Positions 1-64,000 of a stretch of DNA of 64,000 nt are shown in pieces. The stretch is from contig NZ_CP134499.1 of NCBI RefSeq assembly GCF_031764535.1, positions 4,030,001 through 4,094,000 on the forward strand. Direction: 5' to 3'. Source of the stretch: Pseudomonas sp. SG20056. GTDB lineage: Bacteria > Pseudomonadota > Gammaproteobacteria > Pseudomonadales > Pseudomonadaceae. The notes beneath the pieces were generated by a model. The model was given only the letters and a program-made list of their open reading frames with translations, was not told the origin of the DNA and did no database searches. Each line of letters opens with the position of its first letter. The first letter of the stretch is position 1. The position numbers were made by a program, and so were the translations under genes.

Positions 1-61
1 CCAACCAGTGCATCAGGATGCTGACCAGGCCGTAGTGAGAAGAACTATTACGCCATTGCAT
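1..61 (-). CDS. Cytochrome b561 family protein (5' end only)
   Basis: Reading leftward from an ATG at 59-61, the 20 visible codons give MQWRNSSSHYGLVSILMHWL. This is the typical N-terminus of bacterial cytochrome b561 proteins: an R-N-S start, then YGLVSI and a heme-ligating His-Trp at the start of the first membrane helix. A GGAAAG Shine-Dalgarno lies about 8 nt upstream. The rest of the gene is outside the window, so function (membrane di-heme electron transfer) is inferred from the N-terminus only. It is divergent from bioA. Confidence 0.65.
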   Translation of the reverse strand, partial: MQWRNSSSHYGLVSILMHWL

Positions 62-364
62 TGAAAACTTTCCGAAGGAAGAACCAGGACCGCGAGTGGA
101 GCAAGACTAGCAACAAACTTATCGACTAAAAGCGGAATTTTTCGCTTTGAAATATCGAGAAATACGATGCGTCGCTCACTCACTCAACTCAGCGGAAATT
201 AGTCTAGCGGCACCCGACAAAGTTCAGCCATCAGGCTACAAACGGCACGATAGAGCGGATCGGCGGAGGGCTGGGGTAATCACGCGTGGTTGTGCCGTCC
301 ATCCGCTGCAATGCTTCTGATAGGCTTGGTGCAGATGATTGCGAGCCGAGGAAGAAGTAGAGCG
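62..364. other. Divergent intergenic region between b561 gene and bioA
   Basis: About 300 bp with no supportable gene. It must hold the promoters of the divergent b561 gene and bioA. A small inverted repeat (AAAGCG, 8-nt loop, CGCTTT) is visible at 129-148 but lacks a T-run on either side, so I do not call it a terminator. An upstream in-frame ATG at 290 exists for bioA but has no good ribosome binding site. Confidence 0.5.
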
Positions 365-1771
365 ATGAGCCTGAATGACCAGTGGATGCAGCGTGACCTG
401 AACGTGCTCTGGCACCCCTGCACGCAAATGAAGGACCACGAACAGCTGCCGCTTGTACCGATCAAGCGCGGCGAAGGCGTCTGGCTCGAGGACTTCGACG
501 GCAAACGCTACCTCGATGCAGTCAGCTCCTGGTGGGTGAATGTCTTCGGCCACGCCAACCCGCGGATCAATCAACGCATCAAGGATCAGGTTGATCAGCT
601 GGAGCACGTTATTCTCGCCGGCTTCAGCCATCAACCGGTGATTGAGCTGTCCGAGCGCCTGGTCAAGATGACCCCTGCGGGTCTGGACCGAGTGTTCTAT
701 GCCGACAATGGCTCGTCCTGCATCGAAGTCGCGTTGAAGATGAGCTTTCACTACTGGCTCAACGTCGGCAAACCCGCGAAGAAGCGCTTCGTCACCCTCT
801 CCAACAGCTACCACGGCGAAACCATTGCGGCGATGTCAGTAGGCGATGTGGCGCTGTTTACCGACACCTACAAGGCACTGCTGCTCGACACCATCAAGGT
901 GCCCAGCCCGGATTGCTACCACCGCCCCGAGGGTATGAGCTGGGAAGAACATTCGCGCAATATGTTCGCCGCTATGGAGCAGACCCTGGCCGAGCATGGC
1001 CATGAGGTCGCGGCGGTAATCGTCGAGCCGCTGATCCAGGGTGCGGGTGGCATGCGCATGTACCACCCGATCTACCTCAAGCTGCTACGCGAAGCCTGCG
1101 ACCGCTACGGCGTACACCTGATCCATGACGAAATTGCCGTCGGTTTCGGCCGCACCGGGACGATGTTCGCCTGCGAACAGGCCGGCATTCGCCCGGACTT
1201 CCTCTGCTTATCGAAAGCGCTGACTGGCGGCTATCTGCCGCTGGCCGCCTGCCTGACCACCAACGAGGTGTACCAGGCGTTCTATGACGACTACTCGACC
1301 CTGCGCGCTTTCCTCCACTCGCACAGCTACACCGGCAACCCGCTGGCCTGCGCGGCGGCCCTGGCGACCCTGGACATCTTCGAACAGGACAATGTGATCG
1401 AGGCCAACAAGGCCCTGGCCGCGCGTATGGCCAGCGCCACCGCACACTTGGCCGACCACCCGCATGTCGCCGAAGTGCGCCAAACCGGCATGGCTCTGGC
1501 CATCGAGATGGTGCAGGACAAAGCCAGCAAGACCGCCTACCCCTGGCAGGAGCGGCGCGGCCTCAAGGTGTTCCAGCATGCTCTGGAGCGCGGTGCACTG
1601 CTGCGGCCACTGGGCAGCGTGGTGTATTTCCTGCCGCCTTACGTGATCACTCCTGAGCAGATCGACTTTCTCGCCGAGGTGGCCAGTGAAGGTATCGACA
1701 TCGCCACCCGCACCTCGGTCAGCGTGGCGCAAGGCAATGCCAACTACCCTGGCTTTCGCGATCCGGGCTAA
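365..1771 (+). CDS. bioA: Adenosylmethionine-8-amino-7-oxononanoate aminotransferase
   Basis: This PLP-dependent class III aminotransferase converts 7-keto-8-aminopelargonate to 7,8-diaminopelargonate in biotin synthesis, using S-adenosylmethionine as amino donor. The 468-residue product shows early WHPCTQMKDH and SWWVNVFGHANP motifs, the PLP region NSYHGET, HDEIAVGFGRTG, and the catalytic lysine in LSKALTGGYLPLAA, all typical of BioA. I chose the ATG at 365 because GAGGAAGA lies just upstream and the protein then begins MSLNDQWM as in homologues; an in-frame ATG at 290 would add 25 unconserved residues. It is followed by rsmE after 83 bp, the same neighbour as in P. aeruginosa. No other bio gene is nearby. 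Confidence 0.95.
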   Translation: MSLNDQWMQRDLNVLWHPCTQMKDHEQLPLVPIKRGEGVWLEDFDGKRYLDAVSSWWVNVFGHANPRINQRIKDQVDQLEHVILAGFSHQPVIELSERLVKMTPAGLDRVFYADNGSSCIEVALKMSFHYWLNVGKPAKKRFVTLSNSYHGETIAAMSVGDVALFTDTYKALLLDTIKVPSPDCYHRPEGMSWEEHSRNMFAAMEQTLAEHGHEVAAVIVEPLIQGAGGMRMYHPIYLKLLREACDRYGVHLIHDEIAVGFGRTGTMFACEQAGIRPDFLCLSKALTGGYLPLAACLTTNEVYQAFYDDYSTLRAFLHSHSYTGNPLACAAALATLDIFEQDNVIEANKALAARMASATAHLADHPHVAEVRQTGMALAIEMVQDKASKTAYPWQERRGLKVFQHALERGALLRPLGSVVYFLPPYVITPEQIDFLAEVASEGIDIATRTSVSVAQGNANYPGFRDPG

Positions 1772-1854
1772 GTGTTCCTACCTAGCCGGCTGTATGCGGC
1801 ACGCCTGAGGCGTTAAGCTTGCCGCCTCAACTGTGCCGCTGCAGCGATCAACCC

Positions 1855-2574
1855 ATGCGCCTTTCTCGTTTCTTTATCGATGCCCACCTCTCACTCGGCC
1901 AGCACGAGCTGCCCGAAGCCCAGGCCCACTATATCGGCCGCGTGCTACGCCATGCCGTGGGCGATGCCGTGCAATTGTTCGATGGCAGCGGCCAGGAATA
2001 CCGGGGCGAACTGATCGAAGTGGGCAAGAAAAGCGTACGCGTCGAATTGCGCGAAGCCTTTGCCGGCCAGGCCGAATCACCGTTGCATATTCATCTGGGC
2101 CAGGGCCTGTCGCGCGGCGAACGAATGGATTGGGCGATTCAGAAAGCCACCGAGTTGGGCGCCAATGAAATCAGCCTGATCGTCAGCGAGCGCTGCGAAG
2201 TGCGCCTCAAGGATGAGCGCGCCGACAAGCGCATAGCGCATTGGAGGCAGGTGGCGATCAGCGCCTGCGAGCAATGCGGCCGCTCGGTGCTGCCGATCAT
2301 TCATCCGCCCATCAGCCTGAACGACTGGCTGGGGCAGGTAACCGCCGAGTTGAAGCTGGTGCTGCACCCCGTCGCCGAGCCTTGGGCCAGCCATCCGCAG
2401 CCTCAGTCGCTGGCCTTTCTGATCGGCCCGGAAGGCGGCCTGAGTGACAACGAAGTGAGTCAGGCAAAAACCCAGGGCTTTCATGCTGCCCGCCTCGGCC
2501 CACGGGTGCTGCGCACAGAGACCGCGCCGGTGGTGGCGTTAAGCGTGGCGCAGCAGTTGTGGGGCGATTTCTAA
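1855..2574 (+). CDS. rsmE: 16S rRNA m3U1498 methyltransferase
   Basis: RsmE is a SPOUT-fold methyltransferase that methylates N3 of U1498 in 16S rRNA, acting on the assembled 30S subunit. The 239-residue product has the N-terminal PUA-like part (MRLSRFFIDA to about residue 70) and the C-terminal knotted SAM site with FLIGPEGGLS and LGPRVLRTETA, the family's diagnostic motifs. The chosen ATG at 1855 gives the conserved MRLSRFF start; an in-frame ATG at 1819 adds 12 residues with no homology. A strong terminator follows, shared with the convergent chpC. Confidence 0.95.
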   Translation: MRLSRFFIDAHLSLGQHELPEAQAHYIGRVLRHAVGDAVQLFDGSGQEYRGELIEVGKKSVRVELREAFAGQAESPLHIHLGQGLSRGERMDWAIQKATELGANEISLIVSERCEVRLKDERADKRIAHWRQVAISACEQCGRSVLPIIHPPISLNDWLGQVTAELKLVLHPVAEPWASHPQPQSLAFLIGPEGGLSDNEVSQAKTQGFHAARLGPRVLRTETAPVVALSVAQQLWGDF

Positions 2575-2592
2575 GCGCTACTTCAACACCAT

Positions 2593-2622
2593 AAAAAAGC
2601 CCGCTGATGCGGGCTTTTGTTT
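2593..2622. terminator. Bidirectional rho-independent terminator between rsmE and chpC
   Basis: AAAAGCCCGC, a TGAT loop and GCGGGCTTTT form a near-perfect stem with A-runs on one side and T-runs on the other. It can therefore stop transcription both of rsmE (rightward) and of the pil-chp cluster (leftward). Confidence 0.9.
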
Positions 2623-2631
2623 TTCCTTCGG

Positions 2632-3102
2632 TCAGATCAATCCGGCATCCGCCAGCTTTTGCTCCAGACCGATCAAATCCGGGATCTTCAGTACGGCGTC
2701 GCCAAACTGCACCGCATCCAGCTCCAGCGGCGACAAGGTGACATCTGCGCGCACCAGCTCAGCGCCGACCTTGATCGAACGCGGGATGCCCTGCACCAGC
2801 ACAGCAATAAACTTGACGTTCGGCCGGCCACCGAGGGCGTTGATCACTGCTACCCGCGAGCCAGGGCTGACACTGACCTGGCCATCCGATGCCGCTTCGA
2901 ACGACAGCAGCGGCAGGCGCAGATCACGCCAGGCAATCTGCCCGAGGAACCAGCTGGGCATGCCTTCACTGACCTGCGGCGCGCGATAAGGGATCAGCTC
3001 GGCAACCGCCACGTTGGGCAGCAGCAGAGTACGGTCAGTCAACGGCATCAACAGACCGGTAAGGCTGTTGGCGCTGTTCTGCGTGGCGACGGCTTGGCTC
3101 AT
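2632..3102 (-). CDS. chpC: CheW-like adaptor of the Pil-Chp system
   Basis: ChpC is the second CheW-type coupling protein of the Pil-Chp chemosensory pathway and acts in the cytoplasm linking receptors to the ChpA kinase. The 156-residue product is a single CheW-like domain, seen in the strand pattern around LLPNVAVAELIPYR, WFLGQIAWRDLRLPLLSFE and SRVAVINALGG. I chose the ATG at 3102 because AGGAAA lies 5-8 nt upstream; the open frame continues to 3261 but overlaps chpB. It is the last gene of the cluster, 31 bp after chpB, and ends at the shared terminator. The chpD and chpE genes found next in P. aeruginosa are missing. Confidence 0.9.
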   Translation of the reverse strand: MSQAVATQNSANSLTGLLMPLTDRTLLLPNVAVAELIPYRAPQVSEGMPSWFLGQIAWRDLRLPLLSFEAASDGQVSVSPGSRVAVINALGGRPNVKFIAVLVQGIPRSIKVGAELVRADVTLSPLELDAVQFGDAVLKIPDLIGLEQKLADAGLI

Positions 3103-3133
3103 GGAAATTTCCTGTACAGGGCACAGCCCCGGA

Positions 3134-4145
3134 TTATCGGCACTGCTCGGCCAGGTGATTGACCAGGGCTTCGGCCAGCTCACGCGGATCACCGCTGAAG
3201 CTGCTGTAGCCGCCTTCACGCAGGCTGTCCGGCATACTCGGGCTGGCGCAGCTGTCCGCACGCTGCGTCCAGATCACGCTGCCCTGGCGACGCACATAGG
3301 CGGCTGCGGCACTGCCGTCGCTGCCCATGCCACTGAAGGCGATTACACCGCTCAGCGCACCAAAATGCTGGGCCAGATTAAGCATCATCTGATCGATCGA
3401 AGGACTGTAGGGTTCAGGCCAGCCCCGCTCGGAAATCTGCATCTGACCGTCATCACTGAAACCCAGCTCATGGCTGATCGGCACCACAACCACTTCACCG
3501 CAACGCACCGCATCGCCATGCCGCGCCGGATTCACATGCCACTGGCTGTGGCGCCCCACCGCTTGCGGCAGCGCACTCTCGAAACTCGCATCGATATGCT
3601 GGGCATACACGAACCCCACCGGCAGACCACCCGGCAAAGCATCGAGAAAGGCTTTTACAGCAGCCGGGCCGCCCAGGGAGGCCGCCAGCAACCACACCTG
3701 CCGCGCCGGCTCGCCGGCTACCAGCGGGGTATCCGCCAGCGCGGCAGGCAGATCCAGTCGCGACGGACGCTGCGCTTCAGCCAGCAAAGCTTCCAAACTT
3801 GGGCCGACGGCTTGCGACGGGTCGCCCACCAACTTCTTCAATTTGCCGAACAGCCGACGCTCCCAGCGCGGGTAGTTCTCCGAATGACGTTCGGGCGCGT
3901 GACCTTCACCAAACAGCACCGGAGCCGAGGCGCTTTCCATCAGGCTGTCGACCAGCGGCAAGTCTTCCGACTGGGCGAGGTCAACCAACCACAGGTCAGT
4001 TTCGCAGGCGTTCAGGGTTTCCTGATCAAGACGCGCCGGGTCACTGTTCATCACCACCTGATAGCCGCTGCCGGTCAAAGCCTGCTGCAGCACATGGCGC
4101 TGCAGCGAGGTATCGGCAATCACCGCGATGCGGGCTGCAGTTTTC

Positions 4146-4153
<8 letters not shown>
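3134..4153 (-). CDS. chpB: Chemoreceptor methylesterase of the Pil-Chp system (CheB-like)
   Basis: ChpB is the predicted glutamate methylesterase that demethylates the receptor PilJ, opposing PilK. The 339-residue protein has a C-terminal CheB domain with the catalytic triad visible: Ser in AASLGG, His in YAQHID, and Asp in FSGMGSDG. The N-terminal about 120 residues resemble a receiver but are degenerate: IADTS keeps one acidic residue where receivers have two, and the putative phospho-acceptor is the Asp of WLVDLA. Start and chpA stop overlap by 8 nt (AATGAGTGA), implying translational coupling. Confidence 0.92.
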
Positions 4154-11591
<7,438 letters not shown>

Positions 11592-11628
11592 AGCCACTCC
11601 ACTCATATACTTGGCTCTTCTGCCTTAT

Positions 11629-11768
11629 CAAGCTGCTGAAAAACTACCTGCGTTGCCATTGCTGCGTTAAAAGCAGGCTCGAACTGCTCATTTACAACTC
11701 GTAAACTCCGCGTTCTCGCCGGCTTTTGCCTTGCACTGGCTGCCTCGCTTACGTTTTTCAACAGCCTG
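11629..11768. mobile_element. MITE-like inverted-repeat element between pilK and chpA
   Basis: A 140-bp non-coding element whose ends are imperfect inverted repeats: CAAGCTGCTGAAAAACTA on the left, and on the complementary strand of the right end CAGGCTGTTGAAAAACGTA. It abuts the pilK stop codon directly (stop at 11769-11771) and ends 37-38 bp from the chpA start. It has no open reading frame of note. The central part can form a hairpin around GTTTACGAGTTGTAAAT on the minus strand. The family identity is from general recollection that TGTTGAAAAACG repeats are common in Pseudomonas intergenic regions; this was not searched. Confidence 0.7.
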
Positions 11769-12650
11769 TTATCCCTTGCGGGTAAACGCCAGCACTCGCT
11801 CGTCGGCTACCGGGATCAACTCCGGATGCTGCCAACCTGCTACTTCGCCCACTCCCACCACCAGCAGCCCTCCAGGCACCAGGCGCTCGGCCAGGCGATT
11901 GAGGATCTCGCGGCGACGCCAGCGACGAAAATAGATCAACAAGTTCTGACAAAAAATAACGTCCATACCGGACATCGGCGCCTTGGCCAGCTCCAGCACA
12001 TTGAGCCGGGCGCAACATACGCGCGCGGCCAGATTCGGCACCACCTTGAAACGTCCATCGTCCTGGGCCAGGAAGTAACGCTGGCACAGATCGTCATCCA
12101 ACTGCTCCAGACGGCGCGCGCCGTACTGGCCATCACGCGCCTTGCTCAAGGCGTTCAGGCTGATGTCGGTGCCTGTTACCCCGAAATGATCCGGGTGTTC
12201 ACTTTCACGCAACACTTCAGCCGCACTGATGGCCAGCGAATAAGGCTCTTCACCACTGGCACATCCCACGCTCCACAGCTCCCATGGCTGCGTCATGCCC
12301 TGCTGCAAACGCTCACGCAAGTAGCTTTCGAGCACTTCAAAGGACGGGCGATGACGAAAGAAACGGGTTTCCTGCACAGTCAGCCGATCCAGCAGGGTCG
12401 ACCACTCCACCGCACCGCGGGGACCATCGGTTACCTGCCGGTAGTACGTGGCGTAATCCATCACGCCCAGCTCGCGCATGCGCGCACTCAGATTGGTTTG
12501 CAGAAACGCCCGTCGCCGTTCATTGAGAACGACCCCGGTGCGCTCCTCGAGCAGCGTCTGCCAGTCACGAAACTCCGTGGCTGTCATATCTGCCAGAGGC
12601 TGCAAGGCCCAGACGCCTGACTGCATGTCGTGCCCCTCGCTCACGGCCAT
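11769..12650 (-). CDS. pilK: Chemoreceptor methyltransferase of the Pil-Chp system (CheR-like)
   Basis: PilK is the CheR-type SAM-dependent methyltransferase that methylates glutamates of the receptor PilJ. The 293-residue protein shows the CheR N-terminal helical domain, then TVQETRFFRH, the SAM motif WSVGCASGEEPYSLAI, TDISLNAL and DVIFCQNLLIYF, all standard CheR signatures. Two starts are possible: ATG 12650 and ATG 12626 (MQSGVWAL), the latter with GAGGGG 7 nt upstream; I kept the longer. It lies 44 bp after pilJ. A MITE-like element is inserted exactly after its stop codon, so co-transcription with chpA now passes through a repeat. Confidence 0.93.
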   Translation of the reverse strand: MAVSEGHDMQSGVWALQPLADMTATEFRDWQTLLEERTGVVLNERRRAFLQTNLSARMRELGVMDYATYYRQVTDGPRGAVEWSTLLDRLTVQETRFFRHRPSFEVLESYLRERLQQGMTQPWELWSVGCASGEEPYSLAISAAEVLRESEHPDHFGVTGTDISLNALSKARDGQYGARRLEQLDDDLCQRYFLAQDDGRFKVVPNLAARVCCARLNVLELAKAPMSGMDVIFCQNLLIYFRRWRRREILNRLAERLVPGGLLVVGVGEVAGWQHPELIPVADERVLAFTRKG

Positions 12651-12694
12651 AGCCCTTGTGCGACAGGCTTTTCAGCCTGCCGCGAAGCACCTGA

Positions 12695-14740
12695 TTAAGC
12701 CTGTTCCCCACCCGGCAAGGTAAAGCCGGATACCGACTTACGCATCTCACTGGCCATCTTGGCCAGGTTACCAATGCTCTTGGCGGTGGCAGTGGTACCG
12801 GAGGAAGTTTGCGAGGTGATTTCCTGGATCACGTTCATCGTGTTGGAAATATGGCCCGCCGACGATGCCTGCTGGCGAGCAGCGTTGGAGATGTTCTGAA
12901 TCAAAGCCGCGAGGGTCTTGGATACCTTCTCGATCTCTTCCAGTGCAACCCCGGCGTCCTGTGCCAGACGAGCACCGCGCACCACTTCGGAAGTCGTTTG
13001 TTCCATCGAGATAACGGCTTCGTTGGTGTCGGTCTGAATCGTCTTAACCAGCGCTTCGATCTGCTTGGTTGCAGCAGAGGAACGTTCTGCGAGGCGTTGT
13101 ACTTCGTCCGCTACCACGGCGAAGCCTCGACCCGCGTCACCCGCCATAGAGGCCTGGATCGCGGCGTTCAGTGCGAGGATGTTGGTCTGGTCAGCAATGT
13201 CGTTAATCAGGCTAACGATGTCGCCGATCTCCTGGGACGATTCACCGAGGCGTTTAATACGCTTCGAGGTGTCCTGGATCTGCTCACGGATGTTATCCAT
13301 GCCGGTGATGGTGTTGTGCACCACTTCGTTACCTTTGTTGGCGATGGCTACGGAACGTTCCGCTACCGCGGAGGACTCCGAGGCGTTCGCCGATACCTGG
13401 TCAATCGACACGGCCATTTCGTTGATCGCCGCAGAAGCACCGGCAATTTCCTGGGCCTGGTGCTCGGAAGCTTCAGCCAGGTGCATCGCTGTGGCCTGGG
13501 TTTCCTGGGCGGCACCGGCTACCTGAACGGCGGTCAGGTTGATCGTTGCTACCAGGTCACGCAGCTGGTCGATGGAGTAGTTGATGGAGTCAGCGATGGC
13601 ACCGGTGAAGTCTTCGGTTACCGTCGCGGCTACGGTCAAGTCACCGTCTGCGAGGTCGGCGATTTCGTCGAGCAGTCGCAGAATAGCTGCCTGGTTACGT
13701 TCGTTCTTCTCAGCGGTGGATGCCAGACGACGGTTGGTTTCACGCACCATCACCAGACCGATCAGGATGATTGAACCCAGCGCCAGAGCACCAAGCACAT
13801 AACCGATCAGGGTGTTGATGGCACGGCCAGTGGCCAGGTCATCAAAGCCGACGGCCAGGTCGGATGCCTTGTCCAACAGGGTCTGCGAGACAGTGAAGAT
13901 CACGTTGGCCGACTCGCGCACCTGGAACAGTTCAGGCGAGGTTTCGAGAATCTCGTCCACCGAACCGGATACGAATTCGAACAGTTCAGAAATTTCCGCC
14001 AGACGCTCGAGGGCTTCCTCGTCGCTTACCTGAGTGATTTCCATAGCGGCGTTGCCTTCAAGCATCGCACTCAGTACACGACCGAAGAGGCTGGCATCGC
14101 GACCGAACATGTCAGCGGCCTGCACCGAGTCCTGGTCACCGGCCAGTACCTTGTTTACCGAACCCAGAATACGTTCTGCCAGCAAAGATTGACGCTGAGC
14201 TACCGAAACCTGAGCCGCCGGCGCACCACTTTCCAGCAGGATGTCGACTACTTCTTCGTACTCGACCTGCAACTGCGGAATGGTTTCTGCCAGGGTGGCA
14301 GCTACCTGGTGCAGCGACAATACGGTCTGTTCGTTGGCCAGGATGGCGTCGGTGTTCTGCCGCAGCGTATCCCAGTCCTGCTGTACTACAGCAATCTGTG
14401 GCTGCAAGGACTCCGGCGCTGCGGGCAGCCCGGTCTCCTCGTTACCGTCGGTCAGATAACCCCAGCGAGTCTGGAAGTCGTTACGCGCATCGCGCAGCAA
14501 GGCGAACGCTTCCGCCGTACCGGCCGCCGCTTCCGTAGAGTTTTTCGCGATACGCTGGGACAGTACGCGCAGCTCACCGGCGTGACCGATGTACTCCGTG
14601 TCGTAGTTGGATTGGGTGTTGATGTAGGCGAAGTTGGCGAACAACAGCACGATCGAGACGATCAGGACAATAAACAGCCCTGCGATCAATGTGCTACTGC
14701 GCGCACCTGCTAACAAATTACCTGCATTTAGTTTTTTCAT
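12695..14740 (-). CDS. pilJ: Type IV pilus methyl-accepting chemotaxis receptor
   Basis: PilJ is the inner-membrane chemoreceptor that feeds the Pil-Chp kinase ChpA. The 681-residue protein has a first membrane helix at about residues 17-37, a periplasmic PilJ-type helical sensor domain, a second helix near 305-330 ([18 protein letters not shown]), a HAMP segment, and a cytoplasmic signalling domain with the conserved hairpin tip [15 protein letters not shown]. The hairpin reads [20 protein letters not shown]. The sequence ends [11 protein letters not shown] with no CheR/CheB tethering pentapeptide visible. Its ATG at 14740 follows pilI by 84 bp. Confidence 0.96.
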
Positions 14741-14824
14741 TTACTGGCCCCCGCCTGGACCGACCGCACTACGGTTCCCATGTAACGCCAAAAGGCCGAC
14801 AAAGCCGACCCCACCGATAAACTG

Positions 14825-15361
14825 TTAATACGCCACGTCGAGAAAACCCGGGTTCTGGGCCAGCGCGTGTGGGCTGAACACCAACCAGGGCTGTTCACGT
14901 TGAAATACTCCGTGGATAAAAGGTGCTATGGACGCCTCGAGCGGCGGCAGCTGCTCGGAGAAGGTATCCACAGGAAAGTGCTGCATGCCGAATACTTCAT
15001 CGACCGTGAGGCCGGCAAAGACTTCCTGGTGGTCAACCACCAGCACTCGGCGTTTTTTGCGCAGTGGCGACAGCTCATTGCCGAAGAACCCACACAGGTC
15101 CATCACTGGCAGTAGGCGACCACGCACGTTGGCCACGCCCTTGACCCAGTTTTTCACGCCAGGCAACAGGGTATGGCGCGGCTCATGCAGCACCTCGCCA
15201 ACTTCACCCATGGGCGCGACAAAAAAACGCTCGCCCATGCGAAAACCGATGCCGCTCCAGGTCTGCACCACCGCTTGCTGCGAAGGCAAGCCAGCAGCCA
15301 GCGAACGACAAAGCCTGTCGATATCCTGAAGGGTTTGAAAAGGTGTTTGCGCGTCCGACAT
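14825..15361 (-). CDS. pilI: CheW-like adaptor of twitching motility
   Basis: PilI is the CheW homologue that couples PilJ to ChpA. The 178-residue product is one CheW domain with an N-terminal helical extension; GFRMGERFFVAPMGEVGEVL, NVRGRLLPVMDL and RRVLVVDHQEVFAGLTVDEV mark the two beta-barrel halves. It follows pilH by 45 bp in the leftward pilGHIJK-chpABC operon. Confidence 0.94.
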   Translation of the reverse strand: MSDAQTPFQTLQDIDRLCRSLAAGLPSQQAVVQTWSGIGFRMGERFFVAPMGEVGEVLHEPRHTLLPGVKNWVKGVANVRGRLLPVMDLCGFFGNELSPLRKKRRVLVVDHQEVFAGLTVDEVFGMQHFPVDTFSEQLPPLEASIAPFIHGVFQREQPWLVFSPHALAQNPGFLDVAY

Positions 15362-15406
15362 GCCAGCTGCGGCCTTATTCTTTTTTAATTGCGGACTGAC
15401 CCGGTC

Positions 15407-15772
15407 TTAGCCGGCCAATACCGCATTCAAGGTTTTAACCAGGGTTTCTTCATCAACCGGCTTGGTCAGGTAATCCTTCGCACCCTGGCGCTTGCCCCAG
15501 ACCTTGTCGGTTTCCTGATCCTTGGTGGTGACGATAATCACCGGGATGTGACTGGTGTCCGCATCCTTGGTCAACTGGCGGGTCGCCTGGAAGCCATTGA
15601 GGCCCGGCATGACGATATCCATCAGCACGGCGTCGGGTTTTTCCTGGCGCGCCAGAGCAACGCCGTCGGCACCATTTTCCGCCTTGAGTACCTGATGGCC
15701 GTGCTTTTCCAGCATGGCGGTCAGTTTGTACATTTCAGTCGGCGAGTCATCAACAATCAGAATTCGAGCCAT
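15407..15772 (-). CDS. pilH: Twitching motility response regulator PilH
   Basis: PilH is a stand-alone CheY-like receiver phosphorylated by ChpA; in P. aeruginosa it opposes PilG output and favours PilT-driven retraction. The 121-residue product has the receiver core ILIVDDSPTEM, phospho-Asp in VLMDIVMPGLNG, the conserved Thr in IVTTKDQE and Lys in YLTKPVDE. I chose the ATG at 15772 (MARILIV) because GGGAAA sits at the right spacing and homologues are 121 residues; a frame extension to 15784 adds MGNT only. It lies 47 bp after pilG. Confidence 0.95.
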   Translation of the reverse strand: MARILIVDDSPTEMYKLTAMLEKHGHQVLKAENGADGVALARQEKPDAVLMDIVMPGLNGFQATRQLTKDADTSHIPVIIVTTKDQETDKVWGKRQGAKDYLTKPVDEETLVKTLNAVLAG

Positions 15773-15819
15773 GGTGTTTCCCAATACTTTAAAAAGGCGC
15801 CCAGCTGTTCAGCCAGGCG

Positions 15820-16227
15820 TCAGGACGCTTGTTCCACCGGTACAAAGTCAGGCACATGGGCTTTAATCGCACCGAGCAGCTCTTCTTTACTGAAGGGTTT
15901 GGTCAGGTATTGATCGGAACCGACAATGCGACCCTTAGCTTTATCGAACAGACCGTCTTTGGAAGACAGCATGATCACCGGAGTGGATTTGAAAGCGCTG
16001 TTGTTCTTGATCAAGGCACAGGTCTGATAGCCATCGAGCCGCGGCATCATAATGTCGACAAAGATGATGTTCGGATGGGTATCGGCGATCTTTGCCAAAG
16101 CATCGAAGCCGTCAACTGCAGTAATTACCTCGCAGCCCACCTTTTTCAGCAGGGTTTCCGCGGTACGACGAATCGTTTTCGAATCGTCGATCACCATCAC
16201 CCTCAAACCCTCGGAATGCTGTTCCAT
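15820..16227 (-). CDS. pilG: Twitching motility response regulator PilG
   Basis: PilG is the CheY-like regulator that promotes pilus extension through PilB and stimulates cAMP synthesis. The 135-residue product is a single receiver: VMVIDDSKTIRRT, phospho-Asp in IIFVDIMMPRLDG, MLSSKDGLFDKAKG and YLTKPFSKEEL. It is the first gene of the leftward pil-chp operon, divergent from gshB, so its promoter lies between 16228 and about 16450. Confidence 0.95.
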   Translation of the reverse strand: MEQHSEGLRVMVIDDSKTIRRTAETLLKKVGCEVITAVDGFDALAKIADTHPNIIFVDIMMPRLDGYQTCALIKNNSAFKSTPVIMLSSKDGLFDKAKGRIVGSDQYLTKPFSKEELLGAIKAHVPDFVPVEQAS

Positions 16228-16283
16228 GTTTGCCCTACCATCGCCTCGGTGAGTCGTTATTTTTGCGTTATATCAGTGCGCCT

Positions 16284-16326
16284 GAGGCCCTGTCACCGAC
16301 GGGCTACAACCCAATCGTCGGGCCTT
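16284..16326 (+). terminator. Terminator-like stem-loop in the pilG-gshB divergent region
   Basis: AGGCCC at about 16285 can pair with GGGCCT at about 16320, with an inner GAC/GTC pairing, and is followed by TTTTT. It lies about 140 nt upstream of the gshB start on the same strand. It could be a leader attenuator of gshB or a stop for antisense traffic through the divergent region. The interior loop is large, so confidence is limited. Confidence 0.35.
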
Positions 16327-16467
16327 TTTAGCACACTCTCCAGATGCAATCTATAAGCCGCGCGGGGCCAAGTTTTTTCCTTGACCACCCGACTTGTCAG
16401 CGCCACCCTGACGCCACATCACGTCTTAGCACACTTTAATCGCTGCCATTTTACGGAGAACACCGCC

Positions 16468-17430
16468 ATGAGCGTCCGCCTCGGCATTGTCATGGACCCC
16501 ATCGCCCAGATTGCCTTCAAGAAGGACAGCTCGCTGGCCATGTTGCTGGCCGCCCAAGCGCGCGGCTGGACCCTCTTCTATATGGAGCAGAAAGATCTTT
16601 ACCAGGCCAAGGGCGAAGCACGCGCTCGACTGTCAGAGCTTAGCGTATACAACGACCCACAGCGCTGGTTCGAACTGGGTAACGAGCACGATATCGCGCT
16701 AAGCGAGCTGGACGTGATCCTGATGCGCAAGGATCCGCCCTTCGATAACGAGTTTGTCTACTCCACCTACCTGCTGGAACAAGCCGAGCAAGCGGGCGTT
16801 CTGGTGGTCAACCGCCCGCAAAGTCTGCGCGACTGCAATGAAAAGTACTTTGCCACCCAGTTCAGCCAATACACTCCGCCGACCGTGGTCAGCCGTAGGG
16901 CCGACATTCTGCGCGAGTTTGCCAAAGAGCAGCGTGACATCATTCTCAAACCCCTCGATGGAATGGGCGGTTCGATGATATTTCGCCACCGCGAAGGCGA
17001 CCCCAACCTTTCCGTGATTCTCGAGACCCTGACCAACCACGGCCAGCAGCAGATCATGGCCCAAGGTTACCTGCCAGCAATCAAGGATGGTGACAAGCGC
17101 ATCCTGATGATCGACGGCGAACCAGTGCCTTATTGCCTGGCGCGCATTCCCGCGGCCGGCGAAACCCGCGGCAACCTTGCCGCCGGTGGACGCGGCGAAG
17201 CCAGACCGCTGACCGAGCGCGACCGTGAAATCGCCGCCGCCGTCGGCCCGACCCTGCGCGAGAAAGGCCTGCTGTTTGTCGGTCTGGACGTGATCGGCGA
17301 GCACCTGACCGAGATCAACGTGACCAGCCCGACCTGCATCCGCGAGATCGACGCCGCCTTCGATACGCGTATCGGTGAGCAGTTGATGGACAAGATTGCC
17401 GAGAAGCTCAATGCGCGCAGTGCTTCATAG
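16468..17430 (+). CDS. gshB: Glutathione synthetase
   Basis: GshB joins gamma-glutamylcysteine and glycine with ATP to make glutathione, in the cytosol. The 320-residue product begins MSVRLGIVMDPI and shows the prokaryotic GshB landmarks: LMRKDPPFD, NRPQSLRDCNEK, ILKPLDGMGGSMIFR (ATP-grasp glycine-rich loop), RILMIDGEPVPYCLARIPA, GNLAAGGRGEARPL, and the metal site ENVTSPT-like TEINVTSPTCIREID. ACGGAGAA precedes the ATG at 16468; the open frame extends upstream to 16381 without homology. tonB3 starts 56 bp downstream. Confidence 0.97.
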   Translation: MSVRLGIVMDPIAQIAFKKDSSLAMLLAAQARGWTLFYMEQKDLYQAKGEARARLSELSVYNDPQRWFELGNEHDIALSELDVILMRKDPPFDNEFVYSTYLLEQAEQAGVLVVNRPQSLRDCNEKYFATQFSQYTPPTVVSRRADILREFAKEQRDIILKPLDGMGGSMIFRHREGDPNLSVILETLTNHGQQQIMAQGYLPAIKDGDKRILMIDGEPVPYCLARIPAAGETRGNLAAGGRGEARPLTERDREIAAAVGPTLREKGLLFVGLDVIGEHLTEINVTSPTCIREIDAAFDTRIGEQLMDKIAEKLNARSAS

Positions 17431-17486
17431 ACTTTTCCATGCGCCCTCGGCAGACTGCGCGGCAACCTGAGCAGACCCGAAACGCG

Positions 17487-18383
17487 ATGAACGCAGCAGC
17501 CCAACTCCCTGAACTTTCCAGCGCCGGCGTACAGCCGGCGGACCGCCTGGGCTTTACTCTGTTCCTCGCTGCCGTACTGCATGCCGCGCTGATCCTCGGC
17601 CTGGGCTTTACCTTGGCCGAGCCGAGCCAGATCAGCAAAACCCTGGAAATCACCCTATCCACCTTCAAGAGTGAAGAAAAGCCCAAAGAGGCCGATTTTC
17701 TCGCCCAGGACAACCAGCAAGGCAGCGGCACCCTGGAACACAAGGCCGCACCGAAAACCACCGAGCAGGCACTGTTTCAGGACAGCGAAGTCAAGCGCAT
17801 CACCCCACCGGCCTCGCCGCAACAGCCAGCAGTACGCCAACAAGCACCAAAAGCGGCCGTCGCCACCCGCGCGCCTCAACAACAGAAAACCCCAGTCAAA
17901 CGCGAAGAAGCCAAGCCCACGCCGCAAACCCGACCAGCACCGGTGTTCGACAGCGCCCAGTTGTCGTCGGAGATCGCCAGCCTGGAAGCCGAACTGGCTC
18001 AGGAAGTTCAGCAATACGCCAAGCGGCCGAAAATCCACCGCCTCAACGCCGCCTCGACCATGCGCGACAAAGGAGCCTGGTACAAGGATGAATGGCGCAA
18101 GAAGGTTGAGCGGGTCGGTAATCTAAATTACCCCGATGAAGCACGCCGCCAGGGCATTTATGGCAGCCTGCGTCTGCTGGTGTCGATCAACCGCGACGGC
18201 ACCCTGTACGAAGTGCAGGTGCTGGAATCCTCCGGCCAGCGCCTGCTCGACCAGGCCGCCCTGCGCATCGTGCGCCTGGCCGCGCCGTTCGCCCCATTTA
18301 CCGGCGACCTGGCCGATGTCGACCGCCTGGAAATCATCCGCACCTGGCGTTTCGAGCGCGGCGACCGCCTGTCGAGCAACTGA
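17487..18383 (+). CDS. tonB3: TonB-family energy transducer (TonB3)
   Basis: The 298-residue protein has one membrane helix at about residues 20-42 (LGFTLFLAAVLHAALILGLGF), a long basic/Pro-rich periplasmic spacer and a C-terminal TonB domain (YPDEARRQGIYGSLRLLVSINRDGTLYEV to the end), which contacts outer-membrane TonB boxes. By position between gshB and algH it is the orthologue of P. aeruginosa TonB3 (PA0406), reported to be needed for twitching motility and pilus assembly, which fits its place beside the pil-chp cluster. The spacer lacks the classical EP/KP repeats. No exbB or exbD is adjacent. The ATG at 17487 is preferred over one at 17439 because the extension is unlike family members. 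Confidence 0.88.
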   Translation: MNAAAQLPELSSAGVQPADRLGFTLFLAAVLHAALILGLGFTLAEPSQISKTLEITLSTFKSEEKPKEADFLAQDNQQGSGTLEHKAAPKTTEQALFQDSEVKRITPPASPQQPAVRQQAPKAAVATRAPQQQKTPVKREEAKPTPQTRPAPVFDSAQLSSEIASLEAELAQEVQQYAKRPKIHRLNAASTMRDKGAWYKDEWRKKVERVGNLNYPDEARRQGIYGSLRLLVSINRDGTLYEVQVLESSGQRLLDQAALRIVRLAAPFAPFTGDLADVDRLEIIRTWRFERGDRLSSN

Positions 18384-18434
18384 ATCTGCGCGCACTGCTT
18401 GAGGCTTGTCGCTCGAAGCTCCAAACTAACGCCC

Positions 18435-19004
18435 ATGAAAGACGCCAGCCCCAGCTACCTCAAGCATCACTTCCTGATCGCCATGCCACACATGGCCGAT
18501 CCGCATTTCGCACAAACCGTTACCTACCTGATTGATCACAACGAACACGGCGCCATGGGCCTGGTAATCAACAAGCCCAACGGTCTCAACCTGGCTGATG
18601 TGCTGGAACAACTGCGCCCGGATGACGAACCGCCCGTGCTCTGCCAAAGCCTGCCAATCTTTACCGGCGGCCCGGTGCAGACCGATCGCGGCTTTGTCCT
18701 GCACCCCAGCGGCCCACAGTTTCAGGCCACCCTGGAGCTGGGCGAACTGGGTCTGTCGACCTCACAGGACGTGCTATTCGCCATCGCCGACGGCACAGGC
18801 CCAGAGAAATACCTGATCACCCTCGGCTATGCCGGTTGGGAAGCCGGGCAGCTGGAAGCCGAGCTGGCCGACAACGCCTGGCTGACCTGCCCGGCTGACC
18901 ACGCGATCCTCTTCGACCTGCCGTTCGACCAGCGCCTGAACGCTGCAGCTGCACGCCTGGGCGTCAATCTCAGCCTGCTCACTTCGCAAGCCGGGCACGC
19001 CTGA
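18435..19004 (+). CDS. algH: UPF0301/AlgH family protein
   Basis: AlgH/YqgE proteins are small cytosolic proteins of uncertain biochemical role; in P. aeruginosa algH was first linked to alginate regulation. The 189-residue product shows the family pattern LKHHFLIAMPHM, FAQTVTYLIDHNEHGAMGLVINKP, FTGGPVQTDRGFVLH and ITLGYAGWEAGQLEAEL. The ATG at 18435 is the conserved start. Its stop overlaps the ruvX start (TGATG), so the two are probably translationally coupled, as in many gammaproteobacteria. Confidence 0.93.
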   Translation: MKDASPSYLKHHFLIAMPHMADPHFAQTVTYLIDHNEHGAMGLVINKPNGLNLADVLEQLRPDDEPPVLCQSLPIFTGGPVQTDRGFVLHPSGPQFQATLELGELGLSTSQDVLFAIADGTGPEKYLITLGYAGWEAGQLEAELADNAWLTCPADHAILFDLPFDQRLNAAAARLGVNLSLLTSQAGHA

Positions 19005-19441
19005 TGGCCGAGGCAAAACCACTACGCCTGCTGCTGGGCTTCGATTACGGCAGCAAACAGATCGGCGTCGCGGTCGGCCAGGTGATCACCGGCCAGGCCC
19101 GCGAGCTGTGCATCCTCAAGGCGCAGAACGGCGTGCCGGACTGGCAGAAAGTTGAAGCGCTGATCAAAGAATGGCAGCCGGATGCCATCGTCGTTGGTCT
19201 GCCACTGAACATGGATGGCACAAAAAGCGAGATGAGCGAGCGCGCGGAAAAATTCGCCCGCCGCCTTAACGGCCGCTTCAACCTGCCGGTACACACCCAC
19301 GACGAACGCCTGACCACTTTTGAGGCCAAGGGCCAGCGTCTGCGCGAAGGACAAAGTGGCGGCTACCGCGAGCGCCCGGTCGATGCCATTGCTGCGGCGC
19401 TGCTGCTGCAAGGCTGGCTCGAAGAAAATTGCCTGGGCTAA
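19004..19441 (+). CDS. ruvX: Holliday junction resolvase-like protein RuvX/YqgF
   Basis: YqgF/RuvX is an RNase H-fold nuclease thought to process pre-16S rRNA 5' ends. The 145-residue product keeps the catalytic acidic motif [25 protein letters not shown], the second acidic site HTHDERLTT and the C-terminal [18 protein letters not shown]. Its start overlaps the algH stop by one base and pyrR follows after 22 bp, giving a compact algH-ruvX-pyrR-pyrB-pyrC' operon. Confidence 0.93.
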
Positions 19442-19463
19442 GCCCGCACCAAGGAGTTTTGCC

Positions 19464-19970
19464 ATGCATTTGCCCACACCCGCCGACCTGCTGCCGCAAA
19501 TGGCCGCTGCGCTCAACCAGCACCTGAACAGCCGACAGATCAGCGAGCCGCGCTTTATCGGCATCCGCACCGGCGGTGTCTGGGTCGCCCAGGCGCTGCT
19601 GGAAGCCTTGGGCCGCGACGACGCACTGGGCATTCTCGATGTGTCCTTCTACCGTGACGACTTCACCCAGAACGGTCTGCACCCGCAGGTGCAACCGTCC
19701 GAGCTGCCATTCGAAATCGAAGGCCAGCACCTGGTGCTGATCGATGACGTACTGATGAGCGGCCGTACCATCCGCGCCGCGCTCAATGAACTGTTCGATT
19801 ACGGCCGCCCGGCCAGCGTGACTCTGGTCAGCCTGCTCGACCTGAACGCCCGCGAGCTGCCGATCCGCCCGGACGTGGTCGGTGCCACCCTGTCGCTAGC
19901 CGCGGATCAGCGGGTAAAATTGTCCGGTCCCACGCCGCTGACCCTCGAACTCCAGACGCTTGCCCACTGA
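19464..19970 (+). CDS. pyrR: Bifunctional pyr operon regulator / uracil phosphoribosyltransferase
   Basis: PyrR belongs to the type I phosphoribosyltransferase fold and can convert uracil plus PRPP to UMP; in Pseudomonas it is associated with control of pyrimidine genes. The 168-residue product shows [14 protein letters not shown], the PRPP loop [19 protein letters not shown] and the substrate-flap DVSFYRDDF region. AAGGAG precedes the ATG at 19464. It directly precedes pyrB (10 bp). I see no clear PyrR-binding attenuator upstream, so whether it acts on RNA here is open. Confidence 0.93.
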
Positions 19971-19980
19971 GACTCGCCAG

Positions 19981-20991
19981 ATGACGACCATAGCCGCCAA
20001 GCGCCCGCTGCAGCTGAATGACCAAGGCCAACTGCGCCACTTCCTGTCCCTCGACGGCCTGCCGCGCGAGCTGCTGACGGAAATCCTCGACACCGCCGAC
20101 TCCTTCCTCGAAGTCGGCGCCCGTGCGGTGAAGAAAGTCCCGCTGCTGCGCGGCAAGACTGTGTGCAACGTGTTCTTCGAGAACTCCACACGCACCCGCA
20201 CCACCTTCGAACTGGCCGCCCAGCGCCTGTCCGCGGACGTGATCAGCCTGAACGTGTCGACCAGCTCGACCAGCAAGGGCGAAACGCTGTTCGACACCCT
20301 GCGCAACCTCGAAGCCATGGCCGCCGACATCTTCGTAGTGCGCCATGCTGATTCCGGCGCTGCACACTTTATCGCCGAGCACGTGTGCCCCAACCTGGCG
20401 ATCATCAACGGCGGCGACGGCCGTCACGCCCACCCGACTCAGGGCATGCTCGACATGCTGACCATCCGCCGGCACAAGGGCAGCTTCGAGAACCTCTCGG
20501 TAGCCATCGTCGGCGACATCCTGCATTCGCGGGTAGCCCGCTCGAATATGCTTGCGCTGAAAACCCTGGGCTGCCCGGACATTCGCGTAATCGCGCCGAA
20601 AACCCTGCTGCCGGTCGGCATCGAGCAATACGGCGTGACCGTCTACAGCGACATGACCGCCGGCCTCAAGGACGTCGACGTGGTGATCATGCTGCGCCTG
20701 CAGCGCGAGCGCATGACCGGCGGCCTGCTGCCCAGCGAAGGCGAGTTCTATCGCCTGTTCGGCCTCACCGAAGAACGCCTCAAACTGGCCAAGCCGGATG
20801 CCCTGGTGATGCACCCAGGCCCGATCAACCGCGGCGTGGAGATTGAGTCGGCAGTGGCCGACGGCCCGCAGTCGGTGATTCTCAACCAGGTCACCTACGG
20901 TATCGCCATCCGCATGGCGGTGCTGTCCATGGCCATGAGCGGGCAGACCGCGCAGCGCCAACTCAATCAAGATGCCGAGGAGCAGAACTGA
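19981..20991 (+). CDS. pyrB: Aspartate carbamoyltransferase catalytic subunit
   Basis: PyrB condenses carbamoyl phosphate with aspartate, the committed step of pyrimidine synthesis. The 336-residue product has the carbamoyl-phosphate motif [15 protein letters not shown], the 80s-loop segment SSTSKGET, and the aspartate-domain motifs [19 protein letters not shown] and LRLQRER followed by [13 protein letters not shown]. In pseudomonads ATCase is a dodecamer of PyrB with the inactive dihydroorotase PyrC', and pyrC' overlaps here by one base (TGATG). No regulatory subunit gene (pyrI) is present, as expected for this class. Confidence 0.97.
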
Positions 20992-22262
20992 TGCGTATCC
21001 GTATCCTCGGAGCCCGCGTGATCGACCCCAGCAGCGGCTTCGATCAGCAGACTGATCTGTACATCGAAGGCGGCAAAGTTGTCGCCATCGGCCAGGCACC
21101 CGCCAGCTTCGTCGCCGAGCAGAGCATCGAGGCCCAGGGCCTGGTTGCCGCGCCTGGCCTGGTCGACCTTAACGTCGCCCTGCGCGAACCGGGCTATAGC
21201 CGCAAAGGCAGCATCGCCACGGAAACCCTGGCCGCAGCCGCAGGTGGCGTGACCAGCCTCTGCTGCCCGCCGTTTACCAAACCGGTGCTGGATACTCCGG
21301 CCGTGGCCGAGCTGATCCTCGATCGCGCCCGCGAAGCCGGGCATACCAAGGTGTTCCCGATTGGTGCGTTGAGCAAAGGCCTGGAAGGCGAGCAGCTGGC
21401 CGAACTGGTTGCCCTGCGTGACGCCGGTTGCGTGGCCTTCGGCAATGGCCTGGACAGCTTCCGCAATAACCGCACCCTGCGCCGCGCCCTGGAATATGCA
21501 GCGACCTTCGACCTGACGGTGATCTTCCATTCCCAAGATCACGACCTCGCCGAAGGCGGCCTGGCGCACGAAGGCGCCACCGCCAGCTTCCTCGGCCTGC
21601 CGGGCATTCCGGAAAGCGCCGAGACGGTGGCTTTGGCTCGCGACCTGCTGCTGGTCGAGCAGACCGGCGTGCGCGCGCACTTCAGCCAGCTGACCAGCGC
21701 GCGCGGTGCCCAGCTGATCGCCGACGCCCAGGCCCGTGGCCTGCCGGTCACCGCCGACGTAGCGTTGTATCAACTGATCCTCACCGATGAGGCACTTGGC
21801 GACTTCTCCAGCCTGTACCACGTGCAACCGCCGCTGCGCACCGCTGCCGACCGTGACGGTCTGCGCGCGGCGGTAAAGAGCGGGGTAATCTCGGCGATTG
21901 CCAGCCACCATCAGCCGCACGAGCGTGACGCCAAACTGGCCCCCTTCGGAGCCACAGAGCCCGGTATCAGCAGCGTACAACTGTTACTGCCTCTGGCCAT
22001 GAGCCTGGTGCAGGATGGCCTGCTAGACCTGCCCACCCTGCTCGCTCGCCTAAGCAGTGGTCCGGCGCAAGCGCTGCGCCTGCCGGCTGGCAACCTGAGC
22101 GTGGGTGCAGCCGCCGACTTGCTGCTGTTTGATCCTCAAGCATCGACCCTGGCTGGCGAGACCTGGTATTCGAAAGGTGCCAACTGTCCCTTTATCGGCC
22201 ACTGCCTGCCGGGCGCCGTGCGTTACACCTTGGTAGACGGGCATATCAGCTACAAAGCCTGA
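20991..22262 (+). CDS. pyrC': Inactive dihydroorotase-like subunit of ATCase (PyrC')
   Basis: The 423-residue product is an amidohydrolase-fold dihydroorotase homologue, but the metal-binding DxHxH motif at the start of the barrel reads DLNVALREPG: both histidines are replaced by Asn and Ala. This matches the pseudo-dihydroorotase of Pseudomonas, which is needed for assembly of the ATCase dodecamer rather than catalysis. Later landmarks are kept in part (FHSQDHDL, ASHHQPHERDAKLAPFGATEPG, LLFDP). The gene is coupled to pyrB by a TGATG overlap. A true catalytic pyrC should lie elsewhere. Confidence 0.93.
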   Translation: MRIRILGARVIDPSSGFDQQTDLYIEGGKVVAIGQAPASFVAEQSIEAQGLVAAPGLVDLNVALREPGYSRKGSIATETLAAAAGGVTSLCCPPFTKPVLDTPAVAELILDRAREAGHTKVFPIGALSKGLEGEQLAELVALRDAGCVAFGNGLDSFRNNRTLRRALEYAATFDLTVIFHSQDHDLAEGGLAHEGATASFLGLPGIPESAETVALARDLLLVEQTGVRAHFSQLTSARGAQLIADAQARGLPVTADVALYQLILTDEALGDFSSLYHVQPPLRTAADRDGLRAAVKSGVISAIASHHQPHERDAKLAPFGATEPGISSVQLLLPLAMSLVQDGLLDLPTLLARLSSGPAQALRLPAGNLSVGAAADLLLFDPQASTLAGETWYSKGANCPFIGHCLPGAVRYTLVDGHISYKA

Positions 22263-22346
22263 TTCATCGCCGCATAAAAATCGCCGGGAACGATGTTTGA
22301 CGTCGCGCAGCGAGGGCCCGCAGGGTGATCGCCATGGATGGCAGAG

Positions 22347-22381
22347 CATAAAAAAGCCCGCCAATAGGCGGGCTTTTTTAT
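22347..22381. terminator. Bidirectional terminator between pyrC' and the TM2 gene
   Basis: AAAAAAGCCCGCC, an AATA loop and GGCGGGCTTTTTTA form a strong G+C stem with A and T runs, placed between two convergent genes. Confidence 0.92.
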
Positions 22382-22390
22382 GCCTGAACC

Positions 22391-22789
22391 TTAACCGCGC
22401 TCAGCGTTCTTGATCGACACCTGGGTATTCAGTGTCCAGAAGTCATACAGCACCCCGAGCAAGAACAGACCACCGGTAAACAGGTAGATGATCCCGGTGA
22501 TCCACTTGCCCTGGTACATGCGGTGCACACCGAAAATGCCGAGGAAGGTCAGCAGAATCCAGGCAACGTTGTAGTCGGTGTCACCAGCGGTAAAACGCAG
22601 ATCGGCCTCGCGATCCATCGCTGGGATCAGAAACAGGTCGACGATCCAGCCAATAAACAGCAGACCGAAGGTGAAAAACCAGATGGTGCCGGTCACCGGC
22701 TTGCCGTAATAGAAACGGTGCGCGCCGAGAAAACCGAAAATCCACAGCAGATAACCGATAAGTTTGCTGTGCGTGTCCTGTCGCTGCAT
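22391..22789 (-). CDS. TM2-domain membrane protein
   Basis: The 132-residue product contains two tandem TM2-type hairpins, each with the signature FLGAHRFYYGK/FGVHRMYQGK followed by a hydrophobic helix pair (GTIWFFTFGLLFIGWIVDLFLI and GIIYLFTGGLFLLGVLYDF). Four membrane segments are predicted. The biochemical role of such proteins is not established. AGGAGG lies upstream of the ATG at 22789, which I prefer over 22828. It is divergent from the radical-SAM gene, and the LexA box between them could in principle affect both. Confidence 0.85.
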   Translation of the reverse strand: MQRQDTHSKLIGYLLWIFGFLGAHRFYYGKPVTGTIWFFTFGLLFIGWIVDLFLIPAMDREADLRFTAGDTDYNVAWILLTFLGIFGVHRMYQGKWITGIIYLFTGGLFLLGVLYDFWTLNTQVSIKNAERG

Positions 22790-22911
22790 GGGTGTGCCTC
22801 CTGATGGCTGGTAACGCTTTGACGCCACACTCTACGCAAGGTTCGCCGCTGGGGAAATCCGCCATGCTCCCGTCATATCAACGCTTGATGCCAGCCGTCG
22901 ATTGCTAAATA

Positions 22912-22927
22912 CTGTATGCATAAACAG
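22912..22927. promoter_or_regulatory. LexA (SOS) box upstream of the radical-SAM repair gene
   Basis: CTG-TATGCATAAA-CAG has the exact CTG-N10-CAG spacing and the AT-rich interior of the gammaproteobacterial LexA consensus. It ends 16 bp before the radical-SAM ATG (22944), where a bound repressor would block initiation. No other such box was noticed in this window. Confidence 0.75.
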
Positions 22928-22943
22928 TTAAGCAGGCAGCATC

Positions 22944-24155
22944 ATGCAGCTGATCGAAAAACTCACCGTCCTCGCCGACGCCGCCAAGTACGACGCCTCC
23001 TGCGCCAGCAGCGGCGCGCCAAACCGCAGCTCCAAGGGCAAGAGCGGCATCGGCTCGACCAACGGCATGGGCATTTGCCACAGCTTTACCCCGGACGGTC
23101 GCTGCGTAGCCTTGCTGAAAATCCTGCTGACCAATTTCTGCCTGTATGACTGCCAGTACTGCGTCAACCGCCGCTCCAGCGATGTACCGCGCGCGCGTTT
23201 CACCCCCGAAGAAGTGGTCACCCTGACCCTGGATTTTTACAAGCGCAATTGCATCAGCGGGCTGTTTCTTAGCTCGGGAATCATTCGCTCAGCCGACTAC
23301 ACCATGGAGCAGCTGGTCCGTGTCGCCAAGCTGCTACGTGAAGAGCATGAATTCCGTGGCTATATCCACCTCAAGACCATTCCCGACGCCGACCCGCTAC
23401 TGATCGCCGAAGCCGGCCGTTATGCCGATCGCCTCAGTGTGAATATCGAACTGCCCACCGAAAGCAGCCTGATCCGCCTGGCCCCGGAAAAGCAGGTGCG
23501 CACCATCAAGCAGGCCATGCACTCGATCCATCAGGGTGAGAGCGAGGCCCGCGCAGAAATACGTGCGCCGCGCTTCGCTCCTGCCGGCCAGAGCACGCAG
23601 ATGATCATTGGCGCCGATGCCACCGACGACAGCACCATTTTGCACACCGCCGCCTCGCTCTACGGCAACTACCGCCTGCGTCGGGTGTATTACTCGGCGT
23701 TCAGCCCGATCCCGCAAAGCCCGAATACCGTGCCCTTTGAAGCGCCACCCTTGCTACGCGAGCACCGCCTGTATCAAGCCGACTTCCTGCTGCGCGGCTA
23801 CGGATTCGAGGTGGGTGAGTTGCTCAGCGGCCCTGGCAACCTGGCGCTGGATATCGACCCGAAACTGGCCTGGGCGCTGAACAACCGTGAGCACTTCCCC
23901 GTCGACCTCAATCGCGCCGAACCGGCAATGATCGCCCGCGTGCCGGGTATCGGCGTGCTCAGTGCCAAGCGCCTGGTCGCCCTGCGCCGACAGAAACGCA
24001 TTCGTTTCGACGACCTGACACGCCTGCGCTGCGCGCTGGAAAAGGCCAAGCCTTTTATCGTCACCCAGGACTATCGCCCACTGCAGGCCAGCCGCGAATC
24101 CCTGCTGCTGCGCCAGCAACTCAGCGAAACGCCGGCACAGATGGCGCTGTGGTAA
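22944..24155 (+). CDS. Putative DNA modification/repair radical SAM protein
   Basis: The 403-residue product has the radical SAM cysteine motif CLYDCQYC (near residue 70), then strands and loops typical of the fold (FLSSGIIRSADYTMEQLV, GYIHLKTIPDADP, LSVNIELPTES). The C-terminus has a helix-hairpin-helix DNA-binding segment (NRAEPAMIARVPGIGVLSAKRLVALRR, given here only by position near residues 325-350). Together with the next gene it forms a recurring pair often annotated as linked to uracil-DNA glycosylase. The LexA box just upstream supports a DNA-damage role. The exact reaction is unknown. The stop at 24155 overlaps the downstream start. Confidence 0.87.
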   Translation: MQLIEKLTVLADAAKYDASCASSGAPNRSSKGKSGIGSTNGMGICHSFTPDGRCVALLKILLTNFCLYDCQYCVNRRSSDVPRARFTPEEVVTLTLDFYKRNCISGLFLSSGIIRSADYTMEQLVRVAKLLREEHEFRGYIHLKTIPDADPLLIAEAGRYADRLSVNIELPTESSLIRLAPEKQVRTIKQAMHSIHQGESEARAEIRAPRFAPAGQSTQMIIGADATDDSTILHTAASLYGNYRLRRVYYSAFSPIPQSPNTVPFEAPPLLREHRLYQADFLLRGYGFEVGELLSGPGNLALDIDPKLAWALNNREHFPVDLNRAEPAMIARVPGIGVLSAKRLVALRRQKRIRFDDLTRLRCALEKAKPFIVTQDYRPLQASRESLLLRQQLSETPAQMALW

Positions 24156-25033
24156 TGCACAGCGCGCCATTCGACGGCAGCTTTGCCGGCTGGCGAGAAG
24201 TCGCCAGAAGCCTGATACAACAGGGCGTGCCACCGCATCAGATTACCTGGCTGACGGACGACGACAGTGGTGGGCTGTTCGACCACGCACCAGCACCCAA
24301 CAACGCACCACCCGTGACACCGCCACTGCGTATCCCCAAACAGCTGCTAGAACTGCTGCAAAGCGCTGCACGCTTTCGCGTCGAGGATCGCTGGAGCCTG
24401 CTCTATCGGATTCTCTGGCGAGTCGCTCAAGGCGACCGCGCCGCCATGCTGCCGGGAGACATCGATGGCAGCCAGCTGCATAAACGGCTAAAAGCGGTGC
24501 GCCGCGAAGCCCACCACCTGCATGCCTTTCTGCGTTTTCACCCGCGCCCCGAAGACGCCGAAGGCCCACAGCTGGTGGCCTGGCACGAACCGGCCCATGA
24601 CATCCTCGCCAGTGCCAGCGGGCATTTTGCCGAACGCCTGGGGCGAACCACCTGGTTGATTGCCACACCGGATGACGGCGTGTATTGGGATGGCCAGCGC
24701 CTGCATTACCAGCGCCCCTGCCCGAGTGAGTGGCAACGCATGGCGCAAACGCCCGAGGATACGGGGGAAGCCTTGTGGCTGGCGTATTACGGCAGCACGT
24801 TCAACCCTGCGCGGCTCAACCGCAGCGCACTGGAAACCAGCATGCCGGTGCGCTTCTGGAGAAACCTCCCGGAAGGCCCGCTGATCCCGCAACTGATGAG
24901 CCAGGCCCGCGCCGGCGCGCAACGCGATGGCCAAGCGGAAGCGGTGTCGCGCCAGGGCGGCAAACGCATTCGCCGCACCAGCGCGCCACAGCCAGCAGTC
25001 AGCGGAAGCGCCGACCCGGATCTTCTTCGCTGA
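24155..25033 (+). CDS. DUF4130 / TIGR03915-type DNA-metabolism protein
   Basis: The product (about 292 residues) contains the DUF4130 pattern: FDGSFAGWREVAR, RRFRVEDRWSLLYRILWRV-like segment, and LHKRLKAVRREAHHLHAFLRFHP, WHEPAHDILASASGHFAERLG, and WLAYYGSTFNPARLN. In some bacteria this domain is fused to a UdgX-type uracil-DNA glycosylase; here it stands alone. Its partner upstream is the radical-SAM protein, and the two probably form one SOS-controlled transcript. ATG codons at 24149 and 24155 are both possible. The basic, Ser/Ala-rich C-terminus runs about 35 bp into the convergent pilU gene. Confidence 0.82.
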   Translation: MHSAPFDGSFAGWREVARSLIQQGVPPHQITWLTDDDSGGLFDHAPAPNNAPPVTPPLRIPKQLLELLQSAARFRVEDRWSLLYRILWRVAQGDRAAMLPGDIDGSQLHKRLKAVRREAHHLHAFLRFHPRPEDAEGPQLVAWHEPAHDILASASGHFAERLGRTTWLIATPDDGVYWDGQRLHYQRPCPSEWQRMAQTPEDTGEALWLAYYGSTFNPARLNRSALETSMPVRFWRNLPEGPLIPQLMSQARAGAQRDGQAEAVSRQGGKRIRRTSAPQPAVSGSADPDLLR

Positions 25034-26144
25034 CTTCCAGCGACAAGCCCTGGGCCATGCTGCTCAGGTGATCGCCATCGGTTTCCGAGCCGAGCTTGAT
25101 CATCAGGCGCAGATCGTTGGCCGAATCGGCGTACAGCAGCGCATCTTCGTAGGTGATCTCACCCTGGCTGTAGAGGTTGTACAGCGCCTGATCGAAGGTC
25201 TGCATGCCCTGCTCGGTGGAGCGTTTCATCAGCGCCTTGAGTTCGTGCACCTCACCCTTGCGGATCAGATCGGCGGCCAGCGGGGTGTTGATCAATACCT
25301 CAATCACCGCACGGCGGCCTTTGCCATCCGGGGTCGGGATCAGTTGCTGGGCGACGATGGCCTTGAGGTTGAGCGACAGGTCCATCCACACCTGGTTCTG
25401 CCGGTCAGAGGGGAAGAAGTTGATGATGCGATCCAGCGCCTGGTTGGCGTTGTTGGCGTGCAGTGTGGCCAGGCACAGGTGACCGGTTTCGGCGAAGGCC
25501 ACGGCATGATCCATGGTCTCGCGGGTACGCACCTCACCAATCAGAATCACGTCCGGCGCCTGGCGCAGGGTGTTCTTCAGCGCCACCTCGAAAGACTCGG
25601 TATCGATGCCCACTTCACGCTGGGTAACGATACAGCTCTGGTGCTGGTGGATGTATTCGATCGGGTCTTCGATGGAAATGATGTGGCCGCTGCTGTTCTT
25701 GTTGCGGTAGCCGATCATCGCCGCCAGGGAAGTCGACTTACCGGTACCAGTCGCACCGACAAACAACACCAGACCGCGCTTGGTCAGCGCCAGTTTCTTG
25801 AGAATTTCCGGCAGTTTCAGCTCGTCCAGCGTCGGAATATTGGTCTCGATACGACGCAGCACCATACCGGCCAGGTTGCGCTGGTAGAAGGCACTGACGC
25901 GGAAACGGCCAACACCACGGGCGCTGATGGCGAAGTTGCATTCGTGGTTCTCGGCAAAGTCGCGGCGCTGCTGCTCGTTCATCACCGAATGCACGGTTTC
26001 ACGGGTCTGCTCAGGCGACATGGGCGTTTTGGTGATCGGCATGATCTTGCCGTTGACCTTCATCGACGGCGGTACGCCAGCGGTAATAAACAGGTCGGAG
26101 CCGCCCTTTTCCACCATCAGGCGCAGCAGTTTTTCGAATTCCAT
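24999..26144 (-). CDS. pilU: Twitching motility accessory ATPase
   Basis: PilU is the PilT-paralogous hexameric ATPase that supports pilus retraction at the inner face of the membrane. The 381-residue protein has the N-terminal PAS-like half, Walker A GATGTGKST, the Asp box (ISIEDPIEYIHQH), Walker B region VILIGEVRTRETM and the His box GHLCLATLHAN. The C-terminus extends beyond PilT with an acidic tail. It lies 106 bp after pilT on the same strand. Its 3' end overlaps the convergent DUF4130 gene by 35 bp. Confidence 0.96.
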   Translation of the reverse strand: MEFEKLLRLMVEKGGSDLFITAGVPPSMKVNGKIMPITKTPMSPEQTRETVHSVMNEQQRRDFAENHECNFAISARGVGRFRVSAFYQRNLAGMVLRRIETNIPTLDELKLPEILKKLALTKRGLVLFVGATGTGKSTSLAAMIGYRNKNSSGHIISIEDPIEYIHQHQSCIVTQREVGIDTESFEVALKNTLRQAPDVILIGEVRTRETMDHAVAFAETGHLCLATLHANNANQALDRIINFFPSDRQNQVWMDLSLNLKAIVAQQLIPTPDGKGRRAVIEVLINTPLAADLIRKGEVHELKALMKRSTEQGMQTFDQALYNLYSQGEITYEDALLYADSANDLRLMIKLGSETDGDHLSSMAQGLSLEVSEEDPGRRFR

Positions 26145-26250
26145 CGTTGTTCGCCCATGTGCATCACGCGGTTATGCAAGGCCAGCGGCAGGCGCGTGGA
26201 TTGCCGCTGGGCTGAACCCGACAGGCAATTGCCCGCCGGGTACTGTCGAT

Positions 26251-27285
26251 TTAGAAGTTTTCTGGTGTTTTGGCTTTCTCGCGCGCCGCTTCGCGGCTGA
26301 CGATGCCCTTGGTCACCAGAGTTTTCAGGCAGGAATCCAGGGTCTGCATGCCCAGCGAGCCACCGGTCTGGATCGCCGAATACATCTGCGCCACCTTGTC
26401 CTCACGAATCAGGTTACGGATGGCCGGGGTGCCGATCATGATTTCGTGGGCCGCCACACGACCGCCGCCGATCTTCTTCAGCAGAGTCTGCGAGATAACC
26501 GATTGCAGCGATTCGGAGAGCATGGAGCGCACCATGGATTTCTCTTCGGCCGGGAATACGTCGACCACGCGGTCGATGGTCTTGGCCGCCGAGGTGGTGT
26601 GCAGGGTGCCAAACACCAGGTGGCCGGTTTCTGCTGCGGTCAGGGCCAGGCGGATGGTTTCCAGGTCGCGCATCTCGCCGACCAGGATGATGTCCGGGTC
26701 TTCCCGCAGTGCCGAGCGCAGGGCTTCGGAGAAGCCGAGGGTGTCGCGGTGCACCTCACGCTGGTTGATCAGGCACTTCTTCGATTCGTGAACAAATTCG
26801 ATCGGGTCTTCGACCGTCAGGATGTGGTGGTACTTGTTGCTGTTTATATAGTCAAGCATCGCCGCCAGGGTGGTCGACTTACCCGAACCGGTTGGCCCGG
26901 TCACCAGCACCAGGCCGCGCGGCACATCGGAAATCTTGCGGAAGATTTCGCCCATGCCAAGGTCTTCCATGCTCAGCACTTTCGACGGAATGGTCCGGAA
27001 TACCGCGCCAGAACCGCGGTTCTGGTTGAAGGCGTTAACCCGGAAACGCGCCACGCCCGGCACTTCGAAGGAGAAATCGGTCTCGAGGAACTCCTCGAAA
27101 TCCTTGCGCTGCTTGTCGTTCATGATGTCGTAGATCAGCGCATGCACCTGTTTATGGTCCAGCGCAGGCAAATTGATCCGGCGAACATCACCGTCGACCC
27201 GAATCATCGGAGGCAGGCCAGCGGAGAGATGCAGGTCCGATGCACCTTGCTTGGCGCTGAAGGCCAGCAATTCAGTGATATCCAT
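26251..27285 (-). CDS. pilT: Twitching motility retraction ATPase
   Basis: PilT powers type IV pilus depolymerisation. The 344-residue product begins MDITELLAFSAKQGASDLHLS and shows Walker A GPTGSGKST, Asp box LTVEDPIEFVHES, Walker B IILVGEMRDLET, His box GHLVFGTLHTTSA and the AIRNLIRE motif near the C-terminus, a retraction-specific element. The ATG at 27285 is supported by AGGGAG upstream and by family length; the frame stays open to 27696 but would overlap the divergent yggS. pilTU lies close to the pilGHIJK-chp cluster that regulates it. Confidence 0.97.
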   Translation of the reverse strand: MDITELLAFSAKQGASDLHLSAGLPPMIRVDGDVRRINLPALDHKQVHALIYDIMNDKQRKDFEEFLETDFSFEVPGVARFRVNAFNQNRGSGAVFRTIPSKVLSMEDLGMGEIFRKISDVPRGLVLVTGPTGSGKSTTLAAMLDYINSNKYHHILTVEDPIEFVHESKKCLINQREVHRDTLGFSEALRSALREDPDIILVGEMRDLETIRLALTAAETGHLVFGTLHTTSAAKTIDRVVDVFPAEEKSMVRSMLSESLQSVISQTLLKKIGGGRVAAHEIMIGTPAIRNLIREDKVAQMYSAIQTGGSLGMQTLDSCLKTLVTKGIVSREAAREKAKTPENF

Positions 27286-27348
27286 GGGACTCCCTAATGA
27301 CAGACAAGCAGGTAGAATGCCGCGAAACCCAGGCGGCGGGCGCAAGTA

Positions 27349-28035
27349 ATGTCCACGATAGCAGAGAATATTGCAAAGGTCGGAGTGCGCATCCGTGAGG
27401 CGGCGCAAGCCTCGCAGCGAGATTGTGCAGCGGTTGGCCTGCTCGCGGTGAGCAAAACCAAACCGGCCGAAGCGATTCGCCAGGCCTTTGCAGCCGGCAC
27501 CTGCGATTTCGGTGAGAACTACCTGCAGGAAGCCCTGGAAAAGCAGGCCGAATTGAGCGACCTGCCGCTGACCTGGCACTTTATCGGTCCGATCCAATCG
27601 AACAAAACCAAGCCCATCGCCGAGCACTTTGCCTGGGTGCATTCGGTGGATCGCCTGAAAATCGCCCAGCGCCTGTCTGATCAGCGTCCGGCGCATCTGC
27701 CACCGTTGAATATCTGCCTACAGGTGAATGTCAGCGGCGAGGCCAGCAAATCTGGCTGCAATCCGGATGAGCTGCCGGAGCTGGCATACGCCGTTACACA
27801 ACTGCCCAACCTGCGCCTACGCGGATTGATGACAATCCCCGAGCCCACCGATGACCCCAGCGAGCAACGCGCCGCCTTCGCCCGCCTGCGCGAGCTGATG
27901 CAAGGCCTGAACCTGGACCTCGACACCTTGTCCATGGGCATGAGCCATGATCTGGAAGCGGCGATTGCCGAAGGCGCGACCTGGGTACGCATCGGTACTG
28001 CACTGTTCGGCGCCCGTGATTACAGCACCAGCTGA
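27349..28035 (+). CDS. yggS: PLP homeostasis protein YggS
   Basis: The YggS/PROSC family binds pyridoxal phosphate on a TIM-barrel and buffers cellular PLP and amino-acid pools; no enzyme activity is known. The 228-residue product has the PLP lysine at K36 in LLAVSKTKP, then FGENYLQEAL, WHFIGPIQSNKTK, GLMTIPEP, and the phosphate-binding MGMSHDLEAAI and RIGTALFGAR. It is divergent from pilT (63 bp) and heads yggS-proC-yggT-yggU, a widely conserved string. Confidence 0.95.
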   Translation: MSTIAENIAKVGVRIREAAQASQRDCAAVGLLAVSKTKPAEAIRQAFAAGTCDFGENYLQEALEKQAELSDLPLTWHFIGPIQSNKTKPIAEHFAWVHSVDRLKIAQRLSDQRPAHLPPLNICLQVNVSGEASKSGCNPDELPELAYAVTQLPNLRLRGLMTIPEPTDDPSEQRAAFARLRELMQGLNLDLDTLSMGMSHDLEAAIAEGATWVRIGTALFGARDYSTS

Positions 28036-28071
28036 TTGAGTTTGCCTTCAGCCTTATTAAGGAAGCCCGTT

Positions 28072-28890
28072 ATGACCACTCCCCGCATTGCCTTTATCGG
28101 TGCCGGCAATATGGCCGCCAGCCTGATCGGCGGCCTGCGTGCCCAGGGCATCGACGCCAGCGCCATTCGCGCCAGCGACCGCGGCGCCGAACAGCGCAGC
28201 AAGATCAGCGCCGAGTATGGCATCGCCACCTTCGAAGCCAATGCCGAAGCTATCCAGGGCGCAGATGTGATCGTATTGTCGGTCAAACCGCAGGTGATGA
28301 AGGAAGTTTGTCTGGATCTCGCCGCACATATCGGCGAGCAACAGCTAGTGGTGTCGATTGCCGCCGGCATCAGCTGCGCCAGCCTGGAAAGCTGGCTCGG
28401 CCCGCGCGCAATTGTGCGCTGCATGCCCAACACGCCGGCACTGCTGCGTCAGGGCGTCAGCGGCCTGTATGCCAATGCTCAGGTTTCGCCAACCCAGCGC
28501 CAGCAGGCCGAACAACTGCTCAGCGCCGTCGGCCTGGCGCTGTGGCTGGATCAGGAAGCGCAGATTGATGCCGTAACTGCCGTATCCGGCAGCGGCCCGG
28601 CGTACTTCTTCCTGCTGATCGAAGCCATGACCGCCGCTGGCGAGAAACTCGGCCTGCCGCGTGAGACCGCAGCCCAGCTGACCCTACACACCGCTCTTGG
28701 CGCCGCACGCATGGCCGTGGCCAGCGATGTTGATGCCAGCGAGCTGCGCCGCCGGGTAACCTCACCGGCCGGCACCACCGAAGCGGCAATCAAGACCTTC
28801 CAGGCCAACGGCTTTGAAGCCCTGGTCGAGAAAGCCCTGAATGCCGCCGCCCACCGCTCTGCCGAGCTGGCCGAACAACTCGGTCAATAA
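28072..28890 (+). CDS. proC: Pyrroline-5-carboxylate reductase
   Basis: ProC reduces 1-pyrroline-5-carboxylate to proline with NAD(P)H. The 272-residue product has the Rossmann motif FIGAGNMAASLIGG, VLSVKPQVM, the RCMPNTPAL loop and the C-terminal dimer helices starting TAVSGSGPAYFFLLIEAM, plus RRRVTSPAGTTEAAI. The ATG at 28072 follows AAGGAAG; the open frame begins earlier at 28036 without support. yggT begins 9 bp after the stop. Confidence 0.97.
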   Translation: MTTPRIAFIGAGNMAASLIGGLRAQGIDASAIRASDRGAEQRSKISAEYGIATFEANAEAIQGADVIVLSVKPQVMKEVCLDLAAHIGEQQLVVSIAAGISCASLESWLGPRAIVRCMPNTPALLRQGVSGLYANAQVSPTQRQQAEQLLSAVGLALWLDQEAQIDAVTAVSGSGPAYFFLLIEAMTAAGEKLGLPRETAAQLTLHTALGAARMAVASDVDASELRRRVTSPAGTTEAAIKTFQANGFEALVEKALNAAAHRSAELAEQLGQ

Positions 28891-28899
28891 GGAACGAAG

Positions 28900-29490
28900 A
28901 TGATCGGACTCAATACTGCTGCTGTTTATATCCTGCAAACCATTGGCAGCCTGTACCTGCTGATCGTGCTGCTGCGCTTTATCCTGCAACTGGTGCGGGC
29001 GGACTTCTACAACCCGGTGAGCCAGTTCATCGTGCGCGCCACTCATCCACTGCTGAAACCGCTGCGCAAGATCATCCCGAGCCTGGCCGGGCTCGATTTG
29101 GCCTCGCTGGTGCTGGCAATCGTGGTGCAACTGGTGCTGATGGCGCTAACCCTGATGCTGCTCGGCTATGGCCTGGACAATCCGCTGCAGCTACTGGTGT
29201 GGTCGATCATTGGCGTCACCGCGCTGTTCCTCAAGGTGTTCTTCTTCGCCCTGATCATCAGCGTGATCCTCTCCTGGGTCGCCCAGGGCAGCCATAACCC
29301 CACCGCCATGCTGATCAACCAGATCTGCGAGCCACTGCTGTCGCCGATCCGCCGCATCCTGCCGAGCATGGGCGGACTGGATCTGTCGCCGATCGTGGCC
29401 TTTCTGATCCTCAACCTGATCGACATGCTGGTGATCCGCAACCTGGCGATCATGACCGGCATGTACAAAGGCCTGAGCCTGGCAATCTGA
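28900..29490 (+). CDS. yggT: YggT family membrane protein
   Basis: The 196-residue protein has two YGGT repeats, each with paired membrane helices and the signature NPVSQFIVRATHPLLKPLRK / NPTAMLINQICEPLLSPIRR followed by PS(L/M)GG(L/D)DL. Four membrane segments are seen (about 8-32, 60-85, 95-125, 160-180). The role is not settled; family members have been linked to osmotic tolerance and respiratory or cell-division functions. Adjacent to proC and yggU as in most gammaproteobacteria. Confidence 0.92.
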   Translation: MIGLNTAAVYILQTIGSLYLLIVLLRFILQLVRADFYNPVSQFIVRATHPLLKPLRKIIPSLAGLDLASLVLAIVVQLVLMALTLMLLGYGLDNPLQLLVWSIIGVTALFLKVFFFALIISVILSWVAQGSHNPTAMLINQICEPLLSPIRRILPSMGGLDLSPIVAFLILNLIDMLVIRNLAIMTGMYKGLSLAI

Positions 29491-29502
29491 CCGCGAGCGC
29501 TG

Positions 29503-29799
29503 ATGAGCCACTTTCGCTGGGACGGCGCCGACCTGATCCTCGAATGCCACCTGCAGCCCAAAGCGAGCAAAGATGAGTTCGCCGGGCTGCACGGTGAGCG
29601 GGTGAAGATCCGCCTCACGGCCCCACCCGTAGACGGCAAGGCCAACGCACAGCTGCTGGCCTTTCTGGCCAGCGTATTCGCCGTCAGCAAGAGCCAGGTC
29701 AGCCTGGAAAGCGGCCAGCAAAGCCGGCACAAACGTGTGCGTATCAAACAGCCGCAACGGCTTCCGTCGGAACTGACGCTGACCACTCAGTCACTCTGA
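29503..29799 (+). CDS. yggU: DUF167 family protein YggU
   Basis: This 98-residue small protein shows the DUF167 core: LILECHLQPKASKDEF, RVKIRLTAPPVDGKANAQLLAFLA and VSLESGQQSRHKRVRI. Function is unknown. It ends the yggS-proC-yggT-yggU string, 12 bp after yggT. Confidence 0.93.
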   Translation: MSHFRWDGADLILECHLQPKASKDEFAGLHGERVKIRLTAPPVDGKANAQLLAFLASVFAVSKSQVSLESGQQSRHKRVRIKQPQRLPSELTLTTQSL

Positions 29800-29873
29800 C
29801 CGACCATAAGGCGGGCGCGCGACGACATGCAATTGACGCCATAGCTGCGACCCGCATAATGCCAAGCAGGTCA

Positions 29874-29892
29874 ATCCACGAACGTCGTGGAT
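29874..29892. repeat. Perfect short palindrome upstream of the dynamin-like gene
   Basis: ATCCACGA, an ACG spacer and TCGTGGAT form an exact 8-bp inverted repeat in the 235-bp gap between yggU and the dynamin-like gene. There is no T-run, so an operator or mRNA hairpin is more likely than a terminator. No regulator can be assigned. Confidence 0.45.
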
Positions 29893-30034
29893 CTGGCGTA
29901 ATTCCACAGGCTTTAAAGCGTTATCTGCCGCGCCCTCGCTGCGCGGCATCGTTCAATGTGTGCCCGACTTAACCTGGGTGCCGTATAGCCCCAGTCGCCC
30001 CACAATGGATGCGCCAACCGGAGGAAAGCCCAGG

Positions 30035-32017
30035 ATGAGCATGGAACGTCTCAGTCAGCAGGTCGATGCTTACGTCACCTGGAAGCGCGAGCTGATGCGC
30101 GAAATCACCCGCTATCGCAGCTGGCTGGTGACCAATCGGCTGAACTCCGAGGCCGTGGAAGCCAAGCTTGAGCGCGCGCTGAAACTGCTGCGCACGGACC
30201 ACATCACCCTAGCCTTTGTCGGCGAGTTCTCCCGCGGCAAGACCGAGCTGATCAACAGCCTGTTCTTCTCCTCCTACGGCCAGCGCATGCTGCCGTCCCA
30301 GGCTGGGCGCACCACCATGTGCCCGACCGAGCTGTTCTTCGACCCGCGCTCGGAACGCTCCTATATCCGCCTGCTGCCGATCGAGACCCGCGTATCCGAA
30401 GCCAGCGTGGCGCAGTTCAAACGTATTCCGCGGCACTGGGTGAATATCCCGCTGGACCTCAGCGACCCAGACAATATGGTCCAGGCCTTTATCCAGGTCG
30501 CCCGCACCAAACCCATGCCGGTCGAACAGGCGATTGCCCTGGGCTTCCACCCGGACATGCTGGAAAGCACCAACAAACCCGGCGAAGTACTGGTACCGGC
30601 CTGGCGTCACGCCATGGTCAACTTCGATCATCCGCTGCTGCGTCAGGGCCTGCGTATTCTCGACACTCCCGGCCTGAACGCCCTCGGCAGCGAGCCGGAG
30701 CTGACCCTGTCGATGCTGCCCAGCGCCCAGGCGATCATCTTCCTGCTGTCCGCCGATACAGGTGTGACTGCCAGCGACATGGCCGTGTGGCAGCAGCATA
30801 TCCGCCAACTCGACGAAGACACCCAGACCAGTCTGTTCGCCGTATTGAACAAGATCGACGTGCTCTGGGATGACCTGGCCGGCGAAGCCTTTGTGCAGAA
30901 CGCCATCCGCCAGATTCAGACCAGCACCGCGCGCCAGCTCGGCATCCGCGTCGAGGACGTGCTGCCGCTGTCGGCCAAGCAGGCGATGCTGGCCAAGGTG
31001 CGCAAGGACCCGGAACTGCTGGCCCGCAGCCAGATGAGCAACCTGGAAAACCTGCTCTGCGAACGCATCATCGCGCAGAAGGAACGCCTGCTCGAAGACC
31101 GCGTGGTCAATCAGGTGCTGAGGCTGCTGCAGAACAGCCAGCACGTGCTCAACCTGCGCCTGGAAAAGGTCAACGAACAGCAAGCGCTGCTGAGCAACCA
31201 TCAGCACGACAACGGCCAAATGCTGTTCGAGCTGACCGCCAAGACCAAGGAAGATCACAGCCAGCACCACAAACGCCTGCTCGGCCTGAAAACCAACCAG
31301 CGTTTACTCAAACGTCAGGGCGACCTCCTGCGCCACGCCTCGCGCAGCGAGCGCCTAGACGAACACCTGAACAAGGTGCGCAAAAATCTCACCGGCAGCT
31401 GGACCACCCTGGGCATCAACCAGGCCATTCTGTATTTCTTCCGCAGCGTGGAGCAGGACCTGCACAACCTGGCCCAGGAAGCCGACATGGCCAACAAGAT
31501 GGTCGCGGCCATCTACCGCCGGCACAACGAAGAAAACCCGCTGCACGGCGTCGATGCGCCGCAGTTCAACGTCAACCGCTACCTGCGTGAACTCAAGCAG
31601 CAGCAGGCCAAGGCCGACCAGTTCCGCCTGCAGCTGAAAACCCTGCTGACCGAACAGCGCAGCCTGACCAAACGCTTCTTCGCCACCCTGGTGCAGGAAG
31701 TGATCGGCCTGCACCAGCGCATGCGCCAGGAAGCCGAACAGTGGGCCAGCGATGCGCTGATGCCACTGATGCAACACACCCTGGAGCACAAGCAGCTGCT
31801 GGAAACCCACATGCTGCGGCTCAAGGCCCTGGCTCAGGAAACCCAACAGGCGCGCCAGCGCGGCCAGCAACTGGCACGTTACAGCGGCGAACTGGAGCAG
31901 CAACTGGCGCAGGCCAACGACATGCTGCGCATCCTGCGCCGCCCTGCTCCCGTGCAGCGTCAGGGTAAGGTGGTCAATCTGCCAGGGGCTGCGCGCCCGC
32001 ATAGCATCGGCGAATAG
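30035..32017 (+). CDS. Dynamin-like GTPase family protein
   Basis: The 660-residue product has a dynamin-type GTPase domain: G1 [18 protein letters not shown], a G2 Thr in [13 protein letters not shown]3 [10 protein letters not shown] and G4 [11 protein letters not shown] long helical region (about 330-640) rich in Gln, Leu and charged residues follows and is likely coiled-coil stalk. No clear membrane helix or paddle is visible. Bacterial dynamins remodel or protect membranes, including phage defence in some species; no role is assigned here. GGAGGAAA precedes the ATG at 30035 (another ATG at 30041). A GTG at 29960 is possible but unsupported. It sits between yggU and metX. Confidence 0.85.
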
Positions 32018-32054
32018 ACCGCAGCCTCAGCAGCACCATATCCGCCGTACCCCA

Positions 32055-32085
32055 GCCGCCCCATGCGCTTGCCGCCTGGGGCGGC
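32055..32085. repeat. GC-rich stem-loop after the dynamin-like gene
   Basis: GCCGCCCCA, a 13-nt loop and TGGGGCGGC form a perfect 9-bp stem 37 nt after the stop codon. It is not followed by a T-run, so it may protect the 3' end or act as a weak terminator. Confidence 0.5.
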
Positions 32086-32090
32086 GCATT

Positions 32091-32358
32091 TAGGGGCTGT
32101 TCCCGTTTCGCGCGCGGCCGCGCCGGAGCCTGTTTTAGCGCGAGGCAAGGCACGAGACACGAGGTTTGGTCGTTCCAAATGAGTGTCGAGAAACACAGCT
32201 TCGCGCTAAAACAGGCCCGTCCCTTCGGGTTGCGCGAAAAATCTCGCCATGCGGTGTTGAAGGACTTGGCAAGGGAACACCATTACCAGCGTCCTTCGCC
32301 TAGCCTGGCGAGATTTTGCGCAGCAACGCGGCTTGCGACGAAACGGGAACAGACCCTA
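32091..32358. mobile_element. MITE-like element upstream of metX
   Basis: A 268-bp non-coding element bounded by near-perfect inverted repeats: TAGGGGCTGTTCCCGTTTCG at the left and, read on the other strand, TAGGGTCTGTTCCCGTTTCG at the right, with one mismatch in 20. Both ends carry the dinucleotide TA, compatible with a TA target duplication. Inside are two further hairpins: a perfect 15-bp inverted repeat (32129-32143 with 32201-32215) and a second one (32231-32249 with 32306-32322). No transposase is encoded. It ends 33 bp before the metX start, so metX must be transcribed from, or through, it. Confidence 0.8.
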
Positions 32359-32391
32359 GACTGCGGCCTTTCTTTATTGCGAGCAGGGTCG

Positions 32392-33531
32392 ATGTCGACT
32401 GCCTTTCCCCAAGACTCTGTTGGCCTGGTAACCCCGCAGGTTCTGCACTTCGCAGAACCTCTGGCGCTGGCCTGCGGGCGCAGCCTGGCCGACTACCAAC
32501 TGATCTTCGAAACCTATGGCGAACTGAATGCCACGGCAAGCAACGCCGTGCTGATCTGCCACGCCCTCTCCGGCCACCACCATGCCGCCGGTTATCACAG
32601 CGCCGATGACCGTAAACCGGGCTGGTGGGACAGCTGCATCGGCCCCGGCAAACCCATCGACACCAACAAGTTCTTTGTCGTCAGCCTGAACAACCTCGGC
32701 GGCTGCAACGGCTCTACCGGCCCCAGCAGCATCAACCCGGCGACCGGCAAACCCTTCGGCGCCGACTTCCCGGTCATGACCGTGGAAGACTGGGTACACA
32801 GCCAGGCGCGGCTGGCCGACAACCTCGGCATCCAGCAGTGGGCCGCGGTGATCGGCGGTAGCCTCGGCGGCATGCAGGCCATGCAATGGACCATCAGCTA
32901 CCCCGAACGCGTGCGCCACTGCCTGGCCATCGCCTCGGCACCCAAACTGTCGGCGCAGAACATCGCCTTCAACGAAGTGGCACGCCAGGCGATCCTCACT
33001 GACCCGCAATTTCACGGCGGACACTTTCAGGAACAGGGCGTAATCCCCAAGCGCGGACTGATGCTGGCGCGCATGGTCGGCCACATCACCTACCTGTCGG
33101 ATGACGCCATGGGCGAGAAATTCGGCCGGGGCCTGAAAAGCGAAAAGCTCAACTACGACTTCCACAGTGTCGAGTTCCAGGTGGAAAGCTACCTGCGCTA
33201 TCAGGGTGAAGAGTTCTCCGGGCGCTTCGACGCCAACACCTACCTGCTGATGACCAAGGCGCTGGACTACTTCGATCCGGCGGCAGCCTTTGATGGCGAT
33301 CTGGCCAAGACATTGGCCCACGTCAGCGCTGATTTCTGCGTGATGTCCTTCACCACCGACTGGCGCTTCTCGCCAGCACGTTCGCGGGAAATCGTGGATG
33401 CCCTGACCGCCGCGCGCAAGAACGTCTGCTACCTGGAAATCGATGCGCCCCAGGGTCACGATGCCTTCCTGATGCCGATCCCGCGTTACCTGCAGGCATT
33501 CGACAGCTATATGAAACGGATCAAGGTGTAG
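32392..33531 (+). CDS. metX: Homoserine O-acyltransferase (succinyl type in Pseudomonas)
   Basis: MetX activates homoserine for methionine synthesis; in pseudomonads the acyl donor is succinyl-CoA. The 379-residue alpha/beta hydrolase-fold protein shows [14 protein letters not shown], the nucleophile elbow [12 protein letters not shown], the catalytic Asp in [14 protein letters not shown] and His in [10 protein letters not shown]. The ATG at 32392 gives [16 protein letters not shown], matching the P. aeruginosa start. metW follows after 2 bp. A MITE-like element occupies the promoter-proximal DNA. Confidence 0.96.
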
Positions 33532-33533
33532 TC

Positions 33534-34145
33534 ATGCGCGCGGACCTCGAAATCATCCAAGAGTGGATTCCCGCAGGCAGCCGTGTGCTCGACCTGGGCT
33601 GCGGCAATGGCGAGTTGCTCGCCTGGCTGGCCGAACACAAGCAGGTCTCCGGTTACGGCCTGGAAATCGATGCGGACAACATCGCCCAGTGCGTGAGCAA
33701 GGGCGTCAACGTCATCGAGCAGAACCTCGACCAGGGCCTGGGCAACTTTGCCAGCAACAGCTTCGACGTGGTGGTCATGACCCAGTCGCTGCAAGCCCTG
33801 CATTACCCGGACAAGGTGCTGGCGGAGATGCTGCGCGTCGGCAAGACCTGCATCATCACCTTCCCCAACTTCGGCCACTGGCACTGCCGCTGGTACCTCA
33901 CCACCAAAGGCCGCATGCCGGTGTCGGATTTTCTCCCGTACACCTGGTTCAACACGCCGAACATCCACTTCTGCACCTTCGAAGACTTCGAAAAGCTGTG
34001 CCACGACCAAGGCGCGAAAGTCATGGATCGCCTGGCCGTAGACCGCGACCACCGGCACGGCTGGGCCAGCCGCATCTGGCCTAATCTGTTAGGTGAAATC
34101 GGCATTTACCGGATCAGCGGGCCTACCGCCCAGGATGCCCAATAA
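33534..34145 (+). CDS. metW: Methionine biosynthesis protein MetW
   Basis: MetW is a small SAM-methyltransferase-fold protein almost always next to metX and thought to be needed with it for homoserine acylation. The 203-residue product has the SAM motif RVLDLGCGNGELLAWL, GLEIDADNI, and the family segment TFPNFGHWHCRWYLTTKGRMP with PYTWFNTPNIHFCT. It starts 2 bp after metX. Confidence 0.95.
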   Translation: MRADLEIIQEWIPAGSRVLDLGCGNGELLAWLAEHKQVSGYGLEIDADNIAQCVSKGVNVIEQNLDQGLGNFASNSFDVVVMTQSLQALHYPDKVLAEMLRVGKTCIITFPNFGHWHCRWYLTTKGRMPVSDFLPYTWFNTPNIHFCTFEDFEKLCHDQGAKVMDRLAVDRDHRHGWASRIWPNLLGEIGIYRISGPTAQDAQ

Positions 34146-34186
34146 GCGGCCTATTCACAGGCCACTGTCTATCTGGAGAAACCATC

Positions 34187-34606
34187 ATGCGTCGCATCGC
34201 ATTTCTATTGATCGCCCTGTGCCTGAGCCTGCCAGCGCTGGCTGAACGCAAACAAACGTTCGGCGACCTCGACGTGCACTACATCGCCTTCAATTCCAGC
34301 TTTCTGCAGCCGGACATCGCCGCCGCCAACAGCCTGGTACGCAGCAAGACCCAGGGCGTGGTGAATATTTCCGTGCTCAAGGCCGGCAAGGCCAGCAGCG
34401 CCAGCGTCAGTGGCGAAGTGAAGGACCTGGTCGGGCGCAGTCAGCCGCTGACCTTCAAACAGGTCAACGAAGGTGAGGCTATTTATTACCTGGCGCAATT
34501 CACCTTCAGCCAGCGTGAAATGCTGCGTTTCACCATCAACGTGCGCGCGGCCGATGGCGTGGCGCACAGCTTCGACTTCAACCAGGAATTCTTCCCAGAC
34601 GAATGA
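34187..34606 (+). CDS. DUF4426 periplasmic protein
   Basis: The 139-residue product has a Sec signal peptide ([19 protein letters not shown], cleavage after residue 19) and a DUF4426-type beta-rich body with [21 protein letters not shown] and [17 protein letters not shown]. Function is unknown. The gene overlaps rdgB by 4 bp (ATGATG region), so the two are probably co-translated, as in P. aeruginosa. Confidence 0.9.
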
Positions 34607-35199
34607 TGCACTTCAACGAACTGGTGCTGGCCAGCCATAACGCCGGCAAACTCAAAGAGCTGCAAGCCATGCTCGGCAGCAGCGTACGCGTGCGTTCGGT
34701 CGGCGAGTTCTCGATGGTCGAGCCGGAAGAAACCGGCCTGTCGTTTATCGAGAACGCCATTCTCAAAGCGCGCAACGCTGCACGCCTGTCCGGCCTGCCG
34801 GCGCTGGCCGATGACTCCGGCCTGGCGGTGGATTTTCTCGGTGGCGCACCGGGCATCTACTCGGCGCGCTACGCCGATGGTCAGGGTGACGCGGCGAATA
34901 ATGCCAAGCTGCTCGACGCCCTGAAAGATGTACCGGATGCCGAGCGCGGCGCGCAGTTCGTCTGCTGCCTGGCGCTGGTGCGGCATGCCGATGATCCGCT
35001 GCCGATCATCTGCGAAGGTCTCTGGCACGGACGCATCCTGCACGCTGCACAAGGCGTCGAAGGCTTCGGCTATGACCCGCTGTTCTGGGTGCCCGAGCGC
35101 GAGTGCTCCAGCGCCGAGCTGCCGGCTGCCGAGAAAAACCAGATCAGCCACCGCGCCCGCGCCATGGCCCTGCTGAAACAGCGGCTGGGTCTGGCATGA
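34603..35199 (+). CDS. rdgB: XTP/dITP pyrophosphatase
   Basis: RdgB hydrolyses dITP, XTP and dXTP to monophosphates, keeping deaminated purines out of DNA. The 198-residue product has the Ham1 signatures [54 protein letters not shown], and the substrate motif [11 protein letters not shown] near the end followed by ISHRARAM. It overlaps hemW by 4 bp (ATGA). Confidence 0.96.
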
Positions 35200-36356
35200 C
35201 CATGGCGTCCGGCGGTGGCTTCGCGCTGCCGCCCCTTGCACTCTATGTGCACATTCCCTGGTGCGTGAAGAAGTGCCCGTATTGCGACTTCAACTCCCAC
35301 ACCGCCGGGCCCAACCTGCCGGAAGAAGAGTACGTCGACGCCCTGCTAGCCGATCTCGATGCTGATCTGGCGCAGGCGCATAACCGGCCGCTGAGTTCGA
35401 TTTTCTTTGGCGGCGGCACTCCCAGCTTGTTCTCGGCCAAGGCCCTCGGTCGCCTGCTTGAAGGTGTGGAGCGGCGCGTGCCGTTTGCCGCCGATATCGA
35501 AATCACCCTGGAAGCCAACCCCGGCACCTTCGAACAGGCCAAGTTCAAGGACTATCGCCGCCTGGGCATCAATCGCCTGTCGATTGGCGTGCAGAGTTTC
35601 CAGGCGCCCAAGCTGATCGCTTTGGGCCGAATCCACAACGGCGACGAAGCGGTGCATGCAGCCGATATGGCCCGTGCCGCCGGCTTCGACAATTTCAACC
35701 TCGACCTGATGCACGGCCTGCCAAATCAGTCCATCGAGGATGCACTCAGCGATCTGCGCACCGCCATTGCTCAAGGGCCGACGCACCTGTCCTGGTATCA
35801 GCTGACCGTGGAGCCGAACACGGTGTTCTGGAACCAGCCACCCGAAGTGCCGGAAGACGATATTCTCTGGGACATTCAGGAAGCCGGACAGGCCCTGCTG
35901 GCTGCTGAAGGTTACGCGCAGTACGAAGTGTCGGCCTACGCCCAGGCTGGCAAAGCGGCGCGGCACAACCTCAATTACTGGACCTTCGGTGACTTTCTCG
36001 GCATCGGTGCCGGCGCTCACGCCAAACTCAGCCAGCCGGACGGGCGCATCAGCCGCAGCTGGAAAACCCGCCTACCCAAGGACTACCTCGACACCAGCAA
36101 ACGCTTCAGCGCCGGCGAGCGCGTCCTTAGCGCAGATGAACTGCCCTTCGAATTTCTGATGAATGTGCTGCGCCTCACGGACGGCGTCGCCAGCGAACTG
36201 TTCACTCAGCGCACCGGCCTGCCGCTCAGCCAACTCGCCGCAGCGCGCATTGCAGCGCAAAAGCGCGGCCTGCTGCACAGCGATCCGACACGCCTGTGCG
36301 CCACCCGCGAAGGCCAGCTGTTTCTCAACGACCTGCTGCAGTATTTTCTACCCTGA
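35196..36356 (+). CDS. hemW: Radical SAM heme chaperone HemW
   Basis: HemW is a coproporphyrinogen-oxidase-like radical SAM protein that binds and transfers heme. The 386-residue protein has [20 protein letters not shown], where the CxxxCxxC cluster motif is followed by Asp-Phe as in HemW (true HemN has a different C-terminal cysteine arrangement), then [26 protein letters not shown] and NLDLMHGLP. The C-terminal HemN-type domain includes [10 protein letters not shown]. The start overlaps rdgB by ATGA. Confidence 0.94.
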
Positions 36357-36386
36357 CGTACACGCCGCTACGGCTAAGGACACCGG

Positions 36387-36710
36387 ATGGACCTGCTACT
36401 CGACCTGATCGTCACCCTGTCGCGCTGGAGCCGCAGCCACCTCTACGATATTTCCCTGGCGATCATGGCCACCCTGCTGGTGCTATTCGGCCCTGGCATC
36501 AACGCCTGGGTACAACGCAATACCGCCAGCATGAACTTCATCTTCCGCACACTGATCTTCGTGCTGCTCTGCGCGGTGGGCTACGGCCTGTTGATCGTCT
36601 TCGCCACGCCGTATCTGGCCAAGGGCCTGGGCTTTTTCAACAATTTCACCCTGGCCCCTGTGCTGATCCTGGTGTTCTTTATCATCGGCATCCTCGCCGA
36701 CCGCAGCTAG
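36387..36710 (+). CDS. DUF3392 family membrane protein
   Basis: This 107-residue protein has three membrane helices (about 20-38, 52-74, 88-104) and a short N-terminal amphipathic part. It resembles the DUF3392 proteins found after hemW in pseudomonads. Function is unknown. It lies 30 bp after hemW and is likely the last gene of the metXW-hemW run. Confidence 0.8.
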   Translation: MDLLLDLIVTLSRWSRSHLYDISLAIMATLLVLFGPGINAWVQRNTASMNFIFRTLIFVLLCAVGYGLLIVFATPYLAKGLGFFNNFTLAPVLILVFFIIGILADRS

Positions 36711-37004
36711 GCTCTGGCGGACTGACGGGGGCCTGAGCATAGGCTCCCGGTTGCCGTTGCAACCATCAACTGACACCCATCACGCCCTGGCAACAAATTG
36801 CCGACCGACTGTGACGATCATCGCAGATCGCCATCACGCCTCAACAAGCGCTGTTTTTTTTCATTAGCCTTGCGCCCCCAACACTGCCCGCAGTGCTGGT
36901 TGCAGCCGTTTTCTCCCGTTCAAACAGCGCCTCCAGCCTTTCCTTGCCCGACTTTGCGTCGGCTGCGGCAGTGCATTACGGCCACACCTACTGATGCCCT
37001 AGCC

Positions 37005-39257
37005 ATGATCACGCCAGCCCTGCGCCCGCTTCTCCGCCTGCTACTGTTGCACACCGCCCTGTTGCTGAGCATCGCCAGCCAGGCCAATGCGTCGACCGAA
37101 GCATCTGCACAGAGCGAGGACAGCTGGACCATCAATATGCAGAGTGCGGAGATTCGTGACTTTATCGAGCAGATCTCCAGCATCAGCGGGCAGACCTTTA
37201 TCATCGACCCACGGGTAAAAGGTCAGGTCACCGTAATTGCTCAGCAGCCGATGAACATTGCTGAGGTCTACAAGCTGTTTCTCTCAGTGATGAGCACCCA
37301 TGGTTTCGCCGTGATGCCCCAGGGCAATCAGCTGAGCATCATCCCCAGCAGCGAGGCCAAGACCACCGCCGGCAGCCGTGGCAACCTGGAAACCCGCGTG
37401 CTGCAGGTGCAGCATGGCGCCGCCAACGATTTGTTGCCGCTGATCCGCCCGCTGGTCGCCAACCATGGTCACCTGGCCGCCGTGCCTTCATCCAACAGCC
37501 TGATCATCAGCGACACTCCGGCCAATATCGCCCGCATCGACGAAATCATCCGCCAGCTGGACAGCCAGAATCAGGAAGACTTCAGCGTCTATGACCTGCG
37601 CCACGCCTGGGTCCATGAGCTGGCAGCGGTGATCAACAGTTCGCTGAAGAATGTCCAGGCCAGCGGTGCCCAGGTAATCGCCGATACCCGCGCCAACCGC
37701 CTGCTGCTGCTCGGCCCCAGCGACGCCCGCGCGCGCCTGTTGAAATTGGCACAGAGCCTCGACACGCCCAGCTCGCGTTCAACCAATACCCGGGTTATCC
37801 GCCTGCGCCATGGTGATGCCAAGGAGATGGCGAAAACTCTCGGCGACTTCGGCGACAACCTGAGCCAAAGCCAGGGCAGTGAAAACGCCACACCGCTGAA
37901 GCTGATGATCCGCGCCGATGAAAGCCTCAATGCCATCGTCATCATGGCCGAAGCCGATATCGTCAATATGTTCGAGGACCTGGTGCGCCAACTGGACATA
38001 CCCCGCGCCCAAGTGCTGGTGGAGGCGGCCATCGTCGAGATGTCCGGCGATATCAATGACGCCCTTGGCGTGCAGTGGGCCATCGATGGCCGCAACGGCA
38101 GCGGTGGCCTGGGTGGCGTCAACTTCAGCAACACAGGGCTGTCGGTCGGTACCCTGCTCGGCGCCATCGCCAGCGAAAACCCCGCAGAGCTGGCCAAAGC
38201 GCTGCCCAACGGGGCGATTTTCGGGGTCGGCAACGACAATTTCGGCGCCCTGATCACCGCGCTGTCGTCGAACGGCAAAAGCAACCTGCTCTCCACCCCG
38301 ACCCTGCTGACGCTGGATAACCAGGCCGCCGAGATTCTGGTCGGGCAGAACGTACCGTTCCAGACCGGTTCCTATACCACCGACGCCGCGGGCTCGAGCA
38401 ACCCCTTCACCACCATCGAACGCAAGGATATCGGCGTCACCCTCAAGGTCACCCCACATATCAATGAAGGCGCCACCCTGCGCCTGGTGATCGAGCAGGA
38501 AATCTCCTCCATCGCCCCAAGCACTGGGCTGAATGCCCAGGCCGTGGATCTGGTGACCAACAAGCGCTCGATCAAGAGCACCGTGCTGGCCGATGACGGC
38601 CAGGTGATCGTGCTCGGCGGTCTGATTCAGGACGACATCACCAGCAGCGAGAGCAAGGTGCCATTGCTCGGTGATATTCCCGGAGTCGGCCGGCTATTCC
38701 GCTCGACCCGCGAAGCCCGGCAAAAGCGCAACCTGATGGTATTCCTGCGCCCGACAGTGGCGCGCGACGGGGTCGGGCTGGCCAACCTGAGCCTGGGCAA
38801 ATACCGTGACCTGCGCCTACTCGGTCAGGCCAACGGTTACGACCATCTGCCGCAGCAGGCCCATGCTCTGTTCGATCAGGGCATTGAGGCACCCGCGACC
38901 GATCTGCGCCAGCCGGCCAAAGCCATCCCGGCAAAACCGAGCAAGACCTTGATCGAAACGCCAAAACCTGTCGACCACAGAACCCTGGGCGATGGCCGTG
39001 GCGGCGAAAGCAAACCCAAGGTTGCAGCGCGCCGCCATACCATCCAGCTGGTTGAAGGCAGCAGCCGCGAATTTATGCAGGCCCTGCTCGAACGCCATCC
39101 CAAACAGCCGCTGCGTCTGGCCGAACGTAATGAAGCCGGGGAAACCCGCTATGCCGTGCTTTATGGCAGTTACCCGAGCCGTGAAATGGCGCTCAAAGCC
39201 CTCGCCGCCCTGCCCGAACAGCTGCCCAAACGCAGCGCCAGCGCCCAGCCCGAGTAA
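37005..39257 (+). CDS. Orphan type II secretion secretin (GspD-like) with SPOR-like C-terminus
   Basis: The 750-residue product has a signal sequence (about 1-33), an N0 domain (INMQSAEIRDFIEQIS), N1-N3 repeats (about 125-350) with the typical VIADTRANRLLLLG and IIRQLD motifs, and the secretin channel (about 380-615) with STPTLLTLDNQAAEILVGQNVPF split here as STPTLLTLDNQ and VGQNVPFQTGSY, and VPLLGDIPGVGRLFRS. In place of a usual pilotin-binding S-domain it ends with a linker and a SPOR-like module (YAVLYGSYPSREMALKALAAL), a fold that binds denuded peptidoglycan. No other T2SS core genes (gspE-M) are near. The ATG at 37005 is the only start giving a signal peptide directly; the frame is open from 36798. 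Confidence 0.88.
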   Translation: MITPALRPLLRLLLLHTALLLSIASQANASTEASAQSEDSWTINMQSAEIRDFIEQISSISGQTFIIDPRVKGQVTVIAQQPMNIAEVYKLFLSVMSTHGFAVMPQGNQLSIIPSSEAKTTAGSRGNLETRVLQVQHGAANDLLPLIRPLVANHGHLAAVPSSNSLIISDTPANIARIDEIIRQLDSQNQEDFSVYDLRHAWVHELAAVINSSLKNVQASGAQVIADTRANRLLLLGPSDARARLLKLAQSLDTPSSRSTNTRVIRLRHGDAKEMAKTLGDFGDNLSQSQGSENATPLKLMIRADESLNAIVIMAEADIVNMFEDLVRQLDIPRAQVLVEAAIVEMSGDINDALGVQWAIDGRNGSGGLGGVNFSNTGLSVGTLLGAIASENPAELAKALPNGAIFGVGNDNFGALITALSSNGKSNLLSTPTLLTLDNQAAEILVGQNVPFQTGSYTTDAAGSSNPFTTIERKDIGVTLKVTPHINEGATLRLVIEQEISSIAPSTGLNAQAVDLVTNKRSIKSTVLADDGQVIVLGGLIQDDITSSESKVPLLGDIPGVGRLFRSTREARQKRNLMVFLRPTVARDGVGLANLSLGKYRDLRLLGQANGYDHLPQQAHALFDQGIEAPATDLRQPAKAIPAKPSKTLIETPKPVDHRTLGDGRGGESKPKVAARRHTIQLVEGSSREFMQALLERHPKQPLRLAERNEAGETRYAVLYGSYPSREMALKALAALPEQLPKRSASAQPE

Positions 39258-39264
39258 GCGTAAC

Positions 39265-39291
39265 GCCGTTGCTGCAGCGCGCAGCAACGGC
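39265..39291. repeat. Perfect stem-loop just after the secretin stop codon
   Basis: GCCGTTGCTGC, a 5-nt loop and GCAGCAACGGC form an 11-bp perfect stem 7 nt past the secretin stop. No T-run follows. It may define an mRNA 3' end or limit read-through into the downstream genes. Confidence 0.6.
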
Positions 39292-39480
39292 ATGACCGAG
39301 CTGCCTGGAACTGTGCCCCATTTCCAGCGAGACGTGGCACACCCTGCATATGAGACCAGCGTTCAAATTAAACAAGCTGGCCCTGCCCATACCCTCTGCC
39401 TGTGAACTGCATAGCGAATAACCGCACAGGCTCTACCTAGACTGCGCGACTTCAATTTCCCAGACTAATGGAGCAGTCGC

Positions 39481-40161
39481 ATGTCAAAACGCTGGATCAC
39501 AGCCGCAGTCGCCACCGCTATTGTCGGCGGCGTCTTGGGGGTCGTGCTCTCGGCTGACCTTGAGCAGCCAAAGCCAACCCAAGCAGCATCAAATGACAGC
39601 CAGAGCGGCAAACCACCCACCCCCAGCCAGAGCACTGCCGCGCCCGCAAGCCAGGCAGCCAGCCAAGGCGCCAGCGGCGTCTCCACCCTGCAGACCAAAC
39701 CACCCGTGGCCACCAACAGCGCCGCGCAGACCACGCTCTGGGATGCCCAGTCGCTGCAAGAAACCGAGAGCAACGGCATCACCCAGCACCTGACCCAGGT
39801 TGATCCACAGCAACTCAACAACCTGGCGGTCGGTCAGGTGCTTTCTCTGGCACTGCCGGGGCGTAGCAGCCCAACCCGCGCCACCCTCGGCGAAACCCGC
39901 AACACCGCCGGCAGCGCCGTATGGCAAGGCAGCCTGATGGATGGCGACGAGGTGGAAAGCATGACCCTGGTCAAGGGTGCGCTGGAGACCCATATCACCG
40001 TCGCCACGCTCGACGGCAGCCTGTCGATCATCATCGATAACGCCACCGGCAAGACGGTGATCACCGATGAGAACCAGCTGGTAATGCGGGCCGATCCCAA
40101 TGACCACCTGCACTACGACCATAAAGAACTGGCCCCACTGCCACCGCCCGCTCAGGGCTGA
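39481..40161 (+). CDS. Membrane-anchored protein resembling a detached metalloprotease propeptide
   Basis: The 226-residue product starts with an uncleaved-looking signal anchor (about residues 6-25, ITAAVATAIVGGVLGVVLS), then a Ser/Pro/Gln/Ala-rich linker to about 85, then a compact domain with LAVGQVLSLALPG, VWQGSLMDGD, and a strand-rich stretch around HITVATLDGSLSIIIDN. That pattern resembles the N-terminal prodomain of bacterial reprolysin-like metalloproteases (from memory, not searched). The protease encoded 36 bp downstream has no prodomain of its own. I infer an in-trans propeptide, foldase or inhibitor facing the periplasm. Confidence 0.62.
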   Translation: MSKRWITAAVATAIVGGVLGVVLSADLEQPKPTQAASNDSQSGKPPTPSQSTAAPASQAASQGASGVSTLQTKPPVATNSAAQTTLWDAQSLQETESNGITQHLTQVDPQQLNNLAVGQVLSLALPGRSSPTRATLGETRNTAGSAVWQGSLMDGDEVESMTLVKGALETHITVATLDGSLSIIIDNATGKTVITDENQLVMRADPNDHLHYDHKELAPLPPPAQG

Positions 40162-40197
40162 TCACCGTCTTACTCAAATCGCACAAGGAACGCTGAT

Positions 40198-41994
40198 ATG
40201 AAGAAAGTGCAATGGCTCTCTGCCCTCGCACTGGCCCTGACCGCCCATAGCGCCCAGGCCAACCCGCAAACCGTCGACATCATGGTGCTCTATACCAAAG
40301 ACGCGCAGAGCCTGCCCAACGGCCGCGATATCGACGCACGCATCGCCAGCTACATCGAATACACCAACACGGCCTACGCCAAAAGCGGCGTGAATATCCG
40401 CCTGCGCCTGGTACACAAGCAGCTGCTTGACTGGGCCAACTACTACGATGTGTCCGGCGCCAACCTCAACAAGTTCACCGACGACGCCCAGGTAAAGCGC
40501 CTGCGTGAACAATACGGCGCCGACGTGGTACAGCTGATCAACCGTACCACCCAGGGTCAGGGTTATGGCGTCTGCGGCATCGCCTGGATGGGCACTGGCA
40601 CGAAGAACAGCGACCGCTTCAACAGCGGCGCCAAGGAAATGGCCTACGGCCTGACCGGTGTCGACTGCAGCCTCAGTACCTTCGCCCATGAAGCTGGCCA
40701 CAATATGGGCCTGCGCCACTCCTACGAGCAGGACCAGCAGGAAGGCTACTACAACGCCAACGGCCATAACGGCACCCACGAATGGAGCCGTGGCTACGGT
40801 GTCCAGGGCCAGTTCAGCACCATCATGGCCTACCCCCAGGTCTTCGGCGCGCGCCGTCAGGCTCCGGTATTTTCCAACCCACGGCTGAATGACGCTGACT
40901 GCGCCAACCAGCCTTGCGGCATGCCCGATCGTTCGGATGCCGTACGCTCGCTAAATACCATGGCCGCGCAGATCGCCGCCTTCCGCGCCACCCAGGTGCC
41001 GGTCACCACTAACCCTGGTACCGGCAACCCAACCACGCCACCGGCCGAACTGCCCTGGTGCAGCAAGCCAGCGCTCAAGGGCCTGGTCAGCAACGGCGAA
41101 TTCAACAGCAACGAGGGCTGGCGCGCGCTGTTCGGTCAGGCGCAGCTGAGCCTGGTCAATGTGGCCCTGAACTGCCGCGACAACGCGCTGCAGATGGATG
41201 CTCAGGCCTTCGACGTACTGGCCACACCGGTCACCGGCCTGACTACCGGCGCGAAATATCGCCTGAAAGCCAAAGCCATGCTCAAGGCCCGCGACAGCCG
41301 TGAGAACGTACGCGTGGCGATCCTGCAGGAAAGCATCGACGGCCGCTTTACCTACAGCGCCGAACAGACGGCAAACCTGTCGGTGACCGGCAACGAGTTC
41401 AGCCGCCTGGAAAAATCCTTCACCTACACAACGCCAAGCAACGTGCGCAATCTGTATGTAGCGATCTGGAGCGACAGCGGCAGCAGCCTGCTGGTCGATG
41501 AAGTCGAGCTGCAGGAAGTCCAGGCCGCTGCGCCGCCGACGCCGCCAGCACCGCCCCAGTTCGGCTGGAACTTCGAGAACGGCATTGGTGGCTGGTCAGG
41601 CTTCCATGGCAGCGCCCGCGCCAGCACGTTCGCCAACGGCAGCCGCCAGGCGCTGGAAGCCTATCAACGTCAGTACGAAGGCTCTGGCGCAAGCGTCAGC
41701 CTGCTCGGTAATGTTCAGGCTGGTAATCGTTATCGCGTCTCGGCCGACCTGAGTATTGGTCGCAGCAGTGCGGTCAGCGCCATCGCTTATGCCTACCTGT
41801 ATGTCGAAGACAGCAATGGCCGTGGCCAGTACCTGCCGCTTGGTCAGCGCACCACCCGGGGTGGCAGCTGGAGCAAGTTGCAACATGAAGTACAGCTACC
41901 AGCCGGCACCCTGCGCCGCGCCGATCTGCTAATTCTTGGCACACAACGCGGGCAGTCGTTGTTTATCGACAACGTCAGCATCGGCAAGCTGTAA
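40198..41994 (+). CDS. Secreted zinc metalloprotease (metzincin, reprolysin-like) with two C-terminal beta-sandwich domains
   Basis: The 598-residue product has a Sec signal peptide (about 1-20, ending AHSAQA) and a catalytic domain from about 22 to 265. This contains VDIMVLYTKDA, the zinc site HEAGHNMGLRHS (HExxHxxGxxH) and the Met-turn STIMAYP, which place it in the metzincins near families M12/M72. A Thr/Pro/Gly linker follows (VPVTTNPGTGNPTTPPAE). Two carbohydrate-binding-like beta-sandwich modules come next, one with NGEFNSNEGW and LLVDEVEL, the second with NGIGGWSGF and LFIDNVSIG. AAGGAA precedes the ATG. A strong terminator follows. The likely export route is type II secretion, given the flanking secretin and GspC-like genes. 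Confidence 0.9.
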   Translation: MKKVQWLSALALALTAHSAQANPQTVDIMVLYTKDAQSLPNGRDIDARIASYIEYTNTAYAKSGVNIRLRLVHKQLLDWANYYDVSGANLNKFTDDAQVKRLREQYGADVVQLINRTTQGQGYGVCGIAWMGTGTKNSDRFNSGAKEMAYGLTGVDCSLSTFAHEAGHNMGLRHSYEQDQQEGYYNANGHNGTHEWSRGYGVQGQFSTIMAYPQVFGARRQAPVFSNPRLNDADCANQPCGMPDRSDAVRSLNTMAAQIAAFRATQVPVTTNPGTGNPTTPPAELPWCSKPALKGLVSNGEFNSNEGWRALFGQAQLSLVNVALNCRDNALQMDAQAFDVLATPVTGLTTGAKYRLKAKAMLKARDSRENVRVAILQESIDGRFTYSAEQTANLSVTGNEFSRLEKSFTYTTPSNVRNLYVAIWSDSGSSLLVDEVELQEVQAAAPPTPPAPPQFGWNFENGIGGWSGFHGSARASTFANGSRQALEAYQRQYEGSGASVSLLGNVQAGNRYRVSADLSIGRSSAVSAIAYAYLYVEDSNGRGQYLPLGQRTTRGGSWSKLQHEVQLPAGTLRRADLLILGTQRGQSLFIDNVSIGKL

Positions 41995-42010
41995 AACTCC
42001 GGCCCCACCA

Positions 42011-42045
42011 AAACCCATGGCTGCGTCAGCAGCCATGGGTTTTTT
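42011..42045 (+). terminator. Strong rho-independent terminator between the protease and the GspC-like gene
   Basis: AAACCCATGGCTGC, a GTCA loop and GCAGCCATGGGTTTTTT form a 14-bp perfect stem followed by T-residues. It lies 16 nt before the GspC-like ATG on the same strand, leaving no room for a separate promoter downstream of it. Confidence 0.92.
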
Positions 42046-42060
42046 CATTGAGGAATAGCC

Positions 42061-42591
42061 ATGTTGCAACCCAGCAAACCAGCCCTGCCAGTCGTCTCGG
42101 AGCACTTGATCACAGGCCTGTGCCTGCTGCTTCTGCTGGCTGGCAGTATCAGCCTGGCCTCTCAGGGCGCAGCGTTCTGGCGATTGCTGCAGAGCCCGGT
42201 CACTCTGGCCCCCGTGCAACAAGCTCCGCTACAGCCAGTGATAGACCAGCAGCAGCTGGCCGCGCTGTTCGGCGCACCTCTAGTCAACAGTAGCGACACG
42301 GCTCCGGCCACGTCCCTGCAACTGACCTTGATGGCCGCCTTCAATCACCCACAAAGCAGTCGCTCCAGCGCAATCATTGGCCGGGCTGGCCAAATCCCTG
42401 AGCGCTTTATGGTGGGCGCAACCATCGCTCCCGGCGTCACTCTCGACAGCGTGCAACGCCAGCACGTTACCCTGCGCCGGCATGGCCGCCGCGAGAGTCT
42501 GCACTTTCCGGACAAGTCCACTCAGCCGCTTACAAGTGCAGCCACACCCGGCGCGACAGAACTGCTCAGCCAGGCATCCAGCCACGACTAA
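42061..42591 (+). CDS. GspC-like type II secretion protein
   Basis: The 176-residue product has a short cytoplasmic N-terminus, one membrane helix (about 16-35, LITGLCLLLLLAGSISLAS), a periplasmic linker and a homology-region domain. The segment LQLTLMAAFNHPQSSRSSAIIG, given here by position near residues 81-102, continues with ERFMVGATIAPGVTLDSVQ and HVTLRRHGRRESLHFP, the pattern of the GspC HR domain that contacts secretin N0. It has no PDZ domain, as in some Pseudomonas GspC proteins. GAGGAAT precedes the ATG. With the upstream secretin it makes a GspC/GspD pair bracketing the protease genes. Confidence 0.75.
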   Translation: MLQPSKPALPVVSEHLITGLCLLLLLAGSISLASQGAAFWRLLQSPVTLAPVQQAPLQPVIDQQQLAALFGAPLVNSSDTAPATSLQLTLMAAFNHPQSSRSSAIIGRAGQIPERFMVGATIAPGVTLDSVQRQHVTLRRHGRRESLHFPDKSTQPLTSAATPGATELLSQASSHD

Positions 42592-42989
42592 AGGCCCGTA
42601 GCGGGTATCTCGATCGGCACGATCTCGACGCGATCCTGCTGGGATATCAGCTGAAACGCCCGCAACTTGGTCTCACCATAGCCACGCGTATTGGTGAAAC
42701 GGTCGTGCACCAGCACAATCAGATCCGGATAAGGAAACACCCCAGGGTTGAAATGCCCGACCGCCAGCAGCTCGCTGGTTTCCCGCGCGACCAATGGCGG
42801 CTTCAGTCGCACCAGTTGGCCGCGATGATAAACCCGGTAATGGCTGCTCTTGCCCAAGGCAAAGCTGCTTTCGTTGAACTGGCGAATCGACCAACTGCCA
42901 GCCACCTCCTGAATGCTGCGCTCGCCTTGAGTGCTACAGCCACTCAACAACACCGCCGCCAGTAGCAGGGCCTGCCTCAACTTGCTCAT
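42588..42989 (-). CDS. Small putative lipoprotein of unknown function
   Basis: The 133-residue product has a lipoprotein signal (MSKLRQALLLAAVLLSGC, lipobox LSGC with Cys at 18). The rest shows no domain I recognise: VAGSWSIRQFNESSFALG, YRVYHRGQLVRLKPP and DLIVLVHDRFTNTRGYGE suggest a mixed alpha/beta fold. GGGAGGG lies before the ATG at 42989, so I prefer it over the 43019 start. Its 3' end overlaps the convergent GspC-like gene by 4 bp. Whether it works with that secretion module (for example as a pilotin) cannot be told. Confidence 0.75.
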   Translation of the reverse strand: MSKLRQALLLAAVLLSGCSTQGERSIQEVAGSWSIRQFNESSFALGKSSHYRVYHRGQLVRLKPPLVARETSELLAVGHFNPGVFPYPDLIVLVHDRFTNTRGYGETKLRAFQLISQQDRVEIVPIEIPATGL

Positions 42990-43082
42990 ATACCCTCCCT
43001 GGCATGACCTGAATGACAAATAGAAATCGACGTAACGCAGGCAGTCTCAGCCATGTGCGCTCGCATCACTGTAGTTGCCCGC

Positions 43083-43114
43083 CCATAAAAAAACCGCCTG
43101 CAAGAGGCGGTTTT
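43083..43114. terminator. Rho-independent terminator after the DUF1329 gene
   Basis: AAAAAAACCGCCT, a GCAAG loop and AGGCGGTTTTTTC make a clear stem with A/T runs between the small lipoprotein and the DUF1329 gene. Its main role is to end the leftward DUF1329 transcript. Confidence 0.9.
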
Positions 43115-43131
43115 TTCAGTGTTACCGAGGC

Positions 43132-44475
43132 TCAGTTACCTTCGCGACGCAGCGCCTGCGGGGTGAAATCGCGCGGCGTCAGCTTGGCGTTAAAGTTGTA
43201 CATCGGCTCGTTGTTATCCAGGCCGTCAACAAAGTAACGCTTGCCCTTGAAGTCGTAGATGGTCTCCAGGGTGCTGCCGAACATCGGTACGTCGTAGTAG
43301 CTGATCGGGTGGCTTTCCTGCACACCGCTCAACTCGCCGCTCTTGTCGTAGAGGTCGGCGGCGAGAATCTGCCAGCTGTCCTCGTCGATGTAGAAGCGAC
43401 GCTTGGCATACGGGTGGCTGAAGCCCTTGCGCAGCTCAGCATCGACCACCCAGACACGGTGCAACTCGTAACGCAGCAAGTCTGGATTCACAGTGTTGCT
43501 GCGCAGGATGTTGTCGTAAGGGATGCCCTTCTGGTGCACGGCGTAGCTGTTGTACGGCACCAGCATTTCCTGCTTGCCGACCAGGGTCCAGTCGTAACGG
43601 TCCGGCGCACCGTTATAGGAGTCGACCACGTCGGCGGTGGCCATGCCGTTGGTGTCCGGCTGCAGAGTGTCATAGGCCAGCATCGGCAGACGGCGCACGC
43701 GGCGCTCGCCACGGTTGAAGCGCCAGGCCTTGCGGATCGCCAGCACCTGATCGAGGGTTTCCTGCACCACCAACGCCGAGCCGGCAAGCTTGGCCGGCGC
43801 AACCACCTTGTACTTGTAGTAGAACAGGGTGTTGTCCAGGTCTTGCGGGCTGACACCTTCACGGCCGTAGAGGAAGTAGATGTCACGTTCCAGCTTGAGC
43901 AGGTTATAGGCACCATTGCTCAGTACCGCCGCCTGGTTGGTGACGAAGCTGATCTGGTCGCCACGGTAACGCATGATGTGGTTCCAGATAACTTCCTGGC
44001 CGGTCTGCGGCAGCGGGAAGGGGATACCAGCGGCAGCACCGTCGACACCGTTACCGCCGGAAATCAGCTCGGCGGTCTGCGCGTTGAAGCGCGTGGCGTC
44101 ATAGATGCGCTGCGGCGCGGCGGCACTGCGACGGGTCGGGAACACCCGCAGGGCGTAGTCCGGGTTCTTTTCCAGCAGCGCCTTGAGGCCGGCCGGCAGT
44201 TGCGCCTGGTACTGCGCCAGGTTCTGACTGTTGACCTGGTACAAGGGCACATCGGCGCTGTAAGGGTCCGGGTGGTGCATGCCAGGCTGGTAGTTGGCTG
44301 GCGGCTGCGCCAGGCCACCGTCCCAGGCGGGAATGGTGCCGGCGGCGTTACCCGCGCGCTCACCGCCCAGCGGCGTCAGGTCCTGACCCAGGCGCGCAGC
44401 CTGGGCACTGTCGACTTTGGCCTGTGCCTGTAGCGCGCACGTAGCCAGCAGCAGAATTGAAAGCGTTCTCAACAC
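43132..44475 (-). CDS. DUF1329 family exported protein
   Basis: The 447-residue product has a signal peptide (MLRTLSILLLATCALQAQA, cleavage near 19) and a DUF1329 body: AARLGQDLTPLGGERAGN, GTIPAWDGGL, WRFNRGERRVRRLPMLAYD, WVVDAELRKGFSHPYAKRRFYIDEDSW. The fold is related to outer-membrane lipoprotein-sorting proteins (LolB-like); family members often accompany transport of sterols or hydrophobic compounds. No partner (RND exporter or DUF1302 gene) is adjacent here. A 5-bp palindrome (TCGGA-TTAG-TCCGA) lies about 110 bp upstream of its start. Confidence 0.88.
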   Translation of the reverse strand: MLRTLSILLLATCALQAQAKVDSAQAARLGQDLTPLGGERAGNAAGTIPAWDGGLAQPPANYQPGMHHPDPYSADVPLYQVNSQNLAQYQAQLPAGLKALLEKNPDYALRVFPTRRSAAAPQRIYDATRFNAQTAELISGGNGVDGAAAGIPFPLPQTGQEVIWNHIMRYRGDQISFVTNQAAVLSNGAYNLLKLERDIYFLYGREGVSPQDLDNTLFYYKYKVVAPAKLAGSALVVQETLDQVLAIRKAWRFNRGERRVRRLPMLAYDTLQPDTNGMATADVVDSYNGAPDRYDWTLVGKQEMLVPYNSYAVHQKGIPYDNILRSNTVNPDLLRYELHRVWVVDAELRKGFSHPYAKRRFYIDEDSWQILAADLYDKSGELSGVQESHPISYYDVPMFGSTLETIYDFKGKRYFVDGLDNNEPMYNFNAKLTPRDFTPQALRREGN

Positions 44476-44657
44476 AGCGATCTCCTCGCAGCCTGGCCAG
44501 AGGCAGGGCTGCTGTTCTTATGACCCGACTGTGGTAGCCGGGTAAATATGCCGTCTTGGTGAGGAGCCGTCCTGGCGGGCGTCGGATTAGTCCGATCTAG
44601 TGCAGTCATCCCTGGGCTTATGGTCTTGCTGCGCCGTTACCTCAGCGCGTAGATCAA

Positions 44658-45377
44658 TCAGTCGATACGCTGGAACTTCAGATCCCATACGCCATGCCCC
44701 AGACGCTCGCCGCGGCGCTCGAACTTGGTGGTCGGACGCTCTGTCGGACGCGGCACATACTGGCCGTCTTCGGCCAGGTTCTGGTAGCCGGGCGCGACAT
44801 TCATCACTTCCAGCATGTATTCGGCGTAAGGCTGCCAATCGGTGGCCATGTGCAGCACGCCACCGACCTTGAGCTTCTGCCGCACCAACTCGGCAAACGC
44901 CGGCTGCACAATACGCCGTTTGTTGTGCTTGGCCTTATGCCAGGGGTCCGGGAAGAATAGCAGCAGCCGATCCAGGCTGGCGTCGGCCACACAGTTGCGC
45001 AATACGTCCATCGCGTCGCAGCTGTAGACGCGCATATTGCTGAGGTTCTGCGTCATCAGGCCGTTGAGCAGCGCGCCAACACCCGGACGGTGTACCTCCA
45101 CGCCGATAAAGTCCTGCTCGGGCGAGGCGGCGGCCATTTCCAGGGTGGAATGGCCCATGCCGAAGCCGATCTCGAAGGTACGCGGCGCGCTGCGACCGAA
45201 CACCTGGTCGAAGTCGCGCAAGCCATCCTCCAATTGCAGACCGAACTTCGGCCAGCCCTGATCGAGGCCGCGTTGCTGGCCTTCGGTCATACGCCCGGCG
45301 CGCATCACGAAACTCTTGATCGCGCGATGCTTGGAGGTGTCTTCAGCCGGCTCAGGCTGTTGTGGCAAATCAGTCAT
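44658..45377 (-). CDS. trmB: tRNA (guanine-N7-)-methyltransferase
   Basis: TrmB makes m7G46 in the variable loop of tRNAs. The 239-residue product shows the SAM motif [25 protein letters not shown], and the catalytic/tRNA segment [17 protein letters not shown] with [13 protein letters not shown] and [19 protein letters not shown] at the C-terminus. It is 9 bp downstream of thiG, continuing the thiS-thiG-trmB order of pseudomonads. Confidence 0.96.
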
Positions 45378-45386
45378 GCTGTGCTC

Positions 45387-46181
45387 TTACTTGATCAGGC
45401 CATCCAGCGGCGATGAAGCGCTGGCATAGAGTTTTTTCGGCATACGCCCGGCCAGGTAGGCCATGCGTCCGGCGATGATCGCGTGCTTCATCGCCTCGCC
45501 CATCAGGATCGGGTTCTGCGCATGGGCAATCGCACTGTTCATCAGCACGGCCTCGCAGCCCAGTTCCATGGCAATCGTGGCATCGGACGCGGTGCCGACA
45601 CCGGCATCGACCAATACCGGAACGGTAGCCTCTTCGAGGATGATGCGCAGGTTGTACGGGTTGCAGATGCCCAGCCCGGTGCCAATCAGCCCGGCCAACG
45701 GCATCACCGCGATGCAGCCCATGGCCGCCAGCTCACGGGCGATGATCGGGTCATCGCTGGTGTACACCATCACGTCGAAGCCGTCCTTGACCAGCACTTC
45801 GGCGGCCTTGAGGGTTTCGATGACGTTGGGGAACAGGGTCTTCTGGTCCGCCAGCACTTCCAGCTTGACCAACTTGTGGCCATCGAGCAGCTCACGGGCC
45901 AGGCGGCAGGTACGCACCGCCTCGACGGCGTCATAGCAGCCGGCGGTGTTCGGCAGGATGGTGTACTTATCCGGCGAGATCACATCCAGCAGGTTCGGCT
46001 CCCCCGGGTTCTGTCCGATATTGGTTCGACGCACCGCCACGGTGACGATCTCGGCACCCGAGGCCTCGATAGCCAGGCGGGTTTCCTCGAGGTCCTTGTA
46101 CTTGCCGGTACCGACCAGCAGGCGCGACTGATAGGTACGGCCGGCCAGGGTAAAGGGCTTGTCGCTGGGCGCATGGCTCAT
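45387..46181 (-). CDS. thiG: Thiazole synthase
   Basis: ThiG forms the thiazole phosphate moiety of thiamine from deoxyxylulose phosphate, glycine imine and ThiS thiocarboxylate. The 264-residue barrel protein shows [15 protein letters not shown] (with the Schiff-base lysine region), [34 protein letters not shown] and [22 protein letters not shown]. thiS lies 57 bp upstream on the same strand. No TPP riboswitch is visible in that short gap. Confidence 0.97.
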
Positions 46182-46238
46182 GGGTAATCCTCGTGAAGGT
46201 GGGCGGCTGTCTGAGCGCGATAAACCGATGAGCGGGGA

Positions 46239-46439
46239 TCAACCACCGCCAATGGCGTGGACCACTTCAACCTGGTCACCCTCGCGCAAGGCGGTGGTGG
46301 CGTACTGGCTGCGCGGCACGATATCCAGATTGAGCTCAACCGCCACGCGCCGTCCGACCAGATCCAGACGCTCGATCAACCCGGCGACGGTTTCCCCGTC
46401 GGGCAATTCGAATGCTTCACCGTTTAACTGAATACGCAT
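46239..46439 (-). CDS. thiS: Sulfur carrier protein ThiS
   Basis: ThiS is the ubiquitin-like sulfur carrier that is thiocarboxylated at its C-terminus and donates sulfur to ThiG. The 66-residue product begins MRIQLNGEAFEL and ends AIGGG, keeping the required Gly-Gly tail. It is directly upstream of thiG. Confidence 0.95.
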   Translation of the reverse strand: MRIQLNGEAFELPDGETVAGLIERLDLVGRRVAVELNLDIVPRSQYATTALREGDQVEVVHAIGGG

Positions 46440-46541
46440 GACGGGTTGGTCACAACTGGGAAAAGGGCCGGCATTCTAGCCTGATCATGGGCGCTGACCA
46501 AGGCTAAAGGCTGCCGCTCGTCCTGCTTTCTGACTTATGGG

Positions 46542-46928
46542 TCAGGCGCTACTGCGCGCACCCAGCTTCCAGGCCGCCAGACCCAGACACAGCCAGCCGG
46601 CGAGAAACGCCAGACCACCGAAGGGGGTGACCATGCCCAACGTACTGATACCGCTCAAGGTCAGCGCATACAGGCTACCGGAGAACAGCGCGATACCCAG
46701 GGCAAACAGCGCGCCGGCGCAATTGACCAGCGGCGCGGGCCGCAGCAAGGCCAGCAGGCCAACGCCGAACAGCGCCAGGGCGTGAATCAGTTGGTAGTGA
46801 GCACCGGTCTGGAATACCGCGAGATAGGCCGGCGTCAGCTGACTCTTCAGGCCATGCGCGGCAAAGGCGCCCAACGCGACACCGCTAAAACCGGCACAGG
46901 CGGACAGCAATAACCACAGACGAGCCAT
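46542..46928 (-). CDS. DUF423 family membrane protein
   Basis: The 128-residue protein has four hydrophobic helices and the DUF423 (YgdD-like) signatures GVALGAFAAHGLK and FQTGAHYQLIHALALFGVGLLALL, and GMVTPFGGLAFLAGWLCL. Function is not known. It is divergent from mtgA. Confidence 0.92.
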   Translation of the reverse strand: MARLWLLLSACAGFSGVALGAFAAHGLKSQLTPAYLAVFQTGAHYQLIHALALFGVGLLALLRPAPLVNCAGALFALGIALFSGSLYALTLSGISTLGMVTPFGGLAFLAGWLCLGLAAWKLGARSSA

Positions 46929-46995
46929 GCATCACTCCAGCTATAGAAACAGGGCTGGCTATAATGGCCGGCAAATTCATCCCGGCCAAGCACGC

Positions 46996-47733
46996 ATGTT
47001 TCGATCCCTCTTCCGTCGACTGCTCAAACTCCTGCTTTGGCTGATGCTCGCCTCGGTTCTACTGGTGTTGTTATTCCGTTGGGTGCCGCCACCCGGCACC
47101 GCGTTGATGGTCGAGCGCAAGATCGAGTCCTGGATCGATGATCAACCCATCGACCTGCAGCACAGCTGGCGCCCATGGGGCGAACTGCCGGATGACCTGA
47201 AGATGGCCGTGATCGCCGGCGAGGATCAGAAGTTCGCCGAACACTGGGGCTTCGATGTCGCGGCTATCCAGGCCGCTCTGGAACACAACCAGCAAGGCGG
47301 TTCTCTGCGCGGCGCCAGTACCCTCAGCCAGCAAGTGGCGAAGAACCTGTTTCTATGGTCTGGGCGCAGTTGGCTGCGCAAAGGTATGGAAGTATGGTTT
47401 ACCGGCCTGATCGAACTGCTCTGGCCCAAGCAACGGATTCTTGAGGTGTACCTCAACAGCGTCGAGTGGGGCGATGGCGTGTTCGGTGCCGAAGCAGCCG
47501 CGCGGCATCATTTCAAGGTCGGCGCGCCCTACCTGTCACGCCAGCAGAGCAGCCTGCTGGCCGCCGTGCTGCCCAACCCACGCGAGTGGAGCGCCAGCCG
47601 CCCGAGTGCACACATCAGCCGCCGGGCCAACTGGATTCGCCAGCAGATGTGGCAACTGGGCGGCAGCCACTACCTCAACCGCCTGCAACCCAACCGCCCC
47701 GAGTGGTGGCCGAACTGGTTAAAGGGCGTTTAG
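46996..47733 (+). CDS. mtgA: Monofunctional biosynthetic peptidoglycan transglycosylase
   Basis: MtgA polymerises lipid II glycan chains without transpeptidase activity. The 245-residue product has one N-terminal membrane helix (about 8-28) and a GT51 domain: IAGEDQKFAEHWGFD with the catalytic Glu, GASTLSQQVAKNLFLW, and ILEVYLNSVEWGDGVFGAEAAARHHF. The ATG at 46996 is the family start. It ends 1 bp from the convergent next gene. Confidence 0.95.
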   Translation: MFRSLFRRLLKLLLWLMLASVLLVLLFRWVPPPGTALMVERKIESWIDDQPIDLQHSWRPWGELPDDLKMAVIAGEDQKFAEHWGFDVAAIQAALEHNQQGGSLRGASTLSQQVAKNLFLWSGRSWLRKGMEVWFTGLIELLWPKQRILEVYLNSVEWGDGVFGAEAAARHHFKVGAPYLSRQQSSLLAAVLPNPREWSASRPSAHISRRANWIRQQMWQLGGSHYLNRLQPNRPEWWPNWLKGV

Positions 47734-47734
47734 C

Positions 47735-48346
47735 TCAGCGCTGTTTCAGCAGATGCCGCGGCACGGCATAGAGGAAGTACAACTCGTCGTCCTGCAGGTG
47801 CGCGGTCATGCCCAGCTCGGGATACACCCAGGCCTGCCCCTCGGCCAGCTCCAGGGTCAGACGCGGCTGACCGATGCTGGCAGCCAATCGCGCAACATCC
47901 AGCGGCTCCGGTGGTAACAGGGTCAAGGCAATAATCGGACGATTGGCCAATGGCACCAGCAACTGGCTGCCCAGCGGCTGCTCCTTGTCCGTTGGTTTTA
48001 ACCCTGCAGCGGCCAGCAAGCTTTCGCGCTCGCTCTTATCCAGACCGACTTCCGCCTCCAGCGACCACTTTTCATCGCCGTCCGGCAACTCACCGCGATA
48101 CAGCAGGCGTGCGCCATCCAGGTTCGGCTGCAGCCAAAGCTCACCTTCCAGCGCATCGTTCAGGTGAACCAGGCTCAGCCGATCATCGGCCAGCGGCGTG
48201 AGCACCTTGGTTTGCCATTGAGCCAACCAAGACACCGGTTGCGCTGCGGATTGCCGACTCATCAGCCACGCACCCCAGGCAAAAAACAGGGCCGCGACAA
48301 CGGCAAAGATCAACCAGTGCTGCAGGCGTATGGGCGGTAATTTCAC
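47735..48346 (-). CDS. Hypothetical single-pass membrane protein
   Basis: The 203-residue product has an N-terminal membrane helix (about 9-29, HWLIFAVVAALFFAWGAWLM) and a periplasmic body with no domain I recognise; LNDALEGELWLQPNLDGARLLYRGELP and PIIALTLLPPEPLD suggest a beta-rich fold. By position between mtgA and rpoH it corresponds to the uncharacterised gene at this place in P. aeruginosa. Confidence 0.82.
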   Translation of the reverse strand: MKLPPIRLQHWLIFAVVAALFFAWGAWLMSRQSAAQPVSWLAQWQTKVLTPLADDRLSLVHLNDALEGELWLQPNLDGARLLYRGELPDGDEKWSLEAEVGLDKSERESLLAAAGLKPTDKEQPLGSQLLVPLANRPIIALTLLPPEPLDVARLAASIGQPRLTLELAEGQAWVYPELGMTAHLQDDELYFLYAVPRHLLKQR

Positions 48347-48365
48347 GGGCTTTTCCTTAGGCAGA

Positions 48366-48392
48366 AAAAAGCCGCACCTGGGTGCGGCTTCT
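48366..48392 (-). terminator. Rho-independent terminator of rpoH
   Basis: Read leftward, AAGCCGCAC, a short CCAG loop and GTGCGGCTTTTTT form a stem followed by T-residues, 15 nt after the rpoH stop. Confidence 0.9.
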
Positions 48393-48406
48393 GACGGTAG
48401 CGCGAC

Positions 48407-49261
<855 letters not shown>

Positions 49262-49286
49262 TTGAATCCTCCGACTTACGAATCGT

Positions 49287-49307
49287 GGAGCAGTCTAGCA
49301 CTGCTCC
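49287..49307 (-). promoter_or_regulatory. Hairpin in the rpoH 5' untranslated region
   Basis: GGAGCAGT, a 5-nt loop and ACTGCTCC form a perfect 8-bp stem about 26 nt upstream of the rpoH start codon. It lies within the leader of any transcript starting further upstream and is close to, but does not include, the GGAGGA ribosome binding site. Confidence 0.5.
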
Positions 49308-49373
49308 TTGGGACTTTATACCGAGGTACAAGTTCCCTTACACATAGTCAATATCAAGCAAAACAATAACTTA

Positions 49374-50393
49374 CTATCTAGGTGCCAGCTCGCTCAAGTG
49401 CCTTGCGACCGCCAGCCAGGCGCCAATATAGCCCAACAGCACCGCGCCGAGCAGTAGCGACAGACCATCGGCCATCGGCACGCCATCCAGGGCGAAGTCG
49501 CTGCCGTACAAACCGGCCAGACGCACCACGGCGTCGTTTAGCCAGTCCAGGCCAAAGGCCAGCAACAGCCAGGCGAACACGCCCGCGCCAATCCCGTACA
49601 GCGCGCCCATATAAAGGAAAGGACGACGCACATAGCTGTCGGTGCCGCCGACCAGCTTGATCACCTCAATCTCGGTACGGCGGTTCTCGATATGCAGACG
49701 AATGGTGTTGCCGATCACCAGTAGCAGCGCCATCACCAACAGCAGGGTCAGGCCGAAAACAAAGCGCTCACCCAACTTGAGCATGGCGCTCAGGCGCTCG
49801 ACCCAAAGCAGGTCCAGTTGCGCCTGCTGCACCCGTGGCAACTCGGCCAGGCGCAGGCGCAGGGCTTCCAGGGCGATTTTGTCGACCTGCTGCGGCGTGA
49901 CCACGATCACCCCAGGCAGCGGGTTATCCGGCAGTTCCTTGAGCGCTTCACCCAGCCCCGACTGCTGCTGAAACTCGGCCAGCGCCTGTTCGCGGCTGAT
50001 CCACTCGGCCTCTTCAACATCGTCCATCGCGGCGATCTGCTCACGCAGCGCCTGGCCCTGGGCCTCGCTGGCGTCGATCTGCAGGTACAGGGAAATCTGC
50101 GCCGCACGCTGCCAGGAAACACCCAGGCGCTCGACGTTATCCAGTAACAAGGCCAGGCCCATGGGCAGGCTCAGGGCCACAGCCATAACCAGGCAGGTAA
50201 AGAAGCTGCCGATCGGCTGTTTGCCCAGACGGCGCAGACTGTCGACCAAGCTGGCGCGGTGGTTTTCCAGCCAGGCGTGCAGCTGGTGGGTAAAGCTTGG
50301 GCCGTCATCGCCCGGGGTTGGCGCCTCGGATTTCTTCGGCGCCGCACCGACGCGTTGCGCCGGCTGCGGAGGTGGCATGCGTGTAGCACTCAT
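49374..50393 (-). CDS. ftsX: Cell division protein FtsX
   Basis: FtsX is the membrane partner of FtsE; the complex couples ATP hydrolysis to activation of septal peptidoglycan hydrolases. The 339-residue product has a cytoplasmic N-terminal extension, a first membrane helix (about 63-85), a large periplasmic loop, and three C-terminal helices (about 215-240, 265-290, 310-330). VKLVGGTDSYVRRPFLYMGALYGIG, split across the loop, is family typical. ATGA overlap with ftsE implies coupling. Confidence 0.95.
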   Translation of the reverse strand: MSATRMPPPQPAQRVGAAPKKSEAPTPGDDGPSFTHQLHAWLENHRASLVDSLRRLGKQPIGSFFTCLVMAVALSLPMGLALLLDNVERLGVSWQRAAQISLYLQIDASEAQGQALREQIAAMDDVEEAEWISREQALAEFQQQSGLGEALKELPDNPLPGVIVVTPQQVDKIALEALRLRLAELPRVQQAQLDLLWVERLSAMLKLGERFVFGLTLLLVMALLLVIGNTIRLHIENRRTEIEVIKLVGGTDSYVRRPFLYMGALYGIGAGVFAWLLLAFGLDWLNDAVVRLAGLYGSDFALDGVPMADGLSLLLGAVLLGYIGAWLAVARHLSELAPR

Positions 50394-51061
50394 ACCGAGG
50401 CCTCCCCATCACCAATCAGTCGGCCGCGTTGCAGGGTCAGCATGCGGTGACGCATGCGCGCGATCAGGGCCAGGTCGTGGCTGGCGATCAGCACGGTGGT
50501 GCCCAGGCGGTTGATGTCTTCGAAAACGCCCATGATCTCGGCGGCCAGACGCGGGTCGAGGTTACCGGTAGGTTCGTCCGCCAGCAGCAAGGCCGGGCGG
50601 TGCACTACGGCGCGGGCAATGCCGACGCGTTGCTGCTGACCGGTGGACAGGTCGCCGGGGAACTGCTCGGCCTTGTCGGCCAGCGACACGCGCTCCAGCG
50701 CAGTCCGCACGCGGGTGCCGATCTCGTCCTTGGACAGGCCGAGAATCTGCAGCGGCAGTGCCACGTTGTCGAACACGCTGCGGTCGAACAGCAGCTGATG
50801 GTTCTGGAACACCACGCCGATCTGCCGACGCAGGAACGGAATCTGTGCATTGGTGATATGCGACAGGTCCTGTCCGGCCAGCAGCAGCTTGCCGCTGCTC
50901 GGCCGCTCCATCGCCAGCAACAAGCGCAATAGCGTGCTCTTGCCCGCCCCGGAATGACCGGTAACGAAGAGAAACTCGCCACGCCGGACGTGGAAGCTCA
51001 GTTCGTGCAGCCCGACGTGGCCGTTGGGGTAGCGCTTACCGACCTGCTCGAATTTGATCAT
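50390..51061 (-). CDS. ftsE: Cell division ATP-binding protein FtsE
   Basis: FtsE is the ABC-type ATPase of the FtsEX complex at the division site. The 223-residue product has Walker A GHSGAGKST, Q-loop GVVFQNHQLL, signature LSTGQQQRV, Walker B LLLADEPTGNLD and the switch His in IASHDL. The ATG at 51061 gives MIKFEQVGKRY and is 1 nt after the ftsY stop; the open frame runs to 51181 within ftsY. Confidence 0.97.
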   Translation of the reverse strand: MIKFEQVGKRYPNGHVGLHELSFHVRRGEFLFVTGHSGAGKSTLLRLLLAMERPSSGKLLLAGQDLSHITNAQIPFLRRQIGVVFQNHQLLFDRSVFDNVALPLQILGLSKDEIGTRVRTALERVSLADKAEQFPGDLSTGQQQRVGIARAVVHRPALLLADEPTGNLDPRLAAEIMGVFEDINRLGTTVLIASHDLALIARMRHRMLTLQRGRLIGDGEASV

Positions 51062-51062
51062 C

Positions 51063-52475
51063 CTATTTCTCCGCGAACAGGGCCTGAACGAAGGCATCGG
51101 CCTCAAAGGTGCGCAGGTCATCAATGCCCTCGCCCACCCCGATATAACGGATCGGCAAGGCAAACTGCTTGGCCAGGGCAAAGATCACCCCGCCCTTGGC
51201 GGTGCCATCCAGCTTGGTTAGCGCCAGACCGGTGAGGTTGACCGTCTGGTTGAACTGCTTGGCCTGGCTGATGGCGTTCTGCCCGGTGCCGGCGTCCAGC
51301 ACCAGCAGCACTTCGTGGGGTGCAGTGTCGTCGAGCTTACCGATCACCCGGCGGACCTTCTTCAGTTCTTCCATCAGGTTGTCTTTGGTGTGCAGGCGCC
51401 CGGCGGTATCGGCGATCAGCACGTCCATGCCACGAGCTTTGGCGGCCTGCACGGCATCGAAAATCACCGAAGCGGAATCGGCACCGGTGTGCTGGGCGAT
51501 CACCGCAATCTGGTTGCGCTCACCCCACACCTGCAACTGCTCGACGGCCGCAGCACGGAAGGTGTCGCCGGCGGCGAGCATGACCTTCTTGCCGTCCTGC
51601 TGGAGTTTTTTCGCCAGCTTGCCAATGGTAGTGGTCTTGCCCGCGCCGTTTACGCCGACCACCAGAATCACATAGGGCTGTTTGCTGTTGTCGATTTTCA
51701 GCGGCTGTTCGACCGGCTTTAGCAGCGCAACCAGCTCGTCCTGCAGGGCCTTGTACAGCGCGCCGCTGTCGGCCAGCTCCTTGCGTGCGACACGCTTGGT
51801 CAGGTTACCGATTATCGCCGTGGTGGCCTCGACGCCAACGTCAGCGGTCAGCAGGCGGGTTTCCAAGTCTTCGAGCAGGTCATCGTCGATGACTTTCTTG
51901 CCAAGAAACAGGCTAGCCATCCCCTCGCCAAGGCTGGCGCTGGTTTTCGACAGACCCTGCTTGAGCCGCTCAAGAAAGCCCGTACGGCTTTCCTCGGCGC
52001 TTTTGACCGGTGCAGCAGCAGGTTGCACGGCGACTGGCTCGGCCACAGGTGGCGCGCTAACCGGCTCAACAACTACGGGCACTTCAATATGCGCATGCAA
52101 CACTTCGCTGCCAGCATTGATACGGAAACGCGACGGCCGTGGCTGCGGGTTGGCTTCGCTGGCTTCAACCGGAGCAACCGGAGCAACCGGAGCAACCGGA
52201 GCAGGCTGAGGCTCGGCAGCTACCTCGGCAACAACGACCGGCTCTACGGCGGGCGCAGCAACTTCACTTACTGGCGTAACGGGCGCAGCGGCGGGCTCGA
52301 TGGCAACCGCTACAACCGGCTGCTCACCAACTGGCGCTGGTTGCGGCTCAGGGTTGGCCGGCGCTTGCGGCTTTTTGCGCAGCCAGCCGAACAGATCTTT
52401 CTTCTCGGCTGGCTTCTCGGTGGATGCCGGCGCAGAGGGGGAGGTGGGCTTCTTGTCGTCGTTGGAACCAAACAT
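51063..52475 (-). CDS. ftsY: Signal recognition particle receptor FtsY
   Basis: FtsY is the SRP receptor GTPase that targets ribosome-nascent chains to the Sec translocon. The 470-residue product has an acidic/Pro-rich A domain (to about 170) with tandem APV units from four 9-bp repeats near 52165-52200. The NG domain shows GVNGAGKTTTIGKLA, DTAGRLHTKDNLMEEL and TKLDGTAKGG. ftsY-ftsE-ftsX is the conserved order. Confidence 0.97.
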   Translation of the reverse strand: MFGSNDDKKPTSPSAPASTEKPAEKKDLFGWLRKKPQAPANPEPQPAPVGEQPVVAVAIEPAAAPVTPVSEVAAPAVEPVVVAEVAAEPQPAPVAPVAPVAPVEASEANPQPRPSRFRINAGSEVLHAHIEVPVVVEPVSAPPVAEPVAVQPAAAPVKSAEESRTGFLERLKQGLSKTSASLGEGMASLFLGKKVIDDDLLEDLETRLLTADVGVEATTAIIGNLTKRVARKELADSGALYKALQDELVALLKPVEQPLKIDNSKQPYVILVVGVNGAGKTTTIGKLAKKLQQDGKKVMLAAGDTFRAAAVEQLQVWGERNQIAVIAQHTGADSASVIFDAVQAAKARGMDVLIADTAGRLHTKDNLMEELKKVRRVIGKLDDTAPHEVLLVLDAGTGQNAISQAKQFNQTVNLTGLALTKLDGTAKGGVIFALAKQFALPIRYIGVGEGIDDLRTFEADAFVQALFAEK

Positions 52476-52678
52476 GGAGACGGCTATCTCAAAGGTGCGA
52501 CGCGCCGGCCACAGGCTCTGAAGGCATTACTCACGCGGCATTAAAAGCTGAAGAGTGCACGCGGAAACAATCAGAAGCCTTAGCAGGCGTGGTCGCCAGT
52601 AAAACGGATGCGTATCCTAGCACCTCCGCGCCCGCCGACGCTAAGACCAAGCGGGCCCGTCCGACAGGTCGATAACCC

Positions 52679-54034
52679 ATGCATATGATTGCCCAACGCA
52701 CTGCAGCCCTGCTGCTCGGCGTACTCTGCACACCCCTGCTGGCCTTCGCCGCAGAAACCCAGCCGACCCACGAATTCAGCCTGGACAATGGCCTCAAGGT
52801 CATCGTCCGTGAAGACCACCGTGCCCCGGTGGTGGTCAGCCAGTTCTGGTACAAGGTCGGCTCCAGCTACGAGACGCCCGGCCAGACTGGCCTGTCCCAC
52901 GCCCTCGAACACATGATGTTCAAGGGCAGCCGCAAGCTCGGCCCCGGCGAAGCCTCACGCATCCTGCGCGAACTGGGCGCCGAGGAAAACGCCTTTACCA
53001 GCGACGATTACACCGCCTACTACCAGGTGCTAGCCCGCGACCGCCTGGCCATCGCCCTGGAACTGGAAGCCGACCGCCTAGCCAGCCTCAAGCTGCCGGC
53101 TGATGAATTCGCCAAGGAAATCGAGGTGATCAAGGAAGAGCGCCGCCTGCGCACCGACGACAAACCGTCGAGCCTGGCCTACGAGCGCTTCAAGGCCATG
53201 GCCTACCCCGCCAGCGGTTACCACACGCCGACCATCGGCTGGATGGCCGACCTTGAGCGCATGACCGTCGAGGAGCTGCGCGCCTGGTACGAAGCCTGGT
53301 ACGCGCCAAACAACGCCACCCTGGTGGTGGTCGGTGACGTCAGCGTCGCCGAGGTGAAGATCCTCGCCGAGCGCTACTTCGGTGCCATCCCCAAGCGCAC
53401 GGTACCGACGGCAAAAGCGCCGCGTGAACTGGCCGCACCGGGCGAGCGACGCATCACCCTGCACCTGAAAACCCAGTTGCCGAGCCTGATGATGGGCTTT
53501 AACGTGCCAGGCCTGGCCACCGCTGAACAACCGCGCCAGGTGCATGCCCTGCGTCTGGCTGCCGCCCTGCTCGATGGCGGCTACAGCGCCCGCCTGCCGA
53601 CCCGCCTGGAGCGCGGCGAGGAGCTGGTATCCGGCGCCTCGGCTTGGTACGACGGCTTCTCCCGTGGCGACAGCCTGTTCATCCTGTCCGCCACGCCTAA
53701 CGTGCAGACCGGCAAGACCTTGGAGCAGGTCGAAGCCGGCCTGTGGCGTGAGCTGGAGGACTTGAAAAACACCCCGCCGAGCGCCGAAGAACTGGCCCGC
53801 GTGCGCGCCCAGGTCATCGCCGGCCTGGTCTACGAGCGTGATTCGATCACCAGCCAGGCCACCGCTATCGGTCAGCTGGAAACCGTCGGCCTGTCGTGGA
53901 AGCTGATCGACCAGGAACTGGCCGAACTGGAGGCCGTGACCCCGGCCGATATCCAGCAAGCCGCCAGCACCTTCTTTACCCGCGACCGCCTGAGCGTCGC
54001 CCATGTTCTGCCTGAGGAGAAGCGCAATGAGTGA
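52679..54034 (+). CDS. M16 family zinc peptidase (catalytic partner)
   Basis: The 451-residue product has a signal peptide (about 1-25, ending LAFAA) and an active M16 site: the inverted zinc motif HALEH (H74, E77, H78) in GLSHALEHMMFKG and a downstream Glu near 130 in LELEADRL. The fold halves are seen in VIKEERRLRTDD and the later MGFNVPGL. It is periplasmic. The next gene is a second M16 protein lacking the zinc motif, overlapping by 8 nt, so the pair should form a heterodimer like other split pitrilysin-type proteases. Divergent from ftsY, as in P. aeruginosa. Confidence 0.94.
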   Translation: MHMIAQRTAALLLGVLCTPLLAFAAETQPTHEFSLDNGLKVIVREDHRAPVVVSQFWYKVGSSYETPGQTGLSHALEHMMFKGSRKLGPGEASRILRELGAEENAFTSDDYTAYYQVLARDRLAIALELEADRLASLKLPADEFAKEIEVIKEERRLRTDDKPSSLAYERFKAMAYPASGYHTPTIGWMADLERMTVEELRAWYEAWYAPNNATLVVVGDVSVAEVKILAERYFGAIPKRTVPTAKAPRELAAPGERRITLHLKTQLPSLMMGFNVPGLATAEQPRQVHALRLAAALLDGGYSARLPTRLERGEELVSGASAWYDGFSRGDSLFILSATPNVQTGKTLEQVEAGLWRELEDLKNTPPSAEELARVRAQVIAGLVYERDSITSQATAIGQLETVGLSWKLIDQELAELEAVTPADIQQAASTFFTRDRLSVAHVLPEEKRNE

Positions 54035-55508
54035 GCGCAATGGCCTGCGCTACGGCCTGCTCGGCCTGGCGCTACTGATATTGCTGGCGCTGCTGGCCCT
54101 GGTGATCAACCGCCCGGATAGCAGCCCAACCGCGGCTCCGGCCGCCGAATCGACCCACATCGAATCCCTGGCCGCCCTTGGCGATCAGCCGCCCAGCCGC
54201 CGCGACCTGAATATCCAGACCTGGCAAACCGCCGAAGGCGCCAAGGTGCTGTTCGTCGAAGCCCGCGAGCTGCCGATGTTCGACCTGCAACTGACTTTTG
54301 CCGCTGGCAGCAGCCATGACGACGGCACCGCCGGCCTGGCCATGCTGACCAACGCCATGCTCAACGAAGGCGTACCTGACAAGGATGTCGGCGCAATTGC
54401 CGCCGGCTTTGAAAACCTCGGCGCCAACTTCGGCAACGGTGCCTACCGCGACATGGCCATCGCCAGCCTGCGCAGCCTCAGCGCGGCGGACAAACGCGAG
54501 CCGGCGATGCAGCTGTTTAATCAAGTGCTCGGCCAGCCGACCTTCCCGGAAGAAGCCCTGGCGCGGATCAAGAACCAGCTGCTGGCCGGCTTCGAATACC
54601 AGAAGCAGAACCCCGGCAAGCTGGCCAGCCTGGCGCTGTTCGAGCGCCTGTACGGCACGCATCCCTACGCGCACTCCAGCGAAGGCAATGCCGAGTCGAT
54701 CCCGGCCATCAGCCGTGAACAGCTGCAGGCCTTCCACGCCAAGGCTTACACCGCCAGCAATGCGATCATCGCCCTGGTCGGCGACCTCGCGCGCAGCGAT
54801 GCCGAAGCGCTGGCCAACCAGGTGTCCGCCGCCCTGCCAAAAGGCCCGGCGCTGCCGCGTATCGCCCAGCCGGAAGAGCCCAAGCCAGGGCTGCAACACA
54901 TCGAGTTCCCGTCCAACCAGACTCACCTGATGATCGCCCAGCTCGGCATCGACCGCCGAGACCCGGACTACGCCGCGCTCTATCTGGGCAATCAGGTGTT
55001 CGGCGGCGGTGGCTTCGGCACCCGCCTGATGACCGAAGTGCGCGAGAAGCGCGGTCTGACCTATGGCGTCTACTCCGGTTTCAGCGCCATGCAGGCGCGT
55101 GGCCCCTTTATGATCAACCTGCAGACCCGCGCCGAACTCAGCGACGGCACCCTGCAACTGGTCAAAAGCCTACTCGCCGACTTTATCGCCCACGGCCCGA
55201 CCACTGATGAGCTGAACAACGCCAAGCGCGAGCTGGCCGGCAGCTTCCCGCTGTCCACCGCAAGCAACGCGGCAATCGTCGGCCAGCTCGGCTCCATGGG
55301 CTTCTACGACCTGCCGCTGAGCTATCTGGAAGACTTTATGCGCGACGTACAGGCGCTGAGCGTGGAGCAGGTCAAGGCCGCCATGGCCAAACATCTGAAC
55401 CCCGACGCGCTGGTTATCGTGACAGCCGGGCCGACAGTGGCGCAGAAAGAACTGCCGCCCCCCACCGACACCCCCGCCGAGCAACCTACTGGCGTCCCGG
55501 AGCACTGA
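54027..55508 (+). CDS. M16 family peptidase-like protein (non-zinc partner)
   Basis: The 493-residue product has an N-terminal membrane anchor or signal (about 9-28, LLGLALLILLALLALVI). At the place of the zinc motif it reads GLAMLTNAMLNEG, with no HxxEH, so it is probably not catalytic by itself. It keeps the R/Y substrate pair region in EKRGLTYGVYSGF and the flap segment FGGGGFGTRLMTEVR. Coupled to the upstream catalytic M16 gene by AATGAGTGA and to rsmD by TGATG. Confidence 0.93.
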   Translation: MSERNGLRYGLLGLALLILLALLALVINRPDSSPTAAPAAESTHIESLAALGDQPPSRRDLNIQTWQTAEGAKVLFVEARELPMFDLQLTFAAGSSHDDGTAGLAMLTNAMLNEGVPDKDVGAIAAGFENLGANFGNGAYRDMAIASLRSLSAADKREPAMQLFNQVLGQPTFPEEALARIKNQLLAGFEYQKQNPGKLASLALFERLYGTHPYAHSSEGNAESIPAISREQLQAFHAKAYTASNAIIALVGDLARSDAEALANQVSAALPKGPALPRIAQPEEPKPGLQHIEFPSNQTHLMIAQLGIDRRDPDYAALYLGNQVFGGGGFGTRLMTEVREKRGLTYGVYSGFSAMQARGPFMINLQTRAELSDGTLQLVKSLLADFIAHGPTTDELNNAKRELAGSFPLSTASNAAIVGQLGSMGFYDLPLSYLEDFMRDVQALSVEQVKAAMAKHLNPDALVIVTAGPTVAQKELPPPTDTPAEQPTGVPEH

Positions 55509-56113
55509 TGAGCAAGCGACCCAAACCGCCAAAAGCCGCACCCGCCCACGGTGGCGATGGCCAACTGCGGATCATTGCCGGGCAATGGCGCTCGCGCCAG
55601 TTCAATTTCCCCATGGCCGCCGGCCTGCGGCCGACGCCGAACCGCGTGCGTGAAACCCTGTTCAACTGGCTGGCGCCCTATGTCGAGGGCGCCAAGGTGC
55701 TCGACCTGTTCGCCGGCAGCGGCGCGCTGCTCCTCGAAGCCCTGTCGCGCGGTGCCGGCAGTGCTCTGGCCCTGGACCTCAATCCAGCGGCCATCGCCAG
55801 CCTGCGCGGCCACATGCAAACGCTGAAATGCGACAACGGCCAACTACAGCAAACCGACGCCCTGCTCTTTCTGCAAAACCCGGCCGCCACACCGTTCGAT
55901 CTGGTGTTTCTCGACCCGCCGTTCAACCAGAACCTGCTGCTACCAGCCTGCACCCTGCTGGAGCAGCATGGCTGGCTGGCGGCCGATGCCTGGGTCTATA
56001 CCGAAAGCGAAAATTCGCCGTCCAGCCTCGGCATGCCCGGCAACTGGCGCCTGCACCGCGAACAGAAAGCCGGGCAGGTGTATTACGCACTGTGGCAGCG
56101 TACAGCCGCGTAG
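55508..56113 (+). CDS. rsmD: 16S rRNA (guanine-N2) methyltransferase RsmD
   Basis: RsmD methylates G966 of 16S rRNA. The 201-residue product has LRIIAGQWRSRQF, RPTPNRVRETLFNWL, the SAM motif KVLDLFAGSGALLLEAL and the catalytic-type DLVFLDPPFNQ. The start overlaps the upstream stop (TGATG). It has a basic N-terminal tail typical of the family in pseudomonads. Confidence 0.95.
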   Translation: MSKRPKPPKAAPAHGGDGQLRIIAGQWRSRQFNFPMAAGLRPTPNRVRETLFNWLAPYVEGAKVLDLFAGSGALLLEALSRGAGSALALDLNPAAIASLRGHMQTLKCDNGQLQQTDALLFLQNPAATPFDLVFLDPPFNQNLLLPACTLLEQHGWLAADAWVYTESENSPSSLGMPGNWRLHREQKAGQVYYALWQRTAA

Positions 56114-56122
56114 GGCTTTTGC

Positions 56123-56209
56123 AGGGTGGGTGAGCCGGAGCAGATCAGCAGGGTTTAATCCCCAGCGGGATGTGGCACAACCCACCAGGAAGCAGAACAA
56201 GCCCACCCT
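56123..56209. repeat. Imperfect inverted repeat in the rsmD-hydrolase gap
   Basis: AGGGTGGG at 56123 and CCCACCCT at 56202 bracket an 87-bp segment that also contains an inner CCCACC. Repeats built on GGGTGGG/CCCACCC are frequent in Pseudomonas intergenic DNA, from general memory. No gene is visible in the 187-bp gap. Confidence 0.4.
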
Positions 56210-56300
56210 AAGTCAGGTTCTGTTATTCGCCCCAGTCATAGCGCTTCCGTTTCACCGCCCAAGGCCCTAGCCTGGGCGCTTTCCCTAGCGATACCAGTCC

Positions 56301-57308
56301 ATGACCACGCCCTTCAAACCCGCCTGGTGGCTACCCGGCCCGCATCTGCAAACCCTGTGGAACCCGATGTGTCGCCAACCGGCGAAACTTGAGCGCACGC
56401 GCGAACGGTTGTGGCTGGAGGATGGCGACTTTCTCGATATGGACTGGCACGGCCCACACCAGGCCGACGCACCGCTGGTGTTGGTGCTACATGGTCTGAC
56501 CGGCTCATCCGACTCACTGTACGTACTGGGGCTGCAGCAGCAACTGGCAGCTCAGGGCTGGGCCAGCGTGGCGCTGAACTGGCGCGGCTGCTCCGGCGAG
56601 CCGAACCTGCTGGCCCGTGGTTACCACTCCGGCGCCAGCGAGGACCTGGCGGAAACCGTGCGCCACCTGCGCGCACAGCGGCCGATGGCGCCGCTGTATG
56701 CCGTGGGTTATTCGCTCGGCGGCAATGTGCTGCTCAAGTACCTCGGCGAAACGGGCGCAGACAGCCAGTTGCAAGGCGCGGTGGCGGTGTCAGTGCCGTT
56801 TCGTCTGGATCAGTGCGCCGACCGCATCGGCATGGGCTTTTCCAGGGTCTACCAGAGCCACTTTATGCGCGAGATGGTGGCCTACGTGAAGGATAAGCAG
56901 CGCCTGTTCGCCCACCGGGGCATGGCCGACCGGCTGTCTACCCTGGAGAAACTCGGTCCGCTGGACAACATGCGCACCTTCTGGGATTTCGACGGGCGCA
57001 TCACCGCGCCGCTGCATGGCTATGCCGATGCCGAGGACTACTACCGCCGCGCCTCCAGCCGCTACTTCCTCGGCCAGATCGAGACACCCACGCTGATTAT
57101 CCAGGCCGCCGACGACCCCTTCGTCTTCCCCCACAGCCTGCCCGAAGCCAGCGAGCTCTCACCCAGCATAGAATTCGAACTGCACGCCCACGGCGGCCAT
57201 GTCGGCTTTGTCGAAGGCAGCCTGGCTAAACCAGGCTATTACCTGGAACGGCGCATTCCGCAGTGGTTGGAATGGCAATTCAGCCATATGCCCGGCGCAG
57301 AAGACTGA
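56301..57308 (+). CDS. YheT-like alpha/beta hydrolase
   Basis: The 335-residue product belongs to the YheT/ABHD1-3 type: PAWWLPGPHLQTLWNP at the N-terminus, VLVLHGLTGSSDS (oxyanion region), nucleophile elbow GYSLGGNVLLKYLG, the acid in IQAADDPFVFP and the His in HGGHVGFVEG. Substrate is unknown; it may act on lipid or polyhydroxyalkanoate esters. By position it matches the hydrolase next to rsmD in P. aeruginosa. It marks the last backbone gene before the microcin-type cluster. Confidence 0.92.
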   Translation: MTTPFKPAWWLPGPHLQTLWNPMCRQPAKLERTRERLWLEDGDFLDMDWHGPHQADAPLVLVLHGLTGSSDSLYVLGLQQQLAAQGWASVALNWRGCSGEPNLLARGYHSGASEDLAETVRHLRAQRPMAPLYAVGYSLGGNVLLKYLGETGADSQLQGAVAVSVPFRLDQCADRIGMGFSRVYQSHFMREMVAYVKDKQRLFAHRGMADRLSTLEKLGPLDNMRTFWDFDGRITAPLHGYADAEDYYRRASSRYFLGQIETPTLIIQAADDPFVFPHSLPEASELSPSIEFELHAHGGHVGFVEGSLAKPGYYLERRIPQWLEWQFSHMPGAED

Positions 57309-57313
57309 ACAAC

Positions 57314-58633
57314 TCACTCGCTCAGTAGTGCGTTCACTTCACGTATATCCGCGTCACCTAACGAACCAGCCGCAGCTTTCAGGCGCAATAAGGACAGCAT
57401 AGTGTCGTAACGCGCTCGGGATAGTTGCTGCTGGGTATCACTGAGCTGACTCTGCACCTCTAGAACATCAATGCTGATGCGTACACCGACCTTGTAGCCA
57501 AGGCGATTAGAATCAACAGCAGACTGCGCCGAGCGCATGGCTGCCTCCAATGCCTGAATCTGCGCAATACCACCAGCAACACCCAACCAGGCTTCGCGAG
57601 CTGCAAAGGCCGCAGCTCGCCTGGCATCTTCTAACTCAGCTTCGGCCTGAATTTTTAACGACTGGGCTTCACGCACAGACGAACTGGTGCGACCGCCGCC
57701 GTATAAAGGCATGCTTAGACGCAATCCCACACTGGATGACTCACTCCGTTCGGTCCCCAGGCTGGGGCGCTCGTTCATATTCTGACTCGCCACCAAATCA
57801 AGCGTCGGTAGATGTTCGGCTTGGCGACTACGTACTTCATTACCGGCGATATACAGCGAAAGCTCCTGAGCTTGTACGCTGAAATTACGCTGTATAGCCG
57901 CCTCGACCCAATCCTCAACCCTATTCGGCTGCGGTACCTCAAGAACAATTCCGGGACGCAGCCTTAGCAAATGCTCAGGTTGTCGCCCCATCACACGGGC
58001 TAGGGCATGTCTAGCCAGCTCCAAGTCACTTTGGGCCTTGATGGTTTGCGCCTGCACTCTGTCAAAACTCGCCTGAGCCTCATGCACATCAGCGATGCTG
58101 ACATTGCCAATCTCAAAGCTCTTACGCGCACTGGCAAGTTGTTCTGCATCGGCGGCACGCAACTGCATAACAGCGCCCAATACATCCTCAGCATTAAGTA
58201 CGTTGAAGTAGGCCTCGGCCACCCGTAATACCAACTCCTGATAGGCGATGCTTTGGCGGCTAGCGGCCAGCGCTGTCAGCTGACGACCCTGCTGGTATTG
58301 CACCCAGTTTTGCCAGCGAAAAAGTGGCTGAGCGAGCTGGATGCTATACGTGCGATTCTGCTGCCGGTACTCAACATCCCCGCTCGCGACTTCATATTGG
58401 GTCTGGTTCCACGTGTTCTGCACATCCACCGACAGCTGCGGTAAAAGCCCCGCACGACGCTGTATATGCTGTTCAATACCGGCCTGGTACTGCGCCTGGG
58501 CCGCAGCAAATTGCGCATCATGCTGTAAGGCCTCGCGATAGGCCTGCACCAAATCGGTAGCCTGTAACCGCATACTAAAAGCACAACACAGCACAGCCAC
58601 GCCCAACCATCGCAACCGCTTTTTGCTCGACAT
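57314..58633 (-). CDS. TolC family outer-membrane channel protein
   Basis: The 439-residue product has a signal peptide (ends about residue 25) and two repeats of the TolC type: GIEQHIQRRAGLLPQLSVDVQ with RVAEAYFNVLNAEDVL, then NEVRSRQAEHLPTLDLVAS and LRLSMPLYGGGRTSSSVREA with YKVGVRISIDVLEVQSQL. The last segments include the Asp-rich entrance helix pattern. It overlaps the ABC exporter gene (TGATG), so it should form the outer-membrane exit of a type I secretion complex for the microcin-like peptide. It is the last gene of the leftward operon. Confidence 0.93.
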   Translation of the reverse strand: MSSKKRLRWLGVAVLCCAFSMRLQATDLVQAYREALQHDAQFAAAQAQYQAGIEQHIQRRAGLLPQLSVDVQNTWNQTQYEVASGDVEYRQQNRTYSIQLAQPLFRWQNWVQYQQGRQLTALAASRQSIAYQELVLRVAEAYFNVLNAEDVLGAVMQLRAADAEQLASARKSFEIGNVSIADVHEAQASFDRVQAQTIKAQSDLELARHALARVMGRQPEHLLRLRPGIVLEVPQPNRVEDWVEAAIQRNFSVQAQELSLYIAGNEVRSRQAEHLPTLDLVASQNMNERPSLGTERSESSSVGLRLSMPLYGGGRTSSSVREAQSLKIQAEAELEDARRAAAFAAREAWLGVAGGIAQIQALEAAMRSAQSAVDSNRLGYKVGVRISIDVLEVQSQLSDTQQQLSRARYDTMLSLLRLKAAAGSLGDADIREVNALLSE

Positions 58634-60720
58634 CAGGCACTGGCCTGCTTCTGATCAAGGCGCACGTCCTCGACTATCGAACCCTTGTCCAGGCAGATCA
58701 GGCGCTTGGCAAAGGCGATGGTTTCTCGTCGATGGGCAATAGTGATGCGGGTCATGGGAAGATGGTGCATGGCACCGACCACATGCTGCTCGCTGTGCAG
58801 ATCAAGATTGCTGGTAGCCTCATCCAACGCCAGGATCTTCGGCTGCTTGTACAGCGCACGTGCCAGCAACACACGTTGCCTCTGGCCACCGGAAAGGCCA
58901 CTGCCCATTTCCGCCACTAGGGTCTGATAGCCCATAGGCATACGCCCAATGGCCTTATGGATATGCGCTTTCCGTGCGGCATCCTCTACTCGCTCCTGAC
59001 ACGCCTGAGGGTCGAAACAGGCAATGTTTTCCGCAAGCGAGCCGGCCAATAGCTGATCTTCCTGCATTACCGCACCGACCAGGCCACGCAATGCCTCAGG
59101 CCCAAGCTGCCTGATGGGAATACCACCAACGCGGATCGCCCCTTCCGTGGGCTCCAACAGACCCAGCATCAACTTGAATAGAGTGGACTTGCCGCAACCC
59201 GAGCGCCCGACGATGGCCACCGCATCGCCCGGTTCAATGCTCAACGACAGGTTACGCAGCACCCAGGGCTCCCCCTCGGCATAGCGAAAAGACACATCCT
59301 TCAACTCGATACGCGGTTCAATACGCTCCAGATCAGTCTCCATGCCACTTTCCGGCTCGGTGGGCTCCAAAGCGATATCGGCCAGACGCTCAGCATGCAG
59401 CGAAAGCATCCTGATCTCGATGCCCAGGTCGATCAGTTTGCTTGCGCGGCCAGTGAACTGGCTCTTGTAGGCGATAAAGGCAAGCAGCATGCCAAGCGAC
59501 AGAGCCCCTTCCAGCACCGCCATGCCACCGACATACAGCAGCAACATGCCCTCAAGACCGAAAATCAGAGTATTAAAGCTGGCGAAGACCAACAGCATCT
59601 TCTGCGTGGCCACGTCACGGTTTTGCACATCAGCCATCAGGTTCTGCCAGGTCGCCAAACGCAGGGGCGTCGCGTTGAACAACTTGAGCGGCAATACCGC
59701 ACGGATGGTTTCCAAGAAATAGGAGTTTTCCTTGGCTGCCAGGACAATGCGCTCCTCCGAGGCATTGCGCAGCGGCTGGTAGAACGCCAAACGCAACAGG
59801 CCGTAAAGCGCCAAAGCAACCAGCACAATGCCGGTCAACGCCTTGCTGTAAAGAAGCATCATGCCCAGGGTGATCAGGGTCACCAGACCATCCAGCACCA
59901 CGGTAATGGCACCGTTGGTCAATACATTTCGGATGGCCCCCAAGGACTGAAAACGCGCAGTGATATCGCCCAGATGGCGCTTTTCAAAATAGGGAAAGGG
60001 CAAGCGCAGCAGATGGCTGAACAGATTGCCTGACCACTGCAAGGCCAGCTGCTGGTTCAGCCGCAGGTTCATCCAACCACGGGCCATACGCAGCACGAAG
60101 TCGATCAACATCAGCAGGCAGCCACCAAGCACCGCCAGCAAAAGCAGGTGATGATCCGCCGACACCAACGCACCATCCACCACCCACTGGGTCACCTGGG
60201 GCGACAGCAGCGCCACCACCTCCAACGCCAAAGCCAGCACAAAAATATTGCCCAGCGCGCGCTTGAGCCCCAGCACCCTGCCGGTCAGATCACGCAGACG
60301 CAAACGAGGTTTTTCCTGCGCGGGGCGAAAGGCCGCATTGGGCGTCAGCTCCAATGCCACACCGGTGAAATGCCGAGACGCTTCATCCAGCGCGATCACT
60401 TTGCGCCCCGTGGCTGGGTCGAGAATCACCAGCCGGTCACCGCGTACCTTTTCCAGCACCACGAAGTGGTTGAGGTTCCAGTGCAGGATGCAGGGCGTGC
60501 GCAGCTTGCATAGCTCATCCAGTTCCAGCCGCAACGGCCGGCAGGAAAACTCCAGCACCTGCGCATAGCGCATCAACTGCGCCAGGTTGGTGCCTTTAAT
60601 TGAAATGGAAAAGCGCCGGCGCAGAGTGGCCAAATCCAGATGCAAACCGTGGGCGGCAGCCACCATTACCAGGCAGGCCAAACCGCACTCCTGGCTTTCC
60701 GCTTGGAGCGTTACTCTCAT
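58633..60720 (-). CDS. Bacteriocin-type ABC exporter with N-terminal C39 peptidase
   Basis: The 695-residue product is a peptidase-containing ABC transporter that cuts double-glycine leaders while exporting peptides. The C39 domain (about 1-130) has its catalytic residues: C12 in QECGLAC, H85 in NLNHFVVLE and D101 in ILDPATG. Membrane helices span about 155-420. The ATPase shows Walker A GRSGCGKST, signature LSGGQRQRV, Walker B ILALDEATSNLD and switch His in TIAHRRE. It is coupled to the TolC gene and 37 bp from the JmjC gene. The natural substrate is the GG-leader peptide at 62279-62536. No HlyD-type fusion protein gene is present. Confidence 0.95.
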   Translation of the reverse strand: MRVTLQAESQECGLACLVMVAAAHGLHLDLATLRRRFSISIKGTNLAQLMRYAQVLEFSCRPLRLELDELCKLRTPCILHWNLNHFVVLEKVRGDRLVILDPATGRKVIALDEASRHFTGVALELTPNAAFRPAQEKPRLRLRDLTGRVLGLKRALGNIFVLALALEVVALLSPQVTQWVVDGALVSADHHLLLLAVLGGCLLMLIDFVLRMARGWMNLRLNQQLALQWSGNLFSHLLRLPFPYFEKRHLGDITARFQSLGAIRNVLTNGAITVVLDGLVTLITLGMMLLYSKALTGIVLVALALYGLLRLAFYQPLRNASEERIVLAAKENSYFLETIRAVLPLKLFNATPLRLATWQNLMADVQNRDVATQKMLLVFASFNTLIFGLEGMLLLYVGGMAVLEGALSLGMLLAFIAYKSQFTGRASKLIDLGIEIRMLSLHAERLADIALEPTEPESGMETDLERIEPRIELKDVSFRYAEGEPWVLRNLSLSIEPGDAVAIVGRSGCGKSTLFKLMLGLLEPTEGAIRVGGIPIRQLGPEALRGLVGAVMQEDQLLAGSLAENIACFDPQACQERVEDAARKAHIHKAIGRMPMGYQTLVAEMGSGLSGGQRQRVLLARALYKQPKILALDEATSNLDLHSEQHVVGAMHHLPMTRITIAHRRETIAFAKRLICLDKGSIVEDVRLDQKQASA

Positions 60721-60757
60721 TGAGGATTATTCGATTAGGTAAACGAGGGTTGGGTAT

Positions 60758-61912
60758 TCAGTGACGGAGCGCTTCAAGAACGTCCTGCCGGCACAGCTCA
60801 TGCACCAATACCCGCAGCTTGTCCGCATCGATATCGGCCAGCCTGCCGACCAACTCGCCCAGACTGATTGCGGGAGACTCCGCGATACAGCGGATCAACC
60901 GCACACCGGTTTCGTCCAGATTCAGTTTGGTGCCATTGGCGATCAGGTAATTATCGGCAAGACCATATGGCTTATTGGCGCTCAGGCGAATACGGGTACT
61001 GTCCGGAATAGTTCCCGTATTGGGATTGCCAAACAGTTCGACAGCCAAGGGCGACGCGACACGAGTTGCACCGATAAACTCATCCATAAAGCGCCGATAG
61101 TTGTCGGGATCATTGATAAATTCATCAATATACCGACCCACGGCTGCAATATTTTCCTTATCCGCTCCCCAAGCGCTGAGCGACTTTCTCGCCCCGATAA
61201 AACTCGGCAATTGACGAAATGCCCACTCCATATAATCGGTGGTATAGGCCGGAAAGGTCCCCACAGCCAGATGAAAAGTCTCCTCACCAATCGGCAACGG
61301 ATTATGCCACCAGCCGCGCGGCAGATAGAAGACATCGCCCGCCTCCAGAATAAAGTCCATATAGGGCTCTTTCGGACAGGGGTATAATTGCTCGACATCC
61401 TTACTTTGCTGCATATACAGAGGCGACTCGAACGACGGCTCGTAAACGATCCAGCGTTTGCGACCTATCAACTGAATAACGAATACATCACGGGTATCCC
61501 AATGCGCGCGGAATGAATCACGCTCGCCAAAGGCAGCATAGGCACTGGTTACCGTCTGCCGCCCGGTAAACTCAGCGATTTGCCTGGCCAGCGCATCCAC
61601 CTTTGGCTCGTTCGCAAGCTTATTGGCGATAAGCGTGGCACCATTTTTCAGGTAGTCGTAGACCACCGGCTTGATCAGACGGTGCCGCAGAGTGCCTATA
61701 TCTAGATAGCTTTCGACATATTCTTTTTTGGGGCGGATACCGTCGCAGGACAACTTAAAATCATTGGAAAAAACATTAGCCCTTTCAAATATTTCATTGG
61801 CGTCACCCCAAGCAAAATCACCTACATCCACAGCCCCCTTTAGAAGAAACGGCTTAACCTCTTCGTATTGGCTAGAAAAAACATCGCCAGAAAAATCAAA
61901 TCGAATCATCAT
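60758..61912 (-). CDS. JmjC-type Fe(II)/2-oxoglutarate oxygenase (ribosomal-oxygenase-like)
   Basis: The 384-residue product has a JmjC/cupin core with the iron triad H137-x-D139 (RAHWDTRDVFVIQ) and H203 (YLPRGWWHNP). The segment IGRKRWIVYEP between them is typical of the bacterial ribosomal oxygenase (YcfD/ROX) group. After the core there is a helical dimerisation-like part and a C-terminal winged-helix-like domain (about 310-384), again as in ROX proteins. Those enzymes hydroxylate side chains of ribosomal proteins; here it lies between a GG-leader peptide gene and its exporter, so I infer hydroxylation of the peptide. Start ATG 61912 or 61909. A terminator-like hairpin separates it from the upstream small gene. 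Confidence 0.85.
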   Translation of the reverse strand: MMIRFDFSGDVFSSQYEEVKPFLLKGAVDVGDFAWGDANEIFERANVFSNDFKLSCDGIRPKKEYVESYLDIGTLRHRLIKPVVYDYLKNGATLIANKLANEPKVDALARQIAEFTGRQTVTSAYAAFGERDSFRAHWDTRDVFVIQLIGRKRWIVYEPSFESPLYMQQSKDVEQLYPCPKEPYMDFILEAGDVFYLPRGWWHNPLPIGEETFHLAVGTFPAYTTDYMEWAFRQLPSFIGARKSLSAWGADKENIAAVGRYIDEFINDPDNYRRFMDEFIGATRVASPLAVELFGNPNTGTIPDSTRIRLSANKPYGLADNYLIANGTKLNLDETGVRLIRCIAESPAISLGELVGRLADIDADKLRVLVHELCRQDVLEALRH

Positions 61913-61993
61913 TAACCCCCAAATACTATTTTTATATCTACCCCAACCAAACTAACACCAATAATCCTGACAACTAAAAATCACACAACCATC

Positions 61994-62026
61994 ATAAAAA
62001 TGCGCCCTACAGATGCAAGGCGCTTG
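61994..62026 (-). terminator. Terminator-like hairpin between the small-protein gene and the JmjC gene
   Basis: Read leftward, AAGCGCCT, a loop and AGGGCGCATTTTTAT form a stem with one bulge and a T-rich tail. It would make precursor plus small protein an abundant short transcript, with read-through to the oxygenase and exporter genes. Confidence 0.55.
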
Positions 62027-62046
62027 ATCAAGTCAAACTGAAGTCC

Positions 62047-62223
62047 TTAGATAATTTCTCTACTCAAAAAAGCACAAACACCTGCGACTATAGCGCCTGA
62101 TACTGCAAGCCAAAACCCAAGACCAGCCGCTTCCTTTGACCTAGAGAAACAGCCAAGCTTAACTGCAAAAATAGAAAGCACAACAACACCAGCACCAACT
62201 ATAAACAGCGACATCGACATCAT
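62047..62223 (-). CDS. Small two-helix membrane protein, candidate immunity protein
   Basis: This 58-codon frame starts with ATG at 62221-62223 and ends with TAA at 62047-62049. It encodes a protein with two hydrophobic segments (LFIVGAGVVVLSIFAV and LGFWLAVSGAIVAGVCAFL) separated by a short basic loop (KLGCFSRSKEAAG). Size, two-helix topology and position right after the precursor gene (55 bp) are typical of class II microcin and bacteriocin immunity proteins, but the sequence itself matches nothing I recognise. The ribosome binding site is weak (GGTGAT); M3 is an alternative start. I consider it a real gene because it fills the gap without shadowing another gene. Confidence 0.6.
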   Translation of the reverse strand: MMSMSLFIVGAGVVVLSIFAVKLGCFSRSKEAAGLGFWLAVSGAIVAGVCAFLSREII

Positions 62224-62278
62224 ATTTAAATCACCGTAAACAACCAGAGAAGCCCTTTAACTTGTCTCAAAACGAAAT

Positions 62279-62536
62279 CTAATTGTAGTTAGTACCATCG
62301 CAGTTAGTACCATCGTAGTTAGTACCATCTTTGAATGCATCCCCTTCAATAAGCCCATCACCAATGGCTACCCCCCCTGTATATGCCAAAGCACCAGCTG
62401 CGCCCAACCCTACCAATCCGACTGGTGTTGAGACAATAGCAACAGAAAGGGCTACGCTAGCTAAACCCGCACCAACCTCACCCCAATCAGCCCCACCAGA
62501 AACAACCTCCAAATCAACAAGGCTCAGCTCTCTCAT
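62279..62536 (-). CDS. Double-glycine-leader microcin/bacteriocin-type precursor peptide
   Basis: The 85-residue product begins MRELSLVDLEVVSGG, a classic double-glycine leader (15 residues) for C39-peptidase exporters. The 70-residue core starts ADWGEVGAG, is rich in Gly, Ala and Val with GxxxG-like spacing (a probable membrane-active helix pair, VGLVGLGAAGALAYTGG), and ends with three tandem units DGTNY, DGTNC, DGTNY then Asn. I chose the ATG at 62536 because GGAG lies 6 nt upstream; an ATG at 62548 adds MEIV. Only one Cys is present, so a disulfide within one chain is not possible. Confidence 0.85.
   Translation of the reverse strand: MRELSLVDLEVVSGGADWGEVGAGLASVALSVAIVSTPVGLVGLGAAGALAYTGGVAIGDGLIEGDAFKDGTNYDGTNCDGTNYN
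62285..62329. repeat. Three 15-bp tandem repeats in the precursor gene tail
   Basis: Three copies of GTAGTTAGTACCATC (the middle copy has one change, GTAG to GCAG) encode the DGTN(Y/C) units at the C-terminus of the precursor peptide, read on the minus strand. Confidence 0.97.
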
Positions 62537-62912
62537 AACTATCTCCAATTAAAAAATAAATCCCAATACATTAACAGCACAGAAAACCAAGATCACACTT
62601 CACTGCAACCCAAGCTTTAACGATGCACAATAAAATTCTGCCACATTTATACTTAAACTCCACCCTATATCTGTAGGGGGGGGGGGGGGGGGGGGGGGGG
62701 GGATATGCCAATAAAAACGCCCTTAACACCAAGAGCCACTTAAAAATTAAAATTACTACCCTCTAAGACCCTGAGGTGAATTGCAAATCTATATACACAG
62801 AATGACCAACCTAAACATACAAAACAGCCAAACACATAATCCAACTACAGAAATTAACATACTAAAACACTTACCCTATCTCACCACACCCAACATCATC
62901 ATGCGCGAATAG
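62537..62912. other. AT-rich non-coding region upstream of the precursor gene
   Basis: 376 bp between the M16 remnant and the precursor gene, with base composition clearly more AT-rich than the chromosomal backbone. It must contain the leftward promoter of the microcin-type operon. It holds the 27-nt G tract. Only very short frames occur (36 codons rightward from 62802, 23 codons leftward from 62860), which I do not call. Confidence 0.6.
62676..62702. repeat. 27-nt homopolymeric G tract
   Basis: An unbroken run of 27 G on the plus strand, about 140 bp upstream of the precursor start (poly-C in the sense of that operon). It is far longer than expected by chance in AT-rich DNA. It is either a hypermutable contingency tract in the promoter region or an assembly/sequencing artefact. 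Confidence 0.9.
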
Positions 62913-64000
62913 TTAGACGGCGCTACTCCCAAGCCCCTCTACATCAGCCAGCACTTCAACGAGGTTATCCAAACTAAAGTAACGCAGCATCACTGCATTA
63001 ACTTGCTCGACAGCTACCGCCGCGAATGCATTATTACGCTCCACCCAAGACTGCATGGTGAGGCCTTCATATAGCCGGCGCGGCAACCATGAAAGAACAC
63101 TCTGCTCCTGGGCAACGGTCAGCTGCCGCTCATGCAGAATGGTCTGCTTGGCGCAGTCCAGTTCTTGCTCGGTAATACCGCCCTCAATTAACCTTTGCAG
63201 CTCTTCCTTGATCATGCCAGCAACTCTGGGACCATCGCCCAGAGGGTAGCTGGCTTGAATCATCAGCCAACTGGCGTCATCGAAGGTGGCAATTTTCATA
63301 GAGGACTTGATGCCATAAGTAAGACCCTCCTGCTCGCGCACACATCTGCTCAAGCGAGAGACCATCTGATTACGCCCCAGCAAGTGCTCGGCTATATATA
63401 CAGGGCGGCGCTATCGACCTTCTTGCTGTTGACCTGATAGTGCAACTGACCAATGTAGACGCCGGTCTGCTCGGCATTAGCCTTGCCATGGATAGGCGCC
63501 GCTCGCCTGCCCTGGCACAACCAGCGCTTGGTACAGCCGACCGCGGGGTTCGCCAGCCAACATGTCAGGCAATGCTGCCAGCGCAATATTGGCCGGACTC
63601 GGAGGCACCTGGCAGCGGATAAGCGAGCGCCAGCCACTCGGTGCTGCCAAGTTTGAGTTGGGTGGTTACTGGTTTATCCAGCACGGGAACAGCAGGTAGC
63701 CGTTTTTTCTCGGCGCCGGCCACCACTACCAAAGGGGCAAAATGTTGCTCGATTGCGGCCGGCGTTAGCTGGCTCTCGAATTTGCCGGTAATCACGATTA
63801 CCGCATTGTCGGGGCGATAGTGCTCCCGGTAGAACGCACGCAACTGTTCCACGCCGATATTCGTCAGCCCCCCCCGCGAAACCAGCACGGGCCGGCCAAA
63901 GCCCTGCCCCGGCGTGGCGGCAGCAAACATCTGCTGCCCTAATGCACCAAGCGGATTGTCCTGGGCCAGCTCCAGCTCACGCAATACCACTTCGACTTCG
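62913..64000 (-). pseudogene. Frameshifted M16 peptidase gene (5' end outside window)
   Basis: From the right edge leftward the first frame reads M16-type sequence (VLRELELAQDNPLG, GGLTNIGVEQLRAFYREHYRPDNAVIVITGKF split over the domain) to a stop at 63565. Homology then passes to a second frame (ALAALPDMLAGEPRGRLYQALVV), a third frame (AAPIHGKANAEQTGVYIGQLHYQ) and a fourth segment (AEHLLGRNQMVSRLSR, then REQEGLTYGIKSS and on to a normal C-terminus at 62913). Three frameshifts near 63600, 63490 and 63395 (the last in a TATATATA run) disrupt it. The zinc-site half is outside the window. It is unrelated in position to the intact M16 pair at 52679-55508. Confidence 0.8.

What the first reader, a model, noticed from the sequence alone, without database searches (positions are those of the whole stretch)
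37005..42591. GspC/GspD-like pair bracketing a metalloprotease: a portable type II secretion adaptor module
An orphan secretin and an HR-domain GspC-like protein flank a secreted metzincin and its putative propeptide partner; no gspE-M genes are near. Known precedent: in P. aeruginosa the orphan XphA/XqhA pair acts as an alternative GspC/GspD for the Xcp machine. Here the pair travels with an apparent dedicated substrate, which suggests a substrate-specific gate that plugs into a shared inner-membrane platform.
Basis: partly seen in the sequence, partly recalled or inferred. Interest (0 to 1): 0.78.

Follow-up and report, generated by a model that had tools for sequence, protein, structure and literature searches.

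The report
Secretin-GspC cassette bracketing a secreted protease
A Pseudomonas carries a spare outer-membrane gate (GspD) and its inner-membrane partner (GspC) on either side of a secreted protease and its helper, and related species show the same kind of gate next to unrelated secreted proteases, which suggests that bacteria can give one secretion machine several cargo-linked exits.

Summary
Window 37005-42591 encodes gspD - bamI - mep72 - gspC. The protease is a Mep72 equivalog. Its 'propeptide partner' is BamI, whose predicted fold best matches a solved T2SS chaperone-substrate complex (CpaB type), and more weakly metzincin proenzymes. The genome has a single T2SS (Xcp) with its own gspC/gspD 2.47 Mb away, so the pair is a second GspCD set, as in XphA/XqhA. 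GspD carries a C-terminal SPOR (peptidoglycan-binding) domain; a 2022 paper knew a SPOR domain in only one T2SS secretin, N-terminal.

The four-gene block is conserved at one chromosomal site in several Pseudomonas, with the pair under purifying selection. Both flanking genes are missing together in two species that keep bamI-mep72 there, so the pair is not obligatory. The nearest relatives of this GspD and GspC, in one other species, bracket an unrelated M66 metalloprotease beside the Xcp platform. SPOR-tailed GspD also sits next to M66 proteases in other genera, and near an M23 protease in what is probably the xphA-xqhA locus.

Best reading: an alternative GspCD gate for the shared Xcp platform, linked to a metalloprotease cargo. 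Gate function, cargo specificity and SPOR-directed placement are inferred, not shown.

The parts
37005..39257 (+). Orphan T2SS secretin GspD (750 aa from the ATG at 37005): signal peptide, N0, N1-N3, secretin domain, C-terminal SPOR domain
   Evidence: TIGR02517 518 bits over a cut-off of 351; Pfam N0/Secretin_N/Secretin/SPOR; 64% identical to the resident XcpQ
39030..39215 (+). SPOR domain coding part of gspD
   Evidence: PF05036 30.4 bits, cut-off 21; absent from the resident XcpQ
39265..39291 (+). Hairpin just after gspD, without a T-run
   Evidence: read from the sequence; function unknown
39401..39443 (+). Conserved promoter-like region of bamI: TGTGAACTGCATAGCGAAT (CRP/Vfr-type half site) and a -10-like TAGACT, centre to -10 about 29 bp
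   Evidence: conserved in module loci and in two loci without gspD; inference, the consensus scan found no promoter
39481..40161 (+). BamI: TM-anchored periplasmic partner (inhibitor/chaperone) of Mep72
   Evidence: NF052435 260 bits over 180; hydrophobic segment from residue 6; fold match to 6O38
40198..41994 (+). Mep72: secreted metzincin with two C-terminal carbohydrate-binding domains; HEAGHNMGLRH zinc motif at residues 164-174
   Evidence: NF052434 777 bits over 645; Reprolysin and CBM_4_9; motif
42010..42045 (+). Terminator-like hairpin with T-run between mep72 and gspC; the gspC ribosome-binding site follows within about 10 bases
   Evidence: sequence; hairpin conserved in module loci with sequence changes on both arms, T-run absent in L083; not reported by the consensus scan
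42061..42591 (+). Short GspC (176 aa): one TM helix plus HR domain, no PDZ match, lacking the C-terminal region of XcpP
   Evidence: PF11356 63 bits over 27; TM; XcpP comparison

Best explanation
The locus encodes a second, exchangeable GspC/GspD set, comparable to XphA/XqhA, that assembles on the cell's only T2SS inner-membrane platform (Xcp) and serves as an alternative exit whose genes travel with a metalloprotease cargo. Proposed steps: Mep72 enters the periplasm by Sec. Membrane-anchored BamI, a trans-acting prodomain/chaperone of the CpaB type, folds it and keeps it inactive. The HR domain of the short GspC docks the N0 domain of this GspD onto the shared GspE-F-L-M platform and pseudopilus. 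The secretin, held to peptidoglycan by its C-terminal SPOR domain, releases Mep72. Shown: gene content, conservation, single platform, SPOR domain, BamI fold match, purifying selection, matching GspC and GspD trees, and an unrelated cargo in the sister cassette. Inferred: assembly on Xcp, cargo preference, peptidoglycan placement, read-through expression of gspC.
For: Single T2SS platform with its own gspCD elsewhere. Block conserved in several species at one site. Both flanking genes present or absent together. Purifying selection. Module GspD and GspC have the same sister genome, G075, in separate trees at 99% and 98%, and there the pair brackets an M66 protease beside xcpR. SPOR-GspD next to M66 in g61, g64 and P. 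fluvialis. Orphan N0-N3 domains are 58-60% identical to the resident XcpQ but 71-94% within the module type. BamI fold. Precedent: XphA/XqhA form a functional hybrid with Xcp (PMC6567927); substrate contacts GspC and GspD (PMC7949064); Mep72 is an Xcp substrate (PMC4334185).
Against: Most Mep72 genomes found have no linked pair, and some have only one T2SS-type GspD. P. aeruginosa Mep72 secretion was shown through Xcp. The G075 cassette spans two contigs, joined only by inference, and its M66 gene is interrupted. SPOR-tailed GspDs are not shown to be monophyletic. No functional data.
Confidence: 0.55

Rival explanations
1. A generalist spare GspCD set: the pair works on the Xcp platform for many exoproteins, perhaps under other growth conditions, and its place around mep72 is chromosomal neighbourhood with no cargo preference.
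For: XphA/XqhA is described as an alternative subunit of Xcp regulated by environment (PMC6567927). Mep72 elsewhere manages without a linked pair.
Against: Both genes flank the protease and come and go together; the sister pair also flanks a metalloprotease; SPOR-GspD repeatedly neighbours metalloproteases.
Confidence: 0.3
2. The pair does not serve protein export through Xcp as a gate but another machine or task, for example a type IV pilus, or a SPOR-directed scaffold at the septum.
For: The genome also has type IV pilus, MSHA-type and Tad-type genes; SPOR domains typically direct proteins to septal peptidoglycan (general knowledge).
Against: GspD passes the T2SS-specific cut-off and misses those of PilQ and MshL; its partner is a GspC; linkage is to T2SS-type proteases.
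Confidence: 0.08
3. The pair is a decaying remnant of an old gspCD duplication with no present role.
For: Absent in two lineages that keep bamI-mep72 at the site; the terminator-like hairpin before gspC could limit its expression.
Against: Open reading frames in the complete module loci and dN/dS well below 1 in both genes.
Confidence: 0.05

Closest known systems
XphA/XqhA of Pseudomonas aeruginosa (alternative GspCD for Xcp)
   Same: A GspC/GspD pair outside the xcp locus in a genome with a complete Xcp system. A locus whose gene order I take, from memory, to be xphA-xqhA (L187) also has a short GspC and a SPOR-like GspD tail.
   Different: Here gspD and gspC are separated by bamI-mep72 and in the opposite order; a common SPOR-GspD clade is not supported. 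The original XphA/XqhA paper was not held.
BamI/Mep72 of P. aeruginosa (PA2782-PA2783)
   Same: Same two genes in the same order; both pass the NCBIfam equivalog cut-offs.
   Different: No GspC/GspD is described next to the P. aeruginosa operon in the passages read.
CpaA/CpaB of Acinetobacter
   Same: T2SS-secreted metzincin-like protease with an adjacent, TM-anchored chaperone; BamI's predicted fold best matches 6O38, which I identify as that complex.
   Different: Low sequence identity (14-16%); cpaB lies downstream of cpaA, bamI upstream of mep72; CpaB is required for secretion (PMC4713064), BamI is shown to relieve toxicity and to bind.
LspD secretin of Legionella
   Same: T2SS secretin with a SPOR domain.
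   Different: In LspD the SPOR domain precedes N0; here it is at the C-terminus. PMC9239104 (2022) calls LspD the only known case.

Membership tests
T2SS secretin GspD | N0 plus N1-N3 plus secretin domain, over the T2SS-specific cut-off | tested here: met
   TIGR02517 518 bits over 351; PilQ and MshL models below their cut-offs
T2SS GspC | N-terminal TM helix plus HR domain | tested here: met
   PF11356 63 bits over 27; TM segment from residue 16
T2SS GspC | over the full-length GspC equivalog cut-off (TIGR01713) | tested here: not met
   14.3 against 101.6 bits; XcpP-type and short GspC need not meet it, so I call it a short HR-only GspC
XphA/XqhA-type alternative GspCD | pair outside the xcp locus in a genome with a full Xcp platform | tested here: met
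XphA/XqhA-type alternative GspCD | common descent with XqhA apart from XcpQ | tested here: inconclusive
   SPOR-tailed GspDs do not form a supported clade
XphA/XqhA-type alternative GspCD | works on the Xcp platform in place of XcpP/XcpQ | not testable with these tools
   needs a complementation experiment
Mep72 | equivalog model and HExxHxxxxxH zinc motif | tested here: met
   NF052434 777 bits over 645; motif
BamI | equivalog model, gene directly upstream of mep72 | tested here: met
   NF052435 260 bits over 180; position
CpaB-type T2SS chaperone | N-terminal TM anchor, gene next to its protease, CpaB fold | tested here: met
   supports 'works like', not proven homology
CpaB-type T2SS chaperone | required for secretion of its protease | not testable with these tools
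   PMC4334185 shows relief of toxicity and binding in the passages read

The most novel reading that the evidence does not exclude
Pseudomonads own a family of SPOR-tailed GspD plus short GspC cassettes in which the pair flanks its own metalloprotease cargo; the cargo can be exchanged (M72 or M66, perhaps M23) and each cassette adds a dedicated, peptidoglycan-anchored exit to one shared T2SS platform.
Probability: 0.4. Interest if true: 0.8.

Novelty: new variant of a known kind. Interest (0 to 1): 0.62.

Why it matters
How a T2SS picks its substrates remains unclear (PMC7949064). A natural system in which the two components reported to contact substrate come as a pair packaged with one protease, and in which the sister pair holds an unrelated protease, would let specificity be tested by swapping pairs on one platform. 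It also makes C-terminal SPOR anchoring of a T2SS secretin testable and ties BamI to the CpaB/prodomain class of chaperones.

Tried and rejected
(1) 'These are the main gspC/gspD of a scattered T2SS': rejected; a full Xcp locus with its own gspC/gspD exists. (2) The secretin locus at 351 kb as a second T2SS: gene layout indicates an MSHA-type pilus. (3) First label of L195-L199 as orphan GspCD pairs: dropped for L196, L197 and L199, where xcpR lies about 6 kb away; unsettled for L195 and L198. (4) Cargo replacement in G375 because its Mep72 is only 66% identical: rejected; the Mep72 tree agrees with the GspC tree and G375 is a long branch. (5) BamI homologues fused in cis to distant M72 proteases: not found; the significant hits are separate ORFs. 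(6) Overlap between the G075 contig ends: none, but each end carries one half of the M66 gene and one end of what looks like a single insertion element. (7) Reading the original XphA/XqhA paper: not held.
Full report
OBSERVATION. The four genes are present as described, with refined identities. GspD (ATG at 37005, 750 aa) passes the T2SS secretin equivalog cut-off (TIGR02517, 518 against 351 bits) and carries a C-terminal SPOR domain (30.4 bits, cut-off 21). The protease is Mep72 (NF052434, 777 against 645 bits) and the small upstream protein is BamI (NF052435, 260 against 180 bits). The last gene is a short GspC (PF11356, 63 bits) with a TM helix and HR domain and without the C-terminal region of XcpP.

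ONE PLATFORM, TWO GSPCD SETS. The genome (4.48 Mb, one contig) has one full T2SS at C1:1594500-1610500, with its own gspC (218 aa) and gspD (684 aa) divergent from gspE onward. The secretin near 351 kb lies in an MSHA-type pilus locus (gene layout). GspL occurs once here and once in each same-genus genome with the block that was tested. If the extra pair works in T2SS, it must work on that platform. The g61 genomes have several GspL genes, so their orphan GspD cannot be assigned to a platform.

CONSERVATION. The block hemW - DUF3392 - gspD - bamI - mep72 - gspC recurs in L080, L081, L082 (=G210), L085 (=G701), G633, G165, G375 and, with DUF3392 placed after gspC, in P. alcaliphila JCM 10630 (L083 = G233); L084 shows the mep72-gspC half at a contig start. 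In 399 genomes of the genus, 9 carry Mep72, at 10 places: 5 places have the bracket, 2 (G360; G374, which matches P. fluvialis L086) are at the same site without gspD and without gspC, and 3 are elsewhere without the pair. A wider family draw added more bamI-mep72 loci without the pair. Some of these genomes have only one T2SS-type GspD. Comparison of G360 with P. alcaliphila shows both genes missing. Given the trees, joint loss is simpler than repeated joint gain on both sides of bamI-mep72, but this is inference. GspD and GspC are under purifying selection.

SISTER CASSETTE WITH ANOTHER CARGO. In G075, contig C48 reads xcpR, then, divergently, a SPOR-tailed gspD and the N-terminal part of an M66 protease gene up to the contig start. 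The end of contig C35 reads the rest of an M66 gene, an HR-domain gene, a 158-aa gspC, xcpP and xcpQ, with metZ- and purF-type genes beyond. Both contig ends carry what looks like the two ends of one IS30-like element (judged by eye), so adjacency is inferred and this M66 copy is interrupted; intact copies exist in other genomes. This gspD is the sister of the module gspDs (99%) and this 158-aa gspC the sister of the module gspCs (98%). The same kind of bracket therefore appears to hold a different protease.

WIDER PATTERN. SPOR-tailed gspD is followed by an M66 protease (Peptidase_M66, TagA and ricin-lectin domains) and a small HR-domain protein in four g61 genomes (orphan locus beside a fumarase-type gene), and, next to xcpR, in two g64 genomes and G374. 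In G374 the SPOR-gspD reads as two ORFs, so it may be frameshifted or misassembled. The HR protein's predicted core matches GspC HR in the GspC-GspD complex 3OSS (TM-score by target 0.78, E 2.5e-3). Counter-examples: G479 has SPOR-gspD without a protease neighbour; G701 and G647 have M66 without gspD. XcpQ-type loci inspected here had no such protease neighbours, judged by eye and by searches with Mep72 and M66 only; this was not a full domain survey. SPOR-tailed gspDs are not shown to be monophyletic.

BAMI. AlphaFold gives a mostly confident all-beta domain (residues 83-204) behind a TM segment and a disordered linker. The best PDB matches are chains of 6O38, a chaperone-substrate complex that I identify as CpaA-CpaB from general knowledge (E 4e-6), followed by profragilysin, whose matched region I take to be the prodomain, at weaker E-values from 0.015. 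With published toxicity relief and binding (PMC4334185) and the listing of the Mep72 neighbour as a putative T2SS chaperone (PMC4713064 Table 1), BamI is best seen as a trans-acting prodomain/chaperone.

REGULATION. bamI has a conserved upstream element, TGTGAACTGCATAGCGAAT, about 29 bp from its centre to a -10-like TAGACT, kept in two loci without gspD; this fits the Vfr control known for P. aeruginosa (PMC4222646) but is only a half-site match. A strong hairpin with a T-run lies between mep72 and gspC, immediately before the gspC ribosome-binding site. If it terminates, gspC is made by read-through and at lower level than mep72. The promoter scan found nothing above expectation and did not list this hairpin.

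MECHANISM AND LIMITS. GspC and GspD are components reported to contact and discriminate a T2SS substrate (PMC7949064), and GspC HR binds GspD N0 (PMC9239104 and references). A GspCD pair inherited with a protease is therefore a reasonable candidate for a cargo-linked gate. Against a strict version: Mep72 is secreted through Xcp in P. aeruginosa and occurs in many genomes without the pair. I put about 0.8 on an alternative GspCD for Xcp and about 0.45 on real preference for the linked protease. No function was measured.

Noticed in passing
L180:3638-4192, L184:10361-10903, L208:5962-6477, L121:7317-7868, L209/L210 near 5700-6250, L183:3045-3509: A small HR-domain protein follows the M66 protease gene in each of these loci; its predicted core matches GspC HR (3OSS) and PilP, and it ends in a conserved EEL-x-x-LG-x-C motif. 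Possibly an undescribed T2SS accessory protein.
   Followed up: partly
window 42010-42045: Terminator-like hairpin directly before the gspC ribosome-binding site, conserved between mep72 and gspC with changes on both arms; suggests read-through control of gspC.
   Followed up: partly
window 39401-39443: Conserved CRP/Vfr-type half site and -10-like element upstream of bamI, also in loci without gspD.
   Followed up: partly
L192 start and L121 end (G075 contigs C48 and C35): M66 protease gene interrupted by what looks like an IS30-like element at the contig ends, between an extra gspD and an extra gspC inside the xcp locus.
   Followed up: partly
G008 (L101, L102, L103, L193): One genome with at least four gspD-like genes but one GspL, including an apparently rearranged gspD and tandem gspC genes.
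   Followed up: no
L146, L147, L148 (g61 genomes): Two divergent bamI-mep72 operons side by side in each genome.
   Followed up: no
window 42588-43019, - strand: Lipoprotein-like 143-aa ORF with no confident family match, convergent with gspC and overlapping its end by 4 bases; detected in some but not all module loci.
   Followed up: no

Follow-up and report, generated by a model that had tools for sequence, protein, structure and literature searches.

The locus described here raises the question of why an operon that appears to export a small peptide also encodes a JmjC-type 2-oxoglutarate oxygenase. The operon lies in a window of 64,000 nucleotides from Pseudomonas sp. SG20056 (contig NZ_CP134499.1, positions 4,030,001 to 4,094,000). 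Comparison of sequences across related loci, given L numbers below, suggests that the operon is probably of the class II microcin type, with a dedicated ROX-type JmjC enzyme that would modify a G-x-[N/D]-Y tail at the C-terminus of a precursor with a double-glycine (GG) leader.

Gene content of the operon

The operon occupies 57314-62536 on the minus strand, where a leftward row of genes encodes the GG-leader precursor, a 58-aa two-TM protein, the JmjC protein, a C39-ABC exporter and a TolC protein. The initial annotation had listed these five ORFs, and their strand and positions hold. The features of the locus are as follows:

57314..58633, minus strand: TolC-family outer membrane protein, 439 aa (OEP, E 2.9e-54; TIGR01844, 306 bits, cut-off 225)
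58633..60720, minus strand: C39-peptidase ABC exporter (PCAT), 695 aa (Pfam Peptidase_C39, E 9.8e-34; ABC_membrane; ABC_tran)
60758..61912, minus strand: ROX-type JmjC 2-oxoglutarate oxygenase, 384 aa (Pfam JmjC_2, E 4.7e-29; PDB profile search; AF2/fold searches; alignment)
62047..62223, minus strand: 58-aa two-TM protein, candidate immunity protein (two hydrophobic segments; phmmer)
62279..62536, minus strand: GG-leader microcin-like precursor, 85 aa from ATG, leader MRELSLVDLEVVSGG
62282..62332, minus strand: C-terminal tail of the precursor, three G-T-N-[Y/C] units (DGTNY DGTNC DGTNYN), proposed oxygenase target (from sequence)
62676..62702, no strand: homopolymer run of 27 bases (plus strand G, minus strand C), ~140 bp upstream of the precursor ATG
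62913..64000, continuing past the window, minus strand: remnant of a two-lobed M16 peptidase (tblastn with the 916-aa L005 homologue; Pfam Peptidase_M16_C on fragments)

The genes had also been described as tightly spaced, which is true of the TolC and ABC genes (1-base overlap), the ABC and JmjC genes (37 bp) and the 58-aa and precursor genes (55 bp), but not of the JmjC and 58-aa genes, which are 134 bp apart. A terminator-like hairpin sits within this gap (62023-62002) and counts against the reading above, though weakly, because the region contains two such sites against a shuffle mean of 1.4. The cluster is more than a chance arrangement, since other genera have this gene set too.

Two neighbouring elements had been overlooked. 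An HlyD-type adaptor is encoded ~0.8 kb past the right end of the window (stretch L013, 9836-11128; HlyD_3, E 2.3e-14), so that a C39 PCAT, an HlyD adaptor and a TolC protein, as expected of a class II microcin system, are all encoded nearby. The second element, the M16 remnant, consists of frame-broken pieces with an internal gap at about residues 328-720 of the L005 homologue. A required role for this peptidase is unsupported, as it is full-length only in five distinct loci (L004, L005, L006/L025, L007 and L008/L026), partial or broken in the window's own locus and L012, and not found in the fetched stretches of L009-L011, L027-L033, L036 and L037. Rfam matched nothing in 57000-64000, and PADLOC gave nothing meaningful, its best E of 0.03 being for the precursor.

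The precursor is of the class II microcin kind, small (85 aa) and with a double-glycine-type leader (MRELSLVDLEVVSGG). Its predicted mature part is 70 aa, 6.7 kDa and 21% Gly, and its match to Pfam MccV (E 0.02) is below the cut-off. The C-terminus ends in DGTNYDGTNCDGTNYN, which contains the G-x-[N/D]-Y motif that the initial annotation missed.

We reject a reading of the 58-residue protein as a second peptide because it has no GG leader; a candidate immunity protein is the better reading, with a two-TM relative encoded beside the one other precursor that has a related core. That relative, an ORF next to the related-core precursor of L012, gives a phmmer E of 4.5e-7 (17-sequence set; weak evidence). 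A two-TM small ORF lies nearby in 14 of 18 loci, a count made without a chance control, and some track the core family. A single small-ORF match links different core families (L005-L028, 2e-4), and in L012 the ORF at 5926 resembles the small ORFs of L004/L029, with no core match for its nearest precursor. E-values for cores and small ORFs were obtained on very small sets of sequences rich in Gly or hydrophobic residues and are hence weak evidence. Taken on these sequences, the 58-aa protein is a probable immunity protein.

The oxygenase and the precursor tail

The HxD...H triad of the JmjC protein, reported at the outset as intact, is H137/D139/H203 by alignment and is kept in 19/19 members, with JmjC_2 matched in all 18 members scanned. 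The predicted structure has the ROX fold, the whole model being closest to YcfD, NO66 and MINA53 (Z 19.5-19.6; fold search). The protein shares with these enzymes the JmjC_2 domain, HxD...H, the dimerisation helices and a winged helix, but is only 15-21% identical to them, and its genomic partner is a secreted peptide, not a ribosomal one. Within its own genome a second JmjC_2 protein scores better against the family (2.0e-43 vs 1.3e-29), so the cluster enzyme is probably not the housekeeping ribosomal enzyme.

In the AF2 model, residues ~293-384 form a winged helix with the bbb-aaa order of strands and helices seen in RREs. This domain scores against the RREs of MibB (Z 9.3), TigE (9.2), TbiB1 (8.0) and PqqD (7.3), while other winged helices score alike (GATOR1, 8.7; MINA53, 7.9), and no Foldseek match was found at E<=0.001. 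Pfam ROXA-like_wH matches 8/18 members at E<=0.01, with the window's own member below the cut-off. JmjC-RRE fusions are noted in the accessible portion of PMC12710340.

A called GG precursor with G-x-[N/D]-Y in its last 20 residues was found at 17 of 19 distinct JmjC loci, compared with 0 of 11 control loci having a called GG precursor (from 20 related exporter loci in JmjC-less genomes, 9 without a call). The association has a Fisher p of 3.5e-7 at the locus level, uncorrected for relatedness; the JmjC loci are mutually related, especially the window's own, L004 and L005, and the control loci are all Pseudomonadaceae. Thus the condition set initially against the modification reading, that oxygenase homologues never occur close to GG-leader peptides, was put to the test and does not hold.

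Several loci need a word on how they were counted. L025, L026 and L034 were taken, by matching sequence positions, to be the same loci as L006, L008 and L007 and were not counted twice. L035, with a truncated JmjC and no tail, is in neither group (as a case, the count becomes 17/20); it stood among the controls of an earlier motif count, which alone included L002 and L003 (the own genome's other C39 matches). A single spurious 52-aa motif match for L051 in that count disappeared under a stricter leader rule. Acinetobacter records apart from L036 were left out of the locus count. The background figure for the tail, 5/5646, is not purely one of ORF ends, because open stretches were cut at 140 residues. 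At the DNA level, the pattern GT[ND]YN-TAR had three matches in 256 Pseudomonadaceae genomes, all of them JmjC-cluster precursors, with 13 for a reversed-pattern control.

The C39 exporter adjoins the JmjC gene in 17/19 loci, and all 10 JmjC-bearing genomes among 398 also have a related PCAT. Where the JmjC and exporter trees disagree (L032 and L007), both precursor tails resemble those of JmjC relatives. Counting against the association, tail-less second small GG ORFs are present in L008, L011 and L037, and the second precursor of L012, with NDY...GTPY, falls outside the strict motif. No relative was found in viral contigs by tblastn. Among plasmid relatives, 15/26 records are from Streptomyces, those listed at 26-30% identity.

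Cores differ among loci and the JmjC protein does not track them: the window's locus and L004 have JmjC proteins that are 91% identical and precursor cores that are unrelated. Of the letters in the tail repeats, Tyr varies least, and an [N/D]Y pair is found in the tail of 18/18 aligned precursors. Judged from these alignments, the tail is a portable module common to otherwise unrelated cores. Its reach seems to extend further in Herbaspirillum (L010), which appears to have placed the tail on another protein. There a gene that stops 10 bp short of the JmjC start codes for a 262-aa non-microcin protein with the end ADGTDYHAH, no GG precursor was called at the locus, and the ABC protein of the adjoining T1SS lacks a Peptidase_C39 match; L010 also has one antisense chance tail.

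The initial proposal of peptide modification by the oxygenase ahead of export has gained comparative evidence for a JmjC-precursor partnership centred on the tail, and the modification itself is what we infer from it. The Fe(II)/2-oxoglutarate oxygenase would modify the tail in the cytoplasm, most likely by hydroxylation, after which the C39 domain would remove the leader and PCAT-HlyD-TolC would export the peptide. Since the tail is borne by unrelated cores, its role is probably in a step that they all share, most plausibly outer-membrane binding or entry at the target. A precedent of a kind is BipG, a gamma-ornithine hydroxylase described in the accessible portion of PMC12707348 as a JmjC enzyme that hydroxylates ornithine in the core of the ribosomal biphenomycin peptide. 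The likeness is drawn from the published description, and the BipG product differs in being a short macrocyclic RiPP with other partner enzymes. Among the matches listed in open-access titles and abstracts, none described modification of a class II microcin by a JmjC enzyme.

Described relatives and other roles for the JmjC protein

The initial annotation knew of no described microcin system built this way, which no longer stands. The mcaABCD genes of A. baumannii ATCC 17978 (Mcc17978) encode a leader-peptide microcin, a cupin-like protein, an HlyD protein and a SunT-type PCAT, and the GG/GA precursor, cupin/JmjC, HlyD and PCAT of that published description all have counterparts here (PMC10333792, accessible portion). 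The comparison draws on the published gene set and plasmid relatives. One such Acinetobacter relative, L036, has a JmjC protein 39.7% identical to the window's and a precursor ending in GNDYCEDGGNY; it is not identical to the ATCC 17978 locus, with GA at residues 14-15 vs 15-16 (PMC10333792), and neither TolC nor M16 was found in its stretch.

In Moraxella catarrhalis, plasmid pLQ510 (mcbABCI) has a GG peptide, McbC, with proven killing, an HlyD protein (McbA), a PCAT (McbB) and an immunity gene (PMC2761928, accessible portion), and we find a JmjC fragment directly upstream. This fragment matches only residues 21-268 of the window's JmjC protein, with a separate short ORF after it. The G-x-[ND]-Y tail is missing from McbC, although its gene lies beside the truncated JmjC, which counts against the tail-modification reading. 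The gonococcal nap island is a different locus as far as the accessible portion of PMC11798529 describes it, which names napR, napA-C, napI, napH, napP and napF but no JmjC gene.

The authors of the Mcc17978 study proposed the cupin as an immunity protein and identified the catecholate transporters Fiu/PiuA as receptors; in its accessible portion the cupin is called neither JmjC nor oxygenase and modifications are left open (PMC10333792). A JmjC protein that protects the producer of an unmodified peptide would explain why plasmid-borne mcaB alone protected a delta-mcc strain (PMC10333792), and the JmjC gene is inherited with the precursor rather than the exporter, a linkage of adjacent genes that would follow from immunity too. 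We nevertheless consider this role unlikely. A core-specific immunity protein would not be expected to stay 91% identical beside unrelated cores, as between the window's locus and L004; the two-TM ORFs, some tracking core family, are alternative candidates; the catalytic triad is kept in all 19 members; and in 2/8 Acinetobacter plasmid records the JmjC gene is split by ISAba10, yet the precursor, HlyD and PCAT genes remain. A JmjC protein that mainly recognises the tail, as a chaperone, export gate or neutraliser with catalysis secondary, would make both specificity and protection real and suit both the tail association and the protection result; it is quite unlikely, as the conserved iron triad is unexpected for a pure binder. 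A RoxA paralogue that is only a passenger, with a ribosomal or another host protein as its substrate and a coincidental neighbourhood, would suit the closest folds but is strongly disfavoured by the adjoining exporters, the PCAT co-occurrence, the tail association and the genome's other JmjC_2 protein.

Iron, uptake and significance

Class IIb microcins of the MccE492/MccH47 type have a swappable core and a shared, modified C-terminal part used at catecholate receptors. The tail-modification reading gives a similar plan, a swappable core with a shared C-terminal part, but the enzyme encoded beside the precursor is a JmjC oxygenase. Weak matches to NF051486 E492_microcin were found for 2/18 precursors (best E 0.0042), and the C-terminus here, DGTNYDGTNCDGTNYN, is not the Ser-rich siderophore-attachment end that carries a salmochelin-type siderophore in class IIb. 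No Fur-box, as would be expected upstream of the microcin gene in an mcaABCD-type operon, was matched in the window with up to three mismatches to the consensus. The upstream region of the window's precursor scored 12/19, no better than shuffles, and scores above shuffles were found in 2/17 precursor upstream regions, L005 (14/19; 0/60 shuffles) and L006 (13/19; ~2/60), with L036 not above them. Therefore, the link to iron rests on the Mcc17978 paper and not on these sequences.

A tentative and rather doubtful extension would make the tail a ribosomally encoded mimic of a siderophore, carrying exchangeable cores through catecholate TonB-dependent receptors such as Fiu/PiuA. The JmjC enzyme would then create iron-ligating residues (beta-hydroxy-Asp/Asn or hydroxylated Tyr) in the G-x-[N/D]-Y repeats, and the cores carried into competitors would include the larger Herbaspirillum protein.

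The usual description of class II microcins has them unmodified or, for class IIb, siderophore-carrying. Pairing a dedicated oxygenase with a portable tail would bring a further kind of post-translational modification to this class, and the tail would be a mark by which more such peptides could be recognised. The pairing would also offer an alternative explanation for the Acinetobacter "cupin immunity" result. If the tail were a siderophore mimic, class II microcins would be armed in a third way, alongside the unmodified (IIa) and siderophore-conjugated (IIb) forms. Should it act as a receptor ligand, it would amount to an uptake tag encoded in the gene, one with which other antibacterial proteins might be fitted.

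The precursor-oxygenase-exporter cluster and its relatives

The leftward row of five genes described in the initial annotation, from the precursor to the TolC protein, was found as described, while an HlyD adaptor, the remains of an M16 peptidase gene, and a C-terminal repeat of the precursor had been overlooked. The window (positions 4030001-4094000) lies in a genome of a single 4.48 Mb contig, and the cluster is arranged as follows:

Leftward from 62536, in this order: GG-leader precursor, 58-aa ORF, JmjC (a ROX-type 2-oxoglutarate oxygenase), C39-peptidase ABC exporter (PCAT), TolC protein
62676-62702, G on the plus and C on the minus strand: homopolymer of 27 bases, ~140 bp upstream of the precursor
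62913-64000 and onward (7913-9533 of L013, the same locus extended past the window end): decayed M16 peptidase gene, between HlyD and the precursor
~0.8 kb past the right end of the window: HlyD adaptor

The M16 pieces lie in differing frames and match an intact homolog of 916 aa at residues 1-289, 289-327, 721-760, and 758-913, whereas the gene is full-length in five related loci (L004, L005, L006, L007, and L008). C/G runs in the other 16 JmjC loci that were scanned reach at most 8 bases, compared to 27 here, and it is possible that the homopolymer varies promoter spacing in a phase-variable manner. A search with a Fur consensus found no box in the window or upstream of the precursor. Elsewhere, the genome has two more C39 peptidase matches, at G000:C1:2007020-2007427 (L002, a 258-aa frame) and 1970542-1970889 (L003).

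Scanning genome contigs with the JmjC protein gave nine loci (L004-L012). Whole-genome searches found JmjC in 10 of 398 family genomes (E<=1e-25), in 2 of 390 genomes of the order sample (this genome and one other), and in 1 of 369 of the class sample (this genome only), while at E<=1e-40 two further genome sets gave 1/163 and 1/18, both previously found. Plasmid tblastn added Acinetobacter, one gonococcal record, and Moraxella pLQ510. After de-duplication, 19 JmjC loci were used. A C39 exporter is near JmjC in 17 of these, the exceptions being L009 and L010, and HlyD was found in all except L009 and L033, the contig of which starts at the JmjC gene.

Several relatives are rearranged or degraded. 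In Burkholderia L009, no C39 exporter was found in the stretch examined, and partial ABC-2-type permease ORF copies (7332-7545 and 9815-11318) flank the precursor and JmjC genes, an arrangement that looks like an insertion of these two genes or their duplication along with the target. In an A. baumannii plasmid (NZ_CP017657.1, L058 5745-11582), ISAba10 interrupts JmjC while the precursor, HlyD, and PCAT are retained, and the same element lies under the JmjC match of a second record (NZ_CP017649.1). The N. gonorrhoeae locus (NZ_CP119142.1, filed as a plasmid with a size of 2.17 Mb; L037 9001-15131) has an intact JmjC, an adjoining tail-bearing precursor with a broken frame, HlyD, and a PCAT that is also broken. 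The system is decaying here, and the locus appears to differ from the gonococcal nap island described in the literature. On pLQ510, a truncated JmjC gene (L035 39-1120) lies upstream of mcbABCI, a proven bacteriocin operon, and the word "cupin" is absent from the text of the 2009 pLQ510 paper (PMC2761928).

The C-terminal tail and its association with JmjC

The GG precursors at JmjC loci end in a G-x-[N/D]-Y motif, frequently in two copies. The tail is DGTNYDGTNCDGTNYN in the precursor studied here, PSGTNYN in L004, SGTDYNNAAGTNYN in L006, SGTDYADGTDY in L011, DGSDYGDGTNY in L032, and GNDYCEDGGNY in L036. Under a single leader rule, a GG ORF bearing the motif within its last 20 residues was called in 17 of the 19 JmjC loci, leaving L010 and the gonococcal L037, where the precursor frame is broken and DGTDYC is found in another frame. 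The controls were 20 loci from JmjC-less family genomes, with exporter relatives at 39-51% identity; a GG ORF was called in 11, none of which has the motif (0/11). The difference is marked by locus (Fisher p 3.5e-7) and by ORF (17/25 vs. 0/14, p 2.5e-5), both computed without regard to kinship. Independently of this comparison, the DNA pattern GT[ND]YN-TAR gave three matches in 256 family genomes, each a JmjC-cluster precursor (this genome, G004, and G006), and the reversed pattern 13; JmjC occurs in seven of the 256, so that this narrow pattern overlooks the other four. On these sequence comparisons, the tail is tightly associated with JmjC.

Herbaspirillum L010 carries the tail on other cargo. 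No GG precursor was called there, and the gene ending 10 bp ahead of the JmjC start encodes a 262-aa protein with the C-terminal end FGSFADGTDYHAH. This protein has no Pfam match, and its residues 27-129 are 35.6% identical to a Burkholderia ambifaria protein annotated as calcium-binding. Upstream is an HlyB/HlyD-type secretion pair that gave no C39 match. On this one case, the tail seems to be portable and tied neither to GG leaders nor to C39 exporters. The gene order (L010 6028-9161) is two related small genes, the cargo with its DGTDYHAH tail, and JmjC. One small gene is weakly DUF5625-like (E 0.056), and in B. ambifaria pBMC401 DUF5625 precedes a calcium-binding protein that has the cargo's front domain. 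Small gene(s) and cargo are possibly an effector/immunity pair.

The oxygenase, the precursor cores, and immunity

H137, D139, and H203 are kept in 19/19 JmjC proteins. Profile searches place JmjC with the ROX oxygenases (YcfD, E 1.3e-12; NO66, 2.2e-12), as does a fold search with its model (pLDDT 79.9; Z = 19.6 for NO66, 19.6 for YcfD, and 19.5 for MINA53). The genome also encodes a second, higher-scoring JmjC_2 protein. The isolated C-terminal domain (model pLDDT 85.8) gave VIA-align Z scores of 9.3 for MibB, 9.2 for TigE, 8.9 for TbtB, 8.9 for NisB, 8.0 for TbiB1, and 7.3 for PqqD, and also 9.1 for Rv2067c, 8.7 for GATOR1, and 7.9 for MINA53; Foldseek gave no match at E<=0.001. The ranges matched in MibB, NisB, and TbtB are presumably the RiPP recognition elements (RREs) of those proteins. 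The modeled strand/helix order is bbb-aaa, by which RREs are defined in PMC12710340; that paper also mentions fusions of JmjC with an RRE in fish and algae, as well as JmjC homologs of bacteria in RiPP-like contexts. The domain is suggestive of an RRE, with other winged helices scoring about as high.

Without leader and tail, the precursors form three related groups and five singletons: core group I (this precursor and L012b), a group of L004, L005, L007, and L029, and core group III (L006, L008, L027, L028, L030, L031, and L033). The core studied here differs from that of L004, although the two loci share 91% identity in JmjC and 99% in the exporter; JmjC thus does not track core type. The trees of JmjC and exporter conflict at two loci. 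For L032, the exporter clusters with L027 (98/92) and the JmjC with L011, L012, and L036 (100/99). The exporter of L007 shares 83-84% identity with L011/L012 and 72-76% with most others, with modest support for its placement (82/84), and its JmjC lies on the opposite side of the tree. By eye, both tails resemble those of their JmjC relatives, an agreement that also fits simple linkage because the genes adjoin.

Small two-TM ORFs lie near JmjC in 14 of 18 loci checked, a count without chance control. The 58-aa protein is related to the ORF beside the sole other core-I precursor (phmmer 4.5e-7, 17-sequence set), and those of L008, L027, L028, and L031 (core III) are one family. This pattern fits dedicated, core-specific immunity proteins. 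Against this, in Acinetobacter Mcc17978 the gene for the cupin, the counterpart of JmjC, is reported to have given protection on its own (PMC10333792); in favor of separate immunity, ISAba10 splits the JmjC gene on two Acinetobacter plasmid records that still carry precursor, HlyD, and PCAT.

Proposed mechanism and relation to mcaABCD

After translation, JmjC would modify the precursor tail, most likely via hydroxylation, perhaps with its winged helix recognizing the leader; C39 would then cut behind GG, and export would proceed through PCAT-HlyD-TolC. As the tail is common to different cores, it should serve a common step. Since Mcc17978 enters via Fiu and PiuA (PMC10333792), receptor binding is the leading guess for this step. 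Unmodified microcins of class IIa, MccV among them, also depend on a catecholate receptor, and receptor use is therefore no proof of a siderophore mimic. Cir is named in the title of PMC12511343.

The gene set is that of Acinetobacter mcaABCD, the microcin of which was shown to be antibacterial in Acinetobacter (PMC10333792), and this kind of system is therefore already known. As far as these results show, the following is added: the cupin is recognized as a ROX-type oxygenase whose end is RRE-like, a portable tail is tightly associated with JmjC, the cores are modular and accompanied by candidate immunity ORFs of their own, and Herbaspirillum has a tail-bearing cargo.
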